Part shown: in pieces, positions 1 through 64,000 of the stretch | Layout of the letters: every line of letters starts with the position of its first letter | Numbering within the stretch: the first letter of the stretch is position 1 | Translations under genes and position numbers: made by a program | DNA from: Rhodanobacter panaciterrae | Lineage (GTDB): Bacteria > Pseudomonadota > Gammaproteobacteria > Xanthomonadales > Rhodanobacteraceae | Reading direction: 5' to 3' | NCBI RefSeq assembly: GCF_014651895.1 | Contig: NZ_BMXT01000001.1 | Span: forward strand, 310,001-374,000 | Length of the DNA stretch: 64,000 nt | The notes under the pieces: model-generated | What the model saw: the letters and a program-made list of their open reading frames with translations, nothing else | Told to the model about the DNA's origin: nothing | The model's database searches: none

Positions 1-786
1 CGCATGGCGGGAACCTCGTTCCGCGTCGTCGGCGTGCTGGACAGCTGGCAGCCGAACCCGCACTTCTACGATCTGAATACGGGCTCCTACGCGTATGGCG
101 AGCAGGTGTTCCTGCCGTTGCAGACCATGCTGGAACTGCGGCTGGATCGCAACGGATCGACCGATTGCTGGGGCAATGGCGGTGGCGGCGTCGGCAGCAT
201 CCTGCCTTCGGATAGCTGCGTATGGCTGCAGTTCTGGGCGCAGTTGGACAGTCCCGCGAAAGCAGCCGCATACAAGGAATTTCTGGTGCACTACTCACAG
301 GACCAGAAGGCGCTGGGCCGATTCGAGCGCGCGCCCAACGTACGCCTGCGCAACGTGATGCAGTGGCTGGACTACCAGATGGTGGTACCCGACGACGTGC
401 GCCTGCAGAACGGGCTGGCGTTCGGCTTCCTGCTGGTGTGCCTGGTCAACACGGTGGGGTTGATGCTGGCCAAGTTCATGCGCCGCGCGGGCGAGCTCGG
501 TGTGCGCCGCGCGCTGGGTGCGTCGCGGCGCGCGCTGTTCGCGCAGTTGCTGATCGAATCCGGCGTGGTCGGTCTGGTCGGTGGTTTCGGTGGCTTGCTG
601 CTGGCGCTGTTCGGGCTGTGGCTGGTGCGGCAGCGGCCTTCGGCCTATGCCGCGCTGGCCCATCTGGACTTGAGCATGCTGTTCACCACCTTCGTGCTGG
701 CGGTGTGCGCCACCCTGCTGGCCGGCCTGCTGCCCGCCTGGCGCGCTTGCCAGATCGCGCCGACGCTGCAACTGAAGAGCAACTGA
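1..786 (+). CDS. FtsX/MacB-type ABC permease, class A, 5' end outside window
   Basis: C-terminal part of a class A member of the permease array; the frame is open to the left edge, so the start lies upstream. The visible 260 residues hold the end of the periplasmic MacB core domain and three membrane segments (about residues 138-158, 182-208 and 222-246 from the first visible Met), the FtsX layout. The motif VRRALGASR after the first segment is the cytoplasmic coupling region seen in MacB/FtsX permeases. The C-terminus LLPAWRACQIAPTLQLK is shared by the class A genes at 2052 and 4699 and, more loosely, 7370. The next gene starts 7 bp downstream, so they are co-transcribed. The substrate is unknown; peptide, antibiotic or lipoprotein export is the family norm. 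Confidence 0.9.
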   Translation, partial: RMAGTSFRVVGVLDSWQPNPHFYDLNTGSYAYGEQVFLPLQTMLELRLDRNGSTDCWGNGGGGVGSILPSDSCVWLQFWAQLDSPAKAAAYKEFLVHYSQDQKALGRFERAPNVRLRNVMQWLDYQMVVPDDVRLQNGLAFGFLLVCLVNTVGLMLAKFMRRAGELGVRRALGASRRALFAQLLIESGVVGLVGGFGGLLLALFGLWLVRQRPSAYAALAHLDLSMLFTTFVLAVCATLLAGLLPAWRACQIAPTLQLKSN

Positions 787-793
787 GGTGAGC

Positions 794-2026
794 ATGGACA
801 TTCTTCCGATCCTTTCCACGCTGCGCCGGCACAAGCTCACGTCATGGCTGCTGATCCTGGAAATCGCGCTGACCTGCGCCATCGTCTGCAATGCGGTGTT
901 CCTGATCGGCCAGCGTCTGCAGCGCATGGACATGCCCAGTGGCGTAGCCGAACACGAGCTGCTGCAGATTCAGGTCGCCGACGTGACGGCACCATCCAAT
1001 CCGTATGCCCGCCTCGCGGAGGATGTGGCGCTGCTCAGGCAAGTGCCGCGAGTGATCTCGGTGGCTTCCTCCAACCAGGTGCCGTTCGGCAGCTCGTCCT
1101 CGAACGGCAACATCCGGCTCGACCCGGCGCAGCCCGAGCGCACGCTCTTCGCCACCACCTACTTCGGCGAAAACCTGGTGCCGACACTGGGCACGCGGCT
1201 GGTCTCCGGGCGCGACCTGCAGCCCGATGACTTTGTCGACGTGGAGACGGCGCTGAAAGCGCTCGGCACTGGCGAAAGCAAGAGCCTGCCGCATGTGACC
1301 CTGATCACCCAGACCCTTGCCGAACGCCTGTGGCCGGGACAGAACCCACTGGGCCGCATCATCTACCTCACGCCCGTCGTGGGCCTGCGCGTGGTCGGTG
1401 TGCTCGACAGCCTGGCGCGGCCGAATGCCTACGACACGGCCAAGGCGCAATACACCATGGTGGTGCCGATACGCATGGGAGCGAACAAGGATCAGAGCTA
1501 TCTGATCCGCACCCGGCCAGAAGATCGTGCGAGCGTGCTGACCGCCGCACTCGCCGCATTGAAGAAGGCCGACCCGCAGCGAGTGGTGACCACCAAACGC
1601 AGCTTCGACGAAGTGCGCCGGAAGTTTTTCCAGGATGATCGTGCGATGGCGGGCATGCTGGTTGGCGTGATTGTGGCATTGCTGATCGTCACCGCGCTGG
1701 GCATCGTCGGCCTGGCCAGCTTCTGGGTGGCGCAGCGCCGCCGTACGATCGGTGTGCGCCGTGCACTCGGTGCTACGCGCGGCAACATCCTGCATTACTT
1801 CCAGACCGAGAACTTCCTGCTCGCCACGATCGGCATCGCGCTTGGCATGGTGCTGGCCTACGGCATCAACCTGTTCCTGATGCTGCACTACGAATTGCCA
1901 AGACTTCCAGCCGTCTATTTCCCGATCGGCGCGGTCGTGCTGTGGCTGATCGGGCAAGTGGCCGTGCTGGGTCCTGCACTGCGCGCAGCGGCGGTGCCGC
2001 CGGTAGTAGCCACGAGGAGCGTGTGA
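794..2026 (+). CDS. FtsX/MacB-type ABC permease, class B
   Basis: 410 aa. One N-terminal membrane segment (about 14-40, with the class B signature LEIALTCAIVCNAVF), a large periplasmic core, then three C-terminal segments after about residue 285. The coupling motif IGVRRALGATRGNILHYFQTENF and the tail PPVVATRSV recur in all class B genes here. ATG 794 is chosen over GTG 788 because GAGG lies 5 nt before it. It probably pairs with the preceding class A permease as a heterodimer (inference). No ATPase domain is present, so an external ATPase is needed. Confidence 0.92.
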   Translation: MDILPILSTLRRHKLTSWLLILEIALTCAIVCNAVFLIGQRLQRMDMPSGVAEHELLQIQVADVTAPSNPYARLAEDVALLRQVPRVISVASSNQVPFGSSSSNGNIRLDPAQPERTLFATTYFGENLVPTLGTRLVSGRDLQPDDFVDVETALKALGTGESKSLPHVTLITQTLAERLWPGQNPLGRIIYLTPVVGLRVVGVLDSLARPNAYDTAKAQYTMVVPIRMGANKDQSYLIRTRPEDRASVLTAALAALKKADPQRVVTTKRSFDEVRRKFFQDDRAMAGMLVGVIVALLIVTALGIVGLASFWVAQRRRTIGVRRALGATRGNILHYFQTENFLLATIGIALGMVLAYGINLFLMLHYELPRLPAVYFPIGAVVLWLIGQVAVLGPALRAAAVPPVVATRSV

Positions 2027-2051
2027 TGCAGCCGGCAAGGGACGCGTGAGC

Positions 2052-3353
2052 ATGTTCGCCTATTACCTCGACCTTGCCCTGCGCAGTCTGAAGCAGAACC
2101 GTGTGCTTACCGCCCTGATGGTGCTGGCGATGGGGCTCGGTATCGGCGCCAGCATGACGACGTTGACGGTGTTTCATCTGCTGTCCGGTGATCCATTGCC
2201 GGGCCGCAGCGGGCAGCTGTTCTACCCGCAGGTCGATCCGACGCCGACGGCGGCTCCGGCTTTGCCCGGAAACATGAACTACATCGATGCGGTGAACCTG
2301 TGGCAGGCCAGGCGCGCCGACCGGCAGGCGATCATGGTCGGCGGCAACGTCAAGACGAAGGCGGCGCAGGCCGGTTCGAGGCCGATGAGCCTGCACACAC
2401 TGGCGACCACGGCGGACTTCTTCCCGATGTTCGGCGTCCGCTTCACCCAGGGCAATGCGTGGACAGCGGCCGACGACTTGGCCAAGGCCAGGGTCGCGGT
2501 GATTTCGCGCAGCGCCAGCGACCGGCTCTTTCACGGCGAAGGCGGCCTTGGCCAGAGCATCCGGTTGGGACAGTGGAATTTCCGCGTGATCGGCGTGATC
2601 GACGATTGGCGACCCACGCCGCATTTCTACGAACTCGATCGCGAGAGCTATGGCGATGGCGACGAGGTGTTCATCCCGTTCCTGACTTCGCGTGATCTGG
2701 CCGAGCTCGGGATCACCGGCTACAGCCTCAACTGCTACGGCAACACCATGGATGATCTGCATCTCGAAAACCAGCCGTGCCTGTGGCTGAATTTTTGGGT
2801 CGAGCTGGACAGTCCCGCCAAGGCGCAGGCATACCGCCAGTTTCTCGACAACTATGCGCGCGAGCAGCAGGCGCTTGGACGCTATGTCCAGGCCGGATCG
2901 CCGCGCACTGCGTTGCCCAGCGTGATGCAGTGGCTCGACCAGAACGGTGTGGTACCCAGCGATGTCAGCCTGAAGAGCTGGATCGCACTCGGGTTCCTGC
3001 TGGTGTGCCTGATGAACACGACCGGTCTGCTGCTGGTCAAATTCCTGCGCCGCACCACCGAGATCAGCGTGCGCCGTGCCCTGGGCGCCTCGCGCCAACA
3101 GATCTTCCTGCAGTGCCTGGTGGAGGCAGTCATCGTGGGCATGGCTGGCGGCGTGCTGGGGCTCTTGCTGGCACTGGCCGGGTTATGGGGCATCCGTCAT
3201 ACGCCAGCGGATTACGCCGACCTCGCGCATCTCGATCTGCCGATGTTTGCGGCGACGTTTGCGATTTCGCTTGTCGTGAGTCTTGTCGCCGGACTGTTGC
3301 CGGCATGGCGCGCCTGCCACATCGCCCCAGCGCTTCAACTCAAGGTGATCTGA
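2052..3353 (+). CDS. FtsX/MacB-type ABC permease, class A
   Basis: 433 aa, full length. It starts FAYYLDLALRSLKQNRVLTA, the class A signature, with a membrane segment at about 18-40. The MacB-like periplasmic core spans about 45-300 and three C-terminal segments follow. The coupling motif reads ISVRRALGASRQQIF. ATG 2052 is preferred to GTG 2046 because the AAGGGA ribosome site is spaced better for it. It follows the previous gene by 25 bp and precedes its class B partner by 9 bp, so it forms the second A-B pair. Confidence 0.92.
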   Translation: MFAYYLDLALRSLKQNRVLTALMVLAMGLGIGASMTTLTVFHLLSGDPLPGRSGQLFYPQVDPTPTAAPALPGNMNYIDAVNLWQARRADRQAIMVGGNVKTKAAQAGSRPMSLHTLATTADFFPMFGVRFTQGNAWTAADDLAKARVAVISRSASDRLFHGEGGLGQSIRLGQWNFRVIGVIDDWRPTPHFYELDRESYGDGDEVFIPFLTSRDLAELGITGYSLNCYGNTMDDLHLENQPCLWLNFWVELDSPAKAQAYRQFLDNYAREQQALGRYVQAGSPRTALPSVMQWLDQNGVVPSDVSLKSWIALGFLLVCLMNTTGLLLVKFLRRTTEISVRRALGASRQQIFLQCLVEAVIVGMAGGVLGLLLALAGLWGIRHTPADYADLAHLDLPMFAATFAISLVVSLVAGLLPAWRACHIAPALQLKVI

Positions 3354-3362
3354 GGCCTACGC

Positions 3363-4571
3363 ATGCAGATACGACACGTCCTCGCCGCGTTGCCTCGCCA
3401 CAAGCTGGTCTGCCTGCTGGTGGTGTTCGAGATTGCGGTGGCCTTCGCGATCCTGTGCAACGCTGTGTTCATCATCAACCAGCGCGTGCAGCAGATGCGC
3501 ATCGACACCGGCATCACCGAAGATCGGCTGATCTTCGTTCGCACCGATGGTGTCGGCGCCGACGCCAACGCGCCGCTGATCACGCGGAACCTGCTCGCGC
3601 TGCGGGGTCTGGCAGGGGTGAAATCGGCGGTGGCGATGTTCGGTCTGCCGCTGGAAAACATGTCGATCAACTTCAAGCCGTGGCTGACCGCGGACATGAA
3701 AATCCGCGCGCCGAGCGTCGGCATGGTCGCGGGTACGCCCGGCTATCTGGATACGCTGGGTCTGACGGTCGTGCAGGGGCGTGGTTTCACCGACGCGGAT
3801 TACGACGGCGTGGATCAGACGTCCAAACCGCTGTCGCCGGTGGTGATCGTGCCGCGCGAACTCGCCGAACGATTGTGGCCGGGGCAGAACCCGATCGGGC
3901 AGAAGATCTGGCGTAGCCCTACCCGAAGCTACACCGTGATCGGTGTGGTACAGCGAATGGTGCGCGGCTACCTGCGCGAGGATTTCGTGCCCGGCTATAC
4001 GGCGTTGTTCGCGATAAAGCCGGTGGCAGCGTACTCGGGGTTGTATGTGATGCGGGTCGATCCGCAGGATCGCGAACGGTTGGTGCGCGAATCCGCCGAG
4101 CTGCTGATGCGCCTCGATCCCGACATGTTGATCAATGCCAAGGGTAGCTACGCCGACGCGCGCGCCGATTATTTTCGACAGGACGCCTCGCTGGCGTGGC
4201 TGCTGCTGGCGGTGTGCGTGGCGATGCTGCTGGTGACGGCGATGGGCATCGCCGGGCTGGCCAATTTCTGGGTGCAGCAGCGACGTCGTCAGATCGGTAT
4301 CAGGCGTGCGCTAGGCGCCACCCGTCGCGACATCCTGCATTACTTCCAGACCGAGAATTTCCTGATCGTCAGCGGCGGCATTGTGCTGGGCGTGTTGCTG
4401 ACGTTCGCGTTGAACCTGTTGCTGACGATGCACTACGAACTGCCACGGCTGCCGATCGTCTATCTGCCGGTCGGTGCACTCGCACTGTGGCTGATCGGGC
4501 AGGCGGCGGTGTTGGGGCCGGCACTGCGTGCGTCCGCGGTGCCACCGGTGGTGGCGACGCGCAGCGTGTGA
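3363..4571 (+). CDS. FtsX/MacB-type ABC permease, class B
   Basis: 402 aa. Class B signatures are present: N-terminal membrane segment with VFEIAVAFAILCNAVF, coupling motif IGIRRALGATRRDILHYFQTENF, tail PPVVATRSV. Second B gene of the array. It is followed not by the next gene directly but by a 127-bp spacer carrying the first double palindrome. Function is as for the other members: membrane subunit of an ABC exporter or mechanotransmission complex, substrate unknown. Confidence 0.92.
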   Translation: MQIRHVLAALPRHKLVCLLVVFEIAVAFAILCNAVFIINQRVQQMRIDTGITEDRLIFVRTDGVGADANAPLITRNLLALRGLAGVKSAVAMFGLPLENMSINFKPWLTADMKIRAPSVGMVAGTPGYLDTLGLTVVQGRGFTDADYDGVDQTSKPLSPVVIVPRELAERLWPGQNPIGQKIWRSPTRSYTVIGVVQRMVRGYLREDFVPGYTALFAIKPVAAYSGLYVMRVDPQDRERLVRESAELLMRLDPDMLINAKGSYADARADYFRQDASLAWLLLAVCVAMLLVTAMGIAGLANFWVQQRRRQIGIRRALGATRRDILHYFQTENFLIVSGGIVLGVLLTFALNLLLTMHYELPRLPIVYLPVGALALWLIGQAAVLGPALRASAVPPVVATRSV

Positions 4572-4580
4572 GCTTTTACT

Positions 4581-4676
4581 CCCTCCCCTGCTTTGCAGGG
4601 GAGGGCTGGGGAGGGGTGCTTTTGGTTCGCCGGAGAGCACCCCCTCCCAACCTCCCCCTGCGATCGCAGGGGGAGG
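4581..4676. repeat. REP/BIME-type double palindrome, copy 1
   Basis: Two palindromes face each other. The left has 11-bp perfect arms (CCCTCCCCTGC, loop TTT, 4581-4605). The right is a perfect 26-bp palindrome centred on TCGCAGG at 4651-4676. Inner GGTGCT/AGCACC segments could also pair. It lies between the second B and third A permease genes. The same architecture recurs at 7251, 2,670 bp away. REP-type elements of this CCCTCCCC…GGGGAGGG kind are common intergenic repeats in Proteobacteria. Confidence 0.85.
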
Positions 4677-4698
4677 AGACAACCATGGAGCACGTGGA

Positions 4699-6003
4699 AT
4701 GTTTGCCTACTACATCGAACTGGCGTTGCGCAGCCTGAAGCGCAACCGGGTGCTCACAGCGTTGATGGTGATGGCGCTGGCGCTCGGCATCGGCGCGACG
4801 ATCACCACGCTGACCGTGCTGCGGCTGCTGTCCGGCGATCCGCTGCCGCAGAAAAGCACGCAGCTGTTCTACCCGCAGATCGATCCGAATGCGAAGGAGG
4901 GCTACATCGAGGGGCAGACCAAGCCCGACTCGATCATGACCTATGTCGACGCGATGAATCTGCTGCAGGCCCATCGCGGCACGCACCAGGCGGCAATGGC
5001 GTTGACCCAGGCCAAGGTGATCCCGAAACAGGCCAACGCGCGCCCGTTCTTCAGCGATGCGGTGATGACCACGGCGGATTTTTTCGCGATGTTCGATGCG
5101 CCGTTCCAGTACGGTGGCGGCTGGACCGCGGCGGATGACGACGGCCGCGCGCAGCTGGTGGTGATCGCCGGCTTTCTCAACGACAAGCTGTTCGCCGGCG
5201 CCAACAGTGTGGGCCGGGTGATCCGCGTCAACGATCACGACATGCGCATCGTCGGCGTGCTGAAACCGTGGGCGCCGCAGCCGCGCTTTTACGCACAGGA
5301 TCTCGGTGGGCGCAGCTACGGCGACGGCGAAGCGGTGTTCCTGCCGCTGCAGACGGCGCGTGCGATGGAGATGGGGCCACAGGACATCGAGTGCTATGCC
5401 GCGGTTCCCGACGTCAAGCACATCGAGACGGCGCCGTGCGAGTGGCTGGGCGTCTGGGTCGAGCTCAACAGCGACGAGGCGGTGGCGGGCTACAAGACCT
5501 TCCTCGACGGCTATGTGAAGCAGCAGGTGGCGCTGGGTCGGTTCCAGCGCACCGAGACTTCGCTGCTGGATCTGATGGGCTGGCTGCGCCAGGAGCAGGT
5601 GGTACCTGACGACGTGCGGCTGCAGGCCGGCCTCGCGTTCGGCTTCCTGCTGATCTGCGTGGTCAATACGGTCGGCTTGTTGCTGGCCAAGTGTCTGCGC
5701 CGCTCGGGGGAGATCGGTGTGCGACGTGCGCTAGGTGCGACCCGGCGCGAGATCTTTACCCAGTTCATGGTCGAGGCCGGCATCGTCGGTCTGGCCGGCG
5801 GCGTGCTGGGTTTGCTGTTTGCCGAACTGGGGCTGCTCGGCATCCGCCATCAGCCGGCGCAGTACGCCAGCCTCGCGCATCTCGATCTCGAGATGTTCCT
5901 GTTCACCTTTGTCGTGGCCCTGGTTGCCAGCCTGATCGCCGGCATCTTGCCAGCCTGGCGCGCCTGCGTGCTGGCACCGGCCCCTCAACTCAAAGCTGCC
6001 TGA
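4699..6003 (+). CDS. FtsX/MacB-type ABC permease, class A
   Basis: 434 aa. It starts at FAYYIELALRSLKRNRVLTA. The open frame runs further upstream through the palindromic repeat, but homology with the sister genes and a GGAG site 8 nt before ATG 4699 fix this start. N-terminal segment at about 18-40, MacB-like periplasmic core, coupling motif IGVRRALGATRREIF, tail LPAWRACVLAPAPQLK. Third A gene; the stop is 7 bp before the next class B gene. Confidence 0.92.
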   Translation: MFAYYIELALRSLKRNRVLTALMVMALALGIGATITTLTVLRLLSGDPLPQKSTQLFYPQIDPNAKEGYIEGQTKPDSIMTYVDAMNLLQAHRGTHQAAMALTQAKVIPKQANARPFFSDAVMTTADFFAMFDAPFQYGGGWTAADDDGRAQLVVIAGFLNDKLFAGANSVGRVIRVNDHDMRIVGVLKPWAPQPRFYAQDLGGRSYGDGEAVFLPLQTARAMEMGPQDIECYAAVPDVKHIETAPCEWLGVWVELNSDEAVAGYKTFLDGYVKQQVALGRFQRTETSLLDLMGWLRQEQVVPDDVRLQAGLAFGFLLICVVNTVGLLLAKCLRRSGEIGVRRALGATRREIFTQFMVEAGIVGLAGGVLGLLFAELGLLGIRHQPAQYASLAHLDLEMFLFTFVVALVASLIAGILPAWRACVLAPAPQLKAA

Positions 6004-6010
6004 GGTCATC

Positions 6011-7240
6011 ATGGAAATCCGTCCGATTTTTGCCAGCCTGCGCAAGCACCGCATTCCGGCCCTGCTGATCGTGCTGGAGATCGCACTGGCCTGCGCGGTG
6101 CTGTGCAATGCCGTGTTCATGATCAGTCAGCGGGTGAACGACATCCGCTTGCCCAGCGCGATCGACGAGCAGGGTCTGGTCACGGTCACCCTGCGCGGCA
6201 CTGACGACAAACTGGTCGGCAGCGAGATTCCACGCAATCTGGCCGCGCTGCGTGGCATCGCCGGGGTGCAGCAGGTAGCCATCACCAGCAGCCTGCCGCT
6301 CAGTACCAACAATTGGGGCTGGAGCTTCGGCGTGAACGCCGATTCGGTCATCGCCAACCAGAAGAACATCAACGTGTCGTTGTATTTCATCGGCGAGAGC
6401 GGTGACAAGGCGCTCGGTCTGCACATGCTGCAGGGACGCTTCTTCAACGCGGACGAACTGGCCGACAGCAAGTTCGATACCGCGCCGCTGCCGGAGACGC
6501 ATGCGGTCGTGATGACTCACGCCGCGGCAGAAAATTTCTGGCCCGGGCAGTCGGCACTGGGCAAGACGATCTATTCCAAGCCGTATTACTACACGGTGGT
6601 CGGCGTGGTCGAAGATGTGCTGCGACCCAACATCTCTACGACGAACACGCGCAAGTCGTACGACGCCGTGTACTTCCCGATGAGCGCTGCCGGCAGCAAG
6701 GGTGCGTTGAGCTACTACATCCTGCGCGGTGCGCCGCAGGACCGCGACCGCATCATGCGCGAAGCCGAGCAGAAGCTGGCCGAGCTCAATCCCGGCGCGG
6801 TCGCCAAGGGTCAGATCTACGTGGACATCCGCGAGAAATATTTCGCGAACATGAGCAGCATGGCGTGGATGCTGGTGCTGGTATGCGTGGTGATGCTGGC
6901 GGTGACCGCGTTCGGCATCGTCGGCCTGACCAGTTTCTGGGTCGGTCAGCGGCGTCGGCAGATCGGCATCCGCCGCGCGGTGGGTGCCACGCGCCGCCAC
7001 ATCATGCAGTACTTCCAGACCGAGAACCTGTTGCTGACCACGGCCGGCGTAGTCGTCGGCATGGGGCTGGCTTTCGGCATCAACGTCTATCTGATGCAGC
7101 ACTACGAAATGTCGCGCATGCCCTGGTACTACCTGCCGGGCGGCGCGCTGGCGCTGTGGCTGCTGGGTCAGGCGTCGGTATTCGGGCCGGCGCAGAAAGC
7201 GGCCTCCGTGCCACCGGTGGTGGCGACGAGGTCGGTGTGA
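6011..7240 (+). CDS. FtsX/MacB-type ABC permease, class B
   Basis: 409 aa. GAGG lies 5 nt before the ATG and overlaps the stop of the previous gene. Class B signatures: LEIALACAVLCNAVF in the first membrane segment, IGIRRAVGATRRHIMQYFQTENL in the coupling region, tail PPVVATRSV. The periplasmic domain differs more from its sisters than the membrane parts do, as expected if the core domains carry specificity (inference). It is followed by the second palindrome pair. Confidence 0.92.
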   Translation: MEIRPIFASLRKHRIPALLIVLEIALACAVLCNAVFMISQRVNDIRLPSAIDEQGLVTVTLRGTDDKLVGSEIPRNLAALRGIAGVQQVAITSSLPLSTNNWGWSFGVNADSVIANQKNINVSLYFIGESGDKALGLHMLQGRFFNADELADSKFDTAPLPETHAVVMTHAAAENFWPGQSALGKTIYSKPYYYTVVGVVEDVLRPNISTTNTRKSYDAVYFPMSAAGSKGALSYYILRGAPQDRDRIMREAEQKLAELNPGAVAKGQIYVDIREKYFANMSSMAWMLVLVCVVMLAVTAFGIVGLTSFWVGQRRRQIGIRRAVGATRRHIMQYFQTENLLLTTAGVVVGMGLAFGINVYLMQHYEMSRMPWYYLPGGALALWLLGQASVFGPAQKAASVPPVVATRSV

Positions 7241-7250
7241 TGTTTTTGCT

Positions 7251-7348
7251 CCCTCCCCTGCGTTGCAGGGGAGGGCCGGGGTGGGGTGCTCTTGCCGTGA
7301 CGGAAGAGCTACCCCCTCCCGACCTCCCCCTGCGTTGCAGGGGGAGGG
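7251..7348. repeat. REP/BIME-type double palindrome, copy 2
   Basis: Same design as the element at 4581: left arms CCCTCCCCTGC with loop GTT (7251-7275), right arms CCTCCCCCTGC with loop GTT (7323-7347). After it, both copies share a short leader containing CCATGGAG just before the next class A start codon, so the duplicated block includes the ribosome-binding region of the following gene. Confidence 0.85.
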
Positions 7349-7369
7349 AACAGCCATGGAGTAGGACGA

Positions 7370-8692
7370 ATGTTCGGTTATTACCTTGATCTGGCTTTCC
7401 GCAGCCTCAAGCGCAACAAGGTGCTCACCGCGCTGATGGTGATCGCGATCGCCGTCGGTATCGGTGCAAGCATGACCACGCTGACGGTGATGCGGCTGTT
7501 GTCGGGCGATCCGATCCCGGCTCGTAGCGCCCACCTGTTCTATGCGCAGATCGATCCGGATCCGACCCCGGGAGATCGGAAGGAGCCGTATGACGTGATC
7601 GATTACCAGTCGGCGGTTGACCTGTGGAGCGCGCATCGCGCCGATCGCCAGACCCTGATCATCGAAAGCCCGGTGCGCATGCGCGCACCCGACGTCAACC
7701 TGCCGGCGATGATGCCGGCGATGGCGTCGATCACGGCGGATTTCTTTTCGATGTTCGACGTGCCGTTCCAGTACGGCAACGGCTGGACCGCGGAGGACGA
7801 CACCAAGCGCGCCCAGGTCGCGGTGATTTCGGCGGATCTCAACCAGAAACTGTTTGGCGGCGCCAACAGCGTTGGCCGCACCCTGCGCCTGCGCGATACC
7901 GATGTACGCATCATCGGCGTGCTCAAACCGTGGCGACCATCGCCGTTGTTCTACATGGTGGCCGGTGCCCACTACGCCAACGGCGACACCGCCGATCTCT
8001 ACAGCAAGACGGAGGACATATTCACGCCGTTCTTCACCGGGCTCGAACTCAACGACGGCAATTTCAGCCAGTACACCTGCTGGCATCTGCCCGACCATCC
8101 CGGCCACCTGCGGAATTCGCCCTGCGTGTGGGTGCGTCTCTGGGTGCAGCTGGGCGACAGCAGCAAGGTGGTCGCATACAAACAGTTCTTGGACGGCTAC
8201 GCGGCCCAGCAGAAAGTGCTCGGCCGTATCGTACGCCCGCAGAACACGCGCCTGCGCAGCCTGATGCAATGGCTCGACTATGAAGGCGTGGTGCCCAGCG
8301 ATGTACGCCTGCAGACCTGGCTGGCATTTGCGTTCCTGGCGATCTGCCTGTTCAACACCATCGGTCTGCTGCTGGCGAAATTCCTGCGGCGCGGCGGCGA
8401 AATCGGCGTGCGGCGGGCTTTGGGTGCGACGCGGGGCGCGGTGTTCGCGCAATGCCTGGTGGAAGCAGGCATGGTCGGGTTGATCGGCGGCATCGTCGGC
8501 TGGCTGCTGACCCTGGCGGGACTGTGGTTGGTGCGCCAGCAGTCGGTGCCGTACGCCGACCTCGCGCACCTGGATGCGTCGATGTTCCTGCTCACATTCG
8601 CGCTCGCCATCGCCGCCAGCTTGCTGGCCGGCGTGCTGCCGGCGCTGCGCGCCAGCCGGTTGCCGCTCGGCCTGCAGTTGAAGACCTTGTAA
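7370..8692 (+). CDS. FtsX/MacB-type ABC permease, class A
   Basis: 440 aa, the longest class A member. Starts FGYYLDLAFRSLKRNKVLTA with a GGAG site 10 nt upstream. One N-terminal and three C-terminal membrane segments flank a MacB-like periplasmic core with an extra stretch at about 200-225. Coupling motif IGVRRALGATRGAVF. The tail LPALRASRLPLGLQLK departs slightly from the WRAC form of its sisters. Fourth A gene, 11 bp before its class B partner. Confidence 0.92.
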   Translation: MFGYYLDLAFRSLKRNKVLTALMVIAIAVGIGASMTTLTVMRLLSGDPIPARSAHLFYAQIDPDPTPGDRKEPYDVIDYQSAVDLWSAHRADRQTLIIESPVRMRAPDVNLPAMMPAMASITADFFSMFDVPFQYGNGWTAEDDTKRAQVAVISADLNQKLFGGANSVGRTLRLRDTDVRIIGVLKPWRPSPLFYMVAGAHYANGDTADLYSKTEDIFTPFFTGLELNDGNFSQYTCWHLPDHPGHLRNSPCVWVRLWVQLGDSSKVVAYKQFLDGYAAQQKVLGRIVRPQNTRLRSLMQWLDYEGVVPSDVRLQTWLAFAFLAICLFNTIGLLLAKFLRRGGEIGVRRALGATRGAVFAQCLVEAGMVGLIGGIVGWLLTLAGLWLVRQQSVPYADLAHLDASMFLLTFALAIAASLLAGVLPALRASRLPLGLQLKTL

Positions 8693-8703
8693 GGAGCCTG
8701 TCG

Positions 8704-9918
8704 ATGCAAATTCAACCCATACTCGCAGCGTTGCGTCGTCATCGGCTGGCCACCTTGCTGATCGCGCTGGAGATCGCGCTGGCCTGCGCCGTGCTGTGCA
8801 ATGCCTGCTTCCTGATCGCCAACCGCATTGCCCTGATCCATCTCGACAGCGGCGTGGATCAATCCTCGTTGGCGACGGTGCAGTTGACTGGCTACGAGGA
8901 CAATCAGGCGAACGATCTCAATGCACGCGTGCTGGCCGGCTTCCGCGGCATCGCGGGCATGCAGTCGGTCAGCGTGCTCAATTCCATTCCCTTCGGCGCA
9001 CGGCGCGGCACGGCGGGGATGACGCTGGATCAGGCCGGGCAGAAGTTCGGTGGCGTGGTGGAGTTCTATGTCGGCGGTCCGGGCAGCTTGGAGGCGCTGG
9101 GCGTGAAACTGGTCGCGGGTCGCGGCCCGCAAATGGACGACTTCCAGGCTTTCACCGGACTGATGCCCAACAATGCATCGGTGCAGATCACCCGCACGCT
9201 GGCCAATCATCTGTGGCCAGGCGCCGATCCTCTGGGCAAGACATTCTGGCTCGGCGACCTGCAGTACCGGGTGGTCGGCGTGATCGATCATCTGGTCAGG
9301 CCGGACCCCGGCCGCTGGCCCGGTGACAGCAAGGACTGGTCGATCTTCGTGCCGGCGCAGACGGGTGTTTTCCTTTCCGGCAGCTACCTGCTGCGCGCCG
9401 ATCCGAAAGATCTGCCGCGCGTGCTGCGCGAAGCGCGCGACTTGGTACGCAAGGTCGCTCCGGACGCCGTGCTCGATCAGGACGGCAGCAAGACCCTTGA
9501 CGACCTTCGCACCGAGGGTTTTCAGAAGGACCGCGCGATGATCGGCATGCTGGTCGGCGTGATCGTCTCGCTCCTGCTGGCGACCGCGCTGGGTATCGTC
9601 GGACTGGCCAGTTTCTGGGTGCAGCAGCGGCGCCGGCAGATCGGCATCCGTCGCGCCATCGGCGCCACACGTCGAGACATCTTGCACTACTTCCAGATCG
9701 AAAACTTCCTGATCGTCAGTGGCGGCATTGCGCTGGGCATGCTGCTGGCCTACGCGTTGAACCTGCTGTTGATGCAGCACTACGAATTGCCGCGCCTGCC
9801 GTTGTATTACCTGCCGATCGCAGCGCTGGTGCTGTGGGGGCTAGGCCAGCTTGCCGTGCTCGGCCCCGCGCTGCGCGCGGCGGCGGTGCCGCCGGTGGTG
9901 GCGACGAGGTCGGTATGA
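8704..9918 (+). CDS. FtsX/MacB-type ABC permease, class B
   Basis: 404 aa. The frame is open further upstream inside the previous gene, but the start MQIQPILAALRRHRLATLL matches the sister genes, and AAGGAG lies 8 nt before ATG 8704. Class B signatures: LEIALACAVLCNACF, IGIRRAIGATRRDILHYFQIENF, tail PPVVATRSV. Last gene of the eight-permease array. The sigma-54 regulator follows after 88 bp with no palindrome between, so it may be in the same transcript. Confidence 0.92.
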   Translation: MQIQPILAALRRHRLATLLIALEIALACAVLCNACFLIANRIALIHLDSGVDQSSLATVQLTGYEDNQANDLNARVLAGFRGIAGMQSVSVLNSIPFGARRGTAGMTLDQAGQKFGGVVEFYVGGPGSLEALGVKLVAGRGPQMDDFQAFTGLMPNNASVQITRTLANHLWPGADPLGKTFWLGDLQYRVVGVIDHLVRPDPGRWPGDSKDWSIFVPAQTGVFLSGSYLLRADPKDLPRVLREARDLVRKVAPDAVLDQDGSKTLDDLRTEGFQKDRAMIGMLVGVIVSLLLATALGIVGLASFWVQQRRRQIGIRRAIGATRRDILHYFQIENFLIVSGGIALGMLLAYALNLLLMQHYELPRLPLYYLPIAALVLWGLGQLAVLGPALRAAAVPPVVATRSV

Positions 9919-10006
9919 ATAGTGAGTTCTCAGGTATACGCGTGACGATAGTCATGGCAACCTTTGTGGTCCGAGCGGCATCCATGTCCGCATGTGCAGA
10001 AGAAAG

Positions 10007-11347
<1,341 letters not shown>

Positions 11348-11386
11348 GGCATAGGCATTGATCGATTTTTCGGGGATGCTGTGGCC

Positions 11387-12793
11387 ATGCGACCGCTGAT
11401 GACCCTCAAGCTGCGCCTGACCCTGCTGCTTGGCGTGGCGGCGCTGGCCGGTGCGCTGATCTATGCCGGTGTCACGCAGTGGCCACTGCCACAGCTGTTG
11501 TTGTGGCTGCAAACCGCGCTGACGGCAAAGCCGGCGACGGCGGCAGTGATCAAGGCGCAGCCCGAGCTTCATCTGGGCATCTACGGGGGCCTCGGCATCT
11601 GCGCCGTGCTGCTGTTGCTGCTGGCATTCTGGCTGGCCGGCCTCGGGATGGCGCCGGTGAGCCGCCTGCTGCGGGCGCTGGAAGGTGCGGTGGCGAGCTA
11701 CCGCGACGGCGATTTCAGTTTCTCGATCGCGATCAACCGGAGTGACGAGCTGGGCGAACTGATCCGCATGCACAATGCGCTGGGGCAGACCCTGCGCGAA
11801 CAACGCCAGCATCTGGTGCAACGCGAACTGCTGCTCGACACCGTGGTGCAGAACACGCCGGTGGCGCTGGTGCTGACCGATTCGATCGGCCGCGTCGCCT
11901 ACGCCAACATCGCTTCGCGGCATCTGTTCAACGAAGGCCGCAACCTGATCGGACTGGATTTTGCCGCGCTGCTGGCCGATGCGCCGGAAGCGTTGCGCAA
12001 GGCAGTGGAAAGTGGCGAGGATGCGCTGCTCAGCGTGGAGATGGACGGCAGCGAGGAAACCTTCCATCTGTCGCAGCGCGCGTTCCGCCTGCAGGGCCGG
12101 CCGCATCGGTTGCAGCTGTTCCGGCGCATGACGCGTGAATTGTCGCGGCAGGAAGTGGCGACCTGGAAGCGGGTGATCCGGGTGATCAGCCACGAACTCA
12201 ACAATTCGCTTGCGCCGATTTCCTCGCTGGCGCATTCCGGCGCCGAGCTGGCGCGGCGCGGCCAACTCGACCGCCTGCCCAATGTGTTTGCCACCATCAG
12301 CGAACGCGCAATGCACCTGCACGGCTTCATTGCCGGATATGCGAGCTTCGCCAAGTTGCCCACGCCGCAGCCGGTGGCGGTCGAATGGACGCGATTCCTC
12401 GAAGGCTTGGCACTGCATTGCCGTTACCGGCTGGCTGCACCGCCACCGGAACGCCCGGGCGTATTCGATGCCGTGCAGATCGAGCAGGTGTTGATCAACC
12501 TGATCAAGAACGCGCACGAATCGGGTAGCGTCGAAGATGAAGTCACGCTGACGATCCTGGAAGTCGGCAGCGAGCTGCGCATCGAGGTGGCCGATCGCGG
12601 CCCCGGCATGAGCGAGACCGTGCTGGCGCAGGCGTTGCTGCCGTTCTATTCGACCAAGCGCTCCGGCACCGGCCTCGGCCTGGCGCTGGCGCGGGAGATC
12701 ACCGAAGCCCACGGTGGCCGCGTATTGCTGGCCAATCGCGAAGGCGGCGGTTTGCGCGTGAGCCTGCGGCTGCCGCAGTCAGCACCGAGATAA
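11387..12793 (+). CDS. NtrY-like sensor histidine kinase
   Basis: 468 aa from ATG 11387 (GTG 11381 is an alternative). Two membrane segments (about 10-28 and 62-85) enclose a short periplasmic loop with few sensory features. Then come a HAMP-like linker, a PAS domain (about 145-225), the H-box [13 protein letters not shown] with H269, N-box [13 protein letters not shown]1 DRGPGM and G2 GTGLGLAL. The domain order fits NtrY/AtoS-type partners of NtrC regulators. It follows the regulator by 39 bp and is its likely cognate kinase. The signal sensed is unknown. Confidence 0.92.
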
Positions 12794-12839
12794 GCATCGA
12801 CTCGCCTATACTCAAGGCTTCTTCAGGAGTAGGGGGTGG

Positions 12840-13787
12840 ATGATGGGACAGCTTCTCGCGTTGGTGATCGTGTTCGTCGTCGTGGTTGGCGTGGCCAAGC
12901 TGGTGCGCATCGTGCCGCAGGGTTTCGAATGGACGGTGGAGACGTTCGGCAAGTACACCCGCACGCTCAGCCCCGGTCTGCATTTCCTGATCCCGATCTA
13001 CCAAGCGGTCGGGCGCAAGATCAACATGATGGAGCAGGTGCTGGACGTGCCGTCGCAGGACGTGATCACCAAGGACAACGCGGTGGTGCGTGTCGATGGC
13101 GTGGTGTTCTACCAGGTGCTCGACGCTTCCAAGGCCGCTTACGAGGTGTCCAATCTTGAGCAAGCCTCACTGGCGCTGATCATGACCAATATCCGTACCG
13201 TGCTCGGCTCGATGGATCTGGATGAATCGCTGAGCCAGCGTGACGCGATCAACGCCAAGCTGCTGCGCGTGGTGGACGAGGCGACCCATCCATGGGGCGT
13301 CAAGGTCAACCGCATCGAGATCAAGGACATTGCGCCGCCGCGCGACCTGATCGACGCAATGGCCCGACAGATGAAGGCCGAGCGCGAGAAGCGCGCAAAC
13401 ATCCTCGATGCCGAGGGCTTCCGTCAGGCGGCGATCCTCAAGGCCGAAGGCGAGAAGCAGTCGGTGATCCTCGCTGCCGAGGGTGAGAAGGAAGCCGCGT
13501 TCCGCGCCGCCGAAGCGCGCGAGCGTTCGGCCGAGGCCGAGGCGAAGGCGACCACGATGGTCTCCGACGCGATCTCCGGCGGCAACGTCAACGCGCTGAA
13601 CTACTTCGTCGCCAACAACTACGTCGAGGCGCTGAAGGAAATGGCGAAGTCGCCGAACCAGAAGATGCTGCTGCTGCCGATCGAGGCCACCGGCATCTTG
13701 GGTTCGCTGGCGGGTATCGCCGAGCTGGCCAAGGAGTCGCTGGGTCAGCAGCAGAAGGCGGCGGCGATCCAGCCGCCGTTGCGCTGA
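12840..13787 (+). CDS. qmcA: SPFH/Band 7 membrane protein, QmcA-like
   Basis: 315 aa. An N-terminal membrane anchor (about 4-20) precedes a stomatin/prohibitin (SPFH) domain beginning [21 protein letters not shown] long Glu/Ala/Lys-rich helical region (about 180-240, [20 protein letters not shown]) is probably coiled coil and oligomerises. Family members organise membrane microdomains and can restrain FtsH-type proteolysis. GGAG lies upstream, and ATG 12843 is an alternative start. The nfeD gene follows 10 bp downstream, the usual stomatin-NfeD operon. Confidence 0.9.
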
Positions 13788-13797
13788 GGCCGCGGCC

Positions 13798-14244
13798 ATG
13801 TGGGATCTTTCCGTGCATTACCTGTGGTGGATTCTCGCGTTGTTGCTGATCGCCGGCGAGGTATTGCTGCCGGGTTATTTCATGCTGTGGATCGGTCTGG
13901 CCGCCGCCGCGATGGGTGTGGTGTTGTGGGCTGTGCCGACGCTGGGTCTGCTGACGCAGGCGGTGTTGTTCGCGCTGCTGGCGTTCGCATTCTGCGTCGG
14001 TTACGCGCGCTGGCTGCGACCGCGGCTGGAGCGCAGTGCGCCTGGTGACGAGCGCCTGAACCGGCGTGGCGAACAGATGATCGGCCAGCGTTACGTGCTG
14101 GTCGAGCCGATCGTCAACGGTCGCGGCAAGGCCCGCGTCGGTGACGGCCAGTGGCTGGTCAGCGGGCCGGATCTGCCGCTGGGCAGCACGGTGGAAGTGG
14201 TGGCCGTCGAAGGCACCACCTTGCAGGTGCGCGCGGCGGCATGA
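13798..14244 (+). CDS. NfeD family membrane protein, short form
   Basis: 148 aa. Three to four membrane segments in residues 8-75 (WWILALLLIAGEVLLPGYF…) and a C-terminal OB-fold of about 60 residues (GQRYVLVEPIVNGRGKARVGDGQW). This is the short NfeD1b type without a protease domain, partner of SPFH proteins. The stop overlaps the next start (ATGA). Confidence 0.9.
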   Translation: MWDLSVHYLWWILALLLIAGEVLLPGYFMLWIGLAAAAMGVVLWAVPTLGLLTQAVLFALLAFAFCVGYARWLRPRLERSAPGDERLNRRGEQMIGQRYVLVEPIVNGRGKARVGDGQWLVSGPDLPLGSTVEVVAVEGTTLQVRAAA

Positions 14245-15521
14245 GCGCGGGCGACACCATCAGCCGGCAGCAGTTCGCCACCACGGCGCTGACGACGCGG
14301 ATCGCGTTTTTGCTGGAGCTGGCGCGGCGACTGCACCAGTACGGCACCTCGGCGCCGCGACTGGAGACGGCGGTGGCTGGCGCGGCACAACGGTTGGGGC
14401 TGGCCGCCGATGTGTGGTCCAGCCCGACTGCGATCATCATTTCCTTTGCCGATCTGGCGCAAGGCGAAGACGGCGTGGCGCAGACCACCCAGGTGATGCG
14501 GCTGGCACCGGGCGAGGTGAATCTGCAGCGTTTGTGTGAGGCCGACGACATCGCCGATCGCGCGATTGCCGGCGAGCTGGATCTGCGCGAGGGCTTCCGT
14601 CTGTTGCGTGCGCTGGGCCGACCGGACACGCGTCGCGAGAAGGTCGGCCTGATCGCCAGCTATGGCCTGTCCGCGGCCAGCATTGCGGCGTTGTTCCTGC
14701 ACAGCTCGTGGGTGGATCTGCTGGTGGCCGGCGTGATCGGCGTGATCATCGGCGGCATCAGCATGCTGGCGGCCAACCGGCCGCGGCTGGCGGTGGCCAG
14801 CGATGCGATCTGTGCGCTGGTGGCCACCGCGGTGACGATCGTGGTGAGCGCGTTCGTGGTGCCGCTGGCGATCAAGTCGGTGGTACTGGCCAGCCTGATC
14901 ATTCTGATCCCAGGCATGTCGCTGACCACCGCAGTTCGCGAGATATCCAGCCAGCATCTGGTCTCTGGCATGGCGCGCATGGGGGGCGCGATGTCGACGT
15001 TGCTCAAGCTCACCTTCGGCACCATCGCAGCCACCCAGCTGTGCGGTGCGCTGGGCATCACGGCGCGCGATTTCGCCTTGCCGGCGCTGCCGACGTGGAC
15101 CGATTACCCCGCACTGCTGGTCGCGGCGATCGCGTTCGCCATCCTGTTCCGTGCGGCCAAGCGCGACTGGCCGGTGGTGATCCTGGCGGTGATCGTGGGT
15201 TATCTGGCCACGCGCTGGGGCGGCGCGATTTCCGGTTCACTGCCGGGCGCGCCGTTTGGCGTATTCCTCGGTGGATTGCTGCTGGGTGCCATGGCGAATA
15301 TCTACGCGCGATTCGCGCGTCGGCCGGGTGCGGTGATTCGCGAGCCCGGCATTCTGTTGCTGGTACCGGGCAGTGTCGGTTTTCGCAGCATGTCGTTTCT
15401 GCTCGAACGCGATACGTCGCTGGGCATGGATACCGGCCTGTTGCTGTTGACCCTGCTGGTATCGTTGGTGGCTGGATTGATGTTTGGCGACCTGCTGGTC
15501 TCGCCGCGTCGATCGCTGTGA
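14241..15521 (+). CDS. Threonine/serine exporter family protein (ThrE-like)
   Basis: 426 aa. An N-terminal soluble ThrE/DUF1212 part (about 15-140) is followed by about ten hydrophobic segments covering both ThrE halves in one chain. The tail motif LLLVPGSVGFRSM is typical of the ThrE_2 part. ATG 14241 overlaps the nfeD stop by 4 nt. The start could lie upstream in frame, but the family N-terminus (TTRIAFLLELARRLHQYGTSAPRLE region) supports this one. Probably exports threonine/serine or small peptides across the inner membrane; specificity is not deducible. Confidence 0.88.
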   Translation: MSAGDTISRQQFATTALTTRIAFLLELARRLHQYGTSAPRLETAVAGAAQRLGLAADVWSSPTAIIISFADLAQGEDGVAQTTQVMRLAPGEVNLQRLCEADDIADRAIAGELDLREGFRLLRALGRPDTRREKVGLIASYGLSAASIAALFLHSSWVDLLVAGVIGVIIGGISMLAANRPRLAVASDAICALVATAVTIVVSAFVVPLAIKSVVLASLIILIPGMSLTTAVREISSQHLVSGMARMGGAMSTLLKLTFGTIAATQLCGALGITARDFALPALPTWTDYPALLVAAIAFAILFRAAKRDWPVVILAVIVGYLATRWGGAISGSLPGAPFGVFLGGLLLGAMANIYARFARRPGAVIREPGILLLVPGSVGFRSMSFLLERDTSLGMDTGLLLLTLLVSLVAGLMFGDLLVSPRRSL

Positions 15522-15530
15522 AGCGAAAAT

Positions 15531-15560
15531 AAAAACGCCGGCTTTCAGGCCGGCGTTTTT
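15531..15560. terminator. Bidirectional rho-independent terminator
   Basis: Perfect 12-bp arms AAAAACGCCGGC / GCCGGCGTTTTT with a 6-nt loop. It lies between the converging ThrE-like and H-NS-like genes and has T-runs in both directions. Confidence 0.9.
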
Positions 15561-15613
15561 ATTTGGATCACATGCAGATTTACTGATGCGTGATCTCAAT
15601 TTGGAGCGGGCGA

Positions 15614-15937
15614 TCAGATCGCCAGATCCTTTTCCTTCTTGCCGGCCTTCAGCGCGTCGTTGTACCAGTGCGGACGCTTGCCGCGGCCGGACCAGGTCTG
15701 CGCCGGGTTGGCCGGATTGCGGTATTTCGGGGCGACCGTGCCGGTCGTGCGCTTGGCCTTGCCACGGGTGCTGCCGAAGATGTCCTCGAAGGTATATCCC
15801 TCGGCCTTGATCAGCGCGTGCACTTTCTCGCGCAGCTTGACGACTTTTTCCTTGCGCAATTCGTTCTGGCGAACCTGCGCCTTGCTGATCAGGTCATTCA
15901 GCTGGGTGTGATTGAGATTCTTGATATCGACGGCCAT
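15614..15937 (-). CDS. H-NS family nucleoid protein, Xanthomonas type
   Basis: 107 aa. An N-terminal helical oligomerisation part (about 1-50, Lys/Glu rich) and a C-terminal DNA-binding motif at about 71-95 (YRNPANPAQTWSGRGKRPHW), the core of H-NS/BpH3-type proteins. Expected to bind AT-rich DNA and silence transcription. The 285-bp region upstream is clearly more AT-rich than its surroundings, compatible with autoregulation. The gene stands alone, ended by a strong bidirectional terminator. Confidence 0.9.
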   Translation of the reverse strand: MAVDIKNLNHTQLNDLISKAQVRQNELRKEKVVKLREKVHALIKAEGYTFEDIFGSTRGKAKRTTGTVAPKYRNPANPAQTWSGRGKRPHWYNDALKAGKKEKDLAI

Positions 15938-16037
15938 GATGGACTCCCAGGGTGAGTGTCGAGAATTAAGCGGTCTGGCCAGGGTCTGATTATTATCGGG
16001 GACGGAGCCAGACGCATGGAGAGTTGTTGCAGTCTGG

Positions 16038-16067
16038 ATTCTCGCTGATTCACGGAATAGTTGTAAA
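16038..16067 (-). promoter_or_regulatory. Candidate sigma-70 promoter of the H-NS-like gene
   Basis: On the minus strand, TTTACA (-35) and GAGAAT (-10) are 18 nt apart, about 100 nt before the start codon, inside an AT-rich stretch. The match is moderate. The rest of 15938-16170 holds no gene. Confidence 0.35.
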
Positions 16068-16170
16068 GCGTAATGCGTCCCGAAAAGTACTCATTCACAT
16101 TAAACGCAATTAATGGTGTTTCCGCCGATTTTGAATAATCGATTCGGAGATTTCACGACATCGAATGCAG

Positions 16171-16195
16171 AAACGGCCGCACAAAGCGGCCGTTT
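16171..16195 (-). terminator. Terminator of proS
   Basis: Perfect 10-bp arms AAACGGCCGC / GCGGCCGTTT with a 5-nt loop, 28 bp after the proS stop. Only a short T-run follows. Confidence 0.75.
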
Positions 16196-16223
16196 CGGTT
16201 AATTCGGGGTTATCTCCCGATGC

Positions 16224-17921
16224 TCAACCAAGCAAGGCAAACAGTTCGTCTTCGCTGAGTGCGCGACTTTCGCTCTCGCCGCGGGCGCGATATTCCAGTG
16301 TGCCGGCAGTCAATCCGCGATCGCTGACCACGACGCGATGTGGAATGCCGATCAGCTCCATGTCGGCAAACATGCCGCCCGGACGCAGGCCGCGGTCATC
16401 CAGCACGGCTTCGATGCCGTGCTGGCCCAGCGACTGGTACAGCGCCTCGGCGGCTGCGCTCACTTCGGGCAGGTTCTTCGGGTTGATCACGCACACCGCG
16501 ACTCGCCATGGCGCCATCGCTTCCGGCCACAGGATGCCGGCGTCATCGTGGCGCTGCTCGATCGCGGCGGCGACGATGCGGCTGACGCCGATGCCGTAGC
16601 AGCCCATGGTCATCAACTGGGCCTTGCCGGTCTCGTCGATCACGCTCGCCTTGAGTGCCTCGGCATATTTCTGGCCGAGCTGGAACACATGGCCGACCTC
16701 GATGCCGCGGGCGATATGCAGCACGCCGTTGCCGTCCGGTGACAAATCGCCCTCGACCACATTGCGCAGATCGGCGATACGGGTGATGCGTGCATCGCGA
16801 TCCCAGTTCGCACCGGTGTAATGGCTGCCGTCTGCCTGGCCGCCGCAGACGAAATCGGCGAGCACGGCGGCATCGCGGTCGACGATGACGGGAATCGAAT
16901 CCGGCAGGCCGACCGGGCCGATGAAGCCTGGGCGAGTACCGGTGGCAGCAAGGATTTCCTCTTCGCTGGCGAGTACCGACTGATCCGGCAGTTCGGCCAG
17001 CTTGCCGGCCTTCACTTCGTTGATCTCGTGATCGCCGCGCAGGCACAGCGCGACCAGGCCATCGCGACCGCGCACCAGCAAGGTCTTCACGCACTGCTGT
17101 GGCGAGACCTTGAGGAAGCCGCTGACGTCGGCGATGGTTTTCTGGGTCGGTGTATCGATCCGCTGCAACGCAGCGGCAGGAGCCGGACGCGCGATCGTCG
17201 GTGCCAGCGCCTCGGCTTTCTCCAGATTCGCGGCGTAATCGGAGCCGTCGGAAAATGCGATCGCGTCTTCGCCGGAATCGGCGAGTACCTGGAATTCATG
17301 GCTGGCGTTGCCGCCGATCGCACCGGTATCGGCCTGCACCGCGCGGAAGGTCAAGCCGAGCCGGGTGAAAATGCGCACATAAGCCTGGTACATCGCGGCA
17401 TACGTCTCGGCCAGCGATTCCTGTGTCAGGTGAAACGAATAGGCATCCTTCATCAGGAATTCGCGCGCGCGCATTACGCCGAAACGTGGGCGGATTTCAT
17501 CGCGGAACTTGGTCTGGATCTGATAGAAGTTGACCGGCAGCTGCTTGTAGCTTTTCAGCTCGTTGCGGGCGTAATCGGTGACAACTTCCTCGGCGGTGGG
17601 GGCGTAGCAGAACTCCTGTTCCTTGCGATCCTTGATCTTCAGCAGCTGGGGGCCGAACTTCGCCCAGCGGCCGCTTTCCTCCCACAGCTCCCTGGGCTGG
17701 ATGGTCGGCATCAGCATTTCGATCGCGCCGGCGCGGTCCATTTCCTCGCGCACGATGGTTTCCACCTTGCGCAGCACACGCAGGCCCAGCGGACTCCAGG
17801 TGTACAGGCCCGAAGCGAGCCGGCGGATCATGCCGGCGCGCAGCATCAGCCGGTGGCTGGCGATTTCGGCGTCGGCGGGGACTTCCTTGACGGTGGCCAG
17901 ATGAAATTGGCTGAGGCGCAT
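16224..17921 (-). CDS. proS: Prolyl-tRNA synthetase
   Basis: 565 aa, close to the 572 aa of E. coli. Start set at [19 protein letters not shown], which matches the family; an in-frame ATG 33 nt upstream would add 11 residues. Class II synthetase: motif 2 and 3 regions lie either side of an editing insertion (INS, about 225-405) typical of bacterial ProS, then an anticodon-binding domain with the [20 protein letters not shown] segment. Charges tRNA-Pro in the cytoplasm. Confidence 0.96.
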
Positions 17922-17990
17922 GCGGGCAATTCCGGCGTGATGAAAGACGCCCATTGTAGCGGCCTGCTGGCACCCTCGCTGATCACGCGC

Positions 17991-18019
17991 GGCGCCGGCA
18001 GGGAAGCCGCGCCGGCGCC
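17991..18019 (-). terminator. Putative terminator of the DUF4124 gene
   Basis: Arms GGCGCCGGC / GCCGGCGCC (9 bp, 11-nt loop), 14 bp beyond the stop of the DUF4124 gene. There is no T-run, so activity is uncertain. Confidence 0.4.
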
Positions 18020-18032
18020 GGGCAACGGGTGA

Positions 18033-18458
18033 TTATTGGGCCTGGCAATACTGGTTGTACTGGCCCTGCGCTGCATCGATCTGCTGCTTGCGTTGGGCGG
18101 CGTCGAGCGCGGTGGCTTTGCCGTCCTGCTGCATGACGACAGGACCGCTGCCCTGCAGCGCAGCCAGATTGGCTTTCAGCGATGTGCACAGCTTGCTGCG
18201 GTTTTCCGGGGTATCCGCCACCGGCTGGGCCGGTGCGGCGGTGGGCTCGCGGCTGCCGCCCGAACCCTCGGCTGGCGTCGGTGCGGCCAGCGGCTGCACC
18301 GTACCGGTGGTGGTCACCTTGGAGAACTTCGTGCCCTGCGCTGGCGGCGCCTCCGAGTAATGCACGGTGCCGCTGGCGTCTGTCCATTTGTAGACCTGGG
18401 CGGTGGCGGCCAGTGGGGTCAGCAACAGCAACGCCACGACGATCAGCGAACGGTGCAT
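18033..18458 (-). CDS. Exported DUF4124 domain protein
   Basis: 141 aa. Start at MHRSLIVVALLLL, with a TGGAGA ribosome site 5 nt upstream, gives a clean signal peptide cleaved after ATA. The DUF4124 motif VYKWTDASGTVHYSEAPP follows at once, then a Pro/Ala/Thr-rich stretch and a Gln-rich C-terminus. Periplasmic, role unknown in general. Divergent from pssA across 109 bp. Confidence 0.88.
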   Translation of the reverse strand: MHRSLIVVALLLLTPLAATAQVYKWTDASGTVHYSEAPPAQGTKFSKVTTTGTVQPLAAPTPAEGSGGSREPTAAPAQPVADTPENRSKLCTSLKANLAALQGSGPVVMQQDGKATALDAAQRKQQIDAAQGQYNQYCQAQ

Positions 18459-18567
18459 GGTGTTCTCCATTTCATGGGAATTCGGCAGGCTACTTGTTAT
18501 CACTGTGACGGCCCGGACTCAAGCAGCCGATGGTTTACACTGCGCGCATCCTGTCACGGAATGATTC

Positions 18568-19350
18568 ATGAGCGAGCCCATGCCCGTCCGCCCGCCCCGC
18601 CACCGGGGTATTTACCTGTTGCCGAACCTGTTCACTACCGGGGCGATGTTCGCGGGTTTCTACGCGATTATCGCCAGCATCGGCGGGCGTTACAGCGAGG
18701 CGGCAGTGGCCGTGTTCATCGCTGCAGTGCTGGACGGCATGGATGGCCGGGTGGCGCGGATGACCGGTACCCAGACCGAATTCGGCGTGCAGTACGACTC
18801 GCTGTCCGACCTGGTCAGCTTCGGGCTGGCGCCGGCGCTGGTGATGTATACATGGTCGCTGTCCACCTTGCGCGATTTCGGTCCGCTGTGGGGCAAGTTG
18901 GGCTGGGCTTCCGCCTTCGTCTACGCCGCCTGCGCCGCGTTGCGGCTGGCACGTTTCAACACCCAGGTCGGCGTGGCCGACAAGCGCTATTTCCAGGGGT
19001 TGGCCAGCCCGGCGGCGGCGGCGGTGTGCATGTCGTTCGTGTGGAGCGTGGACAAGTTCGGCCTGTCCGGCAGTGAGTTCTGCTTCATCACGCCGGTGAT
19101 CGCGGTGGTCGTCGGCCTGCTGATGGTCAGCCGATTCCGTTATTTCAGCTTCAAGTCGCTGCCGATGGGAGATCGACAGCGCGTACCGTTCGGCTGGATG
19201 GTCGGCGCAGTGCTGCTGATCGCGCTACTGATCCTGGATACGCCTCGGGTGCTGTTTGCCGGTTTCACGGTCTATCTGCTGTCCGGGCCGGTATGGACAA
19301 TCTGGGGTCTGGCCACGCATCGGCGCCGGACACGGCGCAACCCGGCATGA
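18568..19350 (+). CDS. pssA: CDP-diacylglycerol-serine O-phosphatidyltransferase
   Basis: 260 aa, type II phosphatidylserine synthase. Makes phosphatidylserine from CDP-diacylglycerol and serine at the inner membrane, the first step to phosphatidylethanolamine. The CDP-alcohol phosphotransferase motif is intact: DGMDGRVAR…G…D…D in residues 52-77 (…YDSLSDLVSFG). About seven or eight hydrophobic segments. The following gene overlaps by ATGA. Confidence 0.94.
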   Translation: MSEPMPVRPPRHRGIYLLPNLFTTGAMFAGFYAIIASIGGRYSEAAVAVFIAAVLDGMDGRVARMTGTQTEFGVQYDSLSDLVSFGLAPALVMYTWSLSTLRDFGPLWGKLGWASAFVYAACAALRLARFNTQVGVADKRYFQGLASPAAAAVCMSFVWSVDKFGLSGSEFCFITPVIAVVVGLLMVSRFRYFSFKSLPMGDRQRVPFGWMVGAVLLIALLILDTPRVLFAGFTVYLLSGPVWTIWGLATHRRRTRRNPA

Positions 19351-19841
19351 ATGCGAGCCCGCGTCAACATGTGACGGCCAGCCATCGCGACCGTGTGTTG
19401 CGCGCGCTGGGTGTGACGCCGTGGGTGCGACGAGCGGCAACGGAGCTGTCGGTGGACATCGTCGAGCCGGATCCGTCGGTAACGGATACCGCCAACGGAG
19501 TGGCTTGCGTAGTGGTGCTGCCGGAAGGCTGCAGCACGCGCGAACTCGACCTGTTGGGTCGTGCGCTCAATGCCTGCGGGGCGATGCTGGCCCGTGCTGC
19601 GCGCGTCACGGTCAGTGGAGGCCAACTCGCGGCGGGTCTGCCTGAGGCGCGCGCCTATCTGGTGTTCGGCGAAGCACAAGCGCATGCATTGGGACGCGCC
19701 TTGCCGGCAGCGGCGATGCACCAGGCGCAGATCGTGCTGGCCGATGAACCGGCGCTGGTACTGACCAGCGCCGGCGCCAAACGGCGGCTGTGGAGTGCGC
19801 TGCGCAGCCTGCGCCGCGCGCTGGCCACAGCGGGCAGCTAG
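19347..19841 (+). CDS. Probable DNA polymerase III psi subunit (HolD-like)
   Basis: 164 aa, recognised only by weak local similarity to E. coli HolD. Near the N-terminus RVLRALGVTPWVRR resembles HolD LQQLGITQWSLRRP. In the C-terminal half a …P.L.L….A+R.LW.. pattern (EPALVLTSAGAKRRLWSAL) resembles the HolD C-terminal helix. It lies directly before rimI, as holD does in E. coli. Start at ATG 19347 overlaps the pssA stop. If correct, it links the clamp loader to chi and SSB. Alternative: an unrelated lineage-specific protein. Confidence 0.55.
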   Translation: MNASPRQHVTASHRDRVLRALGVTPWVRRAATELSVDIVEPDPSVTDTANGVACVVVLPEGCSTRELDLLGRALNACGAMLARAARVTVSGGQLAAGLPEARAYLVFGEAQAHALGRALPAAAMHQAQIVLADEPALVLTSAGAKRRLWSALRSLRRALATAGS

Positions 19842-19846
19842 CCGTG

Positions 19847-20329
19847 ATGGTCGCGGTCATCAAGCCGGTGATCCAGGTGCGCGGCATGCGCGCCGAGGAC
19901 TTGGCCACGGTCAGCGCGATGGAAAACCTCTCCTACGACTTCCCGTGGTCGGCCGGCATCTTCAGCGACTGCGTGAAAGCCGGGCATCCGTGCTGGGTGC
20001 TGTGCGTGGACGCGGACATCGCCGGCTACGGCATCCTGTCAATGGGGGCCGGCGAAGCACATCTGCTGAACCTCTGCATCGGGCCGGAATATCGTGGTCG
20101 CGGGCTGGGCCGACATCTGCTCGGGCGACTGCTGGATATCGCGCGCTGGAACGGCGCGGAGCGGTTATTTCTCGAAGTGCGCCCGTCCAATCCGCTGGCG
20201 AAGGCGCTGTACGAGTCGGTGGGGTTCAGCGAGATCGGGCGGCGGCCGCGCTATTACCCGGCGCACGAGGGACGCGAGGATGCGATCGTGATGGCGCTCA
20301 CTATGGTCGAAGACCATAGTGAGAAATAG
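19847..20329 (+). CDS. rimI: Ribosomal-protein-alanine N-acetyltransferase
   Basis: 160 aa GNAT acetyltransferase. The acetyl-CoA loop reads YRGRGLGRHLL and the RimI-type C-terminus has the PRYYPAHEGREDAIVM segment (Y-Y-P…EDA..M). Acetylates the N-terminus of ribosomal protein S18. It starts 5 bp after the HolD-like gene. Its last codons form a perfect stem-loop (see 20297). Confidence 0.93.
   Translation: MVAVIKPVIQVRGMRAEDLATVSAMENLSYDFPWSAGIFSDCVKAGHPCWVLCVDADIAGYGILSMGAGEAHLLNLCIGPEYRGRGLGRHLLGRLLDIARWNGAERLFLEVRPSNPLAKALYESVGFSEIGRRPRYYPAHEGREDAIVMALTMVEDHSEK
20297..20323. terminator. Stem-loop encoded in the rimI 3' end
   Basis: Perfect 12-bp arms CTCACTATGGTC / GACCATAGTGAG around loop GAA, within the last codons of rimI. 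It faces the converging valS gene. No T-run; it may be a terminator or an RNA 3'-end stabiliser. The remaining 76 bp to valS show nothing else. Confidence 0.5.
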
Positions 20330-20405
20330 GCAACGGCGCTTTTGATCGTCCGCTCATGGCAGTAGAGCGGAACATGCACCAAGCAAACCCGCGAGATACC
20401 GAACG

Positions 20406-23318
20406 TCACCCCAGCTTCTGCGCCTGCTCGCGCAGTGCGGTCAGCGTGGTGTTCCAGTCGGTGATGCGCTGACGCTCTTGGACAACAACCTCGGCGGGCG
20501 CGTTGGCGACGAAGTTGGCGTTGCCGAGTTTGCCTTCGCACTTCTTGATCTCGACTTCGATGCGGCTGATCTCCTTGGCCAGACGTGCCTTCTCGGCGCC
20601 GAGGTCGATCAGGCCGGCGAGCGGGATCATCACGCGCAGCGTGCCGACCACAGCCGCGGCGGCGGCTGGTTCGTCGGCACCACTTTCGATCCACTGCGGT
20701 GTTTCGGTGCGGGCAAGGAAGGCAATTTGCGCGGCGAACTTCGTGATGCGCACACGATCGCTGGCATCACCGTCAGCGAGTAACAGCGGGATGGTCTTGG
20801 CAGGCGAGATGTTCATCTCGGAGCGGATCTTGCGGATGCCGCTGAGTACGTTCTTGAACCACTCGATCTCGGCCGTCGCTGCATCATCCGCAACAATCTC
20901 CTCGGCGCGCGGCCACGACCGCTGCATCAGGCTGTTTTCGGTAAGGGCGAGTTTCGGCGCCACCGATTGCCAGATCTCTTCGGTGATGAATGGAATGATC
21001 GGGTGCAGGGCGCGCAGCACGCTTTCCAGCACCACCAGCAAGGTGTGGCGAGTCGAGGCGGCTGCGACGACGTCGTCGCCATTCAGTGCCGGCTTGGACA
21101 GTTCAAGGAACCAGTCGCACAGCTCGTTCCAGGTGAACTCGTATAGTGCCTGCGCGAGATGGTCGAAGCGATAGCTGATGAAATGCTGTTCGACTTCGCC
21201 GAGCGTCTGCTTCAACCGCGTGAGAATCCAGCGTTCAGCTTCGGTCACTGGCGTGCCGGCTGGTGCCGCAATCTCGCCTTCCGGCAGGTTCATCAGCACA
21301 AATCGCGCAGCATTCCACAGCTTGTTGCAGAACGCCTTGTAACCTTCGGCGCGCTTGATGTCGAAATTGATCGTGCGGCTGTAGCTGGCCAGCGCGGCGA
21401 AGGTGAAGCGCAGCGCGTCGGTGCCGATCGCCGGGATGCCGTCGGGGTAATCCTTGCGGACACGTTTCTCGACCTTCTCGCGCACCTGCGGAATCAGCAG
21501 CGACTTGGTGGACTTCGCCACCAGCGGCTCCAGTTCGATGCCGTCGATCAGGTCCAGCGGGTCCAGCGTGTTGCCCTTGGACTTGGACATCTTCTGGCCT
21601 TCGGCATCGCGCACGATGGCGTTGATGTACACCTCGCGGAACGGCACCTGGCCGGTGAAGTACTTGGTCGCCATCACCATGCGCGCGACCCAGAAGAAGA
21701 TGATGTCGAAGCCGGTGACCAGCACGGCGCTGGGCAGGAAGATCTTGTCCTGCTCCCAGTTCGCCACGACTTCGCCGCGCTCGTTCTTTACCGGGCCATT
21801 GGCCGGCCAGCCAAGCGTGGAGAACGGCCACAGCGCCGAGCTGAACCAGGTGTCCAACACGTCGTCGTCCTGGCGCAGCGCGCCGACCGGCGTGGTGGTT
21901 GCTGACTTGCGCGCGTCAGCCTCGTCCTCGCCCACGAAGATATTGCCGGCCTCGTCGTACCACGCCGGGATGCGATGGCCCCACCACAGCTGACGGCTGA
22001 TGCACCAGTCCTGGATGTTGTCCAGCCATTGCGTATACGTGGTCGCCCAGTTCTCCGGCACGAACTTGATCTCGCCCGAGCGCACGGCGTCCAGCGCCGG
22101 TTCGGTGATCGTCTTGCGACCGCCTGGACGTCCATCGGCCAGCGTGTCGGAGGTGAGATCGACGAACCACTGGTCGGTCAGCATCGGTTCGATCACCGCG
22201 TCCGAGCGATCGCTCACCGGCACCTGCAACTTGTGCGGCTTGGTCTCGACCAGCAGGCCGGCGGCTTCGAGATCGGCAACGATGGCTTTACGAGCCGCAA
22301 AGCGATCCATACCCCAATATTTTTCTGGAATGTATTTGGTCGGTTCGTGTGTGACTGCCAAGCCGCGAGAACCAATCTGAGCGGGGCCGCCTGTAGCAGG
22401 CGTTACAGAGGTGGCTGGGCTAATGATCTTGGCATCGAGTGTCAGCACGGTCATCAACGGCAACCCGTGCCGTTGACCTATTTGATAATCGTTGAAATCG
22501 TGTGCAGGCGTGATTTTTACCGCGCCGGTACCGAACTCTCGATCAACGTAGGCATCAGCAATGATCGGAATCTGACGGCCAGTCAACGGTAAGGCCAAGG
22601 TCTTGCCAATCAGATGCGTGTAGCGCTCATCCTCGGGATGCACGGCGACCGCAACGTCACCGAGCATGGTTTCCGGACGAGTGGTGGCGATTACCACACT
22701 GTCTTTACCGTCACTGGTTTGATAGCGGATCGACCACATGTGGCCGTCGCGCTCGATGTTGTTCACTTCCAGATCGGACACTGCGGTGCCCAGCACCGGA
22801 TCCCAGTTCACCAGCCGGTTGCCGCGGTAAATAAGCCCCGCGCGATACCAGTCGATGAACACCTTGCGCACCGCGGCCGAGAGTCCCTCGTCCATGGTGA
22901 AACGCTCGCGCGACCAGTCCGCGGCGGCACCGATGCGGCGCATCTGGTTGGTGATGGTGGAGCCGGATTCCTCCTTCCACTTCCACACCCGTTCGACGAA
23001 CGCATCGCGGCCCAGGTCATGCCGTGTCTTCTCCTCGACCGCCAGCTGGTTCTCCACGATCTTCTGGGTGGCGATGCCTGCGTGGTCGGTACCGACCTGC
23101 CACAGCGTGTTCATGCCGCGCATGCGCTGGTAGCGCACCAGCATGTCCATCACCGTCTGCTGGAACGCATGCCCCATGTGCAGCGTGCCGGTGACATTCG
23201 GCGGCGGCAGCAGGATGCAATACGGCTCGCCCTGGCCCGACGGCTGGAACGCGCCGCTGGCTTCCCAGCGCTCGTACCACTTCGACTCGATCTGGGCGGG
23301 CTCGAAACTCTTTTCCAT
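20406..23318 (-). CDS. valS: Valyl-tRNA synthetase
   Basis: 970 aa, start at [20 protein letters not shown]. Class I signatures: HMGH at residues 47-50 ([12 protein letters not shown]) and [12 protein letters not shown]. The CP1 editing domain lies between, with the [12 protein letters not shown] segment. The C-terminal about 65 residues form the coiled-coil arm typical of ValRS ([23 protein letters not shown] region). Charges tRNA-Val and clears mischarged threonine. An internal stretch at about 22290-22610, within the editing domain, is visibly AT-richer than the rest. Confidence 0.96.
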
Positions 23319-23477
23319 CGGGATTGGGCTCGGTGGCGCGCGCAAGGCGCGCGCTTTGTCATGGGGATAGCGGGCCATTGTACGGGGAGGGGGCTGGGCT
23401 GCCAAAAATGGGCGGTGGCAGCCTGGACCAGTTTTTCCCCCTATCCCTTTGGAAGAGGGGTGGCGTGTGGGAAAGGG

Positions 23478-23828
23478 CTACAGCAATTCGATCCCAAACC
23501 GCCGCACCAGCAGCGCAAACAGCCAGAAGCACACCACCGTGATCAGCACACAGGCGAGCAAGGTCGGCCAGAAGCCGAGGCGTGGCAGCAGCATCGGAAA
23601 GGCCAGGAACATCGGCAACGTCGGCACGACGTACCAGAACGTGTACCAGGCGTGGTTGGCGATCTTCACCTGCGGCTGGCGCTCGACGTAGAGCCAGATC
23701 AGCGCCAGCACGGTGACCAGCGGCAGTGCCGCGAGCAGGCCGCCGAGGCGGTCGCTGCGCTTGGCCGCTTCGGACACGATTACCACCACCGCGGCGGTGA
23801 TCAGGTATTTGCTGATGAGCCAGGCCAT
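23478..23828 (-). CDS. DUF3147 family membrane protein
   Basis: 116 aa with four predicted membrane segments (about 5-20, 27-48, 62-85, 88-110). The N-terminus AWLISKYLITAAVVVIVSEAAKR and the overall pattern fit DUF3147, a small membrane protein of unknown role. The 159 bp between it and valS hold a GC-rich inverted repeat and a degraded CCCTATCCC…GGGAAAGGG palindrome but no gene. Confidence 0.82.
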   Translation of the reverse strand: MAWLISKYLITAAVVVIVSEAAKRSDRLGGLLAALPLVTVLALIWLYVERQPQVKIANHAWYTFWYVVPTLPMFLAFPMLLPRLGFWPTLLACVLITVVCFWLFALLVRRFGIELL

Positions 23829-23869
23829 CGGGCGCTCCGCGGGAGGGGAAGTTTGTTGGCGGGCGTGGG

Positions 23870-24631
23870 TCAGTGGGCCGGCGCGGGCAGGTCGCGCAGG
23901 AAGGCGGTGAAGCTTGCCAGGTTGGCCTGCCAGCCGCCGGGATCGCGCGCCGCGACCAGGGTCGAGGCGCCGTGCACGCCGACCTTGGGCTGGTAGTGCA
24001 CGATGTTGGCGCCATGCGCGTCGCGCAATACCTCGGCCACGTCGCTGGCCTCTTTCGGATCGGTGGTGATGTAGAACGGCAGGGTCACCTTGGCGGCCGC
24101 CTGTTTGATCAGGTTCTTGTCGTCGAAGTACTCGCCCGGCGAGTAGCTGGCGATGGCGCTCAGGCCTTGCGGATGTTTCGCGGCCAGCACGATCACCAGC
24201 GATGAGCTGTAGGAACTGCCCACCGCCACGATGCGCGCGTAATGCTGCTCGCGGGCCCAGCCCAACGCGGCCTCGAGATCGGGCAGCGTCGTCAGGTAAT
24301 CCGCCGACGCGCCGAGCTTCGCCACGGTTTCATTGTGGCCGCCGAACAGATTGCCGCCGGAGCGCTGGTCGATCGCCAGTGTGTCGAAGCCCAGCTTCTG
24401 CAGCGCCGGTACCACGCTGTCGTATTCGTGTCGGTTCGCCTCGGCCTGATGGAACAGCAGGACGATGCTCCGCCCATGCGGTTGCGCCTGGCTTAGCGTG
24501 CCGTAGACGGCCACGCCATCGGTGGCATGCAGGGTCAGCGGTTCGCCGGCCAACGCCAAGGCGGGCAGGCACAACAGGATCAGGCAGGCCCAGCGGGTGA
24601 GGCGAGCGCGGGTTGCGATGGTCAGGGTCAT
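23870..24631 (-). CDS. Exported alpha/beta hydrolase, dienelactone-hydrolase-like
   Basis: 253 aa from ATG 24631, which has GAGGAG 7 nt upstream. An earlier in-frame Met would spoil the signal peptide (TRWACLILLCLPALALAG). The fold is seen in FHQAEANRHEYDSVVPALQKLGFDTLAIDQRSG pieces, nucleophile elbow GSSYS, acid region near TTDPKE and catalytic His in GVHGAS. Periplasmic esterase/hydrolase of unknown substrate. Confidence 0.85.
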   Translation of the reverse strand: MTLTIATRARLTRWACLILLCLPALALAGEPLTLHATDGVAVYGTLSQAQPHGRSIVLLFHQAEANRHEYDSVVPALQKLGFDTLAIDQRSGGNLFGGHNETVAKLGASADYLTTLPDLEAALGWAREQHYARIVAVGSSYSSSLVIVLAAKHPQGLSAIASYSPGEYFDDKNLIKQAAAKVTLPFYITTDPKEASDVAEVLRDAHGANIVHYQPKVGVHGASTLVAARDPGGWQANLASFTAFLRDLPAPAH

Positions 24632-24651
24632 CACACAGCTCCTCGGGGATA

Positions 24652-24679
24652 CCCGACGCAGGCTACGTGAGGCGTCGGG
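24652..24679. repeat. Inverted repeat between the hydrolase gene and hemE
   Basis: Arms CCCGACGC / GCGTCGGG (8 bp, 12-nt loop), just upstream of the hydrolase ribosome site and downstream of the hemE stop. Could be a hemE terminator or an operator; not decidable here. Confidence 0.35.
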
Positions 24680-24707
24680 CAAAAAGCCAGCGACGGCGCG
24701 CAGCGAC

Positions 24708-25778
24708 TCAGCGCGCGCGCAGCTCGCGGCCGTAGCTGTGCACTTCGTCGACCAGCACCTTCACATGCTCCGGATCAACTTCCGGCGTGATGCCGTGACC
24801 GAGGTTGAACACGTGGCCGGGGTGATTGCCGTAGCTGTCGAGCACGGCGCGGGCCTCGCGGCGGATCACCTCGGGGCTGGCGCGCAGGATCGCGGGGTCG
24901 AGGTTGCCTTGCAGGGCGACCTTGCCGGCGACGGCGCGACGGGCGTCGGCAAGGTCCATCGTCCAGTCGACGCCGAGTGCGGTGCAGCCGGTGTCGGCCA
25001 TTTCGGCGAGATGCTGGCCGGCGCCCTTGGAGAACAGGATCACCGGCAGCGCGCGCGCGTGCGGGTCAGCCTTCAGCGCATCGACCACACGCGTCATGTA
25101 GTGCAACGAGAATTCACGGAACGGCGCAGGGCCAAGCAGGCCGCCCCAGGTGTCGAAGATCATCAGCGCCTGCGCGCCGGCGGCGGCCTGGGCGATCAGG
25201 TAGTGCGCGACGGACTGTGCCAGCGTGTCGAGCAATTGATGGGCGAGCTTCGGTTCGTTCCAGCACATCGCCTTGAGTGTGGCGAAATCCTTCGAACCCT
25301 GGCCTTCGACCATGTAGCAGGCCAGCGTCCACGGGCTGCCGGAGAAGCCGATTAGCGGCACGCGGCCATGCAGTTCCCGGCGAATCAATTGCACCGCGTC
25401 CATCACGTAACGCAGTTCGCCATCCATGTCGGGCACGGCGAGCTTGGCGATGTCGGCAGCCGTACGTACCGGATGCGCGAACTGCGGCCCTTCGCCCTGC
25501 GCGAACGACAGGCCCAGGCCCATCGCATCGGGGATGGTGAGGATGTCGGAGAACAGGATCGCCGCATCGAGCTCGAAGCGTTCCAGCGGCTGCAGGGTGA
25601 CTTCGCAGGCGAACTCGGGGTTCTGCGCCAGGCCCATGAAGCTGCCGGCGCGGCTGCGGGTGGCGCGGTATTCCGGCAGGTAGCGGCCGGCTTGGCGCAT
25701 CACCCAGATCGGTGTGGTGTCGGTGGGTTCCCGGCGCAGTGCGCGCAGGAAGCGGTCGTTCTTCAGCGGGGTATTCAT
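24708..25778 (-). CDS. hemE: Uroporphyrinogen decarboxylase
   Basis: 356 aa. Removes four carboxyl groups from uroporphyrinogen III in heme synthesis. Both family signatures are present: [16 protein letters not shown] (23-38) and [16 protein letters not shown]. Start at [18 protein letters not shown]. It follows the WGR-domain gene by 4 bp, so they share a transcript, probably with aroB and aroK. Confidence 0.96.
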
Positions 25779-25782
25779 TAAA

Positions 25783-26043
25783 TCAACGTCCGTACGGGCC
25801 TTCGAGGCCCTGGGCAAACATCAGGCGGAAGCCACGCTTGAGCTGGGCATCGCGCGCTTTCTCGAACGCACTGACCGCCTCGTCGCGCTCCAGATACTGC
25901 TCGCGTTTCATCGTGGCGCGGCCACCCTGGGTGCCGGATTCGCGATACAACGTCCAGCCGCCGAGCAGATCCTGCTCCAGCGTGATCTGGACGTAGCGGG
26001 GTGCCTCGGTGCTGCCGGGCACGGTTTGCAGATAGAGGCGCAT
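25783..26043 (-). CDS. Stand-alone WGR domain protein
   Basis: 86 aa, essentially only a WGR domain ([36 protein letters not shown] region; W-G-R appears as GGRA after the first strand pair). WGR domains bind nucleic acid and are usually attached to PARP or to MolR-type proteins; single-domain bacterial copies are of unknown role. The frame is open further upstream, but [10 protein letters not shown] is the only start giving a domain-sized protein. Confidence 0.8.
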
Positions 26044-26137
26044 GGGTTCCGGGTGGACTGTGCGGCACGCCGCAAACATGAGCATTCTAGAAGGCTGGCG
26101 GCCGCGTAGCGAGGGCGCCGATGACGCAGGTGATCGG

Positions 26138-27235
26138 TCAGGGTTCCGTAGCAGCCTGCAACACGGCCAATACGTCGGCTTCGGCAACACCCGCGACGAT
26201 CTCGGCGCGACCGATGCCGCGCCACAGGATCAGCCGCAATACGCCGGCAGTGTTCTTCTTGTCCAGCCGCATCAGCGCGAGCAGTTGCTGCGCCTCCATG
26301 CCTGACGGGATCGTGGTGGGCAGGCCAAGCTTTTCCAGCAACTGCCGTAGCCGCAAGGTATCGGCGCCGCCGCTCATGCCCTGTCGCTCCGACAGCTGCG
26401 CCGCCAGCAGCATGCCGATCGCCACGCCTTCGCCGTGCAGCAGGGTGGTGTAGTGGCCGGCGGTTTCCAGCGCATGGCCGAAGGTGTGGCCGAGGTTGAG
26501 CAGGGCACGCTCGCCCTGTTCGGTTTCGTCGCGGGCGACCACGCCGGCCTTGTAACGCACCTTGCGCGCGATCGCTTCCAGCACGGTGGCGGGATCGCGT
26601 GCGGCCAGCGCATCGGCATGCTGTTCCAGCCAGGCGAAGAATGGCTCGTCACCAATCGCCGCGCCCTTGATCACTTCGGCGAGGCCAGCGCGGTATTCGC
26701 GTTCGGGCAGGGTGGCGAGCGTGTCGATATCGGCGATCACCGCGCGTGGCTGATGAAACGCGCCCGCGAGGTTCTTGCCGACGGGCAGGTTGACGCCGGT
26801 CTTGCCGCCGACCGAGGAGTCGACCATCGCCAGCAAGGTGGTCGGCATCTGGATGAAGTCGATGCCGCGCATCCAGCAGGCCGCGCTGAAGCCGGCGAGG
26901 TCGCCGACCACCCCGCCGCCCAGCGCGATCACGCAGGCATCGCGGGTGGCACCGAGCTGGCCCAGCGCTTCCAACGCGCGGCCGACATTGGCGAAGCTCT
27001 TGTGCGCCTCGCCGTCGTCGAGCAGGAACGATGACCACTTCAGACCGTCCAATCCCGCCTCGATGCGCGGCAAGTACAACGGCGCCACCGTGGTGTTGCT
27101 GATCACCAGCGCATGCCGGCCGCGCAGCATCGCGCGCCAGCGTGCGTGGTCGGCGAGCAGCCCGCTGCCGATCCATACCGGATAGCTGCGCTGGCCGAGC
27201 GCGACGGTGACGGTCTGGAGTGCGGGGTTGTTCAT
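26138..27235 (-). CDS. aroB: 3-dehydroquinate synthase
   Basis: 365 aa (362 in E. coli). Converts DAHP to 3-dehydroquinate, second step of the shikimate pathway; needs NAD and a divalent metal. Motifs: [25 protein letters not shown] (nucleotide loop), and the metal-binding His in [11 protein letters not shown] and [12 protein letters not shown]. The start ATG 27235 overlaps the aroK stop; the longer upstream frame is antisense noise over aroK. Confidence 0.96.
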
Positions 27236-27789
27236 GCGTTCTGCCGGGGCCATGCGGTGGGTTGGCGCTGCCAGTGATGATCGATTAATGCGATGCAGCG
27301 TTCGCTGGCGGCAGCGACGCTGCCATGCTCGCCAGGCACGGCGAGGTCGGCGAGTTCGCGGTAGATCGGTTCGCGGATCTGCGCCATCGCCTGCAGCCGC
27401 TCGTGCCGATTCGGCACGGCCAGCAGCGGGCGGCGATGGTCGCGTTCCAGCCGTTCCAGCTGCTGCTCGATCGTGGTCTGCAGCCACACCACGTAGCCGC
27501 GCTCGCGCAGATGAGCGCGATTGTGTTCGGCCAGCACCACGCCGGCACCGGTGGCGAGCAATACGCCGGGGCGCTGGCTGCACTCGTCCAGCAGCGCGCT
27601 TTCGCGCTGGCGAAAACCGGCCTCGCCCTCGATCTCGAACACCGTGCTCACGTCGACGCCGCAATGCTGCTCGATCTCCTGGTCAAGATCGACGAACGGC
27701 AGTCCATAATGCGCGGCAAGCCGGCGTCCGATCGACGTCTTGCCGGCGCCGGTCGGACCGATGATGAAAAGGTTGCACGACGGATTCAT
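27232..27789 (-). CDS. aroK: Shikimate kinase
   Basis: 185 aa. Phosphorylates shikimate with ATP. Walker [10 protein letters not shown] (11-19), shikimate-binding D in VDLDQEIE, R in FRQRESALL, and GAGVV. ATG 27789 is used; the frame could start at TTG two codons upstream. Overlaps aroB by 4 nt, the usual aroKB order. Confidence 0.95.
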
Positions 27790-27821
27790 GGGCAAATGCT
27801 AACAGGGCAGGTGCGAGGACA

Positions 27822-28658
27822 GTGGTGAGCGAACGGGTGCTGCTGGCTGGTTGTGGCGACCTGGGCCTGCGCGTGGCACAGCGATTGCGGGCGCGTGGCG
27901 ATGAAGTGTGGGCACTGCGGCGCCAGCCGCCGGCGTCGGACGACAGCGGCATGCATTGGTTGCGTGGTGACCTGACCCAGCCGATGAGCCTGCGCGGATT
28001 GCCAGCCGGGATCACCCAGCTGGTCTATCTGCCGACGCCGGATCGACGCGATGCGGCCGCTTATCGCGCCACCTTTGTGGACGGCCTGCGCCATCTGCTC
28101 GATGCGCTCGGGCATGACAGCTTGCAACGCGTATTGCTGGTGTCTTCCAGCGCGGTCTATGGCGAGCACGGCGGCGACTGGGTGGATGAAGACACGCCAC
28201 CGGCGCCGCCGGGATTCAACGGCGCGCTGTTGCTGGAGGCGGAACAGTGGCTGGCCACGCAAGCATCGACTTCGATCGTATTGCGACTGGCCGGGCTGTA
28301 TGGCCCCGGCCGCATGCAATTGCTCGAACGTCTGCGCGCCGGTCAGGTTGCAGTGCCGCGCACGCATCCGCATTGGGCCAATCGCATCCATGTCGACGAT
28401 GCCGCCGCGGCGGTTGCGCAACTGCTGCAATTGGCCGATCCGTTGCCGCTGTATCTTGGCGTGGATAGCACGCCGCTGCTGCTCGATGTGCTGTACGACC
28501 ATCTGGCTGGCCTGATCGGTGTACCGCTGGCCGCCGACGGCCCGGCACCGGCCGGCATCGGCAGCAAGCGACTCAGCAATGCGCGCTTGCGCGCCAGTGG
28601 TTTCGTGCCGCAATGGCCGGATGCGCGTGAAGGCTATGCGGCGTTGCTCGATATCTGA
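27822..28658 (+). CDS. NAD(P)-binding epimerase/SDR family protein (YeeZ-like)
   Basis: 278 aa. N-terminal Rossmann fold with [13 protein letters not shown], then a strand ending [13 protein letters not shown], as in extended SDR enzymes and the YeeZ group. GTG 27822 or GTG 27825 is the start. Divergent from aroK across 32 bp. Substrate unknown. Confidence 0.85.
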
Positions 28659-28681
28659 ATCAATCAACGTGGAGAATCGAT

Positions 28682-29026
28682 ATGGCCAACATCGTTCCGC
28701 ATCATCAGGTCAGCACCGGCAACGAGATTCCCGGCTGCCGCATCGTCCGTTCGTTCGGCATCGTGCGCGGCATCACGGTGCGCTCGCGCAGCGTGGTCGG
28801 TAATCTCGGCGCGGCGCTGCAGACGATCGTCGGCGGCAATATCTCGATCTATACCGAACTGTGCGAGAAGGCGCGCGAGGAAGCGTTCGAACTGATGCTG
28901 CAGCACGCCGCCGCGATAGGTGCGAATGGCGTGGTGGCGATGCGCTACGACGCCAACGACGTGGCCCAGGGTGTCACCGAGGTACTGGCCTATGGCACGG
29001 CGGTGCAGGTGGAATCGTCAACATGA
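28682..29026 (+). CDS. YbjQ family protein
   Basis: 114 aa, almost all one YbjQ/UPF0145 (heavy-metal-binding-like) domain: [22 protein letters not shown], then a helix [30 protein letters not shown] lies 6 nt before ATG. Forms ring oligomers in known structures; biological role unknown. Confidence 0.9.
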
Positions 29027-29070
29027 TGAGATGACTTGCTGTGCCGCAGACGGTGTTTGTTGCGGGCTTC

Positions 29071-29100
29071 AGTCGTGCACGACTCAGCCGTGACTGAGTC
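29071..29100. repeat. Overlapping inverted repeats at a convergent junction
   Basis: AGTCGTGCACGACT (perfect 14-bp palindrome) overlaps GACTCAG-CCGTGA-CTGAGTC (7-bp arms). They cover the stop of the kinase gene and face the YbjQ gene. Probably mRNA 3'-end structure; no T-run. Confidence 0.45.
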
Positions 29101-29914
29101 CGGTCACGTGACGGTCGTTGTCGTATTCCACGCAGGTGTCGGCCAGCGGCGGCAAGCTCGCCAGCGCGTGGCGGCTGAGCCGTTCGAAGTGCGCCAGGAA
29201 CCGTTCCAGAGCTGCTGCATCCATCGCCAGCGGCGCATGCCGCGCCAGCAGATCCTGTTCCTGCTCGCCGCGCCAGCGCCGCACGATATCCCAGCCAGGT
29301 GCCTGCAACACGATCAATGCGTCGAACTTGCGCCATAGCGGCTGGTAGCCGCGCAGCTGCTTGTTGACCCAGTGCCGCCAGCTGCCGTCCTGGTCTTCCT
29401 TGCGTTCCAGCTCGTTGACCGGTTTGCTCAGTGCAGCCTGCAGTTGCGGCCGGATGCCCAGCGCCCAGCCTTCCACGATTACCAGCTTCGGCGGCCGCGT
29501 GATTCGTGGCCAGCGCGATGGCGAAAAACGGGTGTCGCGACCCTTGTCGAAGCGCGGGTGCGTCACCGGCAGCTTGTCCGAGGCATGTGGCAAGGCGGCC
29601 AGTACCGACAGCAGCAGTTCGATCTCGTGGGTGCCTGGCACGCCGCGGCTGCGCAGCAGAGGGTGCACGTCGCGCGCCAGCGCTTCGCGGTCGCTGCGTG
29701 CGTAATAAAAATCGTCCAGCGAGAGTACTTCGGTGGCCCAGCCACGGGCTTCGGCCTGAATTTTCATCACCCGCGCCAAGGTGCTCTTGCCGCTGCCCTG
29801 CAGGCCGGACAAGCCGAGGATGTACGGCCGTCGCGAGCGGGCGATACGCCCGGCGTACTGGTCGAGCAGATGGCCGGCGAGGGCCTCGTTCTGCATGTCG
29901 GCGTGGGACATCAT
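29084..29914 (-). CDS. P-loop kinase, probable D-glycerate 3-kinase
   Basis: 276 aa. Walker A GLSGLQGSGKST near residue 37, then LSLDDFYYARSDRE, the GLYK/phosphoribulokinase-like acceptor region, VIVEGWALGIRP, and a C-terminal RWR…E half. Resembles plant-type glycerate 3-kinases and E. coli YggC/YfdC-like kinases. Start MMSHADMQNE; ATG 29911 is equally possible. The reaction is inferred from family only. Confidence 0.82.
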   Translation of the reverse strand: MMSHADMQNEALAGHLLDQYAGRIARSRRPYILGLSGLQGSGKSTLARVMKIQAEARGWATEVLSLDDFYYARSDREALARDVHPLLRSRGVPGTHEIELLLSVLAALPHASDKLPVTHPRFDKGRDTRFSPSRWPRITRPPKLVIVEGWALGIRPQLQAALSKPVNELERKEDQDGSWRHWVNKQLRGYQPLWRKFDALIVLQAPGWDIVRRWRGEQEQDLLARHAPLAMDAAALERFLAHFERLSRHALASLPPLADTCVEYDNDRHVTGLSHG

Positions 29915-30145
29915 CCGCAAGATACCGTGGTTCCGGGAGGTATTTCCGCCATCGGCAGGTGGCAATCGCGCAGTATCCCGCAAACCGATGTGCCGCGATC
30001 GTCTTCACGCTTCAGAGCAGGAAATGATGTCGCCATTCGTGCTGAAGTGGTACTGGATGAGTGGGGCATTGCACTATCATCGGTCAGGTTCATTTGCGCC
30101 ATGATGGCGCGTGTCGGCCACGATGCAAAAGGAAAGTTTCACACC

Positions 30146-30733
30146 ATGCTCAAACCCGAGATCCTGGACACCTTCCTGCGGCTGCTGGACGAAGCCAAGG
30201 CCAGCGGCGATCGCGAACCGACGGCGATGAACGTGGCCACCGTCGATGGCTCCGGCCGGGTCGCGTCGCGCATAGTGCTGCTCAAGGGCGCCGACGAACG
30301 CGGCTTTCGTTTCTACACCAACTACCAGAGCGACAAGGGCAGTCAGCTCGAAGCGCATCCACAGGTCGCCCTGTGCTTTCACTGGAAGCAACTGCGTGAT
30401 GGTGTGCAGGTGCGTGTGGAAGGTGCCGCACGCAAATTGCAGGAGGAGGAATCGGATGCCTACTTCGCCAGTCGTCCGCGTGCAAGCCAGATCGGTGCGT
30501 GGGCTTCACTGCAGTCGCAGACGCTGCCGGATCGCGACACGTTCGAGCAGCGGGTGGCACGTTTCGAGCATCAGTTCGAAGGTCATGAGGTGACCCGGCC
30601 GCCGCACTGGGGCGGCTACGTGGTGGAACCGGACATGCTGGAGTTCTGGTACGGCGCCGAGTTCCGCCTGCACGAGCGGGTGCGTTGGGACCGTCACGGC
30701 CAGACCTGGACGAGCCGGCTGTTGTATCCGTGA
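30146..30733 (+). CDS. pdxH: Pyridoxine/pyridoxamine 5'-phosphate oxidase
   Basis: 195 aa. FMN enzyme making PLP. Signatures: SRIVLLKGADERGFRFYTNYQSDKG, PPHWGGY, and the C-terminal RLHERVRW…W…RLYP. Start at MLKPEILDTFLRLLDEA with AAAGGAAAG about 9 nt upstream; in-frame ATG 30104 lacks a ribosome site. 231 bp separate it from the divergent kinase gene; that gap holds no further gene that I can support. Confidence 0.94.
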   Translation: MLKPEILDTFLRLLDEAKASGDREPTAMNVATVDGSGRVASRIVLLKGADERGFRFYTNYQSDKGSQLEAHPQVALCFHWKQLRDGVQVRVEGAARKLQEEESDAYFASRPRASQIGAWASLQSQTLPDRDTFEQRVARFEHQFEGHEVTRPPHWGGYVVEPDMLEFWYGAEFRLHERVRWDRHGQTWTSRLLYP

Positions 30734-31170
30734 CCCGGTCGTTGCCCGCGGAACATGTCGCGCAGGGCGGATTCGCCGTGCATACGCGAGGCCGCGGTTT
30801 CAGCGACATCACGGTGCAGGTGGCCGACGCGGTGGCCAGCAGTCACGTGCAGGTCGGCATCGCCAACGTGTTCACCGCGCATACCAGCTGTTCGCTGCTG
30901 CTCGGCGAGAACGCCGACCCCGCCGTGCGCGACGACTTGGAGCGCTGGTTCGCCCGCGCGGTGCCGGATGGCGATGCGATCTTCGAACACGATGCGGAAG
31001 GCCCGGACGACATGCCGGCGCACATTCGTTCGATCCTCACCGGAGTCAGCCTCACGCTACCGGTGCATGGCGGCAAGCTGCTGCTGGGCACATGGCAAGG
31101 CATCTATCTGTGGGAACACCGCATCGATCCGCACCAGCGCAAGGTGACTGTGACCGTGCTGGGGCATTGA
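30730..31170 (+). CDS. YjbQ-type secondary thiamine-phosphate synthase
   Basis: 146 aa, UPF0047/YjbQ family, with FTAHTSCSLLLGENADP and the C-terminal GTWQGIYLWEHR motif. Some members show weak thiamine-phosphate synthase activity. GTG 30730 overlaps the pdxH stop (GTGA), so they are translationally coupled; this adds a second B-vitamin link. Confidence 0.9.
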   Translation: MTRSLPAEHVAQGGFAVHTRGRGFSDITVQVADAVASSHVQVGIANVFTAHTSCSLLLGENADPAVRDDLERWFARAVPDGDAIFEHDAEGPDDMPAHIRSILTGVSLTLPVHGGKLLLGTWQGIYLWEHRIDPHQRKVTVTVLGH

Positions 31171-31174
31171 GCGC

Positions 31175-32002
31175 ATGAGCGACTCCATCGTCGCGGCTCC
31201 CGGCGTGCCGGATCACTTCCCGCAACGCATCGTCTGCCTCACCGAGGAACCGACCGAGGTGTTGTACGCGCTCGGCGAAGACCATCGCATCGTCGGCATC
31301 TCCGGCTTCACCGTGCGGCCGCCGCGGGCGCGCAAGGAAAAGCCCAAGGTTTCCGCTTTCATCAACGCGAAAATCGGCGAGATACTGAAACTCGAACCCG
31401 ATCTGGCGATCGGCTTTTCCGATATCCAGGCCGACATCGCGCGCGAGCTGATCAAGGCCGGCGTCGAAGTGTGGATCAGCAACCACCGCAGCGTGGATGG
31501 CATCCTGGCGTATATCCGCCGGCTCGGCGCGATGGTCGGTGCGCACGGAAAAGCCGAGGCCTATGCACAACGCGCCGAGCAGCACATCGCGGAGATCCGC
31601 GCGGCCGTCGCAAAGCTGCCGCGGCGACCGAAGGTGTATTTCGAGGAGTGGGACGAGCCGATCATCACTGGCATCCGCTGGGTTGCGGAGATCATCGGTA
31701 TCGCTGGCGGCGACGACTGCTTCCCCGAACTGGCGCGCGAGTCGCTGGCGAAGCAGCGCATCCTGCCGAATGGCGACGAAGTGGTGCGGCGTGCGCCGGA
31801 CATCATTCTCGGTTCTTGGTGTGGCAAGCGCTTCCGGCCGGAACGTGTGGCCGCGCGGCCGGGTTGGGACACCATCCCGGCAGTGCGCAACGGCGATCTG
31901 TACGAGGTCAAGTCGCCGATCATCCTGCAGCCGGGACCGGCGGCGTTGTTCGATGGACTCGATGCGATCCATCGCATCATTGTCGAGTGGGCGCTGCGCT
32001 GA
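31175..32002 (+). CDS. BtuF-like cobalamin/Fe-siderophore-binding protein without signal peptide
   Basis: 275 aa with the two-lobe periplasmic-binding fold of BtuF/FhuD: RIVCLTEEPTEVLYALGEDHRIVGISGF at the start, …LEPDLAIGFSDIQADIA…, and GIAGGDDCFPEL. The N-terminus (MSDSIVAAPGVPDHF) has no hydrophobic signal, so the product would stay in the cytoplasm. No btuC or btuD is nearby. It starts 4 bp after the YjbQ-like gene. Confidence 0.83.
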   Translation: MSDSIVAAPGVPDHFPQRIVCLTEEPTEVLYALGEDHRIVGISGFTVRPPRARKEKPKVSAFINAKIGEILKLEPDLAIGFSDIQADIARELIKAGVEVWISNHRSVDGILAYIRRLGAMVGAHGKAEAYAQRAEQHIAEIRAAVAKLPRRPKVYFEEWDEPIITGIRWVAEIIGIAGGDDCFPELARESLAKQRILPNGDEVVRRAPDIILGSWCGKRFRPERVAARPGWDTIPAVRNGDLYEVKSPIILQPGPAALFDGLDAIHRIIVEWALR

Positions 32003-32025
32003 TTTTTGACTTCGGTGCAGGCGAC

Positions 32026-32601
32026 TCAGGCACCCATGGCCAGTCGCGCACCCAAGTCGAGCAGCGGCGCGGCAATCAGCAGGCGCGCCAGCAACAACAC
32101 GATCATCACCGCCATCGGACCGAAGTCGATATTGCCGGCGATCAGTTTGCCATTCAGCGGGCGTAGCAGCGGCGCGACGATGCTGCCCACCAGTCGTAAC
32201 AACGGTTGCCGACGATCGACTGCAAACATGCTCAGCAGCGACCAGCCGAAGATCAGCACCAGATAGAACAGCAGGGCGAAGTCGAGCAGTTCGGCCAAGG
32301 CCAGCACCACCAAGCCGAGCGGATGCGGCATCACGCCGATCAGCGCACACAGCAGCAGGCGTTTCAGCAGCATCGCCAGCCACGCCAGCAGCAGGCCGGC
32401 GAGGTTGATCCGGCGCCAATTCGGCAGCACGCGGCGGATCGGCGCCAGCACCGGGTTGGTATAGCGGTAGACGAACTGGCTCAGCGGGTTGTTGAAATCT
32501 GCGCGGCAGGCTTCCGCAGCCACCCGCAGCAGCAACAGTGTGACAGCCGCCTCGAACGCCAGCTCGATCAGCATGGACAGCGCGTTCAGCAGGTAACTCA
32601 T
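32026..32601 (-). CDS. YggT family membrane protein
   Basis: 191 aa, two repeats of the YggT unit (each a pair of membrane segments with …NPVLAPIRRVLP… and …APLLRPLNG…). Small integral membrane protein of unclear function, classically placed after proC. Starts within the proC stop (ATGA overlap). Confidence 0.92.
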   Translation of the reverse strand: MSYLLNALSMLIELAFEAAVTLLLLRVAAEACRADFNNPLSQFVYRYTNPVLAPIRRVLPNWRRINLAGLLLAWLAMLLKRLLLCALIGVMPHPLGLVVLALAELLDFALLFYLVLIFGWSLLSMFAVDRRQPLLRLVGSIVAPLLRPLNGKLIAGNIDFGPMAVMIVLLLARLLIAAPLLDLGARLAMGA

Positions 32602-33422
32602 GACAGCTGATCCAGTTGGGCGGCCAGCTCCACGCCGCGGCGGGTGGCGGCGGCGACGGCGCGGGCGGCGATGCGCGGCAGGCCATCGGCGCTGAAGCTT
32701 TCCAGGGCGGCCTGGGTGGTGCCGTTCGGCGAGGTGACGCGTTGGCGCAGGACGGCGGGATCTTCGCCACCCTCGACCAGCATGCGGCCGGCACCGAGAC
32801 AGGTCTGCGCGGCGAGCGCGCGGGCGGTGTCGCGCGGCAGGCCTTGCGCCACGGCGGCGGCTTCCAGTGCCTCGACCAGGGCGAAGAAATACGCCGGACC
32901 GGAACCGGACAGCGCGGTGACGGTATCCATCAGCGCCTCGTCATTGATCCAGCGGGTGATCCCGGCGGCGTCGAGGATGTGCTGCGCCTGTGCTTTCTGC
33001 GACGGGCTGACCCGGTTGTTCGCACACAGGCCGGTGGCGCCGGCGCCGATCAACGCGGGCGTGTTCGGCATGCAGCGCACGATCGGCAGGCCATTGCCGA
33101 ACCAGCGTTCCAGCTGATCCAGCCGCACGCCGGCAGCGATCGAGATCAGCAGCGGCCGGTTGCGCTGCAGGGTGTCGCGCAGTTCGGTGTGGATCGCGGG
33201 CATGATCTGTGGCTTGACTGCCAGCAGGATGACTTCGGCCTCGGCCGCGGCGAGCCGGTTTTCGGCATAGCAGGCGACGCCGAATTCGCGGCCCAGTGCA
33301 TGGCGGGCCTCGGCCAGCGGCTCGGCCACGCTGATGGTGGCCGGGGCGACGCCGGTTTTCAGCAGGCCGCCGATCAGGCTGCGCGCCATATTGCCGCCGC
33401 CGATGAAGGCAAGTCGTGTCAT
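32598..33422 (-). CDS. proC: Pyrroline-5-carboxylate reductase
   Basis: 274 aa. Last step of proline synthesis, NAD(P)H dependent. Rossmann GGGNMA (8-13), LLAVKPQIM, RCMPNTPALIGAGATGL, and the C-terminal signature region ALSGSGPAYFF…LAAQTCLGAGRML. In many relatives yggS precedes proC; here nothing does. Confidence 0.95.
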   Translation of the reverse strand: MTRLAFIGGGNMARSLIGGLLKTGVAPATISVAEPLAEARHALGREFGVACYAENRLAAAEAEVILLAVKPQIMPAIHTELRDTLQRNRPLLISIAAGVRLDQLERWFGNGLPIVRCMPNTPALIGAGATGLCANNRVSPSQKAQAQHILDAAGITRWINDEALMDTVTALSGSGPAYFFALVEALEAAAVAQGLPRDTARALAAQTCLGAGRMLVEGGEDPAVLRQRVTSPNGTTQAALESFSADGLPRIAARAVAAATRRGVELAAQLDQLS

Positions 33423-33785
33423 GCAGGGTTCCTCACTGTCCAGACCGCGTACCTTACCGGAGCGGTGTCGCCGCGGGCAGTTTTGCGGGCACGCGTGGGG
33501 ACGAACGGAGCTTGTTCGAGGGTTCGGGCGAGGGTCGGACGATGATTTTTCGACCGAGTGCGCAAACCGGGTCGACAGTTTGCATGTCGGGGTCGGGAAA
33601 GACTGGCCGCACAGCCGGTTGCGCGAGTAGTATCGACGCGGCTACAGGGGGATTCGGGTAGTTCGTCTAGGTGGTTCCATGGCGCGCCATGCGCTGCGGT
33701 GCACCACGCCTGCGAATATCAGCCCTCCCCTGATGTGGCACACGAATTCATGCCATCCAGACGATCGGTTTGAGGGGAACGACAG
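33423..33785. other. 363-bp divergent intergenic region proC/pilT
   Basis: No convincing gene. It must hold the promoters of proC (minus) and pilT (plus). A GAGGGGAACGACAG ribosome site precedes pilT. One GG-N10-GC motif inside CCATGGCGCGCCATG (near 33676) is a poor sigma-54 match. In Pseudomonas the yggS gene occupies this slot. Confidence 0.7.
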
Positions 33786-34823
33786 ATGGACATTGCCGAA
33801 CTGCTTGCCTTCTCGGTGAAGAACAAGGCCTCGGACTTGCACTTGTCCGCCGGGCTGCCGCCGATGATCCGCGTTGACGGCGACGTGCGCCGCATCAACA
33901 TTCCCGCGCTCGAGCACAAGCAGGTGCATTCGCTGATCTACGACATCATGTCTGACAAGCAGCGGCGCGATTACGAGGAGTTCTACGAAACCGACTTCTC
34001 GTTCGAGATTCCCGGACTGGCGCGCTTCCGCGTCAACGCGTTCAACCAGAACCGCGGTGCCGGTGCGGTGTTCCGTACCATTCCGTCCGAGGTATTGACG
34101 CTTGAAGACCTCGGTTGCCCGCGCATCTTCAAGGAGCTGATCGAGCAGCCGCAGGGCCTGATCCTGGTGACCGGCCCGACCGGCTCGGGCAAGTCGACCA
34201 CGCTGGCGGCGATGGTCGACCACATCAACAAGAACGAATACGGCCACATGCTCACGATCGAGGATCCGATCGAGTTCGTGCATACCTCGCAGAAGTGCCT
34301 GGTCAACCAGCGCGAGATCCACCGCGACACGCTGGGCTTCAACGAGGCGCTGCGTTCGGCACTGCGCGAGGATCCGGACTACATCCTGGTCGGCGAGTTG
34401 CGCGATCTGGAGACCATCCGCCTCGCGCTGACTGCGGCGGAAACCGGCCATCTGGTGTTCGCCACCGTGCATACCAGCTCGGCGGCGAAAACGATCGACC
34501 GCATCATCGACGTGTTCCCCGCCGGCGAGAAGCCGATGGTGCGTTCGATGCTGTCCGAGTCGCTGCGCGCGGTGATCTCGCAGTCGCTGCTGAAGAAGGT
34601 CGGCGGTGGCCGTATCGCAGCGCACGAGATCATGGTCGGCATCCCGGCGATCCGCAACCTGATCCGCGAGGACAAGGTGGCGCAGATGTATTCGTCGATC
34701 CAGACCGGTACGCAGTTCGGCATGCAGACGCTGGATCAGTGCCTGCAGGATCTGGTCAAGCGTGGTCTGGTGACGCGCCAGCAGGCGTCCACCTATGCCA
34801 AGAACAAGGACAGCTTCAAGTAA
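33786..34823 (+). CDS. pilT: Type IV pilus retraction ATPase PilT
   Basis: 345 aa. Hexameric cytoplasmic ATPase that depolymerises pili for twitching. N-terminal PAS-like domain (1-100), Walker A GPTGSGKST (130-138), Walker B and His box in DPDYILVGELRDLETI…AAETGHLVFATVHT, and the retraction motif AIRNLIRE (288-295), which is diagnostic of PilT. Followed by pilU after 97 bp. Confidence 0.97.
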   Translation: MDIAELLAFSVKNKASDLHLSAGLPPMIRVDGDVRRINIPALEHKQVHSLIYDIMSDKQRRDYEEFYETDFSFEIPGLARFRVNAFNQNRGAGAVFRTIPSEVLTLEDLGCPRIFKELIEQPQGLILVTGPTGSGKSTTLAAMVDHINKNEYGHMLTIEDPIEFVHTSQKCLVNQREIHRDTLGFNEALRSALREDPDYILVGELRDLETIRLALTAAETGHLVFATVHTSSAAKTIDRIIDVFPAGEKPMVRSMLSESLRAVISQSLLKKVGGGRIAAHEIMVGIPAIRNLIREDKVAQMYSSIQTGTQFGMQTLDQCLQDLVKRGLVTRQQASTYAKNKDSFK

Positions 34824-34920
34824 GGCCGGGAGCAGAGAGCGGAATCGCCAGCAACAGCGACGTCCAGGCTCGGTTTCCGTCCCCTGATTTCACGTTTTTC
34901 GTCTCCGGAGGAGGCCCGCC

Positions 34921-36090
34921 ATGAGCGATTTTGATTTCACCTCGTTCCTGAAATTGATGGTGCACAAGAAGGCCTCGGATCTGTTCATCACGGCCGGCGT
35001 GGCGCCGTCGATGAAGGTGCAGGGCCGTATCGTGCCGATCACCCAGAGCCCGCTCAGCGTGCAGCAGTCGCGCGATATGGTGCTCAACGTGATGACGCCG
35101 GGGCAGCGCGAAGAGTTCGAGAAAACCCACGAATGCCAATTCGCGATCTCGGCGCAGGGCGTCGGCCGCTTCCGCGTCTCATGTTTCTACCAGCGCAACT
35201 GCGTAGGCATGGTGCTGCGCCGGATCGAGTCGAAGATCCCGACGCCGGAGGAGCTGAACCTGCCGCCGGTGATCAAGCAGCTGGCGATGACCAAGCGCGG
35301 CATCATCGTTTTCGTCGGCGCCACTGGTTCGGGTAAATCGACCTCGCTCGCATCGATGGTCGGCTATCGCAACCTGAACTCGACCGGCCACATCATCACG
35401 ATCGAGGACCCGATCGAGTACGTGCACAAGCACGAAGGCTGCATCATCACCCAGCGCGAAGTCGGCATCGACACCGACAGCTGGGACAACGCGCTGAAGA
35501 ACACGCTGCGCCAGGCGCCGGACGTGATCATGATCGGCGAGGTGCGCACGCGCGAGGGCATGGATCACGCGATCGCCTTCGCCGAAACCGGCCATCTGGT
35601 GTTGTGCACGCTGCATGCGAACAACGCGAACCAGGCGATGGATCGCATCCTGCATTTCTTCCCGGAAGACCGTCGCCAGCAACTGCTGATGGATCTGTCC
35701 TTGAATCTGAAGGGCATCGTGGCGCAGATGCTGATCCCCACGCCCGACGGCAAGGCGCGCCGGGTCGCGGTGGAAGTGCTGCTGGGTACACCGCTGGCGC
35801 AGGATTACATCCGTCAGGGCGAGATCCACAAGCTCAAGGAACTGATGAAGGAATCCACCCTGCTCGGCATGAAGACGTTCGATCAGAGCCTGGTCGAGCT
35901 GTATCACGCCGGCGAAATCAGCTACGAGGACGCTTTGCGTTACGCCGACAGTTCCAACGAGGTGCGCCTGCGCATCAAGCTGGCACAGGGCGGTGACGCA
36001 CACACGTTGTCGCAAGGTCTGGATGGCGTGGAGCTGGAAGAGACGAGTGACGCGCAGAACTTTGGCGGCAGCAATTTGCTGAATCGTTGA
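34921..36090 (+). CDS. pilU: Type IV pilus retraction ATPase PilU
   Basis: 389 aa, PilT-dependent accessory retraction motor. Walker A GATGSGKS (133-140), VIMIGEVRTREGMDHAI Walker B, His box ETGHLVLCTLHANN. Longer C-terminus than PilT and no AIRNLIRE, as usual for PilU. Strong GGAGGAGG ribosome site 5-8 nt before ATG. A 56-bp palindrome starts 5 bp after the stop. Confidence 0.97.
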   Translation: MSDFDFTSFLKLMVHKKASDLFITAGVAPSMKVQGRIVPITQSPLSVQQSRDMVLNVMTPGQREEFEKTHECQFAISAQGVGRFRVSCFYQRNCVGMVLRRIESKIPTPEELNLPPVIKQLAMTKRGIIVFVGATGSGKSTSLASMVGYRNLNSTGHIITIEDPIEYVHKHEGCIITQREVGIDTDSWDNALKNTLRQAPDVIMIGEVRTREGMDHAIAFAETGHLVLCTLHANNANQAMDRILHFFPEDRRQQLLMDLSLNLKGIVAQMLIPTPDGKARRVAVEVLLGTPLAQDYIRQGEIHKLKELMKESTLLGMKTFDQSLVELYHAGEISYEDALRYADSSNEVRLRIKLAQGGDAHTLSQGLDGVELEETSDAQNFGGSNLLNR

Positions 36091-36094
36091 AGCA

Positions 36095-36150
36095 CGTCGC
36101 TATGAAATGAAGAAGGCGCCCGCGGGCGCCTTCTTCATTTCATAGCGACG
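36095..36150. terminator. Perfect 56-bp palindrome, likely bidirectional terminator
   Basis: 28-bp arms pair without mismatch about the axis between 36122 and 36123. The core is GAAGGCGCCCGCGGGCGCCTTC, and the outer part reads CGTCGCTATGAAATGAA / TTCATTTCATAGCGACG. It lies exactly between converging pilU and the BON gene. No T-run beyond TTCTTCATTT. Confidence 0.85.
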
Positions 36151-36160
36151 GCTGCTTCGA

Positions 36161-36538
36161 TTACTGCTGCTCTGACGGCATGCCGCCGACGGTGAGGCGG
36201 CTGACGTCCACGCTCTTCACACCCTTGACGAGCTGCGCCACACGCTCGGCATGCATCTTTTCATCCTGCGAGCCGACGTTGCCGCTCAGCGTGACCACGC
36301 CGTCGTTGGTCGATACCGAAATGGCGGTGGCCTTGATGCCCTTGGTGGTGCCGAACTCGGATTTCACCTTGGTGGTGATCCACGCATCGGCTGCCTTGTC
36401 GGGCACGGTCTGGTTGTCGGACGATTTCTGGATTGGCGTGGCGTCCTGTGCCAGGACCTGACTGAACGGAATGACTGCGGCCGCAAGCATCAGGCCGGTG
36501 GCAAGCATGCTGTTTCGGATGATCGAATGGGTACGCAT
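36161..36538 (-). CDS. Exported BON domain protein (OsmY-like)
   Basis: 125 aa. Signal peptide (about 1-30, ending VLAQ), then one BON domain (about 48-118: DAWITTKVKSEFGTTKGIKA…VVTLSGNVGSQDEKMHAERVAQLVKGVKSV). Single-BON proteins bind membranes or respond to envelope/osmotic stress in relatives. Monocistronic by spacing. The 250 bp upstream contain its promoter region and the terminator of the next gene. Confidence 0.9.
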   Translation of the reverse strand: MRTHSIIRNSMLATGLMLAAAVIPFSQVLAQDATPIQKSSDNQTVPDKAADAWITTKVKSEFGTTKGIKATAISVSTNDGVVTLSGNVGSQDEKMHAERVAQLVKGVKSVDVSRLTVGGMPSEQQ

Positions 36539-36742
36539 GGCAATCTCCTTGCTGGTGATGAAATTCTGTCGGCAAGGATGGCGAGATCCTTGTCGCCGAC
36601 TTTCTTGTCTGCCATGGCAACAGCGGCGTCGTGAATGTTGCGTGGCTGCGGGTATCGCCAGTTCAGGGGGTGATCACCGATGCGAAAAGCAGGTCATGAG
36701 GATGTTGGCTGAGCGTTTGATGCCGGTGTGGCAGGCATGAAA

Positions 36743-36770
36743 AAACCGGGGCGCCGCAGCGCCCCGGTTT
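36743..36770 (-). terminator. Rho-independent terminator of the lipoprotein gene
   Basis: Arms AAACCGGGGCGC / GCGCCCCGGTTT (12 bp, loop of 4) followed on the minus strand by six T. It sits 18 bp after the stop of the lipoprotein gene. Confidence 0.9.
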
Positions 36771-36788
36771 CGTGTTGAGCAGTGAACG

Positions 36789-38582
36789 TTACTTCAGGAC
36801 GGTCTGGCTGTTGATCACCATGCCATTGTCGTCGACGTGCATTTCAGCATCGATGCTATCGACGCGTTCGGCCTGGGACTTCATGGCGGCGAATTGCGCC
36901 TTCGAGCGTGCCGCGTTGGCAGCGGCCTGTGCGCTGCTGTCGTCGTTGCTGACGCCGCCTTCGATCGACGGCTCATCGCTTTTGCTGATCGTGGCGGTGG
37001 CGGCGGCCAGACTGTCAGCCTTCTGTTCCATCATCTGCAGCCAGTTGAGGTACATCGCGCCGGTCAGATGCATGCGGGTCATCTGCCCGGCGTCGCCGGC
37101 CGCATTCTTCAGGGTGTCGCCGAGCTTGCCGTCTTCACCGGCACCCACGCCGAGCGCAAGCGCCGTGTCGCTCATGGCGAGCCATGCCGGCTGGCCCAGC
37201 ATGCTGATCATGTCCTTCGGCAACGGTAGCGGCTTGCCATCATGAACGAGCTTCAGCTCGGCCAAGGCGGGCACCATCATCTGACCCATCGCCAGCAGGC
37301 CGGCGGGGTTGTTGGTGCCCAGCACGAGGCGTCCGCTGAACGTCGGCAGGGCGGCGTCCTGACCCGGCACTAGCGAGTCCAGTGCAATGCGCAGGCCGAG
37401 CATGTCGCCGAACGGCGGGATCGCGGCCTTCTGCATGGCCGGGCCGAGCTTGGCAAAGCTGTCGTTGAGATCGATCAGCGAGGGGCAGGTGAATGGCTTG
37501 GCGGCCACGGCATCGGCCTGGGCCGACCAGAATGTGCGCATCTGCGCGACCGGCAGCGCCAGGCTTACGTCGAACGGCGCGGTACCGGCGCTGCCAAGTC
37601 CGGGCAGTTCCACCTTGAGGCCGCTGAAGGCCTTGCTGATATCGTCGGCCAGTGCCACATCGAAACGTACATTTTGGTGTCTGGCATCGAGCTGGGTGTA
37701 GCCGAAGCTCAATGTCGGTATGCGGGCGGCGATGCGGGCGGCATCGGTCGCGCAACTTGGTGACGTCTGCAGCTGGTTGGCCACCGGCTCGCCGGTCTTG
37801 GCCGATTCGGCTTCGGCGCGTGCCTTGAGGATCGCGCCGATCAACGGGTCTTTGCCGCTGACCGCCAACGGCAGGGCGCGGGTCAGATCCAGCTCACCGA
37901 CCAGCCACGGGCGGTAGCCCTTGGCTTTGGCTAGGGTGGTCAGGCGGCCGTCGTCCTGCATATTTTTTTGCGGTCGATCCAGGCCGAGTGCCTGACGCAG
38001 CAGTGCCGGCGAGGCATCGGCCGGCAATAGTGCGGCCACGGCCTGCTTGCCGACCATGGCCAGGATCATCTCGGTGCCCGAGGCGGCGAACGCATACTTG
38101 CGATAGTTCTGCTTGTCCACGTTGGCGAGATCGAGCTTCTTGCCATAGGCGGTTTCCAGCCGGCTGATGAAGCCCTCGAACGCCTGCGGGTCGTTCAGCT
38201 CGAAACGCAGCACGGGAGCCAGGCCCAGGCCGTAGAGCGCGGAATGGCCCTTGAGATTCAGCCCGGCACCCTGGGCAAAGGTTTCGACGGTCTTGCCGTT
38301 GAATTCGGCGCGCAGGGCGCGCAGCAGGCGGGCGCCGTCGGGATCCTTCGCGGCCAGGCGATCGGCGGCCGCATCGAGCTGGGCCAGATTCGACGGCAAC
38401 TGCGCATCGGCCTGGGCGAGCAACGCCTGGCGAGTGCTGTCGTCCATGATTTCCAGATTGGCCATCACATACGGCGTGTCCGCCGGTACGAAAGCCAGCG
38501 GTGCATCCTTGTCCTTGTGCCCGCAGGCCGCCAGCATAACGCCAGCAAAACCCAGCGCGACAAATCGCGTCGTCGATCGCAT
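36789..38582 (-). CDS. Large lipoprotein of unknown function
   Basis: 597 aa. Starts MRSTTRFVALGFAGVMLAACGHKD with lipobox LAAC, so lipidated at Cys about 20. The mature part has no motif I can name: alternating hydrophobic strands and repeated …PADTPYVMANLE…, …ADASPALLRQ…, and a Ser/Asp/Ala-rich C-terminus. Codon use matches its neighbours. It follows pyrB by 82 bp on the same strand, where Pseudomonas has pyrC-like genes. Confidence 0.8.
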   Translation of the reverse strand: MRSTTRFVALGFAGVMLAACGHKDKDAPLAFVPADTPYVMANLEIMDDSTRQALLAQADAQLPSNLAQLDAAADRLAAKDPDGARLLRALRAEFNGKTVETFAQGAGLNLKGHSALYGLGLAPVLRFELNDPQAFEGFISRLETAYGKKLDLANVDKQNYRKYAFAASGTEMILAMVGKQAVAALLPADASPALLRQALGLDRPQKNMQDDGRLTTLAKAKGYRPWLVGELDLTRALPLAVSGKDPLIGAILKARAEAESAKTGEPVANQLQTSPSCATDAARIAARIPTLSFGYTQLDARHQNVRFDVALADDISKAFSGLKVELPGLGSAGTAPFDVSLALPVAQMRTFWSAQADAVAAKPFTCPSLIDLNDSFAKLGPAMQKAAIPPFGDMLGLRIALDSLVPGQDAALPTFSGRLVLGTNNPAGLLAMGQMMVPALAELKLVHDGKPLPLPKDMISMLGQPAWLAMSDTALALGVGAGEDGKLGDTLKNAAGDAGQMTRMHLTGAMYLNWLQMMEQKADSLAAATATISKSDEPSIEGGVSNDDSSAQAAANAARSKAQFAAMKSQAERVDSIDAEMHVDDNGMVINSQTVLK

Positions 38583-38664
38583 GTTGATCCCCAGAAATAG
38601 GTGAATGGTGCGCTGCACATTATGCCCGCTTGCGCAGGGTCGCGCGTGGCAGGCAGCAGGTAGC

Positions 38665-39591
38665 TCAGCGGGCCAGCACTTCGTTGAGTACGGCCATGCG
38701 CACGAACACACCGTTGCCGACCTGCTCGAGAATCCGCGACTGCGCGCCATCGGCCACGTCCGAGGCAATCTCGACACCGCGGTTGATCGGGCCCGGGTGC
38801 ATGACCAGGCAGCCTTTGGATGCCAGCGCCAGCCGACGCCGATCCAGCCCGTAATGGGCGAAGTACGCCGTTTCGTCCGGCAGGTCAATGGACGCCATGC
38901 GCTCTTTCTGCAGGCGCAGCATGATGACGGCATCTGCACCGTCGATGGCCTCGTTGAAATCGGTGTAGCGGCGTCCCTGCGGCACTTCGTCCAGCGTCGG
39001 CATCAGCTCGGCCGGTCCGCACAGGCGAATTTCCTTCACTCCCAGCACGCTCAGTGCGTGGATGTCCGAGCGGGCCACCCGCGAATGCTTGATGTCGCCG
39101 CAGATCACCACGCTGAGGTTTTCGAAATCCGGCCGGTGCTGACGTATCGTCAATGCATCCAGCAGACCCTGGGTGGGATGTGCGCGATTGCCGTCGCCGG
39201 CATTGATCACCGAGACCCCGCTCATCGCGTGGCGCACCAGTTCGTCCGGCGTACCCGATTGCTTGTGGCGCACGACGATCGCGTCCAGGTGCATCGCTTC
39301 CAGCGTATGCAAGGTGTCGAACAGCTCCTCGCCCTTGCTGGTGGAAGACAACCCGATATCGAAGTTGATCACGTCCGCGCCGAGCCGCCGCGCCGCCAGT
39401 TCGAACGAGGTGCGGGTGCGCGTGGATGGCTCGAAGAACAGATTCAGGACGGTGCGCCCGGCCAGTACGTCGAGCTTGCGGGTGCCGTGTGCGCAGGCGT
39501 CACGCAATGCTTCGGCACGGTCGAGCAGGCGCTCGACCGTTTCGCGCGGAAGGTTTTCCAGGGAGGTCAGGTGGCGCAGGCGAGGGCTCAT
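38665..39591 (-). CDS. pyrB: Aspartate carbamoyltransferase catalytic subunit
   Basis: 308 aa. Condenses carbamoyl phosphate and aspartate in pyrimidine synthesis. Carbamoyl-phosphate motif FFEPSTRTRTSFE, aspartate loop residues in HPGPINRGVE, and GDGNRAHPTQGLLD. Short N-terminus like E. coli PyrB rather than the extended Pseudomonas form. Neither pyrI, pyrR nor a pyrC-like gene is adjacent. It follows ruvX by 34 bp in the gshB-tonB-yqgE-ruvX-pyrB run. Confidence 0.95.
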   Translation of the reverse strand: MSPRLRHLTSLENLPRETVERLLDRAEALRDACAHGTRKLDVLAGRTVLNLFFEPSTRTRTSFELAARRLGADVINFDIGLSSTSKGEELFDTLHTLEAMHLDAIVVRHKQSGTPDELVRHAMSGVSVINAGDGNRAHPTQGLLDALTIRQHRPDFENLSVVICGDIKHSRVARSDIHALSVLGVKEIRLCGPAELMPTLDEVPQGRRYTDFNEAIDGADAVIMLRLQKERMASIDLPDETAYFAHYGLDRRRLALASKGCLVMHPGPINRGVEIASDVADGAQSRILEQVGNGVFVRMAVLNEVLAR

Positions 39592-39625
39592 GGCGGCGAT
39601 TCGGGAGGTGGGAGGGGCGGTGCGT

Positions 39626-40075
39626 TCAATGATCAGTAGTGCTGGATGCCGCTGATCCGGCACCGCTCAGCCAGCGCTCGAGGATGACCGCCGCAGCTTC
39701 GGCATCGATGCTGGCCGCATCGCGACGGCGCTTGAGTCCGGCAGCACGGGCGGCGGCAAAGCGCTGTGCAGCTTCCTGCGAGCTGTGTCGTTCGTCGACG
39801 AGGACGACCGGCAGGCTGTAGCGCTGTTGCAACTGGGCCGCAAAATGGCGCGCGCGGCGGCTGGCGGGCTGTTCGGCGCCATCCAGGGTCAGCGGCAGGC
39901 CGACCACCAAAGTGTCCGGCAGCCATTCCTGACGCAGTGCATCGAGCCGGCTCCAGTCCGGGTCGTCATCCTTTACCGGGATGATGGTCAATCCCCTTGC
40001 GCTGGCGGTGAAGGTATTGCCGATCGCCACGCCGGTCAGTCGGCTGCCGACGTCGAAACCGAATACGCAGCTCAT
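39626..40075 (-). CDS. ruvX: Holliday junction resolvase-like protein RuvX (YqgF)
   Basis: 149 aa RNase H-fold protein with FGFDVGSRLTGVAIGN (first catalytic Asp), LVVGLPLTLDG, VVLVDERHSSQEA and DAEAAAVILERWL (last acidic pair). Implicated in pre-16S rRNA 5' maturation. Its start overlaps the yqgE stop (ATGA). Confidence 0.94.
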   Translation of the reverse strand: MSCVFGFDVGSRLTGVAIGNTFTASARGLTIIPVKDDDPDWSRLDALRQEWLPDTLVVGLPLTLDGAEQPASRRARHFAAQLQQRYSLPVVLVDERHSSQEAAQRFAAARAAGLKRRRDAASIDAEAAAVILERWLSGAGSAASSTTDH

Positions 40076-40641
40076 GCGTGACCCGCGTAGCCGGACAACT
40101 GACGCGGGTCGACCCCGACCAGCCCGGCAGCGGCACTCCAACGCTCTTCCAGCGGCGTGTCGAACACCACGCGGCCACAGGCTTCGGCGGTGAGCCAGGC
40201 GTTCGCCATCAGCTCCTGTTCCAGCTGGCCGGCGTCCCAGCCGGCGTAGCCGAGCACCATGATCGCCTGGCGCGGACCTTCGCCGGCCGCCATCGCGACC
40301 AGAATGTCGCGCGAGGTGGTGACCGACCAGTCGGTGTTGATGCGGTAGCTGGAATCCCAGTCGCCGGGCTCGCGGTGCAAGACGAAACCGCGCTCCTGCT
40401 GTACCGGGCCGCCGATCAGCACCGGCGCATCGGCCAGTTCGCTGTCCATGCATTCCAGCTTCATCTGTGCCAGCACGTCGCCGAACCGGTATTCGGACAA
40501 CTGGTTCACCAGCAGGCCGACCGCACCATCCTCATCGTGCTGGCACAGCAGCGCCACGCCACGCGAGAACGGCGGATCGGCCAGATTCGGCATGGCGATC
40601 AGGAAGTGCCCGGTGAGGGTGCTTGGTGCGGTCGTGCTCAT
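40072..40641 (-). CDS. algH: YqgE/AlgH family protein
   Basis: 189 aa with LTGHFLIAMPNLADPPFSRGV and VLIGGPVQQERGFVLH, full-length UPF0301. Always next to ruvX in this group; function unsettled (linked to alginate regulation in Pseudomonas). Confidence 0.93.
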   Translation of the reverse strand: MSTTAPSTLTGHFLIAMPNLADPPFSRGVALLCQHDEDGAVGLLVNQLSEYRFGDVLAQMKLECMDSELADAPVLIGGPVQQERGFVLHREPGDWDSSYRINTDWSVTTSRDILVAMAAGEGPRQAIMVLGYAGWDAGQLEQELMANAWLTAEACGRVVFDTPLEERWSAAAGLVGVDPRQLSGYAGHA

Positions 40642-40698
40642 GCGGTCATTGTAAGCCCGCTCGGCGTCCAGTCGCGCGAACGGCAGGTGAGGGTGGGA

Positions 40699-41565
40699 CT
40701 ATTTATTGCGCAATACATCGCCAGGCAGGAACTGCCAGGTACGGGTGATGTAGAGCTCGTCGACGTTGACATCCTTCGGCAACGGCGGAAACGGTGCGGA
40801 CAGCCGAACGATACGCTCGGCGGCCGCGTCCAGCAGCGGCTGGCCGGAGCTCTTGATGATCGTGATGTTCTTGATACCACCGTCGCGGTTGAGCCCGACG
40901 GTGAGCAGCAAATCGCCGTACAGCTTGCGCCGGCGCGCTTCATCCGGGTAATTGAGGTTGCCGATACGCTGTACCCGGTCCGACCAGCCGCGCATGTAGC
41001 TGGCGTAGACGTATTCCTTGGTATTGGCCGAGATGAACTTTTTCTTCGGCCGCTTGGCCAGCGCCTCGGTCTGCTGACGCAGTTCGGCGGCCAGCTGGGC
41101 GATCGCCTGCTGGCGCTTCAGTTCTGCCGCGGTCGGGGTCTGCTCTTGTGGATCGACCTCGGTCTGTGCGGTATCGCTGGCCACGCTGAAGTCGGTCGCG
41201 CCGGTCGTGGTGACCATCCGCGTCGGCGTGGCTTCCCGCGGCTGTGGCGTGGTGGCCTCGATCGGCTGCGCTGCGATGCCTGGATCCGGCTTGGGCAGCG
41301 CGCCGGAAAACATCTGTGACGGCCGGGCGGCACGGTCGCTCTGGCCACCGCCGCTGTTGTTGGCCTGGGCCAGGAAATCGGCCTTGTCCGGCGCCTGCTG
41401 GTTCGCCACGTTGACCAGGGTCACGTCCAGCGTCGGCAGGCCGGGGTTGGGTTTCACGAAATGAAAGGTGATGCCCAGCAGCAGCACGCCGTGCAGCAGC
41501 AGCGAGAACAGCATGGTGGCACCGATCGGGTTCGGTGCAGGGGAGGCAGTTGCCGTGGTGCTCAC
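40699..41565 (-). CDS. TonB-like energy transducer
   Basis: 288 aa. N-terminal membrane anchor (about 17-38), a Pro/Ala/Thr/Gln-rich periplasmic linker with a helical QQAIAQLAAELRQQTEALAKR stretch, and a C-terminal TonB domain (about 195-285: VYASYMRGWSDRVQRIGNLNYPDEARRRKLYGDLLLTVGLNRDG region). No exbB/exbD nearby; it corresponds in position to Pseudomonas tonB3, which is needed for twitching. Overlaps gshB by 4 bp. Confidence 0.9.
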   Translation of the reverse strand: MSTTATASPAPNPIGATMLFSLLLHGVLLLGITFHFVKPNPGLPTLDVTLVNVANQQAPDKADFLAQANNSGGGQSDRAARPSQMFSGALPKPDPGIAAQPIEATTPQPREATPTRMVTTTGATDFSVASDTAQTEVDPQEQTPTAAELKRQQAIAQLAAELRQQTEALAKRPKKKFISANTKEYVYASYMRGWSDRVQRIGNLNYPDEARRRKLYGDLLLTVGLNRDGGIKNITIIKSSGQPLLDAAAERIVRLSAPFPPLPKDVNVDELYITRTWQFLPGDVLRNK

Positions 41566-42542
41566 GCGGTACGCTTTCCAATGACGTGCTGTTCGATGAC
41601 GTCGAACAGCTGACCGGCAATGTTAAGCCCGAACTGCGCATCCAGCTCGCGCACACAGGTCGGGGATGTGACGTTGATCTCGGTCAGGTAGTCACCGATC
41701 ACGTCCAGCCCGACAAACAGCAGGCCGCGTCGACGCAGCTCCGGCGCCACCTGGGCCACGATCCAGCGGTCGCGGTCGGACAGTGGTACGCCTTCGCCAC
41801 GGCCACCCGCCGCCAGATTGCCGCGGAATTCGTCACCCTGCGGGATGCGCGCCAGTGCGTACGGGACCGGTTCGCCGTCGATCACCAGGATGCGCTTGTC
41901 GCCGGCGGTGATCTCGGGGATGTATTTCTGTGCGATCGCGAATTGCCGGCCTTCGCCGTGGGCATCGCCGCCGAGCAGGGTCTCCAGCATCGAGTTGAGG
42001 TTGCTGTCGCCAGCCTTGGCTCGGAAGATGCCGCGTCCGCCCATGCCGTCCAGCGGTTTCAGCACCACTTCGCCATGTTCGACGGTGAACCGGCGCAGTT
42101 CGCCCGCATCGCGCGAAACCAGGGTCGGTGCGATGCATTGCGGAAAAGCCAGCGCAAACAGCTTTTCATTGCAGTCGCGCAGTGATTGCGGGTCGTTGAT
42201 CACGGCCACGCCGCCGCGCTGGGCCGCTTCCAGCACCATCGTGTCGTAGATGAACTGCGCGTCGACCGGCGGATCCTTGCGCATCAGCACCACGTCGAGC
42301 TCGCGCAAGTCCCGCCACTGCGCGACTCCCAGCGTGTACCACTGCTTCGGATCTTCACGCACGCTGAGCGGAGCGATCCGTGCCCATGGCGCGCCATCAC
42401 GCAACGCCAGGTCGCCCTGCTCGAAGTAATGCAGCGAGTGACCGCGGCGCTGGGCCTCCAGCAACATCGCAAAACTGGTGTCCTTCACCATCTTGATCGC
42501 GCCGATGGGGTCCATCAGCACGCCGACAGAAAGGGTCATCAT
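41562..42542 (-). CDS. gshB: Glutathione synthetase
   Basis: 326 aa ATP-grasp ligase joining gamma-glutamylcysteine and glycine. Start ATG 42542 (GGAGA 5 nt upstream; ATG 42539 possible). Motifs: MDPIGAIKMVKDTSFAMLLEA, LKPLDGMGGRGIF (ATP loop), LLFVGLDVIGDYLTEINVTSPT. First gene of the run towards pyrB and divergent from pilG, the same arrangement as in Pseudomonas. Confidence 0.95.
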   Translation of the reverse strand: MMTLSVGVLMDPIGAIKMVKDTSFAMLLEAQRRGHSLHYFEQGDLALRDGAPWARIAPLSVREDPKQWYTLGVAQWRDLRELDVVLMRKDPPVDAQFIYDTMVLEAAQRGGVAVINDPQSLRDCNEKLFALAFPQCIAPTLVSRDAGELRRFTVEHGEVVLKPLDGMGGRGIFRAKAGDSNLNSMLETLLGGDAHGEGRQFAIAQKYIPEITAGDKRILVIDGEPVPYALARIPQGDEFRGNLAAGGRGEGVPLSDRDRWIVAQVAPELRRRGLLFVGLDVIGDYLTEINVTSPTCVRELDAQFGLNIAGQLFDVIEQHVIGKRTA

Positions 42543-42905
42543 GGTTCTCCGTTGGTGGCCTGAACTGTGCGTCAGTGCAGGCAAGCGTCGATCGTCAGGT
42601 GGCTATATTAAACGCATGGTCGCCGAGGCTATCCGCAGCGACAAGCCTGACACGATCTGCTGCTGTCGCCAGTGGCCAGATGGTGCCAATATGGGTCACC
42701 TTGTGCAGTCGACAGGCAGCGCAGGAGATTATTGCTTGACAGTCTCGGCGGGCAGGCAGTAAACAACAAAGCCTCGGATGACCGCCGTAGAGCGGGTATC
42801 GGGTGGTTCGTTTTTTGTATTTTTTTTTACATGCGCACCATGCGGCACGGCTGTTGCATGTCTTGGTGTCTATACCTGAGTCCGGGGCGGGCCGCAGGGG
42901 GAGTA
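42543..42905. other. 363-bp divergent intergenic region gshB/pilG
   Basis: No gene. It contains a weak sigma-70-like TTGACA (42736) N18 TAAACA pair, unusual T6 and T9 tracts (42811-42828) in an otherwise GC-rich genome, and a strong sigma-54 match at 42842. It is the only plausible place for the promoter of the Pil-Chp operon. Confidence 0.7.
42842..42858 (+). promoter_or_regulatory. Sigma-54 promoter candidate of the pil-chp operon
   Basis: The sequence CGGCACG-GCTG-TTGCA agrees with consensus TGGCACG-N4-TTGCA at all but the first base. GG (42844-42845) and GC (42856-42857) are separated by exactly 10 nt. The predicted transcript start near 42868 leaves about 37 nt before the pilG start. 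Confidence 0.7.
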
Positions 42906-43316
42906 GTGAATTTGAACGTGAGCGCTAACGACTTGGCTGGCCTGAAGGTCATGGTGATTGATGACTCGAAGACCATCCGCCGCACAGCGGAAACCCTGCT
43001 GAAGAAAGAGGGTTGCGAGGTACTGACCGCGGTCGACGGGTTCGAGGCATTGGCCAAGATCTCCGACCAGAAGCCGGCCATCATCTTTGTCGACATCATG
43101 ATGCCGCGGCTGGATGGTTATCAGACCTGTGCGCTGATCAAGAACAATCCGCAGTTCCGCGCCACGCCGGTGATCATGCTGAGTTCGAAGGACGGCCTTT
43201 TCGACAAGGCACGTGGCCGCATCGTGGGTGCCGAGCAGTATCTGACCAAGCCGTTCACGCGAGACGAACTGCTTGGTGCCATTCATCGCCATGTCAGCAC
43301 GGTATCGAACCACTGA
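42906..43316 (+). CDS. pilG: Twitching response regulator PilG
   Basis: 136 aa, single receiver domain: GLKVMVIDDSKTIRRTAETLL, phospho-Asp D63 in FVDIMMPRLDGYQTCALIKN, SSKDG, and KPF near the end. Nearly identical in style to Pseudomonas PilG, which promotes pilus extension. The start codon is uncertain: GTG 42906, TTG 42912 and GTG 42918 all follow the GGGGGAG site, with TTG 42912 best spaced. Confidence 0.95.
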   Translation: MNLNVSANDLAGLKVMVIDDSKTIRRTAETLLKKEGCEVLTAVDGFEALAKISDQKPAIIFVDIMMPRLDGYQTCALIKNNPQFRATPVIMLSSKDGLFDKARGRIVGAEQYLTKPFTRDELLGAIHRHVSTVSNH

Positions 43317-43338
43317 CTGCAGATTCTGAGGGGGACCT

Positions 43339-43710
43339 GTGGCCACTATTCTCATCATCGACGATTCGCCGACCGACGTGCGCGTGTTCACCACGCTGCT
43401 TGAGCGTGCCGGTCATCAAGTTGTCGCTGTCAGCACCGCCGAAGAAGGCATTGAGCGCGTTCGCGCCGAATTGCCTGATCTGGTCATCATGGACGTGATC
43501 ATGCCCGGCATGAACGGCTTCCAGGCGACCCGCACGCTGACCCGTGATCCCGTCACGGCGGTGGTGCCGATCGTGATGATCACCACCAAGTCGATGGAAA
43601 CCGACCGCGTATGGGGCTTGCGCCAGGGCGCCCGTGCATTCATCACCAAGCCGGTGAACGAAAAAGAATTGCTGGGTTGCATCAACGATCTGTTGTCGAG
43701 CAAGACATGA
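43339..43710 (+). CDS. pilH: Twitching response regulator PilH
   Basis: 123 aa receiver protein starting at GTG: ATILIIDDSPTDVRVF, D52 in VIMDVIMPGMNGFQA, MITTKSMETD, TKPVNEKEL. In Pseudomonas PilH favours retraction or drains phosphate from the kinase. 22 bp after pilG; overlaps pilI by ATGA. Confidence 0.95.
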   Translation: MATILIIDDSPTDVRVFTTLLERAGHQVVAVSTAEEGIERVRAELPDLVIMDVIMPGMNGFQATRTLTRDPVTAVVPIVMITTKSMETDRVWGLRQGARAFITKPVNEKELLGCINDLLSSKT

Positions 43711-44246
43711 ACCAGTCCGTCAATCGCACTCCTTTCGAAATTCTGGCCCGTTACGAGCGACTGTCGCTCGCACATGCCTCCGACACGCAGGACAAGCTGG
43801 AGGCGCCCGGATTGTGGCGCGGCATCGGCTTCCGCGTCGGCTCGCGTCTGCTGGTCAGTGGCATCGACGAAATCAACGAGTTGCTGGCGGTGCCGGTGCT
43901 CACTCCGGTGCCTGGAACCCAGCCGTGGCTGCTTGGCGTGGCCAACGTGCGCGGCAACCTAGTGCCGGTGGTCGATTTTGCCCGCTTCCTGTTCGGCGAA
44001 CGCACCCAGCATTCCGACCGCACCCGCCTACTGGTGGTGCGTCAGGGCGGCGGCAGCGTGGCGCTGCTGGTAGATGAGGTGTTCGGCCAGCGTACGGTAG
44101 ATGAGGAGCAGCGCCGCGAGGCCGGGCGCGAGGATGATCCGCGACTTGCCCGTTTCGCCGACAGCCGGGTGGGTGAACAGCAATTGGCAATTTTCAGCAT
44201 GAACCGACTGGTGCGGGCGCCGGATTTCCGGCAGGCCGCGGCCTGA
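43707..44246 (+). CDS. pilI: CheW-like adaptor PilI
   Basis: 179 aa. One CheW domain (about 38-175) with …LLGVANVRGNLVPVVDFARFL…, coupling PilJ to ChpA. Starts inside the pilH stop. 129 bp without a gene follow before pilJ. Confidence 0.94.
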   Translation: MNQSVNRTPFEILARYERLSLAHASDTQDKLEAPGLWRGIGFRVGSRLLVSGIDEINELLAVPVLTPVPGTQPWLLGVANVRGNLVPVVDFARFLFGERTQHSDRTRLLVVRQGGGSVALLVDEVFGQRTVDEEQRREAGREDDPRLARFADSRVGEQQLAIFSMNRLVRAPDFRQAAA

Positions 44247-44375
44247 TATCGGGCCAGGAAGCAGTTATGTGAAGGGCCGGCGCCCGTTGGGGTCGGAATT
44301 TTGGGGCAACCATTCCCTGGCCAGTACCCGCTCTGCGGAGCCGGCAGCGTAATAAGTTAGACGGATGAGGTGAAC

Positions 44376-46409
44376 ATGAGCACTACAGGGGGCGTCAGCA
44401 AGGAACGCGGTTTCACCACCGCACTCATTGTCCTGCTGCTGATTGCGATTGCGTTGGCGGGTTTCGATTTCTGGCGGCTCACCGTCAAGAACGATGAGGA
44501 TCGCCAGGCGATCGCGTTGACCACGCAGATCCAGGTGCTGTCACAACAGACGGCGAAGTTCGCACTGGAATCGGCCGGTGGCAACGTCGATTCGTTCAAG
44601 GAGCTCGAATCCACCCGTAACTCCATCGATTCGGCAGTCCAGCGACTGAACAAGGGTGACTCGGCTACGGGCATGCAAGCCTATGCCGACAACAACGCGT
44701 CCCTTGCGGGTCGTGCGGTGAGCGCCCTGAACGACTCCTGGAAACAGCTGGACGGAGACATCGGCAAGATTCTCTCCAACAAGGCCGTGGTTCTCGATTC
44801 CGGCCAGCGTGCCGACACCTTGTCCCAGCAGATGCCGTTGCTCAACTCGAGCATGGAGCAGGTGGTCAACATTCTGCAGCAGCGCAACGCCAGCGCCGAT
44901 CAGATGCTTGGCACCTCGCGCCAGATGTTGTCCGCTGACCGAATCATCCGTCGTGTGCAGGAAGTGCTGCAGGGTGGCGATTCCGCGCAGTCGGCGGCCG
45001 ATGGCCTGTCCCGCGATGCGCAGCTGTATGGCAGCGTGCTGAAGGGTCTGATCGAGGGCAATGCCGATAGCGGCGTGAAGCCGATCGGCGACGCGAATGC
45101 GCGCAAGATCCTCACCGACATGGATGCCAACTGGACCAAGCTGGCCGACCCGGTCGCCAAGCTGGTTGCTGCCGCCGGCAACATCGCCGACGTGAAACAC
45201 GCAGGTAACCAAGCGTCTTTGGATTCGCAGACCGTGCTGTTGCGCGCGAACGACCTGTCCGAGCAGATCGGCAAGCTGCCGTTGCGCCGACTGTTCCCGA
45301 ACGTGTGGTGGGGTCTGCTCGGCGCAATCGCCGCGGTGGCCTTCGCACTGATGCTGGTCGTTACCCTGGTTACCGAACAGCGCAAGCGTTTCGCCAGCAG
45401 TACCGAGCTGAACCAGCGCAACCAGGAGGCGATCATGCGCCTGCTGGACGAGATGGGCTCGCTCGCCGAAGGTGACCTGACGGTCAAGACCACGGTGTCC
45501 GAGGACATCACCGGCGCGATCGCTGACTCGGTGAACTACGCCATCGACGAGCTGCGATCACTGGTAACCACCATCAACGAAACCTCCGAGCAGGTGTCGT
45601 CGTCGGCTCAGGAAACCCAGACCACTGCCCGCCATCTGGCGAACGCGGCGGAACAACAGGCACAGCAGATCAGTTCGGCGACCTCGGCGATCAACCAGAT
45701 CGTGAGCTCGATGGATATCGTGTCGAAGGACTCCGCCGAATCGGCCGACGTGGCCGAGCGCTCGGTGAAGATCGCCTCGCACGGCGCCGAAGTGGTGCGC
45801 GAGACGATCTCGGGGATGGACTCGATCCGCGATCAGATCCAGGAGACCTCCAAGCGCATCAAGCGCCTGGGCGAATCCTCGCAAGAGATCGGCTCGATCG
45901 TGGAACTGATCAACGACATTGCCGAGCAGACCAACATCCTCGCGCTCAATGCGGCGATCCAGGCGGCTTCGGCCGGTGAGGCCGGCCGCGGTTTCGCGGT
46001 GGTGGCGGACGAAGTGCAGCGACTGGCCGAACGTTCGACCAGCGCGACCAAGCGTATCGAGACGCTGGTGCAGACGATTCAGTCCGATACCAACGAGGCG
46101 GTGAACTCGATGGAACAGACCACCGCCGAGGTGGTGGCTGGTGCACGCAAGGCGGAGGACGCCGGCAGCGCACTGGGCGACATCGAGCGCGTCTCGCACG
46201 ATCTGTCGTCGCTGATTCAGAGCATCTCCACGGCGGCGCGTCAGCAGTCCGCGGCGGCGACCGACATTTCGCATTCGATGAACGCGATTCAGGAAATTAC
46301 CTCGCAGACCTCGCAGGGTGCGAGCCAGACGGCCGACTCGATCGGTACCTTGGCGCAACTGGCGAGTGATCTGCGGCGCTCGGTGGCGCATTTCAAACTA
46401 CCGGGTTGA
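44376..46409 (+). CDS. pilJ: Methyl-accepting chemotaxis protein PilJ
   Basis: 677 aa (682 in P. aeruginosa). Membrane segments at about 15-35 and 311-332 enclose a PilJ-type periplasmic domain. HAMP follows, then a signalling domain with tip [23 protein letters not shown] and [13 protein letters not shown] 44376 is chosen over GTG 44370 because GAGG lies 5 nt before it. Senses pilus/surface contact in Pseudomonas. No CheR-like pilK follows. Confidence 0.95.
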
Positions 46410-46416
46410 TATCGGC

Positions 46417-46434
46417 CGGGCTGATGTCAGCCCG
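46417..46434 (+). repeat. Stem-loop between pilJ and chpA
   Basis: CGGGCTG-ATGT-CAGCCCG, 7-bp stem directly after the pilJ stop, without a T-run. It marks the spot where pilK would be; possibly an RNA processing or attenuation site. Confidence 0.4.
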
Positions 46435-46511
46435 ATTGAGAAAAGCATTTGACGGGGGGCAGTCTCGCTGGTTGCAGGATGCTTGCGTTGTGCAACCGCT
46501 GAGAGAGGCGC

Positions 46512-49500
46512 ATGAGACTTCAAGACCACATCGATTTTACCACCCTGCAGTGGGTCAAGCCGGAGCTCGACGATACGTTGTCGATCGCCCGCGAGGCGCT
46601 GGAGTCCTACGTCGACAATCCGGGCAAGCGCGATTTCATGCGCACCTGCGCGGATCATCTGCATCAGGTGCATGGCACCTTGAAGATGGTCGAGTTGTAT
46701 GGCGCGGCGATGGTCACCGCAGAGATGGAAGCGCTCGCCATCGCGCTGCTCGAAGATCGCATCACCTATCGCGAAGAAGCCTATGCCGCGCTGATGCGCG
46801 GCCTGATGCAGCTGCCCGACTACCTCGAGCGCTTGTCCAGCGGTCATCGTGATGTACCGATCGTGCTGTTGCCGCTGCTCAACGACCTGCGTGCCAGTCG
46901 CGAGCAGGAGCCGCTGACCGAGTCGGCGATGTTCCATCCCAATCTTGACGCGTTCCTGCCGGAACAGGCGCCAGCGGCGATGAGCGAGGCGTATGCCGAA
47001 GCGCATCGTGGCGAACTGGTGGATCTGCGGCTGCGCTTCCAGCAGCAACTGCTGAGCTGGTTCCGCGGCCAGAACCCGTCACAGCAATTGATCGGCATGC
47101 GCAAGACCTTGCTGGCGATTACCGCGCGCTGCCATCACGTGCATGGCCGGCGCCTGTGGTGGATTGCCGCTGGAGTGCTGGAGGGTCTCGAACAGGGTTC
47201 ACTCAAGGCTTACGCTGGCGAAATACGCCAGTTGGTCGGCAAGGTCGACCGCAATATCCGCCAGCTGATCGAGCATGGTGAGGGCAGCCTGCGTGGTGGC
47301 GATGCGGATGATGTGGCCAGCAAATTGCTGTACATCGTGGCCCAGGCCAAGCAGCGCAGTCCGCAGATGGAGTTGCTGCGTACCACCTATGCACTGGACA
47401 GCTTGCTGCCGGATGCCGGTGAGTTGGAACATGCCCGTGGTTCGATGGCCGGGCACAATCGCGCGTTGCTCGATTCGGTATCGCGAGCGCTGAAGGACGA
47501 CTTGTTGCGCGTCAAGGAAGCCTTGGATCTGTTCCTGCGTCAGCAGGACGGCGACCCGGCGCAACTGGCCGCGCAGGGTGAAGTGCTCGAGCGTGTCGGC
47601 GATACGCTGGGCATGCTGGCACTGACCGTGCCGCGTCGTGTTGTCAACGAACAACGGCGGGTGCTCGACGAGATCGCCAATCGCATGCGTGTGGCGGACG
47701 AAGACACCTTGCTCGATGTGGCCGGCGCGCTGCTGTACGTCGAAGCGTCACTGGACGATCACATCGAAAGCCTGGGTTCCGAGGATGAGGTGAGTGTTGG
47801 CGACGGCATGCGCGGGTTGCCGCGCAGCGAGGCACTGGGCGTCGTCACGACCTTGATGCAGGAGGCGATTGGCAATACCGGCAAGGTGAAGGATGCGATC
47901 GTTGCGTTCGTCGAATCCGGCTGGGAACACGATCGTCTGGTCGGCGCGCCGCCGCTGATGGATGAAGTTGCTGGTGCCATGCGCATGTTGTCGTCACCGC
48001 GCCCGGCCGAACTGGCCCAGGGCGTGGGGCGTTTCATCGGTTATGAACTGCTGGATGATCGGCGCGTACCCAGTGGTGCGCAGATGGATCATCTGGCCGA
48101 CGCGCTGGCGGCACTGGAGTATTACCTCGAAGCGGCGCGCGAACATCGCGGTGGCCTGGAGCATATCCTGGACGTGGCCGAGCACAGTCTTGGCCTGCTC
48201 GGCTACTGGCCTGTGCCATCTGTACGTGCGGCGTCCGCGACCGCAGCTGCCGTTCCTGCAGCGGCGGCGCCTGCCGCGTCCGGGTTCGAACACGAGGAAC
48301 ATCCGGAACTGTCCGAGTCCGTCAGCTTGCTGCCGGGCGATGATCTGGGGCACCTGTTTGTGGGTGCCGCCGAGCCGCATGTCGCACCCGTCCACGACCT
48401 GGATGGGTTGCGGCTGGCGCAGACCGAAACGACCGCACCGGCAATGCTGGAAGGTCACGATGCGGGTCAGTCGGATGGTGACTGGCTCGAAATCGAGGAA
48501 GAGGTCTTTGAACAGGTGCCGGTGCGCGACGCCCTCGCGGCGAACACCAGCTTCAACATCAATGCCGAAGGTATCGACGACGATATCCGCGAGATCTTCC
48601 TGGAAGAGATGCAGGAGGAGATCGACAACCTGCGTGGTGCCGAAAAAGTCTGGCTGGTCGATCCCACCCTGACCCCTTCACTGATCAACATCCGTCGCTC
48701 GTTCCACACGCTGAAGGGTTCGGGACGACTGGTTGGTGCCGGCGTGCTGGGCGAATTCGCGTGGAAAGTGGAGGACATGCTCAACCGCGTGCTCGACAAC
48801 ACGATCGAGCCGAACCAGAACGTGCAGGCGCTGGTGCGGCATGCGATCGATGCGTTGCCACAACTGTTGGCGGCGCTCAAGGGCGAGGGTGCGCCGGACG
48901 CACCGCTCAGCGCGATCATGCATACCGCCGAACAGCTGGCTGCCGGCAACCAGGTGCGCCTGGAAGATCATTCCTCAGCGGGGATGGAAACGGTTCGTCG
49001 CGTCGTGCGCCGCCGCGTGCCGCGCGTCGATGTGGCCGCGGAGAGTGTTCCGGAAGCTGGCGTGACCGATGCACACACTGCCGCTGCCGGGCACGAGCCG
49101 GTTGAGGCCGAGCACGTCATCGCGATGCCGGTGATGCCGCCGGTGGATCCGGTGTTGCTGGAAATCCTGCGCAGTGAAGTGGCGCAATACCTGCAGACCA
49201 TTCGCGCCGCCATCCAGCGCACCAAGAACGAATTGCCGATCGGCGAAGAATTGCTGCGCGCCGTGCACACGCTGCACGGCGCGATCGCGATGGTCGACAT
49301 TCCGCTGCTGACACAACTGCTGTCGCCGCTGGAAGGTTTGTTCAAGCGTCTGCGCGCAGCGAACCTGCCGTTGTCGTCCGACGGCGTGAGTCTGCTTGGC
49401 CAGTCGGTCGACGTGGTCGATCACGTGATGGGTCAGTTCGACGCCGCCGAGCCGCAATTGCCCAATGTGGATGCGCTCACCGCGCAGATCATTGCCATGC

Positions 49501-52500
49501 GCGATCGCTACCCCGAGTCGCAGGTGGCACACGTCGTGTTCGAGCCGCACGCCGACGAGACGGAGTCGGCAGAAATGGCGGTCGCTGCAGATCATGCCGG
49601 CGCCGACGAAACGGATATGGCGGCCTCGCTGGATACCAGCATGCTCAAGGCAACCGGCGCGCCGGCGGCCGAGGCATCAGCCACGTCGTTGACCGAAGCA
49701 GGCCAGACGCAGGAGATTCATCCGGACGATGCGCATCACGCCGAAGTAGCCGCCGAATTGGTGGCTGCATTGGGCGCATTCGAGCCCGCCGAGGCCAGCG
49801 CTGCGCGAGTGGCGGCGGAGCAGGCAGCAGCAGAGCAGGCGGCTGCCGAGAAATTCGCGGCCGAGCAGGCTGCAACGGAACAGGCGGCTGCGGAGAAATT
49901 GGCAGCCGAGCATGCTGCAGCGGAGCAGGCAGCTGCCGAGAAGTTGGCGGCCGAGCACGCTGCAGCAGAACAGGCAGCTGCGGAGAAGCTGGCAGCCGAG
50001 CAGGCCGCCGCAGCGGAACAGGCAGCCGCGGAGAAGCTGGCGGCCGAGCATGCTGCAGCAGAGCAGGCAGCTGCCGAGAAGTTGGCGGCCGAGCAGGCTG
50101 CAGCGGAACAAGCCGCTGCCGAGAAGCTCGCGGCCGAGCACGCCGCAGCGGAGCAGGCAGCTGCCGAGAAGCTGGCGGCTGAGCATGCTGCAGCGGAACA
50201 GGTCGCCGCCGAGAAGCTGGCAGCCGAACCGACCGCAGTGGAACATGCGGCTGCCCATGACGAAGCGGATGAAGTCAGCACGGAGGTGGCGCATGAGCCG
50301 GCTTATGCCTTGGCCGGCTCCGGTCAGATCGATGCCGATTTGCTGGAAGTCTTCATCGACGAGGCACGCGAGATCCTCGATCACGCCGACGGTGTGCTGG
50401 CGCATTGGCATGCCGAGCCGACTGAACTGGCGCACGTAGCCGAGTTGCAGCGTGATCTGCATACGCTCAAGGGTGGCGCGCGAATTGCCGGGCTGGTGCC
50501 GGTGGGCGATCTGTCCCACGCGATCGAGACCCTGCTGGAAAAACCGATCCGCGATGCGGCAAGAACCGGCACGCTGATCACCGCGCTGGAAGCGAGCTTC
50601 GACCAGTTGCACTCGCTGGTGCAGCAGATATCGCAGGGCCAGACGCCGGGTTACCCGCAGGCCACGATCGATCACCTGCTGGCGCTGGCCGGTGCAACGA
50701 CCCTGGCCGACGACGACATGCTGGCCGCGGTGGCCATGCCGACACCGGCAGCACCCGTCACTCCGGTGCGGGCCGCAGCGCAACCGGCGACGCCGGTGTC
50801 GTTCGATGCGCTCGATCTGCCCGAACTGTTGCCAGAGATGGAGGAGGAAGTACGCTCCTCGCAGGAACAGATCCGCGTCCGCGCCGATCTGCTCGACAGT
50901 CTGGTCAACCATGCCGGCGAAGTGGCGATCTACCGTTCGCGACTGGAGCAGCAGGTTGCCGGCTATCGCTTCAACCTGGTGGAACTCGAGCAGACCGTGG
51001 CGCGTCTGCGCAGCCAGCTGCGCATGCTGGAGATCGAGACCGAGGCGCAGATCATCGCGCGCTTCCAGCGCGAGCATCGCGAAGCGGGCCTGACCACGTT
51101 CGATCCGCTCGAGCTCGATCGTTACTCGCAGCTGCAGCAGTACTCGCGTGCACTGGCCGAGTCGGTATCCGATCTGGTGTCCATCCAGAACATGCTGGAC
51201 GAGCTGACCCGTCAGGCCGAGACACTGCTGATTCAGCAGTCGCGAGTCAGTACCGAGCTGCAGGATGGTTTGCTGCGCACGCGCATGCTGCCGTTCGACA
51301 CGATGGTGCCGAACCTGCGTCGCACCCTGCGTCAGGCTGCACAAGAGCAGAGCAAGAACGCGCAGCTCTACGTGGATGGTGCCCACGGCGAAATGGATCG
51401 CAACCTGCTCGACCGCATCAAGGCGCCGTTCGAGCACATGCTGCGCAACGCGATCGCACACGGTATCGAAACTCCGGCGGAACGCCGCAAGGCCGGCAAG
51501 CCGGCCGAGGGTTCGGTACACATCCAGGTCGCGCGTGAAGCCACCGAGGTGGTGATCCGGGTCAGCGATGACGGTCGCGGACTGGATCGCGCGGCGATCC
51601 GCAAGCGTGGTATCGAGCGCGGGCTGCTGCGTGCCGAGACCAGGCCGACCGACAATCAGTTGCTGTCACTGATTACCCAGCCAGGCTTCTCCACTGCCAG
51701 CAAGATCACCCAGCTGGCCGGTCGCGGCGTCGGCATGGACGTGGTGGCAAACGAGATCAAGCAGCTTGGTGGTTCGCTGTCGATTGAGTCGGACGAAGGC
51801 AAGGGCACCACCTTCGTGCTGCGTCTGCCCTTCACCCTCGCGGTGACCCAGGCGATCCTGGTACGCATCGGTGAGGCGACCTTCGCCATTCCGATGACCT
51901 CGGTACAGGGTGTGGCGCGGGTCAATCCGGATGACCTGACCGCGTTGCTGGCCGAAGATGAGCCCTCGTTCCGCTACGGCAACGAGGAATACGGCATCCA
52001 CGATCTGGCCGAGTTGCTCGGCCTGCCGCCAGGTCTGCCGGCCGAAGGCGAGCAGCAGCCGTTGCTGCTGACCCGTGCGGGCGACCTGCGCGCGGCGATC
52101 CGCATCGATGCGGTACTCGGTTCGCGCGAGATCGTGGTCAAGTCGGTCGGCCCGCAGATCAGTTCGGTGCCCGGCCTGCTCGGTGCGACGATCATGGGTG
52201 ACGGTTCGGTGCTGATCATTCTGGATCTGGCACCGCTGGTCCGGCACGGCATCATCCGTCGCGACCAGCGTCTGTCCGAAGGTCTCAGCGCAGTACAGGC
52301 GCCGATCATCGAAGAAGTTCAGGTGCGGCCGTTGGTGATGGTGGTGGATGACTCGATCACCATGCGCAAGGTCACCAGCCGCGTGCTGGAGCGTCATGAA
52401 TACGAAGTCAGCACGGCGAAGGACGGTGTTGATGCGCTCGAGAAGCTGCATGAGCGTGTGCCGGATCTGATGCTGCTCGATATCGAGATGCCGCGCATGG

Positions 52501-52715
52501 ACGGCTATGAACTGGCCACCCACATGAAGGCCGATCCGCGCCTGCGCAATGTCCCGATCATCATGATCACCTCGCGCAGCGGCGACAAACATCGCCAGCG
52601 CGCATTCGACATCGGTGTGGATCGCTATCTCGGCAAGCCGTATCAGGAGGCCGAGCTGCTGGTGCAGATCGGCGAAGTGCTGGAGCAGCGTGCGGTGGAG
52701 CCGATTCATGACTGA
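46512..52715 (+). CDS. chpA: ChpA/PilL hybrid chemosensory histidine kinase
   Basis: 2,067 aa. Histidine phosphotransfer-like sites visible: H54 (HGTLKM), a degenerate HVHGRRLW at H211, H732 (HTLKGSGRLVG), H919 (HTLHGA, Lys replaced by His) and H1317 (HTLKGGARIAG). Then the CheA-type dimerisation region (about 1465-1610), ATPase (HMLRNAIAHGIE, DDGRGLD, GRGVGMDVV), CheW domain (about 1790-1925) and a receiver with D1990 (LLDIEMPRMDG). Residues 1113-1248 are an Ala/Glu-rich repeat. The P. aeruginosa protein is longer (about 2,470 aa) with more transfer domains. It phosphorylates PilG and PilH. Confidence 0.95.
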   Translation: MRLQDHIDFTTLQWVKPELDDTLSIAREALESYVDNPGKRDFMRTCADHLHQVHGTLKMVELYGAAMVTAEMEALAIALLEDRITYREEAYAALMRGLMQLPDYLERLSSGHRDVPIVLLPLLNDLRASREQEPLTESAMFHPNLDAFLPEQAPAAMSEAYAEAHRGELVDLRLRFQQQLLSWFRGQNPSQQLIGMRKTLLAITARCHHVHGRRLWWIAAGVLEGLEQGSLKAYAGEIRQLVGKVDRNIRQLIEHGEGSLRGGDADDVASKLLYIVAQAKQRSPQMELLRTTYALDSLLPDAGELEHARGSMAGHNRALLDSVSRALKDDLLRVKEALDLFLRQQDGDPAQLAAQGEVLERVGDTLGMLALTVPRRVVNEQRRVLDEIANRMRVADEDTLLDVAGALLYVEASLDDHIESLGSEDEVSVGDGMRGLPRSEALGVVTTLMQEAIGNTGKVKDAIVAFVESGWEHDRLVGAPPLMDEVAGAMRMLSSPRPAELAQGVGRFIGYELLDDRRVPSGAQMDHLADALAALEYYLEAAREHRGGLEHILDVAEHSLGLLGYWPVPSVRAASATAAAVPAAAAPAASGFEHEEHPELSESVSLLPGDDLGHLFVGAAEPHVAPVHDLDGLRLAQTETTAPAMLEGHDAGQSDGDWLEIEEEVFEQVPVRDALAANTSFNINAEGIDDDIREIFLEEMQEEIDNLRGAEKVWLVDPTLTPSLINIRRSFHTLKGSGRLVGAGVLGEFAWKVEDMLNRVLDNTIEPNQNVQALVRHAIDALPQLLAALKGEGAPDAPLSAIMHTAEQLAAGNQVRLEDHSSAGMETVRRVVRRRVPRVDVAAESVPEAGVTDAHTAAAGHEPVEAEHVIAMPVMPPVDPVLLEILRSEVAQYLQTIRAAIQRTKNELPIGEELLRAVHTLHGAIAMVDIPLLTQLLSPLEGLFKRLRAANLPLSSDGVSLLGQSVDVVDHVMGQFDAAEPQLPNVDALTAQIIAMRDRYPESQVAHVVFEPHADETESAEMAVAADHAGADETDMAASLDTSMLKATGAPAAEASATSLTEAGQTQEIHPDDAHHAEVAAELVAALGAFEPAEASAARVAAEQAAAEQAAAEKFAAEQAATEQAAAEKLAAEHAAAEQAAAEKLAAEHAAAEQAAAEKLAAEQAAAAEQAAAEKLAAEHAAAEQAAAEKLAAEQAAAEQAAAEKLAAEHAAAEQAAAEKLAAEHAAAEQVAAEKLAAEPTAVEHAAAHDEADEVSTEVAHEPAYALAGSGQIDADLLEVFIDEAREILDHADGVLAHWHAEPTELAHVAELQRDLHTLKGGARIAGLVPVGDLSHAIETLLEKPIRDAARTGTLITALEASFDQLHSLVQQISQGQTPGYPQATIDHLLALAGATTLADDDMLAAVAMPTPAAPVTPVRAAAQPATPVSFDALDLPELLPEMEEEVRSSQEQIRVRADLLDSLVNHAGEVAIYRSRLEQQVAGYRFNLVELEQTVARLRSQLRMLEIETEAQIIARFQREHREAGLTTFDPLELDRYSQLQQYSRALAESVSDLVSIQNMLDELTRQAETLLIQQSRVSTELQDGLLRTRMLPFDTMVPNLRRTLRQAAQEQSKNAQLYVDGAHGEMDRNLLDRIKAPFEHMLRNAIAHGIETPAERRKAGKPAEGSVHIQVAREATEVVIRVSDDGRGLDRAAIRKRGIERGLLRAETRPTDNQLLSLITQPGFSTASKITQLAGRGVGMDVVANEIKQLGGSLSIESDEGKGTTFVLRLPFTLAVTQAILVRIGEATFAIPMTSVQGVARVNPDDLTALLAEDEPSFRYGNEEYGIHDLAELLGLPPGLPAEGEQQPLLLTRAGDLRAAIRIDAVLGSREIVVKSVGPQISSVPGLLGATIMGDGSVLIILDLAPLVRHGIIRRDQRLSEGLSAVQAPIIEEVQVRPLVMVVDDSITMRKVTSRVLERHEYEVSTAKDGVDALEKLHERVPDLMLLDIEMPRMDGYELATHMKADPRLRNVPIIMITSRSGDKHRQRAFDIGVDRYLGKPYQEAELLVQIGEVLEQRAVEPIHD
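49848..50255 (+). repeat. Nine tandem 45-bp repeats inside chpA
   Basis: Nine units of 15 residues with consensus EKLAAEHAAAEQAAA; unit 4 has 16 residues, and the first and last units are diverged. They encode residues 1113-1248, between the transfer domains at H919 and H1317. Strongly helix-favouring, like TolA domain II; probably a long rigid or extended linker. Confidence 0.95.
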
Positions 52716-54456
52716 TACGGTCACGGCGGTTGCCCTGCTGTTCGACGACACCGAGCTGGGCGGTCAATTGCGCGAGGCGCTGCATGAGCGAGGCGCGCGG
52801 ATCGTGCACGAAGGCGGCGTATCCAGCCTCAGTCGCGAGTTGCTGCAGCAGGTAGGCGCCGATGTGCTGGTGGTCAACCTGGACGACAGTGCGGACGATG
52901 CGCTCGATCAGCTGTACGAAGTGATCGATGGCGATCGGCCGCGGGTGGTCTTCAATGATGCCCAGGCCAGTCGTGCGCTGATGGGCTGGGATCGCGCCCG
53001 CTGGGCGCGCCATCTGGCGGTCAAGGTGCTGGCGGCGGGCGATGTCGATCCGCCGCGGCCCGAGGATGCCCGCGGGGTCGAGACACCGCCGGAAGCCGTG
53101 ATGGAGGCCGCGCCGGTTGAAGTGCCCGCGGCGCTTGTCGAGGCTGTGGCACCGACTGCAGTGTCAGTCGAGCCGAGCGCGGAATCCGCGATGCTGGAAA
53201 TGGAGCCGGCGCCGGATGCGGAGTTGGAACCCGACTTTCTGGTGCACGACGATCCGGGCCAGCACGAACAGATTGCCACGGCGGAGTCGGAAAACCTGGC
53301 CGCGGAACTGGAGGCGTTGCTGGCCTCCGGCGAACTGCCGCCTGACGAGGACGAATCCGGCCCTGGTCTGCGTTACTTCAGTGAAGAAGATGCGCCACCG
53401 CTGCATGACGGCAATTTCGGCGAGCCGGCTGCCGTGGCTGCGCTGGAGTCGTCACATGCGGGAACCTCTGAGACCGGAGCCCACCAAGCTGGAGTTCATC
53501 AGGTATCGGTCGGTGAAACCCTGTCCGGCGTGACACCACCCGCATTCCGGACCGACCATCTGCAACTGTCGGCACTGACCGATGCGTCGGTCGCCACGAT
53601 CCCGGCCGCGGCGGCCGAGCCGGCGTTGACGCATGGCACGCCGGTCGTGCATGTGCCGTCCGCATGGGCACTGCTGGACGACGAAACTGCACCGGCGGTT
53701 GTCGAAAAGCCCGATGCCGCCGCGTTCGGTATCGAGAAACTCAGTGCTGCCGATTTCCTCGCGCCAGATGTCGAGCCGGCTGCGCACGGCATGGAAGCGG
53801 TGATGAGCCTCGAACTGGTATCGATGGAAGAGGCGATCGCGCCGCAGGCGTATGTGCACAATCACGAGATGATGCTGGACGAGCTCGGTTCGGCATTGAG
53901 CCGGATCGTGCTGCTGGGTGCCGCAATCAGCGGCACCGATTCGGTATGCGCCTTCCTGGCGGCATTGCCGGCAAGCGCGCGCCTGACTTTTCTGCACACG
54001 CAGCATCTTGGTGAGCAGTCAGATGCGGCACTGGTGGAAAAGCTTGCCGCGCACTGCGCGCTGCCGGTGCGCCTAGCCGGGCAGGGCAGTCGCGCCGGCG
54101 TTGGCGAGGTGCTTGTCGTGCCGGCCGGACAACAAGTCAGGCTGCGCCGCGACGGCAGCATCGATCTGCAGGCGATGGGTTCGGATGCCGTACTGGAGCC
54201 GTCGATCGACGCCAGTCTGACCATGGCGGCCAACGCCTTCGGTCGCGATGCGCTGGCGATCATTTTCGCCGGGCGCGGCAACGATGCCGTCGCCGGTGCG
54301 CAGGCGATCCATGATCGCGGCGGCCAGGTCTGGGTAGAGTCGTCGTCCGGCGAACATTTTGCCGACATGGTCAGCGGAATATTCGCCGAACGACTGGTCA
54401 GTTTTTCCGGTACGCCGTCCGAGTTGGCGGCGCACCTGATCGAGGTGTTTTCATGA
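52708..54456 (+). CDS. chpB: ChpB-like CheB methylesterase-domain protein, catalytic Ser apparently lost
   Basis: 582 aa. N-terminal about 115 residues look like a degenerate receiver fold (VALLFDDTELGGQLREAL…VLVVNLDDSADD). A long acidic Ala/Glu/Pro linker follows. The CheB domain is at about 398-580. The usual GAS-TGGT nucleophile motif reads LGAAISGTDS, putting A406 where Ser belongs (S408 is two residues on). His (H433 in TQHLG) and Asp (D526 in GRGNDAVAG) are retained. Overlaps the chpA end by 8 bp; its stop overlaps chpC by ATGA. Confidence 0.85.
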   Translation: MTDTVTAVALLFDDTELGGQLREALHERGARIVHEGGVSSLSRELLQQVGADVLVVNLDDSADDALDQLYEVIDGDRPRVVFNDAQASRALMGWDRARWARHLAVKVLAAGDVDPPRPEDARGVETPPEAVMEAAPVEVPAALVEAVAPTAVSVEPSAESAMLEMEPAPDAELEPDFLVHDDPGQHEQIATAESENLAAELEALLASGELPPDEDESGPGLRYFSEEDAPPLHDGNFGEPAAVAALESSHAGTSETGAHQAGVHQVSVGETLSGVTPPAFRTDHLQLSALTDASVATIPAAAAEPALTHGTPVVHVPSAWALLDDETAPAVVEKPDAAAFGIEKLSAADFLAPDVEPAAHGMEAVMSLELVSMEEAIAPQAYVHNHEMMLDELGSALSRIVLLGAAISGTDSVCAFLAALPASARLTFLHTQHLGEQSDAALVEKLAAHCALPVRLAGQGSRAGVGEVLVVPAGQQVRLRRDGSIDLQAMGSDAVLEPSIDASLTMAANAFGRDALAIIFAGRGNDAVAGAQAIHDRGGQVWVESSSGEHFADMVSGIFAERLVSFSGTPSELAAHLIEVFS

Positions 54457-54980
54457 GTGATCCGCTGCCGCGTGAAATCCGCTGCGTCCTGGTGCCGGTA
54501 GGCAACCTGCGTCTGCTGTTGCCCAATGCGACCATCGCCGAAGTGGTCACCCAGAGCAAACCCGAGCCGGTGGCCGATGCGCCCGACTGGCTGCTGGGGC
54601 GTATCGCCTGGCGTGGCTGGCGCGTGCCGCTGGTGTCGTTCACGAAGCTGGCCGGTACCGAGGAAGGCGATGCCGAGCTGAGTGTGCGCGTTGCGGTGCT
54701 CAAGGCACTCGGTGGCAATCCGAAACTGCCGTTCATCGCCGTGCTGACCCAGGGCTTTCCACGCCTGACCACGTTGAATGCCGAGCTGATCATTCCCACC
54801 CACGACGGCACAGCGTTGCCGCCGGGCGTGCGTGCCCATGTGCTGGTGCGCGATGACGTAGCGATGATTCCCGATCTGGAATGGATCGAAACCGAATTGC
54901 TGGGTCTGCTCGACGCGGCCGAGCTGGCTGGCTCAGTGGAATCCGGCGAGTTGTCCGAATCGTCCCACGCGGAAGACTGA
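54453..54980 (+). CDS. chpC: CheW-like protein ChpC
   Basis: 175 aa, one CheW domain (about 8-150: RCVLVPVGNLRLLLPNATIAEVV…WLLGRIAWRGWRVPLVSF). Second adaptor of the Pil-Chp system, last gene of the operon. Confidence 0.92.
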   Translation: MSDPLPREIRCVLVPVGNLRLLLPNATIAEVVTQSKPEPVADAPDWLLGRIAWRGWRVPLVSFTKLAGTEEGDAELSVRVAVLKALGGNPKLPFIAVLTQGFPRLTTLNAELIIPTHDGTALPPGVRAHVLVRDDVAMIPDLEWIETELLGLLDAAELAGSVESGELSESSHAED

Positions 54981-54994
54981 GGCGAGTCGAAGCA

Positions 54995-55015
54995 GGCGAC
55001 GGCCTAACCGTCGCC
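54995..55015. terminator. Stem-loop at the chpC/rsmE convergent junction
   Basis: GGCGACGG-CCTAA-CCGTCGCC, 8-bp stem and 5-nt loop; the loop contains part of the rsmE stop codon. No T-run. Likely 3'-end structure for chpC. Confidence 0.5.
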
Positions 55016-55738
55016 GTGCAAGGCCTGCAAGGCTGCCAAGGCTGCCAGTCCGGCCGTTTCCGTGCGCAAGATACGTGGCCCCAGCCGCAGGCCATCGAAG
55101 CTGGCGGCAGTCAGTGCGCGGATATCGCGTTCGCCCAGCCCACCTTCGGGTCCGACCACGAGCACACCGCCGGCCGCAGAAAAACGCAGCTCGCGGGATG
55201 CGCGCGTGGCTTCCGGCAATAGCGCCAACCGTAACGCGCCATCATCGACCAGACTGTCCAGCCATGCCGACAGCGGCAACGCCGGAGTGATCTCGGGCAG
55301 GCGTGCGCGACCACTCTGCTCACACGCGCTGGCCGCCACCGCACGCCAGTGCGCCAGCCGTTTTTCTGCACGCGCGGCGTCCAGCTTCACTTCCGAGCGT
55401 TCGGTCAGCAGCGGCACGATGCGGGCGACACCGAGCTCGGTCGCCTTCTGCACGATCAGATCCATCTTCTCGCCGCGCGCCACACCTTGGGCCAGGGTCA
55501 GCGACAGCGGCGACTCGTTGTGCAGTTCCTGTCTCGCATCGATCCGTACCGTGACCTCGCGCTTGCCTACGGTGAGGATGCTGGCCGGGTAATCGCTGCC
55601 GTCGCCGTTGAACAGGGTCAGCGGATCGCCCGCGACCAGTCGCAGCACGCGGGCAACGTGCTCGCCGGCTTGCGCCGGGAGTGACAGTTCGGTGCCTGGC
55701 ACGAGCGGCAGGTCGGCGTGGATACGAATGGTGCGCAT
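55004..55738 (-). CDS. rsmE: 16S rRNA (uracil-1498-N3)-methyltransferase
   Basis: 244 aa SPOUT methyltransferase. N-terminal PUA-like part, then QGVARGEKMDLIVQKATELGVARIVPLLTERSEV, VVGPEGGLGERDI and LGPRILRTETAGLAAL, the knot motifs. Methylates U1498 of 16S rRNA. Confidence 0.95.
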   Translation of the reverse strand: MRTIRIHADLPLVPGTELSLPAQAGEHVARVLRLVAGDPLTLFNGDGSDYPASILTVGKREVTVRIDARQELHNESPLSLTLAQGVARGEKMDLIVQKATELGVARIVPLLTERSEVKLDAARAEKRLAHWRAVAASACEQSGRARLPEITPALPLSAWLDSLVDDGALRLALLPEATRASRELRFSAAGGVLVVGPEGGLGERDIRALTAASFDGLRLGPRILRTETAGLAALAALQALHGDG

Positions 55739-55768
55739 GAGGGTCGTGTTCCGCAGTGTCGTGTGAGG

Positions 55769-57133
55769 TCAGCGGGTCACGGCGCGTTCGATGCCAGCGA
55801 TCGCGGTGTCGACCAGCAGATCGATTTCCGCTGCGGTGACCACGTAAGGCGGCATGAAATACACCACGTTGCCGAGCGGACGCAGCAGCACGCCGTGCTG
55901 CAGGCCATGCAGGTACACGCGCAGGCCGCGTCGTTCGTCTGCCGGAAACGGGCGCCGGCTGGCCTTGTCGGCAACCAGCTCGATCGCCGCGATCATGCCG
56001 GTCTGGCGCACGTCGGCCACGTGCGGATGGTCACGCAGTGGTTCCAGACGTCGAGCCAGATGCAGGGCCAGCTGGCGATTGCGTTCCAGTACCGGCTCGT
56101 CGCGAAAGATCGCCAGCGTCTCCAGCGCCACCCGGCAGGCCAGCGGATTGCCGGTGTAGCTGTGCGAATGCAGGAATGCCTTGCCGGCGCTGTATTCGGC
56201 GTAGAACGCTTCGTAGATGGTGGTGGTGGTGAGCACGGCCGACAACGGCAGGAAACCGCCGGTGAGACCTTTCGACAGGCACATGAAATCCGGCGTGATG
56301 TCGGCCTGCTCGCAGGCGAACAAGCTGCCGGTGCGGCCGAAGCCCACCGCGATCTCGTCGGCGATGAAGTGCACCGCGAACTCGTCGCACAGTGAGCGCA
56401 GGCCGGTCAGATAACTCGGGTGATACATGCGCATGCCACCGGCGCATTGCACCAGCGGTTCGACGATCACTGCGCAGGTTTCATGCGCATGACGTTCGAG
56501 CAGGGTGCGCAGTTCGCCCAGGCGACGTTTGGCTGTCTGTTCGGATGACTCGCCCGACTCGCCTTCATACGTGTCCGGCGATGGTGCCAGAAACGGCGTC
56601 AGCAACAGTGGCGCATACGTCTTGCGGTATAGCGCCACGTCGCTCACCGACAACGCGCCCAGCGTCTCGCCGTGATAGCTGCCGCTAAGTGCGATGAAGC
56701 GGGTCTTCTCGCCATGACCCTGGTTGAGCCAGTAATGGAAGCTCATTTTCAGCGCCACTTCGATCGCCGCCGAGCCGTTGTCGGCGTAGAACACGCGATC
56801 GAGTCCGGGCGGCGTGATGCGCACCAGCTCCTCGGCCAGCTCGATCGCCGGCGCATGGGTGAAGCCGGCAAAGATCACGTGTTCCAATGTGCGTGCTTGC
56901 TCGGCCAGCGCGGCAGCGATGCGCGGATTGGCGTGGCCGAACAGATTGGTCCACCACGAACTTATGCCATCCAGGTAGCGTCGACCGTCGGCGTCGACCA
57001 GCCAGGCGCCTTCGCCGCGCACGATCGGCACCATCGGTACGCTTTCGTGATCGTGCATCTGCGTGCAGGGATGCCACAGGTGTTTCAGGTCGCGTGTGGC
57101 GAGTGCGGCGTTGCTGCTTGCGGGGTTGCTCAT
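55769..57133 (-). CDS. bioA: Adenosylmethionine-8-amino-7-oxononanoate aminotransferase
   Basis: 454 aa class III aminotransferase making DAPA in biotin synthesis. Conserved HLWHPCTQMHDHE near the N-terminus, GSYHGETLGALSVSD, ADEIAVGFGRTGSLFACE, and the PLP Lys in SKGLTGGFLPL. Start MSNPASSNAALATRDLKHLW. Paired here with rsmE on one strand, 30 bp apart; no other bio gene is in the window. Confidence 0.94.
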   Translation of the reverse strand: MSNPASSNAALATRDLKHLWHPCTQMHDHESVPMVPIVRGEGAWLVDADGRRYLDGISSWWTNLFGHANPRIAAALAEQARTLEHVIFAGFTHAPAIELAEELVRITPPGLDRVFYADNGSAAIEVALKMSFHYWLNQGHGEKTRFIALSGSYHGETLGALSVSDVALYRKTYAPLLLTPFLAPSPDTYEGESGESSEQTAKRRLGELRTLLERHAHETCAVIVEPLVQCAGGMRMYHPSYLTGLRSLCDEFAVHFIADEIAVGFGRTGSLFACEQADITPDFMCLSKGLTGGFLPLSAVLTTTTIYEAFYAEYSAGKAFLHSHSYTGNPLACRVALETLAIFRDEPVLERNRQLALHLARRLEPLRDHPHVADVRQTGMIAAIELVADKASRRPFPADERRGLRVYLHGLQHGVLLRPLGNVVYFMPPYVVTAAEIDLLVDTAIAGIERAVTR

Positions 57134-57176
57134 CCGGCTATCATCGGCGTTGCGCGATGGACGCTCAAGTCCGCGC

Positions 57177-57986
57177 ATGAATCATCCCGGAAACCGCCGT
57201 TTGAAATACTTGCGAAAACACCTGATCGGTCTCGGCTTGGTGCTGCTGGCCGCGGCCTTGCTGCTGTGGTTTCTGCCGGCGCGCTGGGTGATGCCGTGGC
57301 TGCAGCCGCGACTGCATGGGCTGCGTTTGCAGCAGGTGCAGGGTCTGCTGTGGGATGGTCGGGCGGGCCAGGTCGTGGCCGCCGATGGGCGTGTGCTGGG
57401 GCAGCTGCAATGGCGGTTGTCGCGAGGTGCGTTGCTGGGAAAGCTGCAGCTGTACCTGCATTTCGATGGGCCGCAACTCGCCTTCTCGGGCGCAATGCAA
57501 CGACTACCCGACAATCAGGTCGCGTGGGGTGAAGTGAAACTGCGGGCTGAGCTGGCTGCGCTGGATCCCTACGTGAAGTCGCCGCTGGGGCAGCCCCGAG
57601 GCGAACTGCAGCTGACGATCGATCACGCGTTGCTGCAAGGCGGTTGGCCGCTGGAACTGCAGGCGCAGGCGCACTGGCAGCATGCGGTCATGCACACGCG
57701 CAGCGGCGACGTGGCGCTCGGCGAGTTGCAGTGGCAGGCGCAAGCGCAGAGCGGCGTGATTCAGGCGCAAGTACAAGACGACGGAAACGGACCGTTGCAA
57801 GTGAGCGGCCAGTTGCAGCTGAGCCCGCTCGGCTGGCGACTGGACGCGACGCTGCGTCCCCGACAGACTGATCCGGCACTACGCCGCTGGCTGGCAGGTT
57901 TGGGAACATCGGCTGCCGATGGCAGCGTGCATATCCAGCGTAGCGGTGGGCTGGCCGGCACCTTGCCGGCGCCACCATCGAAATGA
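57177..57986 (+). CDS. Type II secretion system protein N (GspN), orphan
   Basis: 269 aa. One N-terminal membrane segment (about 14-36) followed by a periplasmic part with GLRLQQVQGLLWDGRAGQV and repeated beta-strands, as in GspN/XpsN. No other gsp/xps gene lies in the window. Divergent from bioA by 43 bp. ATG 57177 is chosen at the membrane anchor. Confidence 0.82.
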   Translation: MNHPGNRRLKYLRKHLIGLGLVLLAAALLLWFLPARWVMPWLQPRLHGLRLQQVQGLLWDGRAGQVVAADGRVLGQLQWRLSRGALLGKLQLYLHFDGPQLAFSGAMQRLPDNQVAWGEVKLRAELAALDPYVKSPLGQPRGELQLTIDHALLQGGWPLELQAQAHWQHAVMHTRSGDVALGELQWQAQAQSGVIQAQVQDDGNGPLQVSGQLQLSPLGWRLDATLRPRQTDPALRRWLAGLGTSAADGSVHIQRSGGLAGTLPAPPSK

Positions 57987-58001
57987 GGACGCGAGACCAG
58001 C

Positions 58002-58778
58002 ATGAATCCTGATATCACCGCAGCAGCCCTGACCGCTGCACGTGAAGCCGCCGCCGCCGCCGCCGAGGTAATCCGGCATTACTGGCGACGCGGCGTCGAG
58101 GTGGAGCTGAAATCCGACGCGACCCCAGTGACCATCGCCGACCGCGAGGCCGAGCAGGCGATCCGGAAAATCCTGCAGGCCTCCTTGCCGCAGGCGTCCA
58201 TCTACGGCGAGGAATTCGGTCTGCAGGGCGAGCGCGGCGGTCTGCTGTGGCTGGTCGATCCGCTCGATGGCACCAAGAGTTTCGTGCGGCGCACGCCGTT
58301 CTTCTCGACCCAGATTGCGCTGATGGATGGCGATGAATTGGTGCTCGGCGTGTCCAGTGCGCCGATCTACGGCGAGACGATGTGGGCCACCAGCGGCAAC
58401 GGTGCATGGCTCGATGGCGAACGCGTGCAGGTGGCTGCGACCAGCACCATCGGCGAGACCTCGATCTCGATCGGCAACGTCAAGACGCTCACCGCCGATG
58501 CACGTTGGGACGCGCTGGGCGCGCTGATCCGCGACAGCAACCGCATCCGCGGTTACGGCGATTTCTGCCATTACCACCTGCTGGCATGCGGCAGCCTGGA
58601 TCTGGTGATCGAGTCGGACGTGAATATCCTCGACATCGCCGCACTGGCCGTGATCGTGCGCGAAGCCGGCGGCATGTTCACTGACCTCGACGGCGCGCCG
58701 TTGACGCTGGATACGTATAGTGTGCTGGCCGGCACGCCGGCGATCCACGCGCAGGCGCTGCAGCGCCTGCGGCGCTGA
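58002..58778 (+). CDS. hisN: Inositol monophosphatase family phosphatase, probable histidinol-phosphatase
   Basis: 258 aa. Metal-binding motifs WLVDPLDGTKSFVR (D-x-x-D-G-T) and the C-terminal DVNILDIAALAVIVREAGG (x-D-x-x…), plus GEEFG. The extra DVNILDIAA pattern is shared with HisN-type phosphatases, but IMPase or nucleotidase activity is possible. It starts 15 bp after gspN. Confidence 0.82.
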   Translation: MNPDITAAALTAAREAAAAAAEVIRHYWRRGVEVELKSDATPVTIADREAEQAIRKILQASLPQASIYGEEFGLQGERGGLLWLVDPLDGTKSFVRRTPFFSTQIALMDGDELVLGVSSAPIYGETMWATSGNGAWLDGERVQVAATSTIGETSISIGNVKTLTADARWDALGALIRDSNRIRGYGDFCHYHLLACGSLDLVIESDVNILDIAALAVIVREAGGMFTDLDGAPLTLDTYSVLAGTPAIHAQALQRLRR

Positions 58779-58788
58779 GCGACGCGCC

Positions 58789-58952
58789 AGGAGCTTGGGC
58801 GGCAGAAACTGTCCGGGCTGCAAAGCCGCCTGCTTGGTCCATTTTCTCGCCGTTTCTTGCCCCATAGAACCACTATGGGGCGGCGACCCATCGAAAAACT
58901 GTCCCGACGCAGCCAGCTTTTCGCCTCGAACATTTCTGCCGCCCAAGCTCCT
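58789..58952. mobile_element. 164-bp element with perfect 20-bp inverted ends (MITE-like or structured repeat)
   Basis: Ends AGGAGCTTGGGCGGCAGAAA (58789-58808) and its exact complement (58933-58952). Central hairpin CCCCATAG-AACCA-CTATGGGG at 58860-58880, with partial pairing of the rest. No obvious target duplication and no transposase. Fills the space between hisN-like and nudE. Confidence 0.65.
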
Positions 58953-58963
58953 AGAATGCGCGG

Positions 58964-59521
58964 ATGCCAAAGTTACCGATCATCCATGCGACGCGCGACG
59001 TCAGCGACAGCCGCTTCCTGCAGGTCGAACAGGTCGATCTGGAGTTTTCCAACGGCGTGCGGCGCACCTACGAACGGCTGAAAGGCAGCGGCCTGGGCGC
59101 CGTGATCATCGTGCCGATGCTGGACGATGACACCGTGCTGCTGGTGCGCGAATACGGCGGCGGCGTGGGGCGTTACGAACTGGGTCTGCCGAAGGGCCGG
59201 CTGGATCAGGACGAGACCGCCGAGCAGGGCGCCGAGCGCGAACTGAAGGAAGAGATCGGCTACGGTGCGCACAAGCTGAAGATCCTGCACAACCTGTCGC
59301 TGTCGCCGTCGTACATGACGCACATGGCGCACGTGGTGCTGGCGCAGGATCTGTATCCCGAGCGGCTGGAAGGCGATGAGCCGGAAGAGCTCGAGGTAGT
59401 GCCGTGGAAGATGTCCGAACTGCACACCCTGCTCGGTCGTGATGACGTGACCGAAGGGCGCTCGATCGCTGCGCTGTTCATGGCCCGCGAATACCTCGCC
59501 GGGCGTTTTCAGCGCACATGA
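58964..59521 (+). CDS. nudE: ADP-compound hydrolase NudE (Nudix)
   Basis: 185 aa. Complete Nudix box G-x5-E-x7-REUxEExGU in GLPKGRLDQDETAEQGAERE…LKEEIGYGA. The N-terminus PKLPIIHATRDVSDSRFLQVE fits NudE, which cleaves ADP-ribose, AppA-type and NADH compounds. The cysQ start overlaps its stop (ATGA). Confidence 0.93.
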   Translation: MPKLPIIHATRDVSDSRFLQVEQVDLEFSNGVRRTYERLKGSGLGAVIIVPMLDDDTVLLVREYGGGVGRYELGLPKGRLDQDETAEQGAERELKEEIGYGAHKLKILHNLSLSPSYMTHMAHVVLAQDLYPERLEGDEPEELEVVPWKMSELHTLLGRDDVTEGRSIAALFMAREYLAGRFQRT

Positions 59522-60330
59522 GTACCGTCCCCGACTTTGCCCAACAGATTGGTGAGATCGCACGTGCCGCCGGCGCGGCGATTCTGTCGATTTACCACAG
59601 TGACTTCGCGGTGCAGACCAAGGCCGATGAGTCGCCGCTGACCGCCGCCGATCTGGCCGCCCAGCAGGTGATTCTGGCCGGCCTGAGCAGCCTCGATCCG
59701 TTGCTGCCGATCTTGTCGGAAGAGGCGAAGGCATTGCCGTGGTCCGAGCGCCAGCACTGGTCGCGCTACTGGCTGGTCGATCCGCTCGACGGCACCCGCG
59801 AGTTCGTCAAACGCAATGGCGAATTCACCGTCAATATCGCACTGATCGATGAGCGCCAGCCCGTGCTCGGCGTGGTGCTGGCGCCGGTGACCGGGGAGCT
59901 CTACATCGCCGCCCGCGGCCAGGGCGCCTGGTTGCAGACGCAGGCCGATGGCGACTGGCAGCGCCTGCGCACCCGTCCGCTGGGACAGTCGCCGCTGGTG
60001 GCGGGCAGCCGCTCGCATGGCGGTTCGCAGAGCAGCTTGCTGCAGCAGTTGATCGGCAGCGATTTCGAACTGGTACCGCTCGGCTCGTCGTTGAAATTCT
60101 GTTTGATCGCACGCGGTGCGGCGGACGTCTATCTACGCCTTGGCCTCACCAGCGAATGGGACACCGCCGCCGCGCAATGCGTGCTGGACGAGGCCGGTGG
60201 TGCCGTGCTGGATCTGTCCGGCCAGCCGTTCCGCTACAACCGTGGCGAGTCGCTGCTGAATCCCGAATTCATCGCCGTCGGCGATATGGCGGTCGATTGG
60301 TCGGCACGGTTGCAGGCGGCGCAGCGCTGA
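59518..60330 (+). CDS. cysQ: 3'(2'),5'-bisphosphate nucleotidase CysQ
   Basis: 270 aa IMPase-fold enzyme that recycles PAP/PAPS. Motifs: SPLTAADLAAQQVI, SEEAKALPWSERQHW, RYWLVDPLDGTREFVKRNGEFTVNIALI, and C-terminal SEWDTAAAQCVLDEAGG. nudE-cysQ coupling is typical of Gammaproteobacteria. Confidence 0.95.
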   Translation: MSTVPDFAQQIGEIARAAGAAILSIYHSDFAVQTKADESPLTAADLAAQQVILAGLSSLDPLLPILSEEAKALPWSERQHWSRYWLVDPLDGTREFVKRNGEFTVNIALIDERQPVLGVVLAPVTGELYIAARGQGAWLQTQADGDWQRLRTRPLGQSPLVAGSRSHGGSQSSLLQQLIGSDFELVPLGSSLKFCLIARGAADVYLRLGLTSEWDTAAAQCVLDEAGGAVLDLSGQPFRYNRGESLLNPEFIAVGDMAVDWSARLQAAQR

Positions 60331-60370
60331 TTTCGATGGAGTGTGTCGCGAGAGTGGCCCCTCATCCCTG

Positions 60371-60420
60371 CCTTCTCACCCGCAAGGGGACTCCCCAAGG
60401 GTCGCCCGAGGGGGAGAAGG
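60371..60420. repeat. REP-like palindrome
   Basis: Outer arms CCTTCTCACCC / GGG(G)GAGAAGG with inner GGGGA-CTCCCC and AAGGGTCGCCC segments. Intergenic between cysQ and mazG; a different REP class from the elements at 4581 and 7251. Confidence 0.7.
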
Positions 60421-60450
60421 TGTCGCGGTACTGATGGAGTTTTTCGCGGT

Positions 60451-61263
60451 ATGAATGATTCACCCCGATACAGCCTCGACGACCTGCTTGCGATCATGGC
60501 GCGCCTGCGCGATCCCGAGCGGGGTTGCCCGTGGGACGTGCAGCAGGATTTCGCGTCGATCGCGGCCTACACGATCGAGGAGGCCTATGAAGTGGCCGAC
60601 GCGATCGACCGTCGCGATTGGTCCGATCTGCGCGATGAACTGGGGGACCTGCTGCTGCAGGTGGTGTTCCATGCACAGATGGCGCAGGAGCAGGGGCTGT
60701 TTGATTTCGCCGATGTCGCCCATGCGATCAGCGCGAAGATGCAGCGCCGTCACCCACATGTGTTCGGCGACGTCCGTTATGCGGATCTCGACGAGCAGAA
60801 GCGTGCGTGGGAAGACATCAAGACGGCCGAACGCGCAGGCAAGGGTGAGTCCGCCGACGATAGCGCGCTGGACGGCATCTCGGCCGGTCTGCCGGAATGG
60901 AAGCGCGCGCTGAAACTGCAGCAGCGTGCGGCCAGCACCGGTTTCGAATGGACCGATCCGCAGCCGGTGCTGGCCAAGCTGGTCGAGGAAGTGGAGGAGG
61001 TGCGCGCCGAGTTCGCCAACGGTGCCGATCCGGCGCGACTGCAGGACGAGATCGGCGACGTGCTGTTCGTGACGGCGAATCTGGCACGCCATGCGGGCGT
61101 CGATTTTTCGCAGGCGCTGCGGCATGCGAATGCGAAGTTCGAACGACGCTTCCGGCAGATGGAGCAACTGGCCGCAGCCGAGGGCGTTGCGTTCGGTGAA
61201 CGCACGCTCGCCGAGCAGGAGCAGCTGTGGCAGCGCGCCAAGGCGTTCGAGCGCAAACCCTGA
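60451..61263 (+). CDS. mazG: Nucleoside triphosphate pyrophosphohydrolase MazG
   Basis: 270 aa, two MazG domains: first with YTIEEAYEVADAI and DELGDLLLQVVFHA, second with VEEVEEVRAEF and DEIGDVLFVTANLARH. Metal sites EExxE…ExxD are intact in both. Start MNDSPRYSLDDLLAIM; the frame is open further up through the REP element. Degrades NTPs and may lower ppGpp. Confidence 0.94.
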   Translation: MNDSPRYSLDDLLAIMARLRDPERGCPWDVQQDFASIAAYTIEEAYEVADAIDRRDWSDLRDELGDLLLQVVFHAQMAQEQGLFDFADVAHAISAKMQRRHPHVFGDVRYADLDEQKRAWEDIKTAERAGKGESADDSALDGISAGLPEWKRALKLQQRAASTGFEWTDPQPVLAKLVEEVEEVRAEFANGADPARLQDEIGDVLFVTANLARHAGVDFSQALRHANAKFERRFRQMEQLAAAEGVAFGERTLAEQEQLWQRAKAFERKP

Positions 61264-61265
61264 GG

Positions 61266-61293
61266 CTGCGCGATGGTCGTGACCATCGCGCAG
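61266..61293. terminator. Perfect 13-bp-arm palindrome after mazG
   Basis: CTGCGCGATGGTC-GT-GACCATCGCGCAG, directly after the mazG stop and before the end of the converging gene. No T-run. Confidence 0.5.
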
Positions 61294-61312
61294 GCCGGAG
61301 CACTAAGAGCGA

Positions 61313-61837
61313 TTACTTACCTGCTGGCGGCTGTGCGGCGCGCATCGCGTCGTCGCCGTGGTGCTGCTGCCAGGCGGCACGCATCTGCTCCCGCTCGGCG
61401 CGCATCTTCGCCTCGTTGGCAAGGCTTTCGTCCAGCCCCTTGCGCAGCGTGGCAATCGCCTGATCCAGATTCGTCGGCCGCGCCTGCAGGCGGGCCAGAT
61501 GCTGATAGACGTAATCGCGTACGCGCGGATCCTGCGATTTGGCCAGCACGTCGTTGTACAGCGCGGCCAGCTCCTTGCTGCGACCGGCCTGCATGTACAG
61601 CCGCTCCAGCCCTCGCAGGTCGCCGATCACGCCACCACGCTGGCCATCGAAGCCGCGCTGGCGCATGTCATGGCCGTGGTCGCCATCACGCCGTGTGGCT
61701 GCGTGCATGTCCTTGCCATGGGCCGCATGGGCTGAGGCAGGGGGTGTCGGCGGAGGTGCGTCCTGAGCCATCACGAACGCGGTCGATCCGACCATCAGCA
61801 CGGCCAGTGCGGAAGCGAGCAGGGTCTTGCGATGCAT
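61313..61837 (-). CDS. Exported Ala/His-rich protein of unknown function
   Basis: 174 aa. Signal peptide RKTLLASALAVLMVGSTAFVMAQ, then a Pro/His/Asp-rich segment (about 25-65) and a helical C-terminal half (LRGLERLYMQAGRSKELAALYNDVLAKSQDPRVRDYV…) resembling TPR-like or CpxP-type helical periplasmic proteins. No firm family. The DUF4097 gene is divergent 138 bp away. Confidence 0.75.
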   Translation of the reverse strand: MHRKTLLASALAVLMVGSTAFVMAQDAPPPTPPASAHAAHGKDMHAATRRDGDHGHDMRQRGFDGQRGGVIGDLRGLERLYMQAGRSKELAALYNDVLAKSQDPRVRDYVYQHLARLQARPTNLDQAIATLRKGLDESLANEAKMRAEREQMRAAWQQHHGDDAMRAAQPPAGK

Positions 61838-61975
61838 GGTAAATATCCTGGGTAGGTAGACAGAAAACGTTTCCGGCGCCGACGCGTTGACTTGTGCGAC
61901 GCTGTGCGCATGAGCTTGCAACCCTTTTGCCGCCAGCGGCATCTCAAGCCTGTCGATAACCCGAGGAGAGTCACC

Positions 61976-62755
61976 ATGCGCCGTCTTTTCACCGCCGCCC
62001 TGTTGCTTGCGCCGTTCGCTACCTTCGCCGCCACCCCGTGCAAGTACGAGGCGCCGCGCAACCTCCAGCTCGATCTGGCTGGCGTGCGGGCCGTGCAGAT
62101 CGAGGTGCACAGCCACGACCTGCATCTGACCGGCAGTGACAACGCCCGGGGGCTCACCCTCACCGGCCGTGCCTGCGCCTCGGACAAGGCGGCACTGGAC
62201 GGTCTGCAGGTCACTCAGCGACGTCAGGGCGACCAGCTGCTGCTCGACATCGGCGGTGACAATCACTTCTCGCTGAGCTTGTTCGGCAACTCCTACGCGA
62301 ATCTCGAAGTCACCGTGCAGCTGCCGGCGAACTTGCCGGTGACCTTGAGTGTGGGCTCCGGCGACGCCGAGGTCAGTGGTGTGCAGCAGCTGCAAAGCAA
62401 CGTCGGCTCGGGTGACCTGCATGTGCGCCAGGTGTCCGGCAAGTTCAGCACCAGCGTGGGTTCCGGTGATGTCGACGCGACCGATATCGGCAGCCTGGAA
62501 CTGGGCTCCGTCGGCTCCGGCGACTTCAAGGCCGATGGCATCAAGGGCGATGCCAGGGTTGGCAGCGTCGGCTCGGGCGACGTCACGTTGCGCAAGGTCG
62601 GTGGCAGTGTGCATGCCGATACGCTGGGTTCCGGCGATTTCACCGTGAGCGATGTGATCGGCGATTTCAGCCTCGGCGCCAAGGGCAGTGGCGACGTCAA
62701 TCATTCCGGGGTGAAGGGCAAGGTCAGTGTGCCGCATGACAACGATGACGATTGA
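61976..62755 (+). CDS. Exported DUF4097/DUF2807-type protein with GSGD repeats
   Basis: 259 aa. Signal peptide (about 1-18), then a beta-rich domain with seven GSGD motifs (VGSGDAEV, VGSGDLHV, VGSGDVDA, VGSGDFKA, VGSGDVTL, LGSGDFTV, KGSGDVNH), every 19-25 residues, as in right-handed beta-helix adhesin-like proteins. Acidic C-terminus HDNDDD. GAGGAGAG lies 7 nt before ATG. Function unknown. Confidence 0.85.
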   Translation: MRRLFTAALLLAPFATFAATPCKYEAPRNLQLDLAGVRAVQIEVHSHDLHLTGSDNARGLTLTGRACASDKAALDGLQVTQRRQGDQLLLDIGGDNHFSLSLFGNSYANLEVTVQLPANLPVTLSVGSGDAEVSGVQQLQSNVGSGDLHVRQVSGKFSTSVGSGDVDATDIGSLELGSVGSGDFKADGIKGDARVGSVGSGDVTLRKVGGSVHADTLGSGDFTVSDVIGDFSLGAKGSGDVNHSGVKGKVSVPHDNDDD

Positions 62756-62793
62756 TACGGATTACGCCGTGCGCGGGCAGGAGTCGCCGGATA

Positions 62794-63936
62794 TCAGCCC
62801 AGCCAGAGCCAGACCAGATACACCAGCGGTGCGCACACCAGCAGGAACGGAATCGACACCAGATGCAGCATGCGCAGGCCATGCGGCTGCTTGGCCAGGC
62901 GCAGCGCGATCAGGTTCGCCAGCGAGCCGATCGCCACGCCGAAACCGCCCACGTTCACCGCGACCGCCAGGGCGATCGCATCCGGTGTGCGGTCAAGCAG
63001 CAGCACCGTCGCCGGCACATTGCTGATCAGCTGCGAGGCGAGGATGCCGCTGGCATACAAGGTCAGCGGCCGGCTGAAGTCGAGTCGGTCCAGCGCATCG
63101 CGCACCAGCGACAGTTCGGCGAAGTGGCCCAGTCCCAGAAAGATCGCCGCGAACGTCAGCAGCAGCAGCCAGTCGATTCGCGCCAGGCTCGAACGCGCCA
63201 GCAACGCGAATAGCACCAGCAGCAGTACGGCACCCAGTGGAGCCTGGTGGTATTCCATCAACAGCACCATGCCGACCAAGGCGACTGTCGACCATGCGCC
63301 GAGCCGGTTCGACGTCACGTGGCCATCGATCTTGTCCGGAGTCAGTTCGATCCGGTCGCGCGGCAGCCACAGCCACGTGAATGTCGCCACCAGCGCGAAC
63401 ATCACGGCCGCCGTCGGCAGCATTGCCAGCACGAAATGCAGGAATGGCATCGACGAGTGCTGCCACAGCAGCAGGTTCTGCGGATTGCCGATCGGGCTCA
63501 AGGTGGACCCGGCATTCACCGCTAGCGCCTCCAGCACCACCATGCGCAACACCGGCAGGTTCGAGATGCCGCCGATCGCCAATGTCAGCGGCACGATCAG
63601 GAACAGGCTGACGTCGTTGGTCAGCACCATCGACAACAACGCCGTTGCGCTGACCAGTAGCAGGCCGAGACTGCGCAGCGAATGTGCCCGGGCCACCACC
63701 GCTACCGCCGCGTGCTGCACCAAGCCACTGTCGCGGATGCCCTGGATCGCGATCAGCAGGCCCATCAAGCCGGCCAGTGTCGGCAGCTGCAGCCAGTACT
63801 GATATTTCGCCAGCGGCTGTGGGTCGAGCAGGGCCAGCGCGATCGTCAGCGTGGCGAACAGCAGCAACAACCATTCGGCTTGCAGTTTCTGTATCCACGA
63901 CGATGACGCGCCAGATGACGGCTTTGCATCACCCAT
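62794..63936 (-). CDS. ArsB/NhaD-type (ion transporter superfamily) membrane transporter
   Basis: 380 aa, about ten hydrophobic segments in two halves. Conserved pore-like stretches VLTNDVSLFLIVPL, GSTLSPIGNPQNLLLW and QLISNVPATVLLL occur as in the citrate/arsenite/Na+ transporter clan (SLC13-like). Substrate cannot be read from sequence. Confidence 0.85.
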   Translation of the reverse strand: MGDAKPSSGASSSWIQKLQAEWLLLLFATLTIALALLDPQPLAKYQYWLQLPTLAGLMGLLIAIQGIRDSGLVQHAAVAVVARAHSLRSLGLLLVSATALLSMVLTNDVSLFLIVPLTLAIGGISNLPVLRMVVLEALAVNAGSTLSPIGNPQNLLLWQHSSMPFLHFVLAMLPTAAVMFALVATFTWLWLPRDRIELTPDKIDGHVTSNRLGAWSTVALVGMVLLMEYHQAPLGAVLLLVLFALLARSSLARIDWLLLLTFAAIFLGLGHFAELSLVRDALDRLDFSRPLTLYASGILASQLISNVPATVLLLDRTPDAIALAVAVNVGGFGVAIGSLANLIALRLAKQPHGLRMLHLVSIPFLLVCAPLVYLVWLWLG

Positions 63937-63962
63937 GCATCAGCATCCGGCCGACATGCGCA

Positions 63963-64000
63963 TCACCACTCGCTCAATCCTTCGATCTCGTAAAGCTTCT
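63963..64000 (-). CDS. Possible C-terminus of a gene cut by the window edge
   Basis: On the minus strand the last bases read KLYEIEGLSEW then stop TGA, a plausible protein end 26 bp before the transporter start. Too short to identify. Confidence 0.35.
   Translation of the reverse strand, partial: KLYEIEGLSEW

Follow-up and report, generated by a model that had tools for sequence, protein, structure and literature searches.

Alternating MacB-type permease pairs behind a single ATPase gene in Rhodanobacter panaciterrae suggest an exporter with exchangeable permeases

According to a review, MacB carries out no transport across the inner membrane, such homologues push substrates through TolC-like ducts, and LolCE is a heterodimer (PMC5985334). 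The permease operon of the soil bacterium Rhodanobacter panaciterrae described here contains both the permease architecture and the LolD/MacB-type ATPase of type VII (MacB/ABC3) ABC systems. Like MacAB-TolC, it combines two permeases of predicted MacB fold, with four membrane helices, a periplasmic core and a coupling helix, with a MacA-type adaptor and a TolC-type channel; whereas the ATPase of MacAB-TolC is fused to the permease N terminus, here it is separate, the permeases fall into two classes (A and B), and there are six pairs per ATPase. LolCDE likewise has two distinct permeases and a separate ATPase, and the LolD model matched the ATPase of our operon with 218 bits. However, LolCDE has one pair only and is not known to include an adaptor or a channel, and the lolCE model gave 19–29 bits in three of four permease genes and no match in the fourth, against a cut-off of 362. 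The best NCBIfam model for the ATPase was DarD of the darobactin exporter DarB-DarC-DarD (258.7 bits), and the adaptor matched DarC (77.5 bits), although these scores are below the curated cut-offs (375 and 450, respectively) and the DarB model describes one permease of 777 positions. A literature search covering titles and the beginnings of abstracts, with preprints and most subscription papers outside its coverage, returned no report of such arrays and no MacB-fold exporter with a shared ATPase.

We favor, with a probability of roughly 0.68, the interpretation that the operon encodes a tripartite exporter of the MacB kind under sigma-54 control, in which a single motor and adaptor and, here, a channel would serve many different A-B heterodimers facing the periplasm. 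In any given pair, the conserved coupling helices would be the docking sites for two copies of the common ATPase, and the ATP-driven motion of that pair's periplasmic domains would push a pair-specific substrate out of the periplasm, by way of the common adaptor and then the TolC channel. The response regulator encoded at the end of the operon would switch on all of it from a sigma-54 promoter located before the adaptor gene.

Organization of the operon and its two permease classes

We analyzed a window of 64,000 nt (positions 310,001–374,000 of contig NZ_BMXT01000001.1), the edge of which splits the operon. The eight adjoining permease genes that the initial annotation had described at positions 1–9918, in the order A-B-A-B-A-B-A-B, are borne out (Table 1). 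Its count of four pairs holds within the window, but the full array starts 5.87 kb upstream and comprises 12 FtsX/MacB-type genes, or six A-B pairs. The spacing of 4–30 bp given for the units fits only roughly, since we measured gaps of 1–11 bp within units (taking B6 from the ATG at 8704) and of 19, 127, and 129 bp between units in the window. The permeases of the array are 402–441 aa long, and identities among the six pairs are 41–59% for A-A, 36–49% for B-B, and 14–23% for A-B comparisons. A single ATPase had been expected upstream of the window, and one ATPase gene was found there, along with one HlyD/MacA-type adaptor gene and one TolC-type gene; downstream of the array come the genes for a sigma-54 response regulator and for a kinase.

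Table 1. Permease, spacer and regulatory features of the operon located within the window.
Feature	Position	Strand	Remarks
A3 permease, 3′ part	1..786	+	start L009:11479, 521 bp ahead of window; MacB_PCD and FtsX; ADOP profile 7–401
B3 permease	788..2026	+	FtsX; ADOP profile 411–801
A4 permease	2046..3353	+	matched jointly with B4 as ADOP 7–801, one TGA in between
B4 permease	3363..4571	+	matched jointly with A4 as ADOP 7–801
Spacer, pairs 4/5	4572..4698	.	carries G/C-rich palindromic repeat
A5 permease	4699..6003	+	
B5 permease	6011..7240	+	
Spacer, pairs 5/6	7241..7369	.	carries the same palindromic repeat as the pair 4/5 spacer
A6 permease	7370..8692	+	predicted structure, pLDDT 89
B6 permease	8704..9918	+	ATG start chosen; predicted structure, pLDDT 94
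NtrC-type response regulator	9992..11347	+	receiver, sigma-54 activator, Fis HTH
Sensor histidine kinase	11381..12793	+	HAMP, HATPase; 48-residue loop separates its two predicted membrane spans

The ATPase is a single ABC_tran protein of 240 aa whose top-scoring models were DarD, LolD, FtsE, and MacB. The adaptor matches HlyD_D23/RND_mfp and the channel type_I_sec_TolC, and the channel gene was not found in the operons of many relatives. Among four permeases subjected to a Pfam scan, all had FtsX, three had MacB_PCD, and none carried an ATPase domain, the ATPase being encoded separately. MacB (PDB 5gko) was the best Foldseek match for the AF2 models of both A6 and B6, and the predicted plan comprises four TM helices, a large periplasmic domain after TM1, and a coupling helix between TM2 and TM3.

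The two classes correspond to the halves of the ADOP model (TIGR03434), which represents a single double permease of about 800 aa. In the four genes scanned, A aligned with the N-terminal half and B with the C-terminal half (165–183 bits per gene), and A4 and B4 jointly cover positions 7–801. In contrast to ADOP, there are two genes here, each below the cut-off of 622 bits, and the array operon has an ATPase, an adaptor and a channel. ADOP members above the cut-off were found in 3 of 299 genomes of the phylum. Other proteobacteria have fused A+B forms within similar operons, at times in tandem; in all 15 loci read, the fused homologues adjoin one ATPase, and 2–5 of them lie in tandem in four of these loci. 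Because A matches the N half of TIGR03434 and B its C half, the A-B pair is, judged by sequence, a split form of the fused ADOP/YbbP-like double permease.

Pairing and ATPase counts in related genomes

The alternation of the two classes extends well beyond this operon. We scanned 124 stretches (44 from genomes, including our own, and 80 named loci, with some genomes represented twice) and obtained permease matches in 120. Neighbors less than 900 bp apart were A-to-B in 325 cases and B-to-A in 230, as opposed to no A-A and two B-B cases (in stretches L013 and G043), indicating that the alternation is not due to chance. Two weak B-like matches at the end of stretch G040 are part of another operon. 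The numbers of A and B genes were equal in 58 of the 59 genomes of the family (0–15 each; 294 A and 295 B in total), so that the two classes co-vary as had been supposed. The status of the pair as a unit is also upheld by the fused homologues and by a mirror-tree correlation of 0.871 between A and B (mean 0.143 and maximum 0.251 in 200 within-genome partner shuffles), although linkage alone can produce such co-evolution of partners. Direct-coupling analysis, at an effective depth of just 68, gave a zone agreement of 0.50 vs. 0.45 expected; A-B couplings above threshold numbered 329 for true partners, 105 after within-type shuffling and 28 in each of two within-genome shuffles, an excess that relatedness can explain.

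Membrane partners outnumber ATPases of the operon's subfamily (at least 72% identity), of which there are 58 in the 59 genomes, with exactly one in 56 genomes; a separate ATPase for every pair was not found. This count pattern would be compatible with a shared ATPase. Mycobacterial MceG is a single ATPase with several membrane partners, which are importers of different fold; ECF importers, again of another fold, have one ATPase common to several membrane partners. Alternatively, the motor may not be shared, and the orphan and distal pairs may use LolD, FtsE, or YbbA-type ATPases, or none. Each genome indeed offers 40–103 first-look ATPase candidates, and of the three additional A-B pairs elsewhere in the R. 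panaciterrae genome, two had no ATPase match above 60 bits in the 14–15 kb read around them; these two thus show the "orphan" trait of the ADOP family name (no ATPase nearby), which the array does not. We nevertheless consider a separate motor quite unlikely. The ATPase subfamily is present in 57/57 genomes with pairs and absent from 2/2 without, the three other MacB_PCD loci of the R. panaciterrae genome each adjoin an ATPase match, and the coupling motif, searched with loose patterns, occurs in 285/305 A and 297/305 B permeases, including all eight R. panaciterrae pairs within the 305-pair set, and is alike in array and orphan pairs. Decay of the ATPase was considered for the relative G047, where a stop was flagged inside the match, yet the gene frame is open and this candidate was rejected.

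Promoter, regulator and kinase

A sigma-54 -24/-12 site, TGGCACGCGGATTGCA, lies at L009:2495, 57 bp upstream of the adaptor start. Allowing at most two mismatches, 99 of the 102 loci examined have such a site ahead of the operon (2.48 expected), and in 47 of them the site is perfect (0.00 expected), as opposed to just three near-sites in 900 kb scanned inside arrays. The operon's own regulator probably acts on this site and controls the whole operon. As a single promoter of this type precedes the adaptor gene, all pairs are probably produced together. Such co-production would also suit one large mixed complex, with different A-B pairs joined around one adaptor ring. However, 16 of the 59 genomes have exactly one A and one B, which shows that one pair suffices for a complete operon, and loci that share the same downstream gene contain anywhere between 1 and 11 pairs; we therefore regard a mixed complex as highly improbable.

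The regulator and kinase genes come after the last pair wherever they are in view. This placement, and the presence of BceB among the distant structural matches of both permease models, may indicate that the pairs serve chiefly as flux or ligand sensors steering the terminal kinase, as in BceAB-BceS, with only some of them exporting. The kinases are compatible with this: in 46 of the 56 examined, only a short loop (2–48 residues, median 15) connects the first two predicted membrane spans, the remaining 10 having fewer than two predicted spans. On the other hand, the operon includes an HlyD/MacA-type adaptor and, here, a TolC-type gene, neither of which is known from Bce systems, and a single kinase would have to take its signal from as many as 11 different pairs. 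A mainly sensory role is, in our opinion, unlikely.

Repertoire and divergence of the pairs

Tandem genes behind one promoter could simply raise the dosage of one exporter, the pairs being redundant copies. This is disfavored, and we judge it very improbable, given the identities of only 36–59% within the R. panaciterrae array and the scarcity of same-type repeats in arrays of at least three pairs (6 vs. 34.6 expected; lowest of 2000 shuffles, 23). Moreover, 300 of 305 pairs had their nearest relative in a different stretch; in the genome subset, without named loci, 189 of 194 pairs had it in a different genome. The pairs are therefore not recent tandem copies, contrary to the tandem duplication initially proposed. 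Pair order in arrays is partly conserved (0.935 vs. 0.728).

The differing selections of pairs in relatives, together with the single ATPase, suggest a pump built around one motor, with interchangeable parts for picking the substrate. Extending the shared-motor exporter further, we give even odds to a modular export machine in which one ATPase, adaptor and channel would serve up to 15 heterodimers per genome, the pairs being exchangeable cassettes from about 30 or more types; fused ADOP "orphans" would be one-gene cassettes using a shared ATPase likewise, and each strain's set would make up a defence or export repertoire of its own. The arrangement may be likened to the common energizing module of ECF importers. 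A shared ATPase would mean that a MacB-type pump could extend its substrate range through the gain of no more than a permease pair, and the paired periplasmic domains would then form a natural series for reading the rules of substrate choice. Sharing would also explain "orphan" double permeases lacking an ATPase, of which some genomes have 28–33 copies according to one paper (PMC11573002).

A possible clue to the substrates comes from genes that separate the regulator from the last pair. Permeases and regulator are both covered by 21 stretches, of which 10 have DUF885 genes and 4 have S33-like hydrolases at this place, one stretch having both. These may hint at peptide-like substrates, a weak lead because DUF885 has no assigned function in Pfam and the R. 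panaciterrae operon contains no DUF885 or S33-like gene, the two DUF885 genes of this genome being located elsewhere.

At matched regulator divergence, the ATPase was more conserved in array genomes in two bins (0.088 vs. 0.143 and 0.129 vs. 0.189) and not in the closest bin (0.081 vs. 0.088). In the same two bins the adaptor (0.301 vs. 0.339 and 0.326 vs. 0.440) and the kinase (0.324 vs. 0.342 and 0.344 vs. 0.372) shifted in the same direction, so the conservation of the ATPase may be a lineage effect. Diversification had been thought to affect mainly the periplasmic cores. The core is indeed the most diverged part of the permeases, but this is true of single-pair orthologues as well. A comparison of core and membrane parts by pair type was discarded as circular, because the types rest on total distance, and the comparison with single-pair orthologues used in its place gave a much smaller effect. 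With the divergence of the membrane parts matched, the core excess of array paralogues was small (0.02–0.06), appearing at low divergence only for A and in every bin for B.

Operon organization and gene counts

The initial annotation had described an array of eight permease genes in the window and had placed their shared ATPase gene upstream of it. Eight permease genes do lie in the window, but the full array comprises twelve (six A-B pairs of FtsX/MacB-type permeases) and starts upstream, where extension of the sequence also revealed the ATPase gene. After A3, the order is B3, A4, B4, A5, B5, A6, B6, followed by a sigma-54 response regulator and then a histidine kinase. All twelve permease genes have intact open reading frames. 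The ATPase contains the Walker A, signature and Walker B motifs, and its best 8 matches among named organisms are all from Rhodanobacter (94-100% identity).

Positions of features in the operon, elsewhere in the genome and in relatives (L009, extended stretch; window position = L009 minus 12000)
Feature	Position	Remark
HlyD/MacA-type adaptor gene	L009 2552-3826	
ATPase gene	L009 3995-4717	
TolC-type channel gene	L009 4714-6069	
A1 permease	L009 6132-7445	
B1 permease	L009 7456-8694	
A2 permease	L009 8830-10155	
B2 permease	L009 10166-11419	
A3 permease	L009 11479-12786	runs into window
Repeat-bearing spacers	L009 3826-3995, 8694-8830, 11419-11479; window 4572-4698, 7241-7369	
SPFH/band-7 and small membrane-protein genes	window 12840-14244	3′ of operon
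Third orphan pair	C2:84455-86985	4.5 kb read
DUF885 / S33-like hydrolase genes	L102:8819-10651, L098:8930-10732, L124:5920-7128	relatives

Profile searches of this genome (E ≤ 1e-70) identified nine A and nine B genes, corresponding to the six pairs of the array, two orphan pairs elsewhere that are near-identical to each other (90-91% identity) and a third orphan pair. No ATPase match above 60 bits was detected in the 15.0 and 14.0 kb read around the two near-identical pairs; each of the genome's three other MacB_PCD loci had an ATPase match. With A, B and the ATPase used as queries against one set of 59 genomes of the family, A and B counts were equal in 58, the exception being G043 (5 A and 6 B). 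Totals were at least 294 A and 295 B genes, and since the candidates scored per genome numbered no more than 29 for A, 31 for B and 47 for the ATPase, counts may be low where copies are many. At least three A genes were found in 39 genomes, two in 2, one in 16 and none in 2. An ATPase at least 72% identical to the operon's own occurred in all 57 pair-bearing genomes, as exactly one copy in 56 and as two in G012, and was absent from both pair-less genomes among those searched. A second ATPase group (52-58% identity) was, in the one case examined (G040), part of another operon with large permeases. There, a five-pair array (G040:C26; L119/L120) is directly followed by a second operon, similar in kind but distinct, consisting of an adaptor, a 54%-identical ATPase, two permeases of more than 800 residues, a regulator and a kinase.

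The A-B pair as a unit

Of the two A and two B genes scanned, the A genes aligned to positions 7-401 and the B genes to 411-801 of the ADOP double permease family (TIGR03434), and in a whole-genome search A4 and B4 jointly matched 7-801 with a single TGA between them. Judged from sequence, an A-B pair is a split double permease. ADOP matches (E ≤ 1e-60) were found in 21 of 299 genomes of the phylum; with no more than three candidates scored in each genome, the copy numbers are minimum values. Among the 41 matches listed, 32 were single open frames of 802-891 residues, 8 were interrupted by a stop, R. panaciterrae's included, and one was a 487-residue frame. Such fused homologues are an independent line of evidence for A and B functioning as a unit. 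In 15 fused-permease loci that we chose and read in detail, an ATPase match always adjoined the permease, weak adaptor matches (43-120 bits) were present in 13, and regulator and kinase matches in 12. Four of these loci carried tandem fused permeases with one ATPase, numbering 3 in L183 (G257), 2 in L184 (G245), 2 in L185 (G350) and 5 in L194 (G329), which suggests that on more than one occasion only the permease was multiplied. A published study (PMC11573002) reports 28 and 33 copies of an "acidobacterial duplicated orphan permease" in two Dyadobacter genomes.

We extracted 322 complete pairs and kept 305 after removing 17 identical ones. Patristic distances of A and its partner B were correlated (r = 0.871) compared with a mean of 0.143 and a maximum of 0.251 when partners were shuffled within genomes (200 shuffles), although linkage alone could give such a value and it is not proof of contact. 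Pairs were clustered into types at an average distance of 1.0, a threshold of our choice. The 33 arrays of at least three pairs (G genomes, i.e., those searched) comprised 184 pairs belonging to 31 types; repeats of a type inside an array numbered 6 versus 34.6 expected (2000 shuffles, minimum 23), and pair order was concordant in 401 of 429 comparisons versus a mean of 0.728 and a maximum of 0.783 (500 shuffles). Five of 305 pairs (5 of 194 with G genomes only) had their nearest relative within their own genome, two of the five being the orphan twins. By these comparisons, the pairs are old and non-redundant. In a tree of joined A and B alignments, 17 of the 20 commonest types were exact clades; D, K and R additionally contained smaller types. 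Clade support was 0.88 or higher for all but H (0.0). Stenotrophomonas/Luteimonas type T fell inside the D clade and one Thermomonas pair within type B, a placement suggestive of between-family transfer. At least three pairs were also seen in Luteimonas huabeiensis and three Stenotrophomonas loci (L062, L071, L078, L083), one of them being nested in a Rhodanobacter/Dyella type, again suggestive of transfer.

The proposal that diversification was concentrated in the periplasmic cores held in that the core is the most diverged part, but the same is true among single-pair orthologues. At equal membrane-part divergence (820 ortholog and 557 paralog comparisons, non-independent), the core excess of array paralogues was 0.03-0.05 for A at membrane divergence below 0.40, not clear above it (-0.01 to 0.01), and 0.02-0.06 for B in all bins. 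With loose patterns, the coupling motif was found in 285 A and 297 B sequences out of 305 each. At matched regulator distance (20 array versus 41 single-pair loci), array genomes showed stronger ATPase conservation in two of the three bins; adaptor and kinase shifted the same way, and this conservation is weak support at best for a shared motor.

AF2 models from 60 sequences each (pLDDT 89 for A6, 94 for B6) predicted a periplasmic core surrounded by long membrane helices. Acinetobacter MacB (5gko) was the top structural match of both (E 1.4e-21 and 1.2e-16; TM-score on the query 0.66 and 0.69, respectively), tied in E-value for B6 by a pneumococcal MacAB-like permease; LolCDE, HrtBA and YbbAP ranked next. 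According to a review (PMC5985334), MacB drives substrates outward from the periplasm, not across the inner membrane, and by fold we infer that A-B pairs would do likewise.

Substrates, regulation and array variation

In 21 stretches where both permeases and regulator were visible, the interval from the last pair to the regulator contained a DUF885 gene in 10 cases and an S33-like hydrolase gene in 4; neither is present in the R. panaciterrae operon. By eye, the relatives' genes have signal-like N termini. These genes, together with the closeness of the operon's ATPase to DarD of the darobactin exporter, weakly suggest peptide substrates. The parts and fold are already known; no title or abstract opening listed in our literature search mentioned a MacB-type exporter organized as one motor with many heterodimers and with cassette-like non-redundant arrays.

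Upstream of the adaptor gene, 99 of 102 loci have a -24/-12 site with no more than two mismatches; the site has one mismatch or none in 87 loci and is perfect in 47. The remainder of the same loci, some of which are near-identical, gave expectations of 2.48, 0.11 and 0.00, respectively. The operon's site, TGGCACGCGGATTGCA at L009:2495, has no equal within 26 kb of plus strand when a single mismatch is allowed. Just 3 such sites occur inside 900 kb of arrays. All pairs are thus probably transcribed from a single promoter, which is probably the target of the operon's own regulator.

We annotated 44 stretches from G genomes and 80 loci from named organisms, with nine additional stretches. Where flanks were visible, the layout was adaptor-ATPase-(channel)-[A-B]n-regulator-kinase; no channel gene was found in many of the relatives' annotated operons. 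Single pairs characterized the Solimonas, Roseateles and Massilia loci and most Lysobacter relatives, most Rhodanobacter, Dyella and Frateuria loci unbroken by contig ends had n of at least 3, Luteibacter L031 had 2, and G054 and G041 reached 11. Eight relatives were read past the kinase gene, and by eye a gene start resembling the window's SPFH gene came next in 5 of these, with n of 6 (G003), 2 (G010), 1 (G017), 1 (G047) and 11 (G054). Array length therefore varies, probably at a single site. In one public contig (L027), the array is mirrored around the ATPase as an inverted copy, possibly an assembly artefact. A G/C-rich palindromic repeat, whole or partial, was observed in four of the five inter-pair spacers and in the adaptor-ATPase spacer, intra-pair gaps being too short to hold it. 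The repeat might aid gain or loss of pairs; the 3.46 Mb genome contains 13 copies of its strict form (at most three mismatches), including two in the operon.
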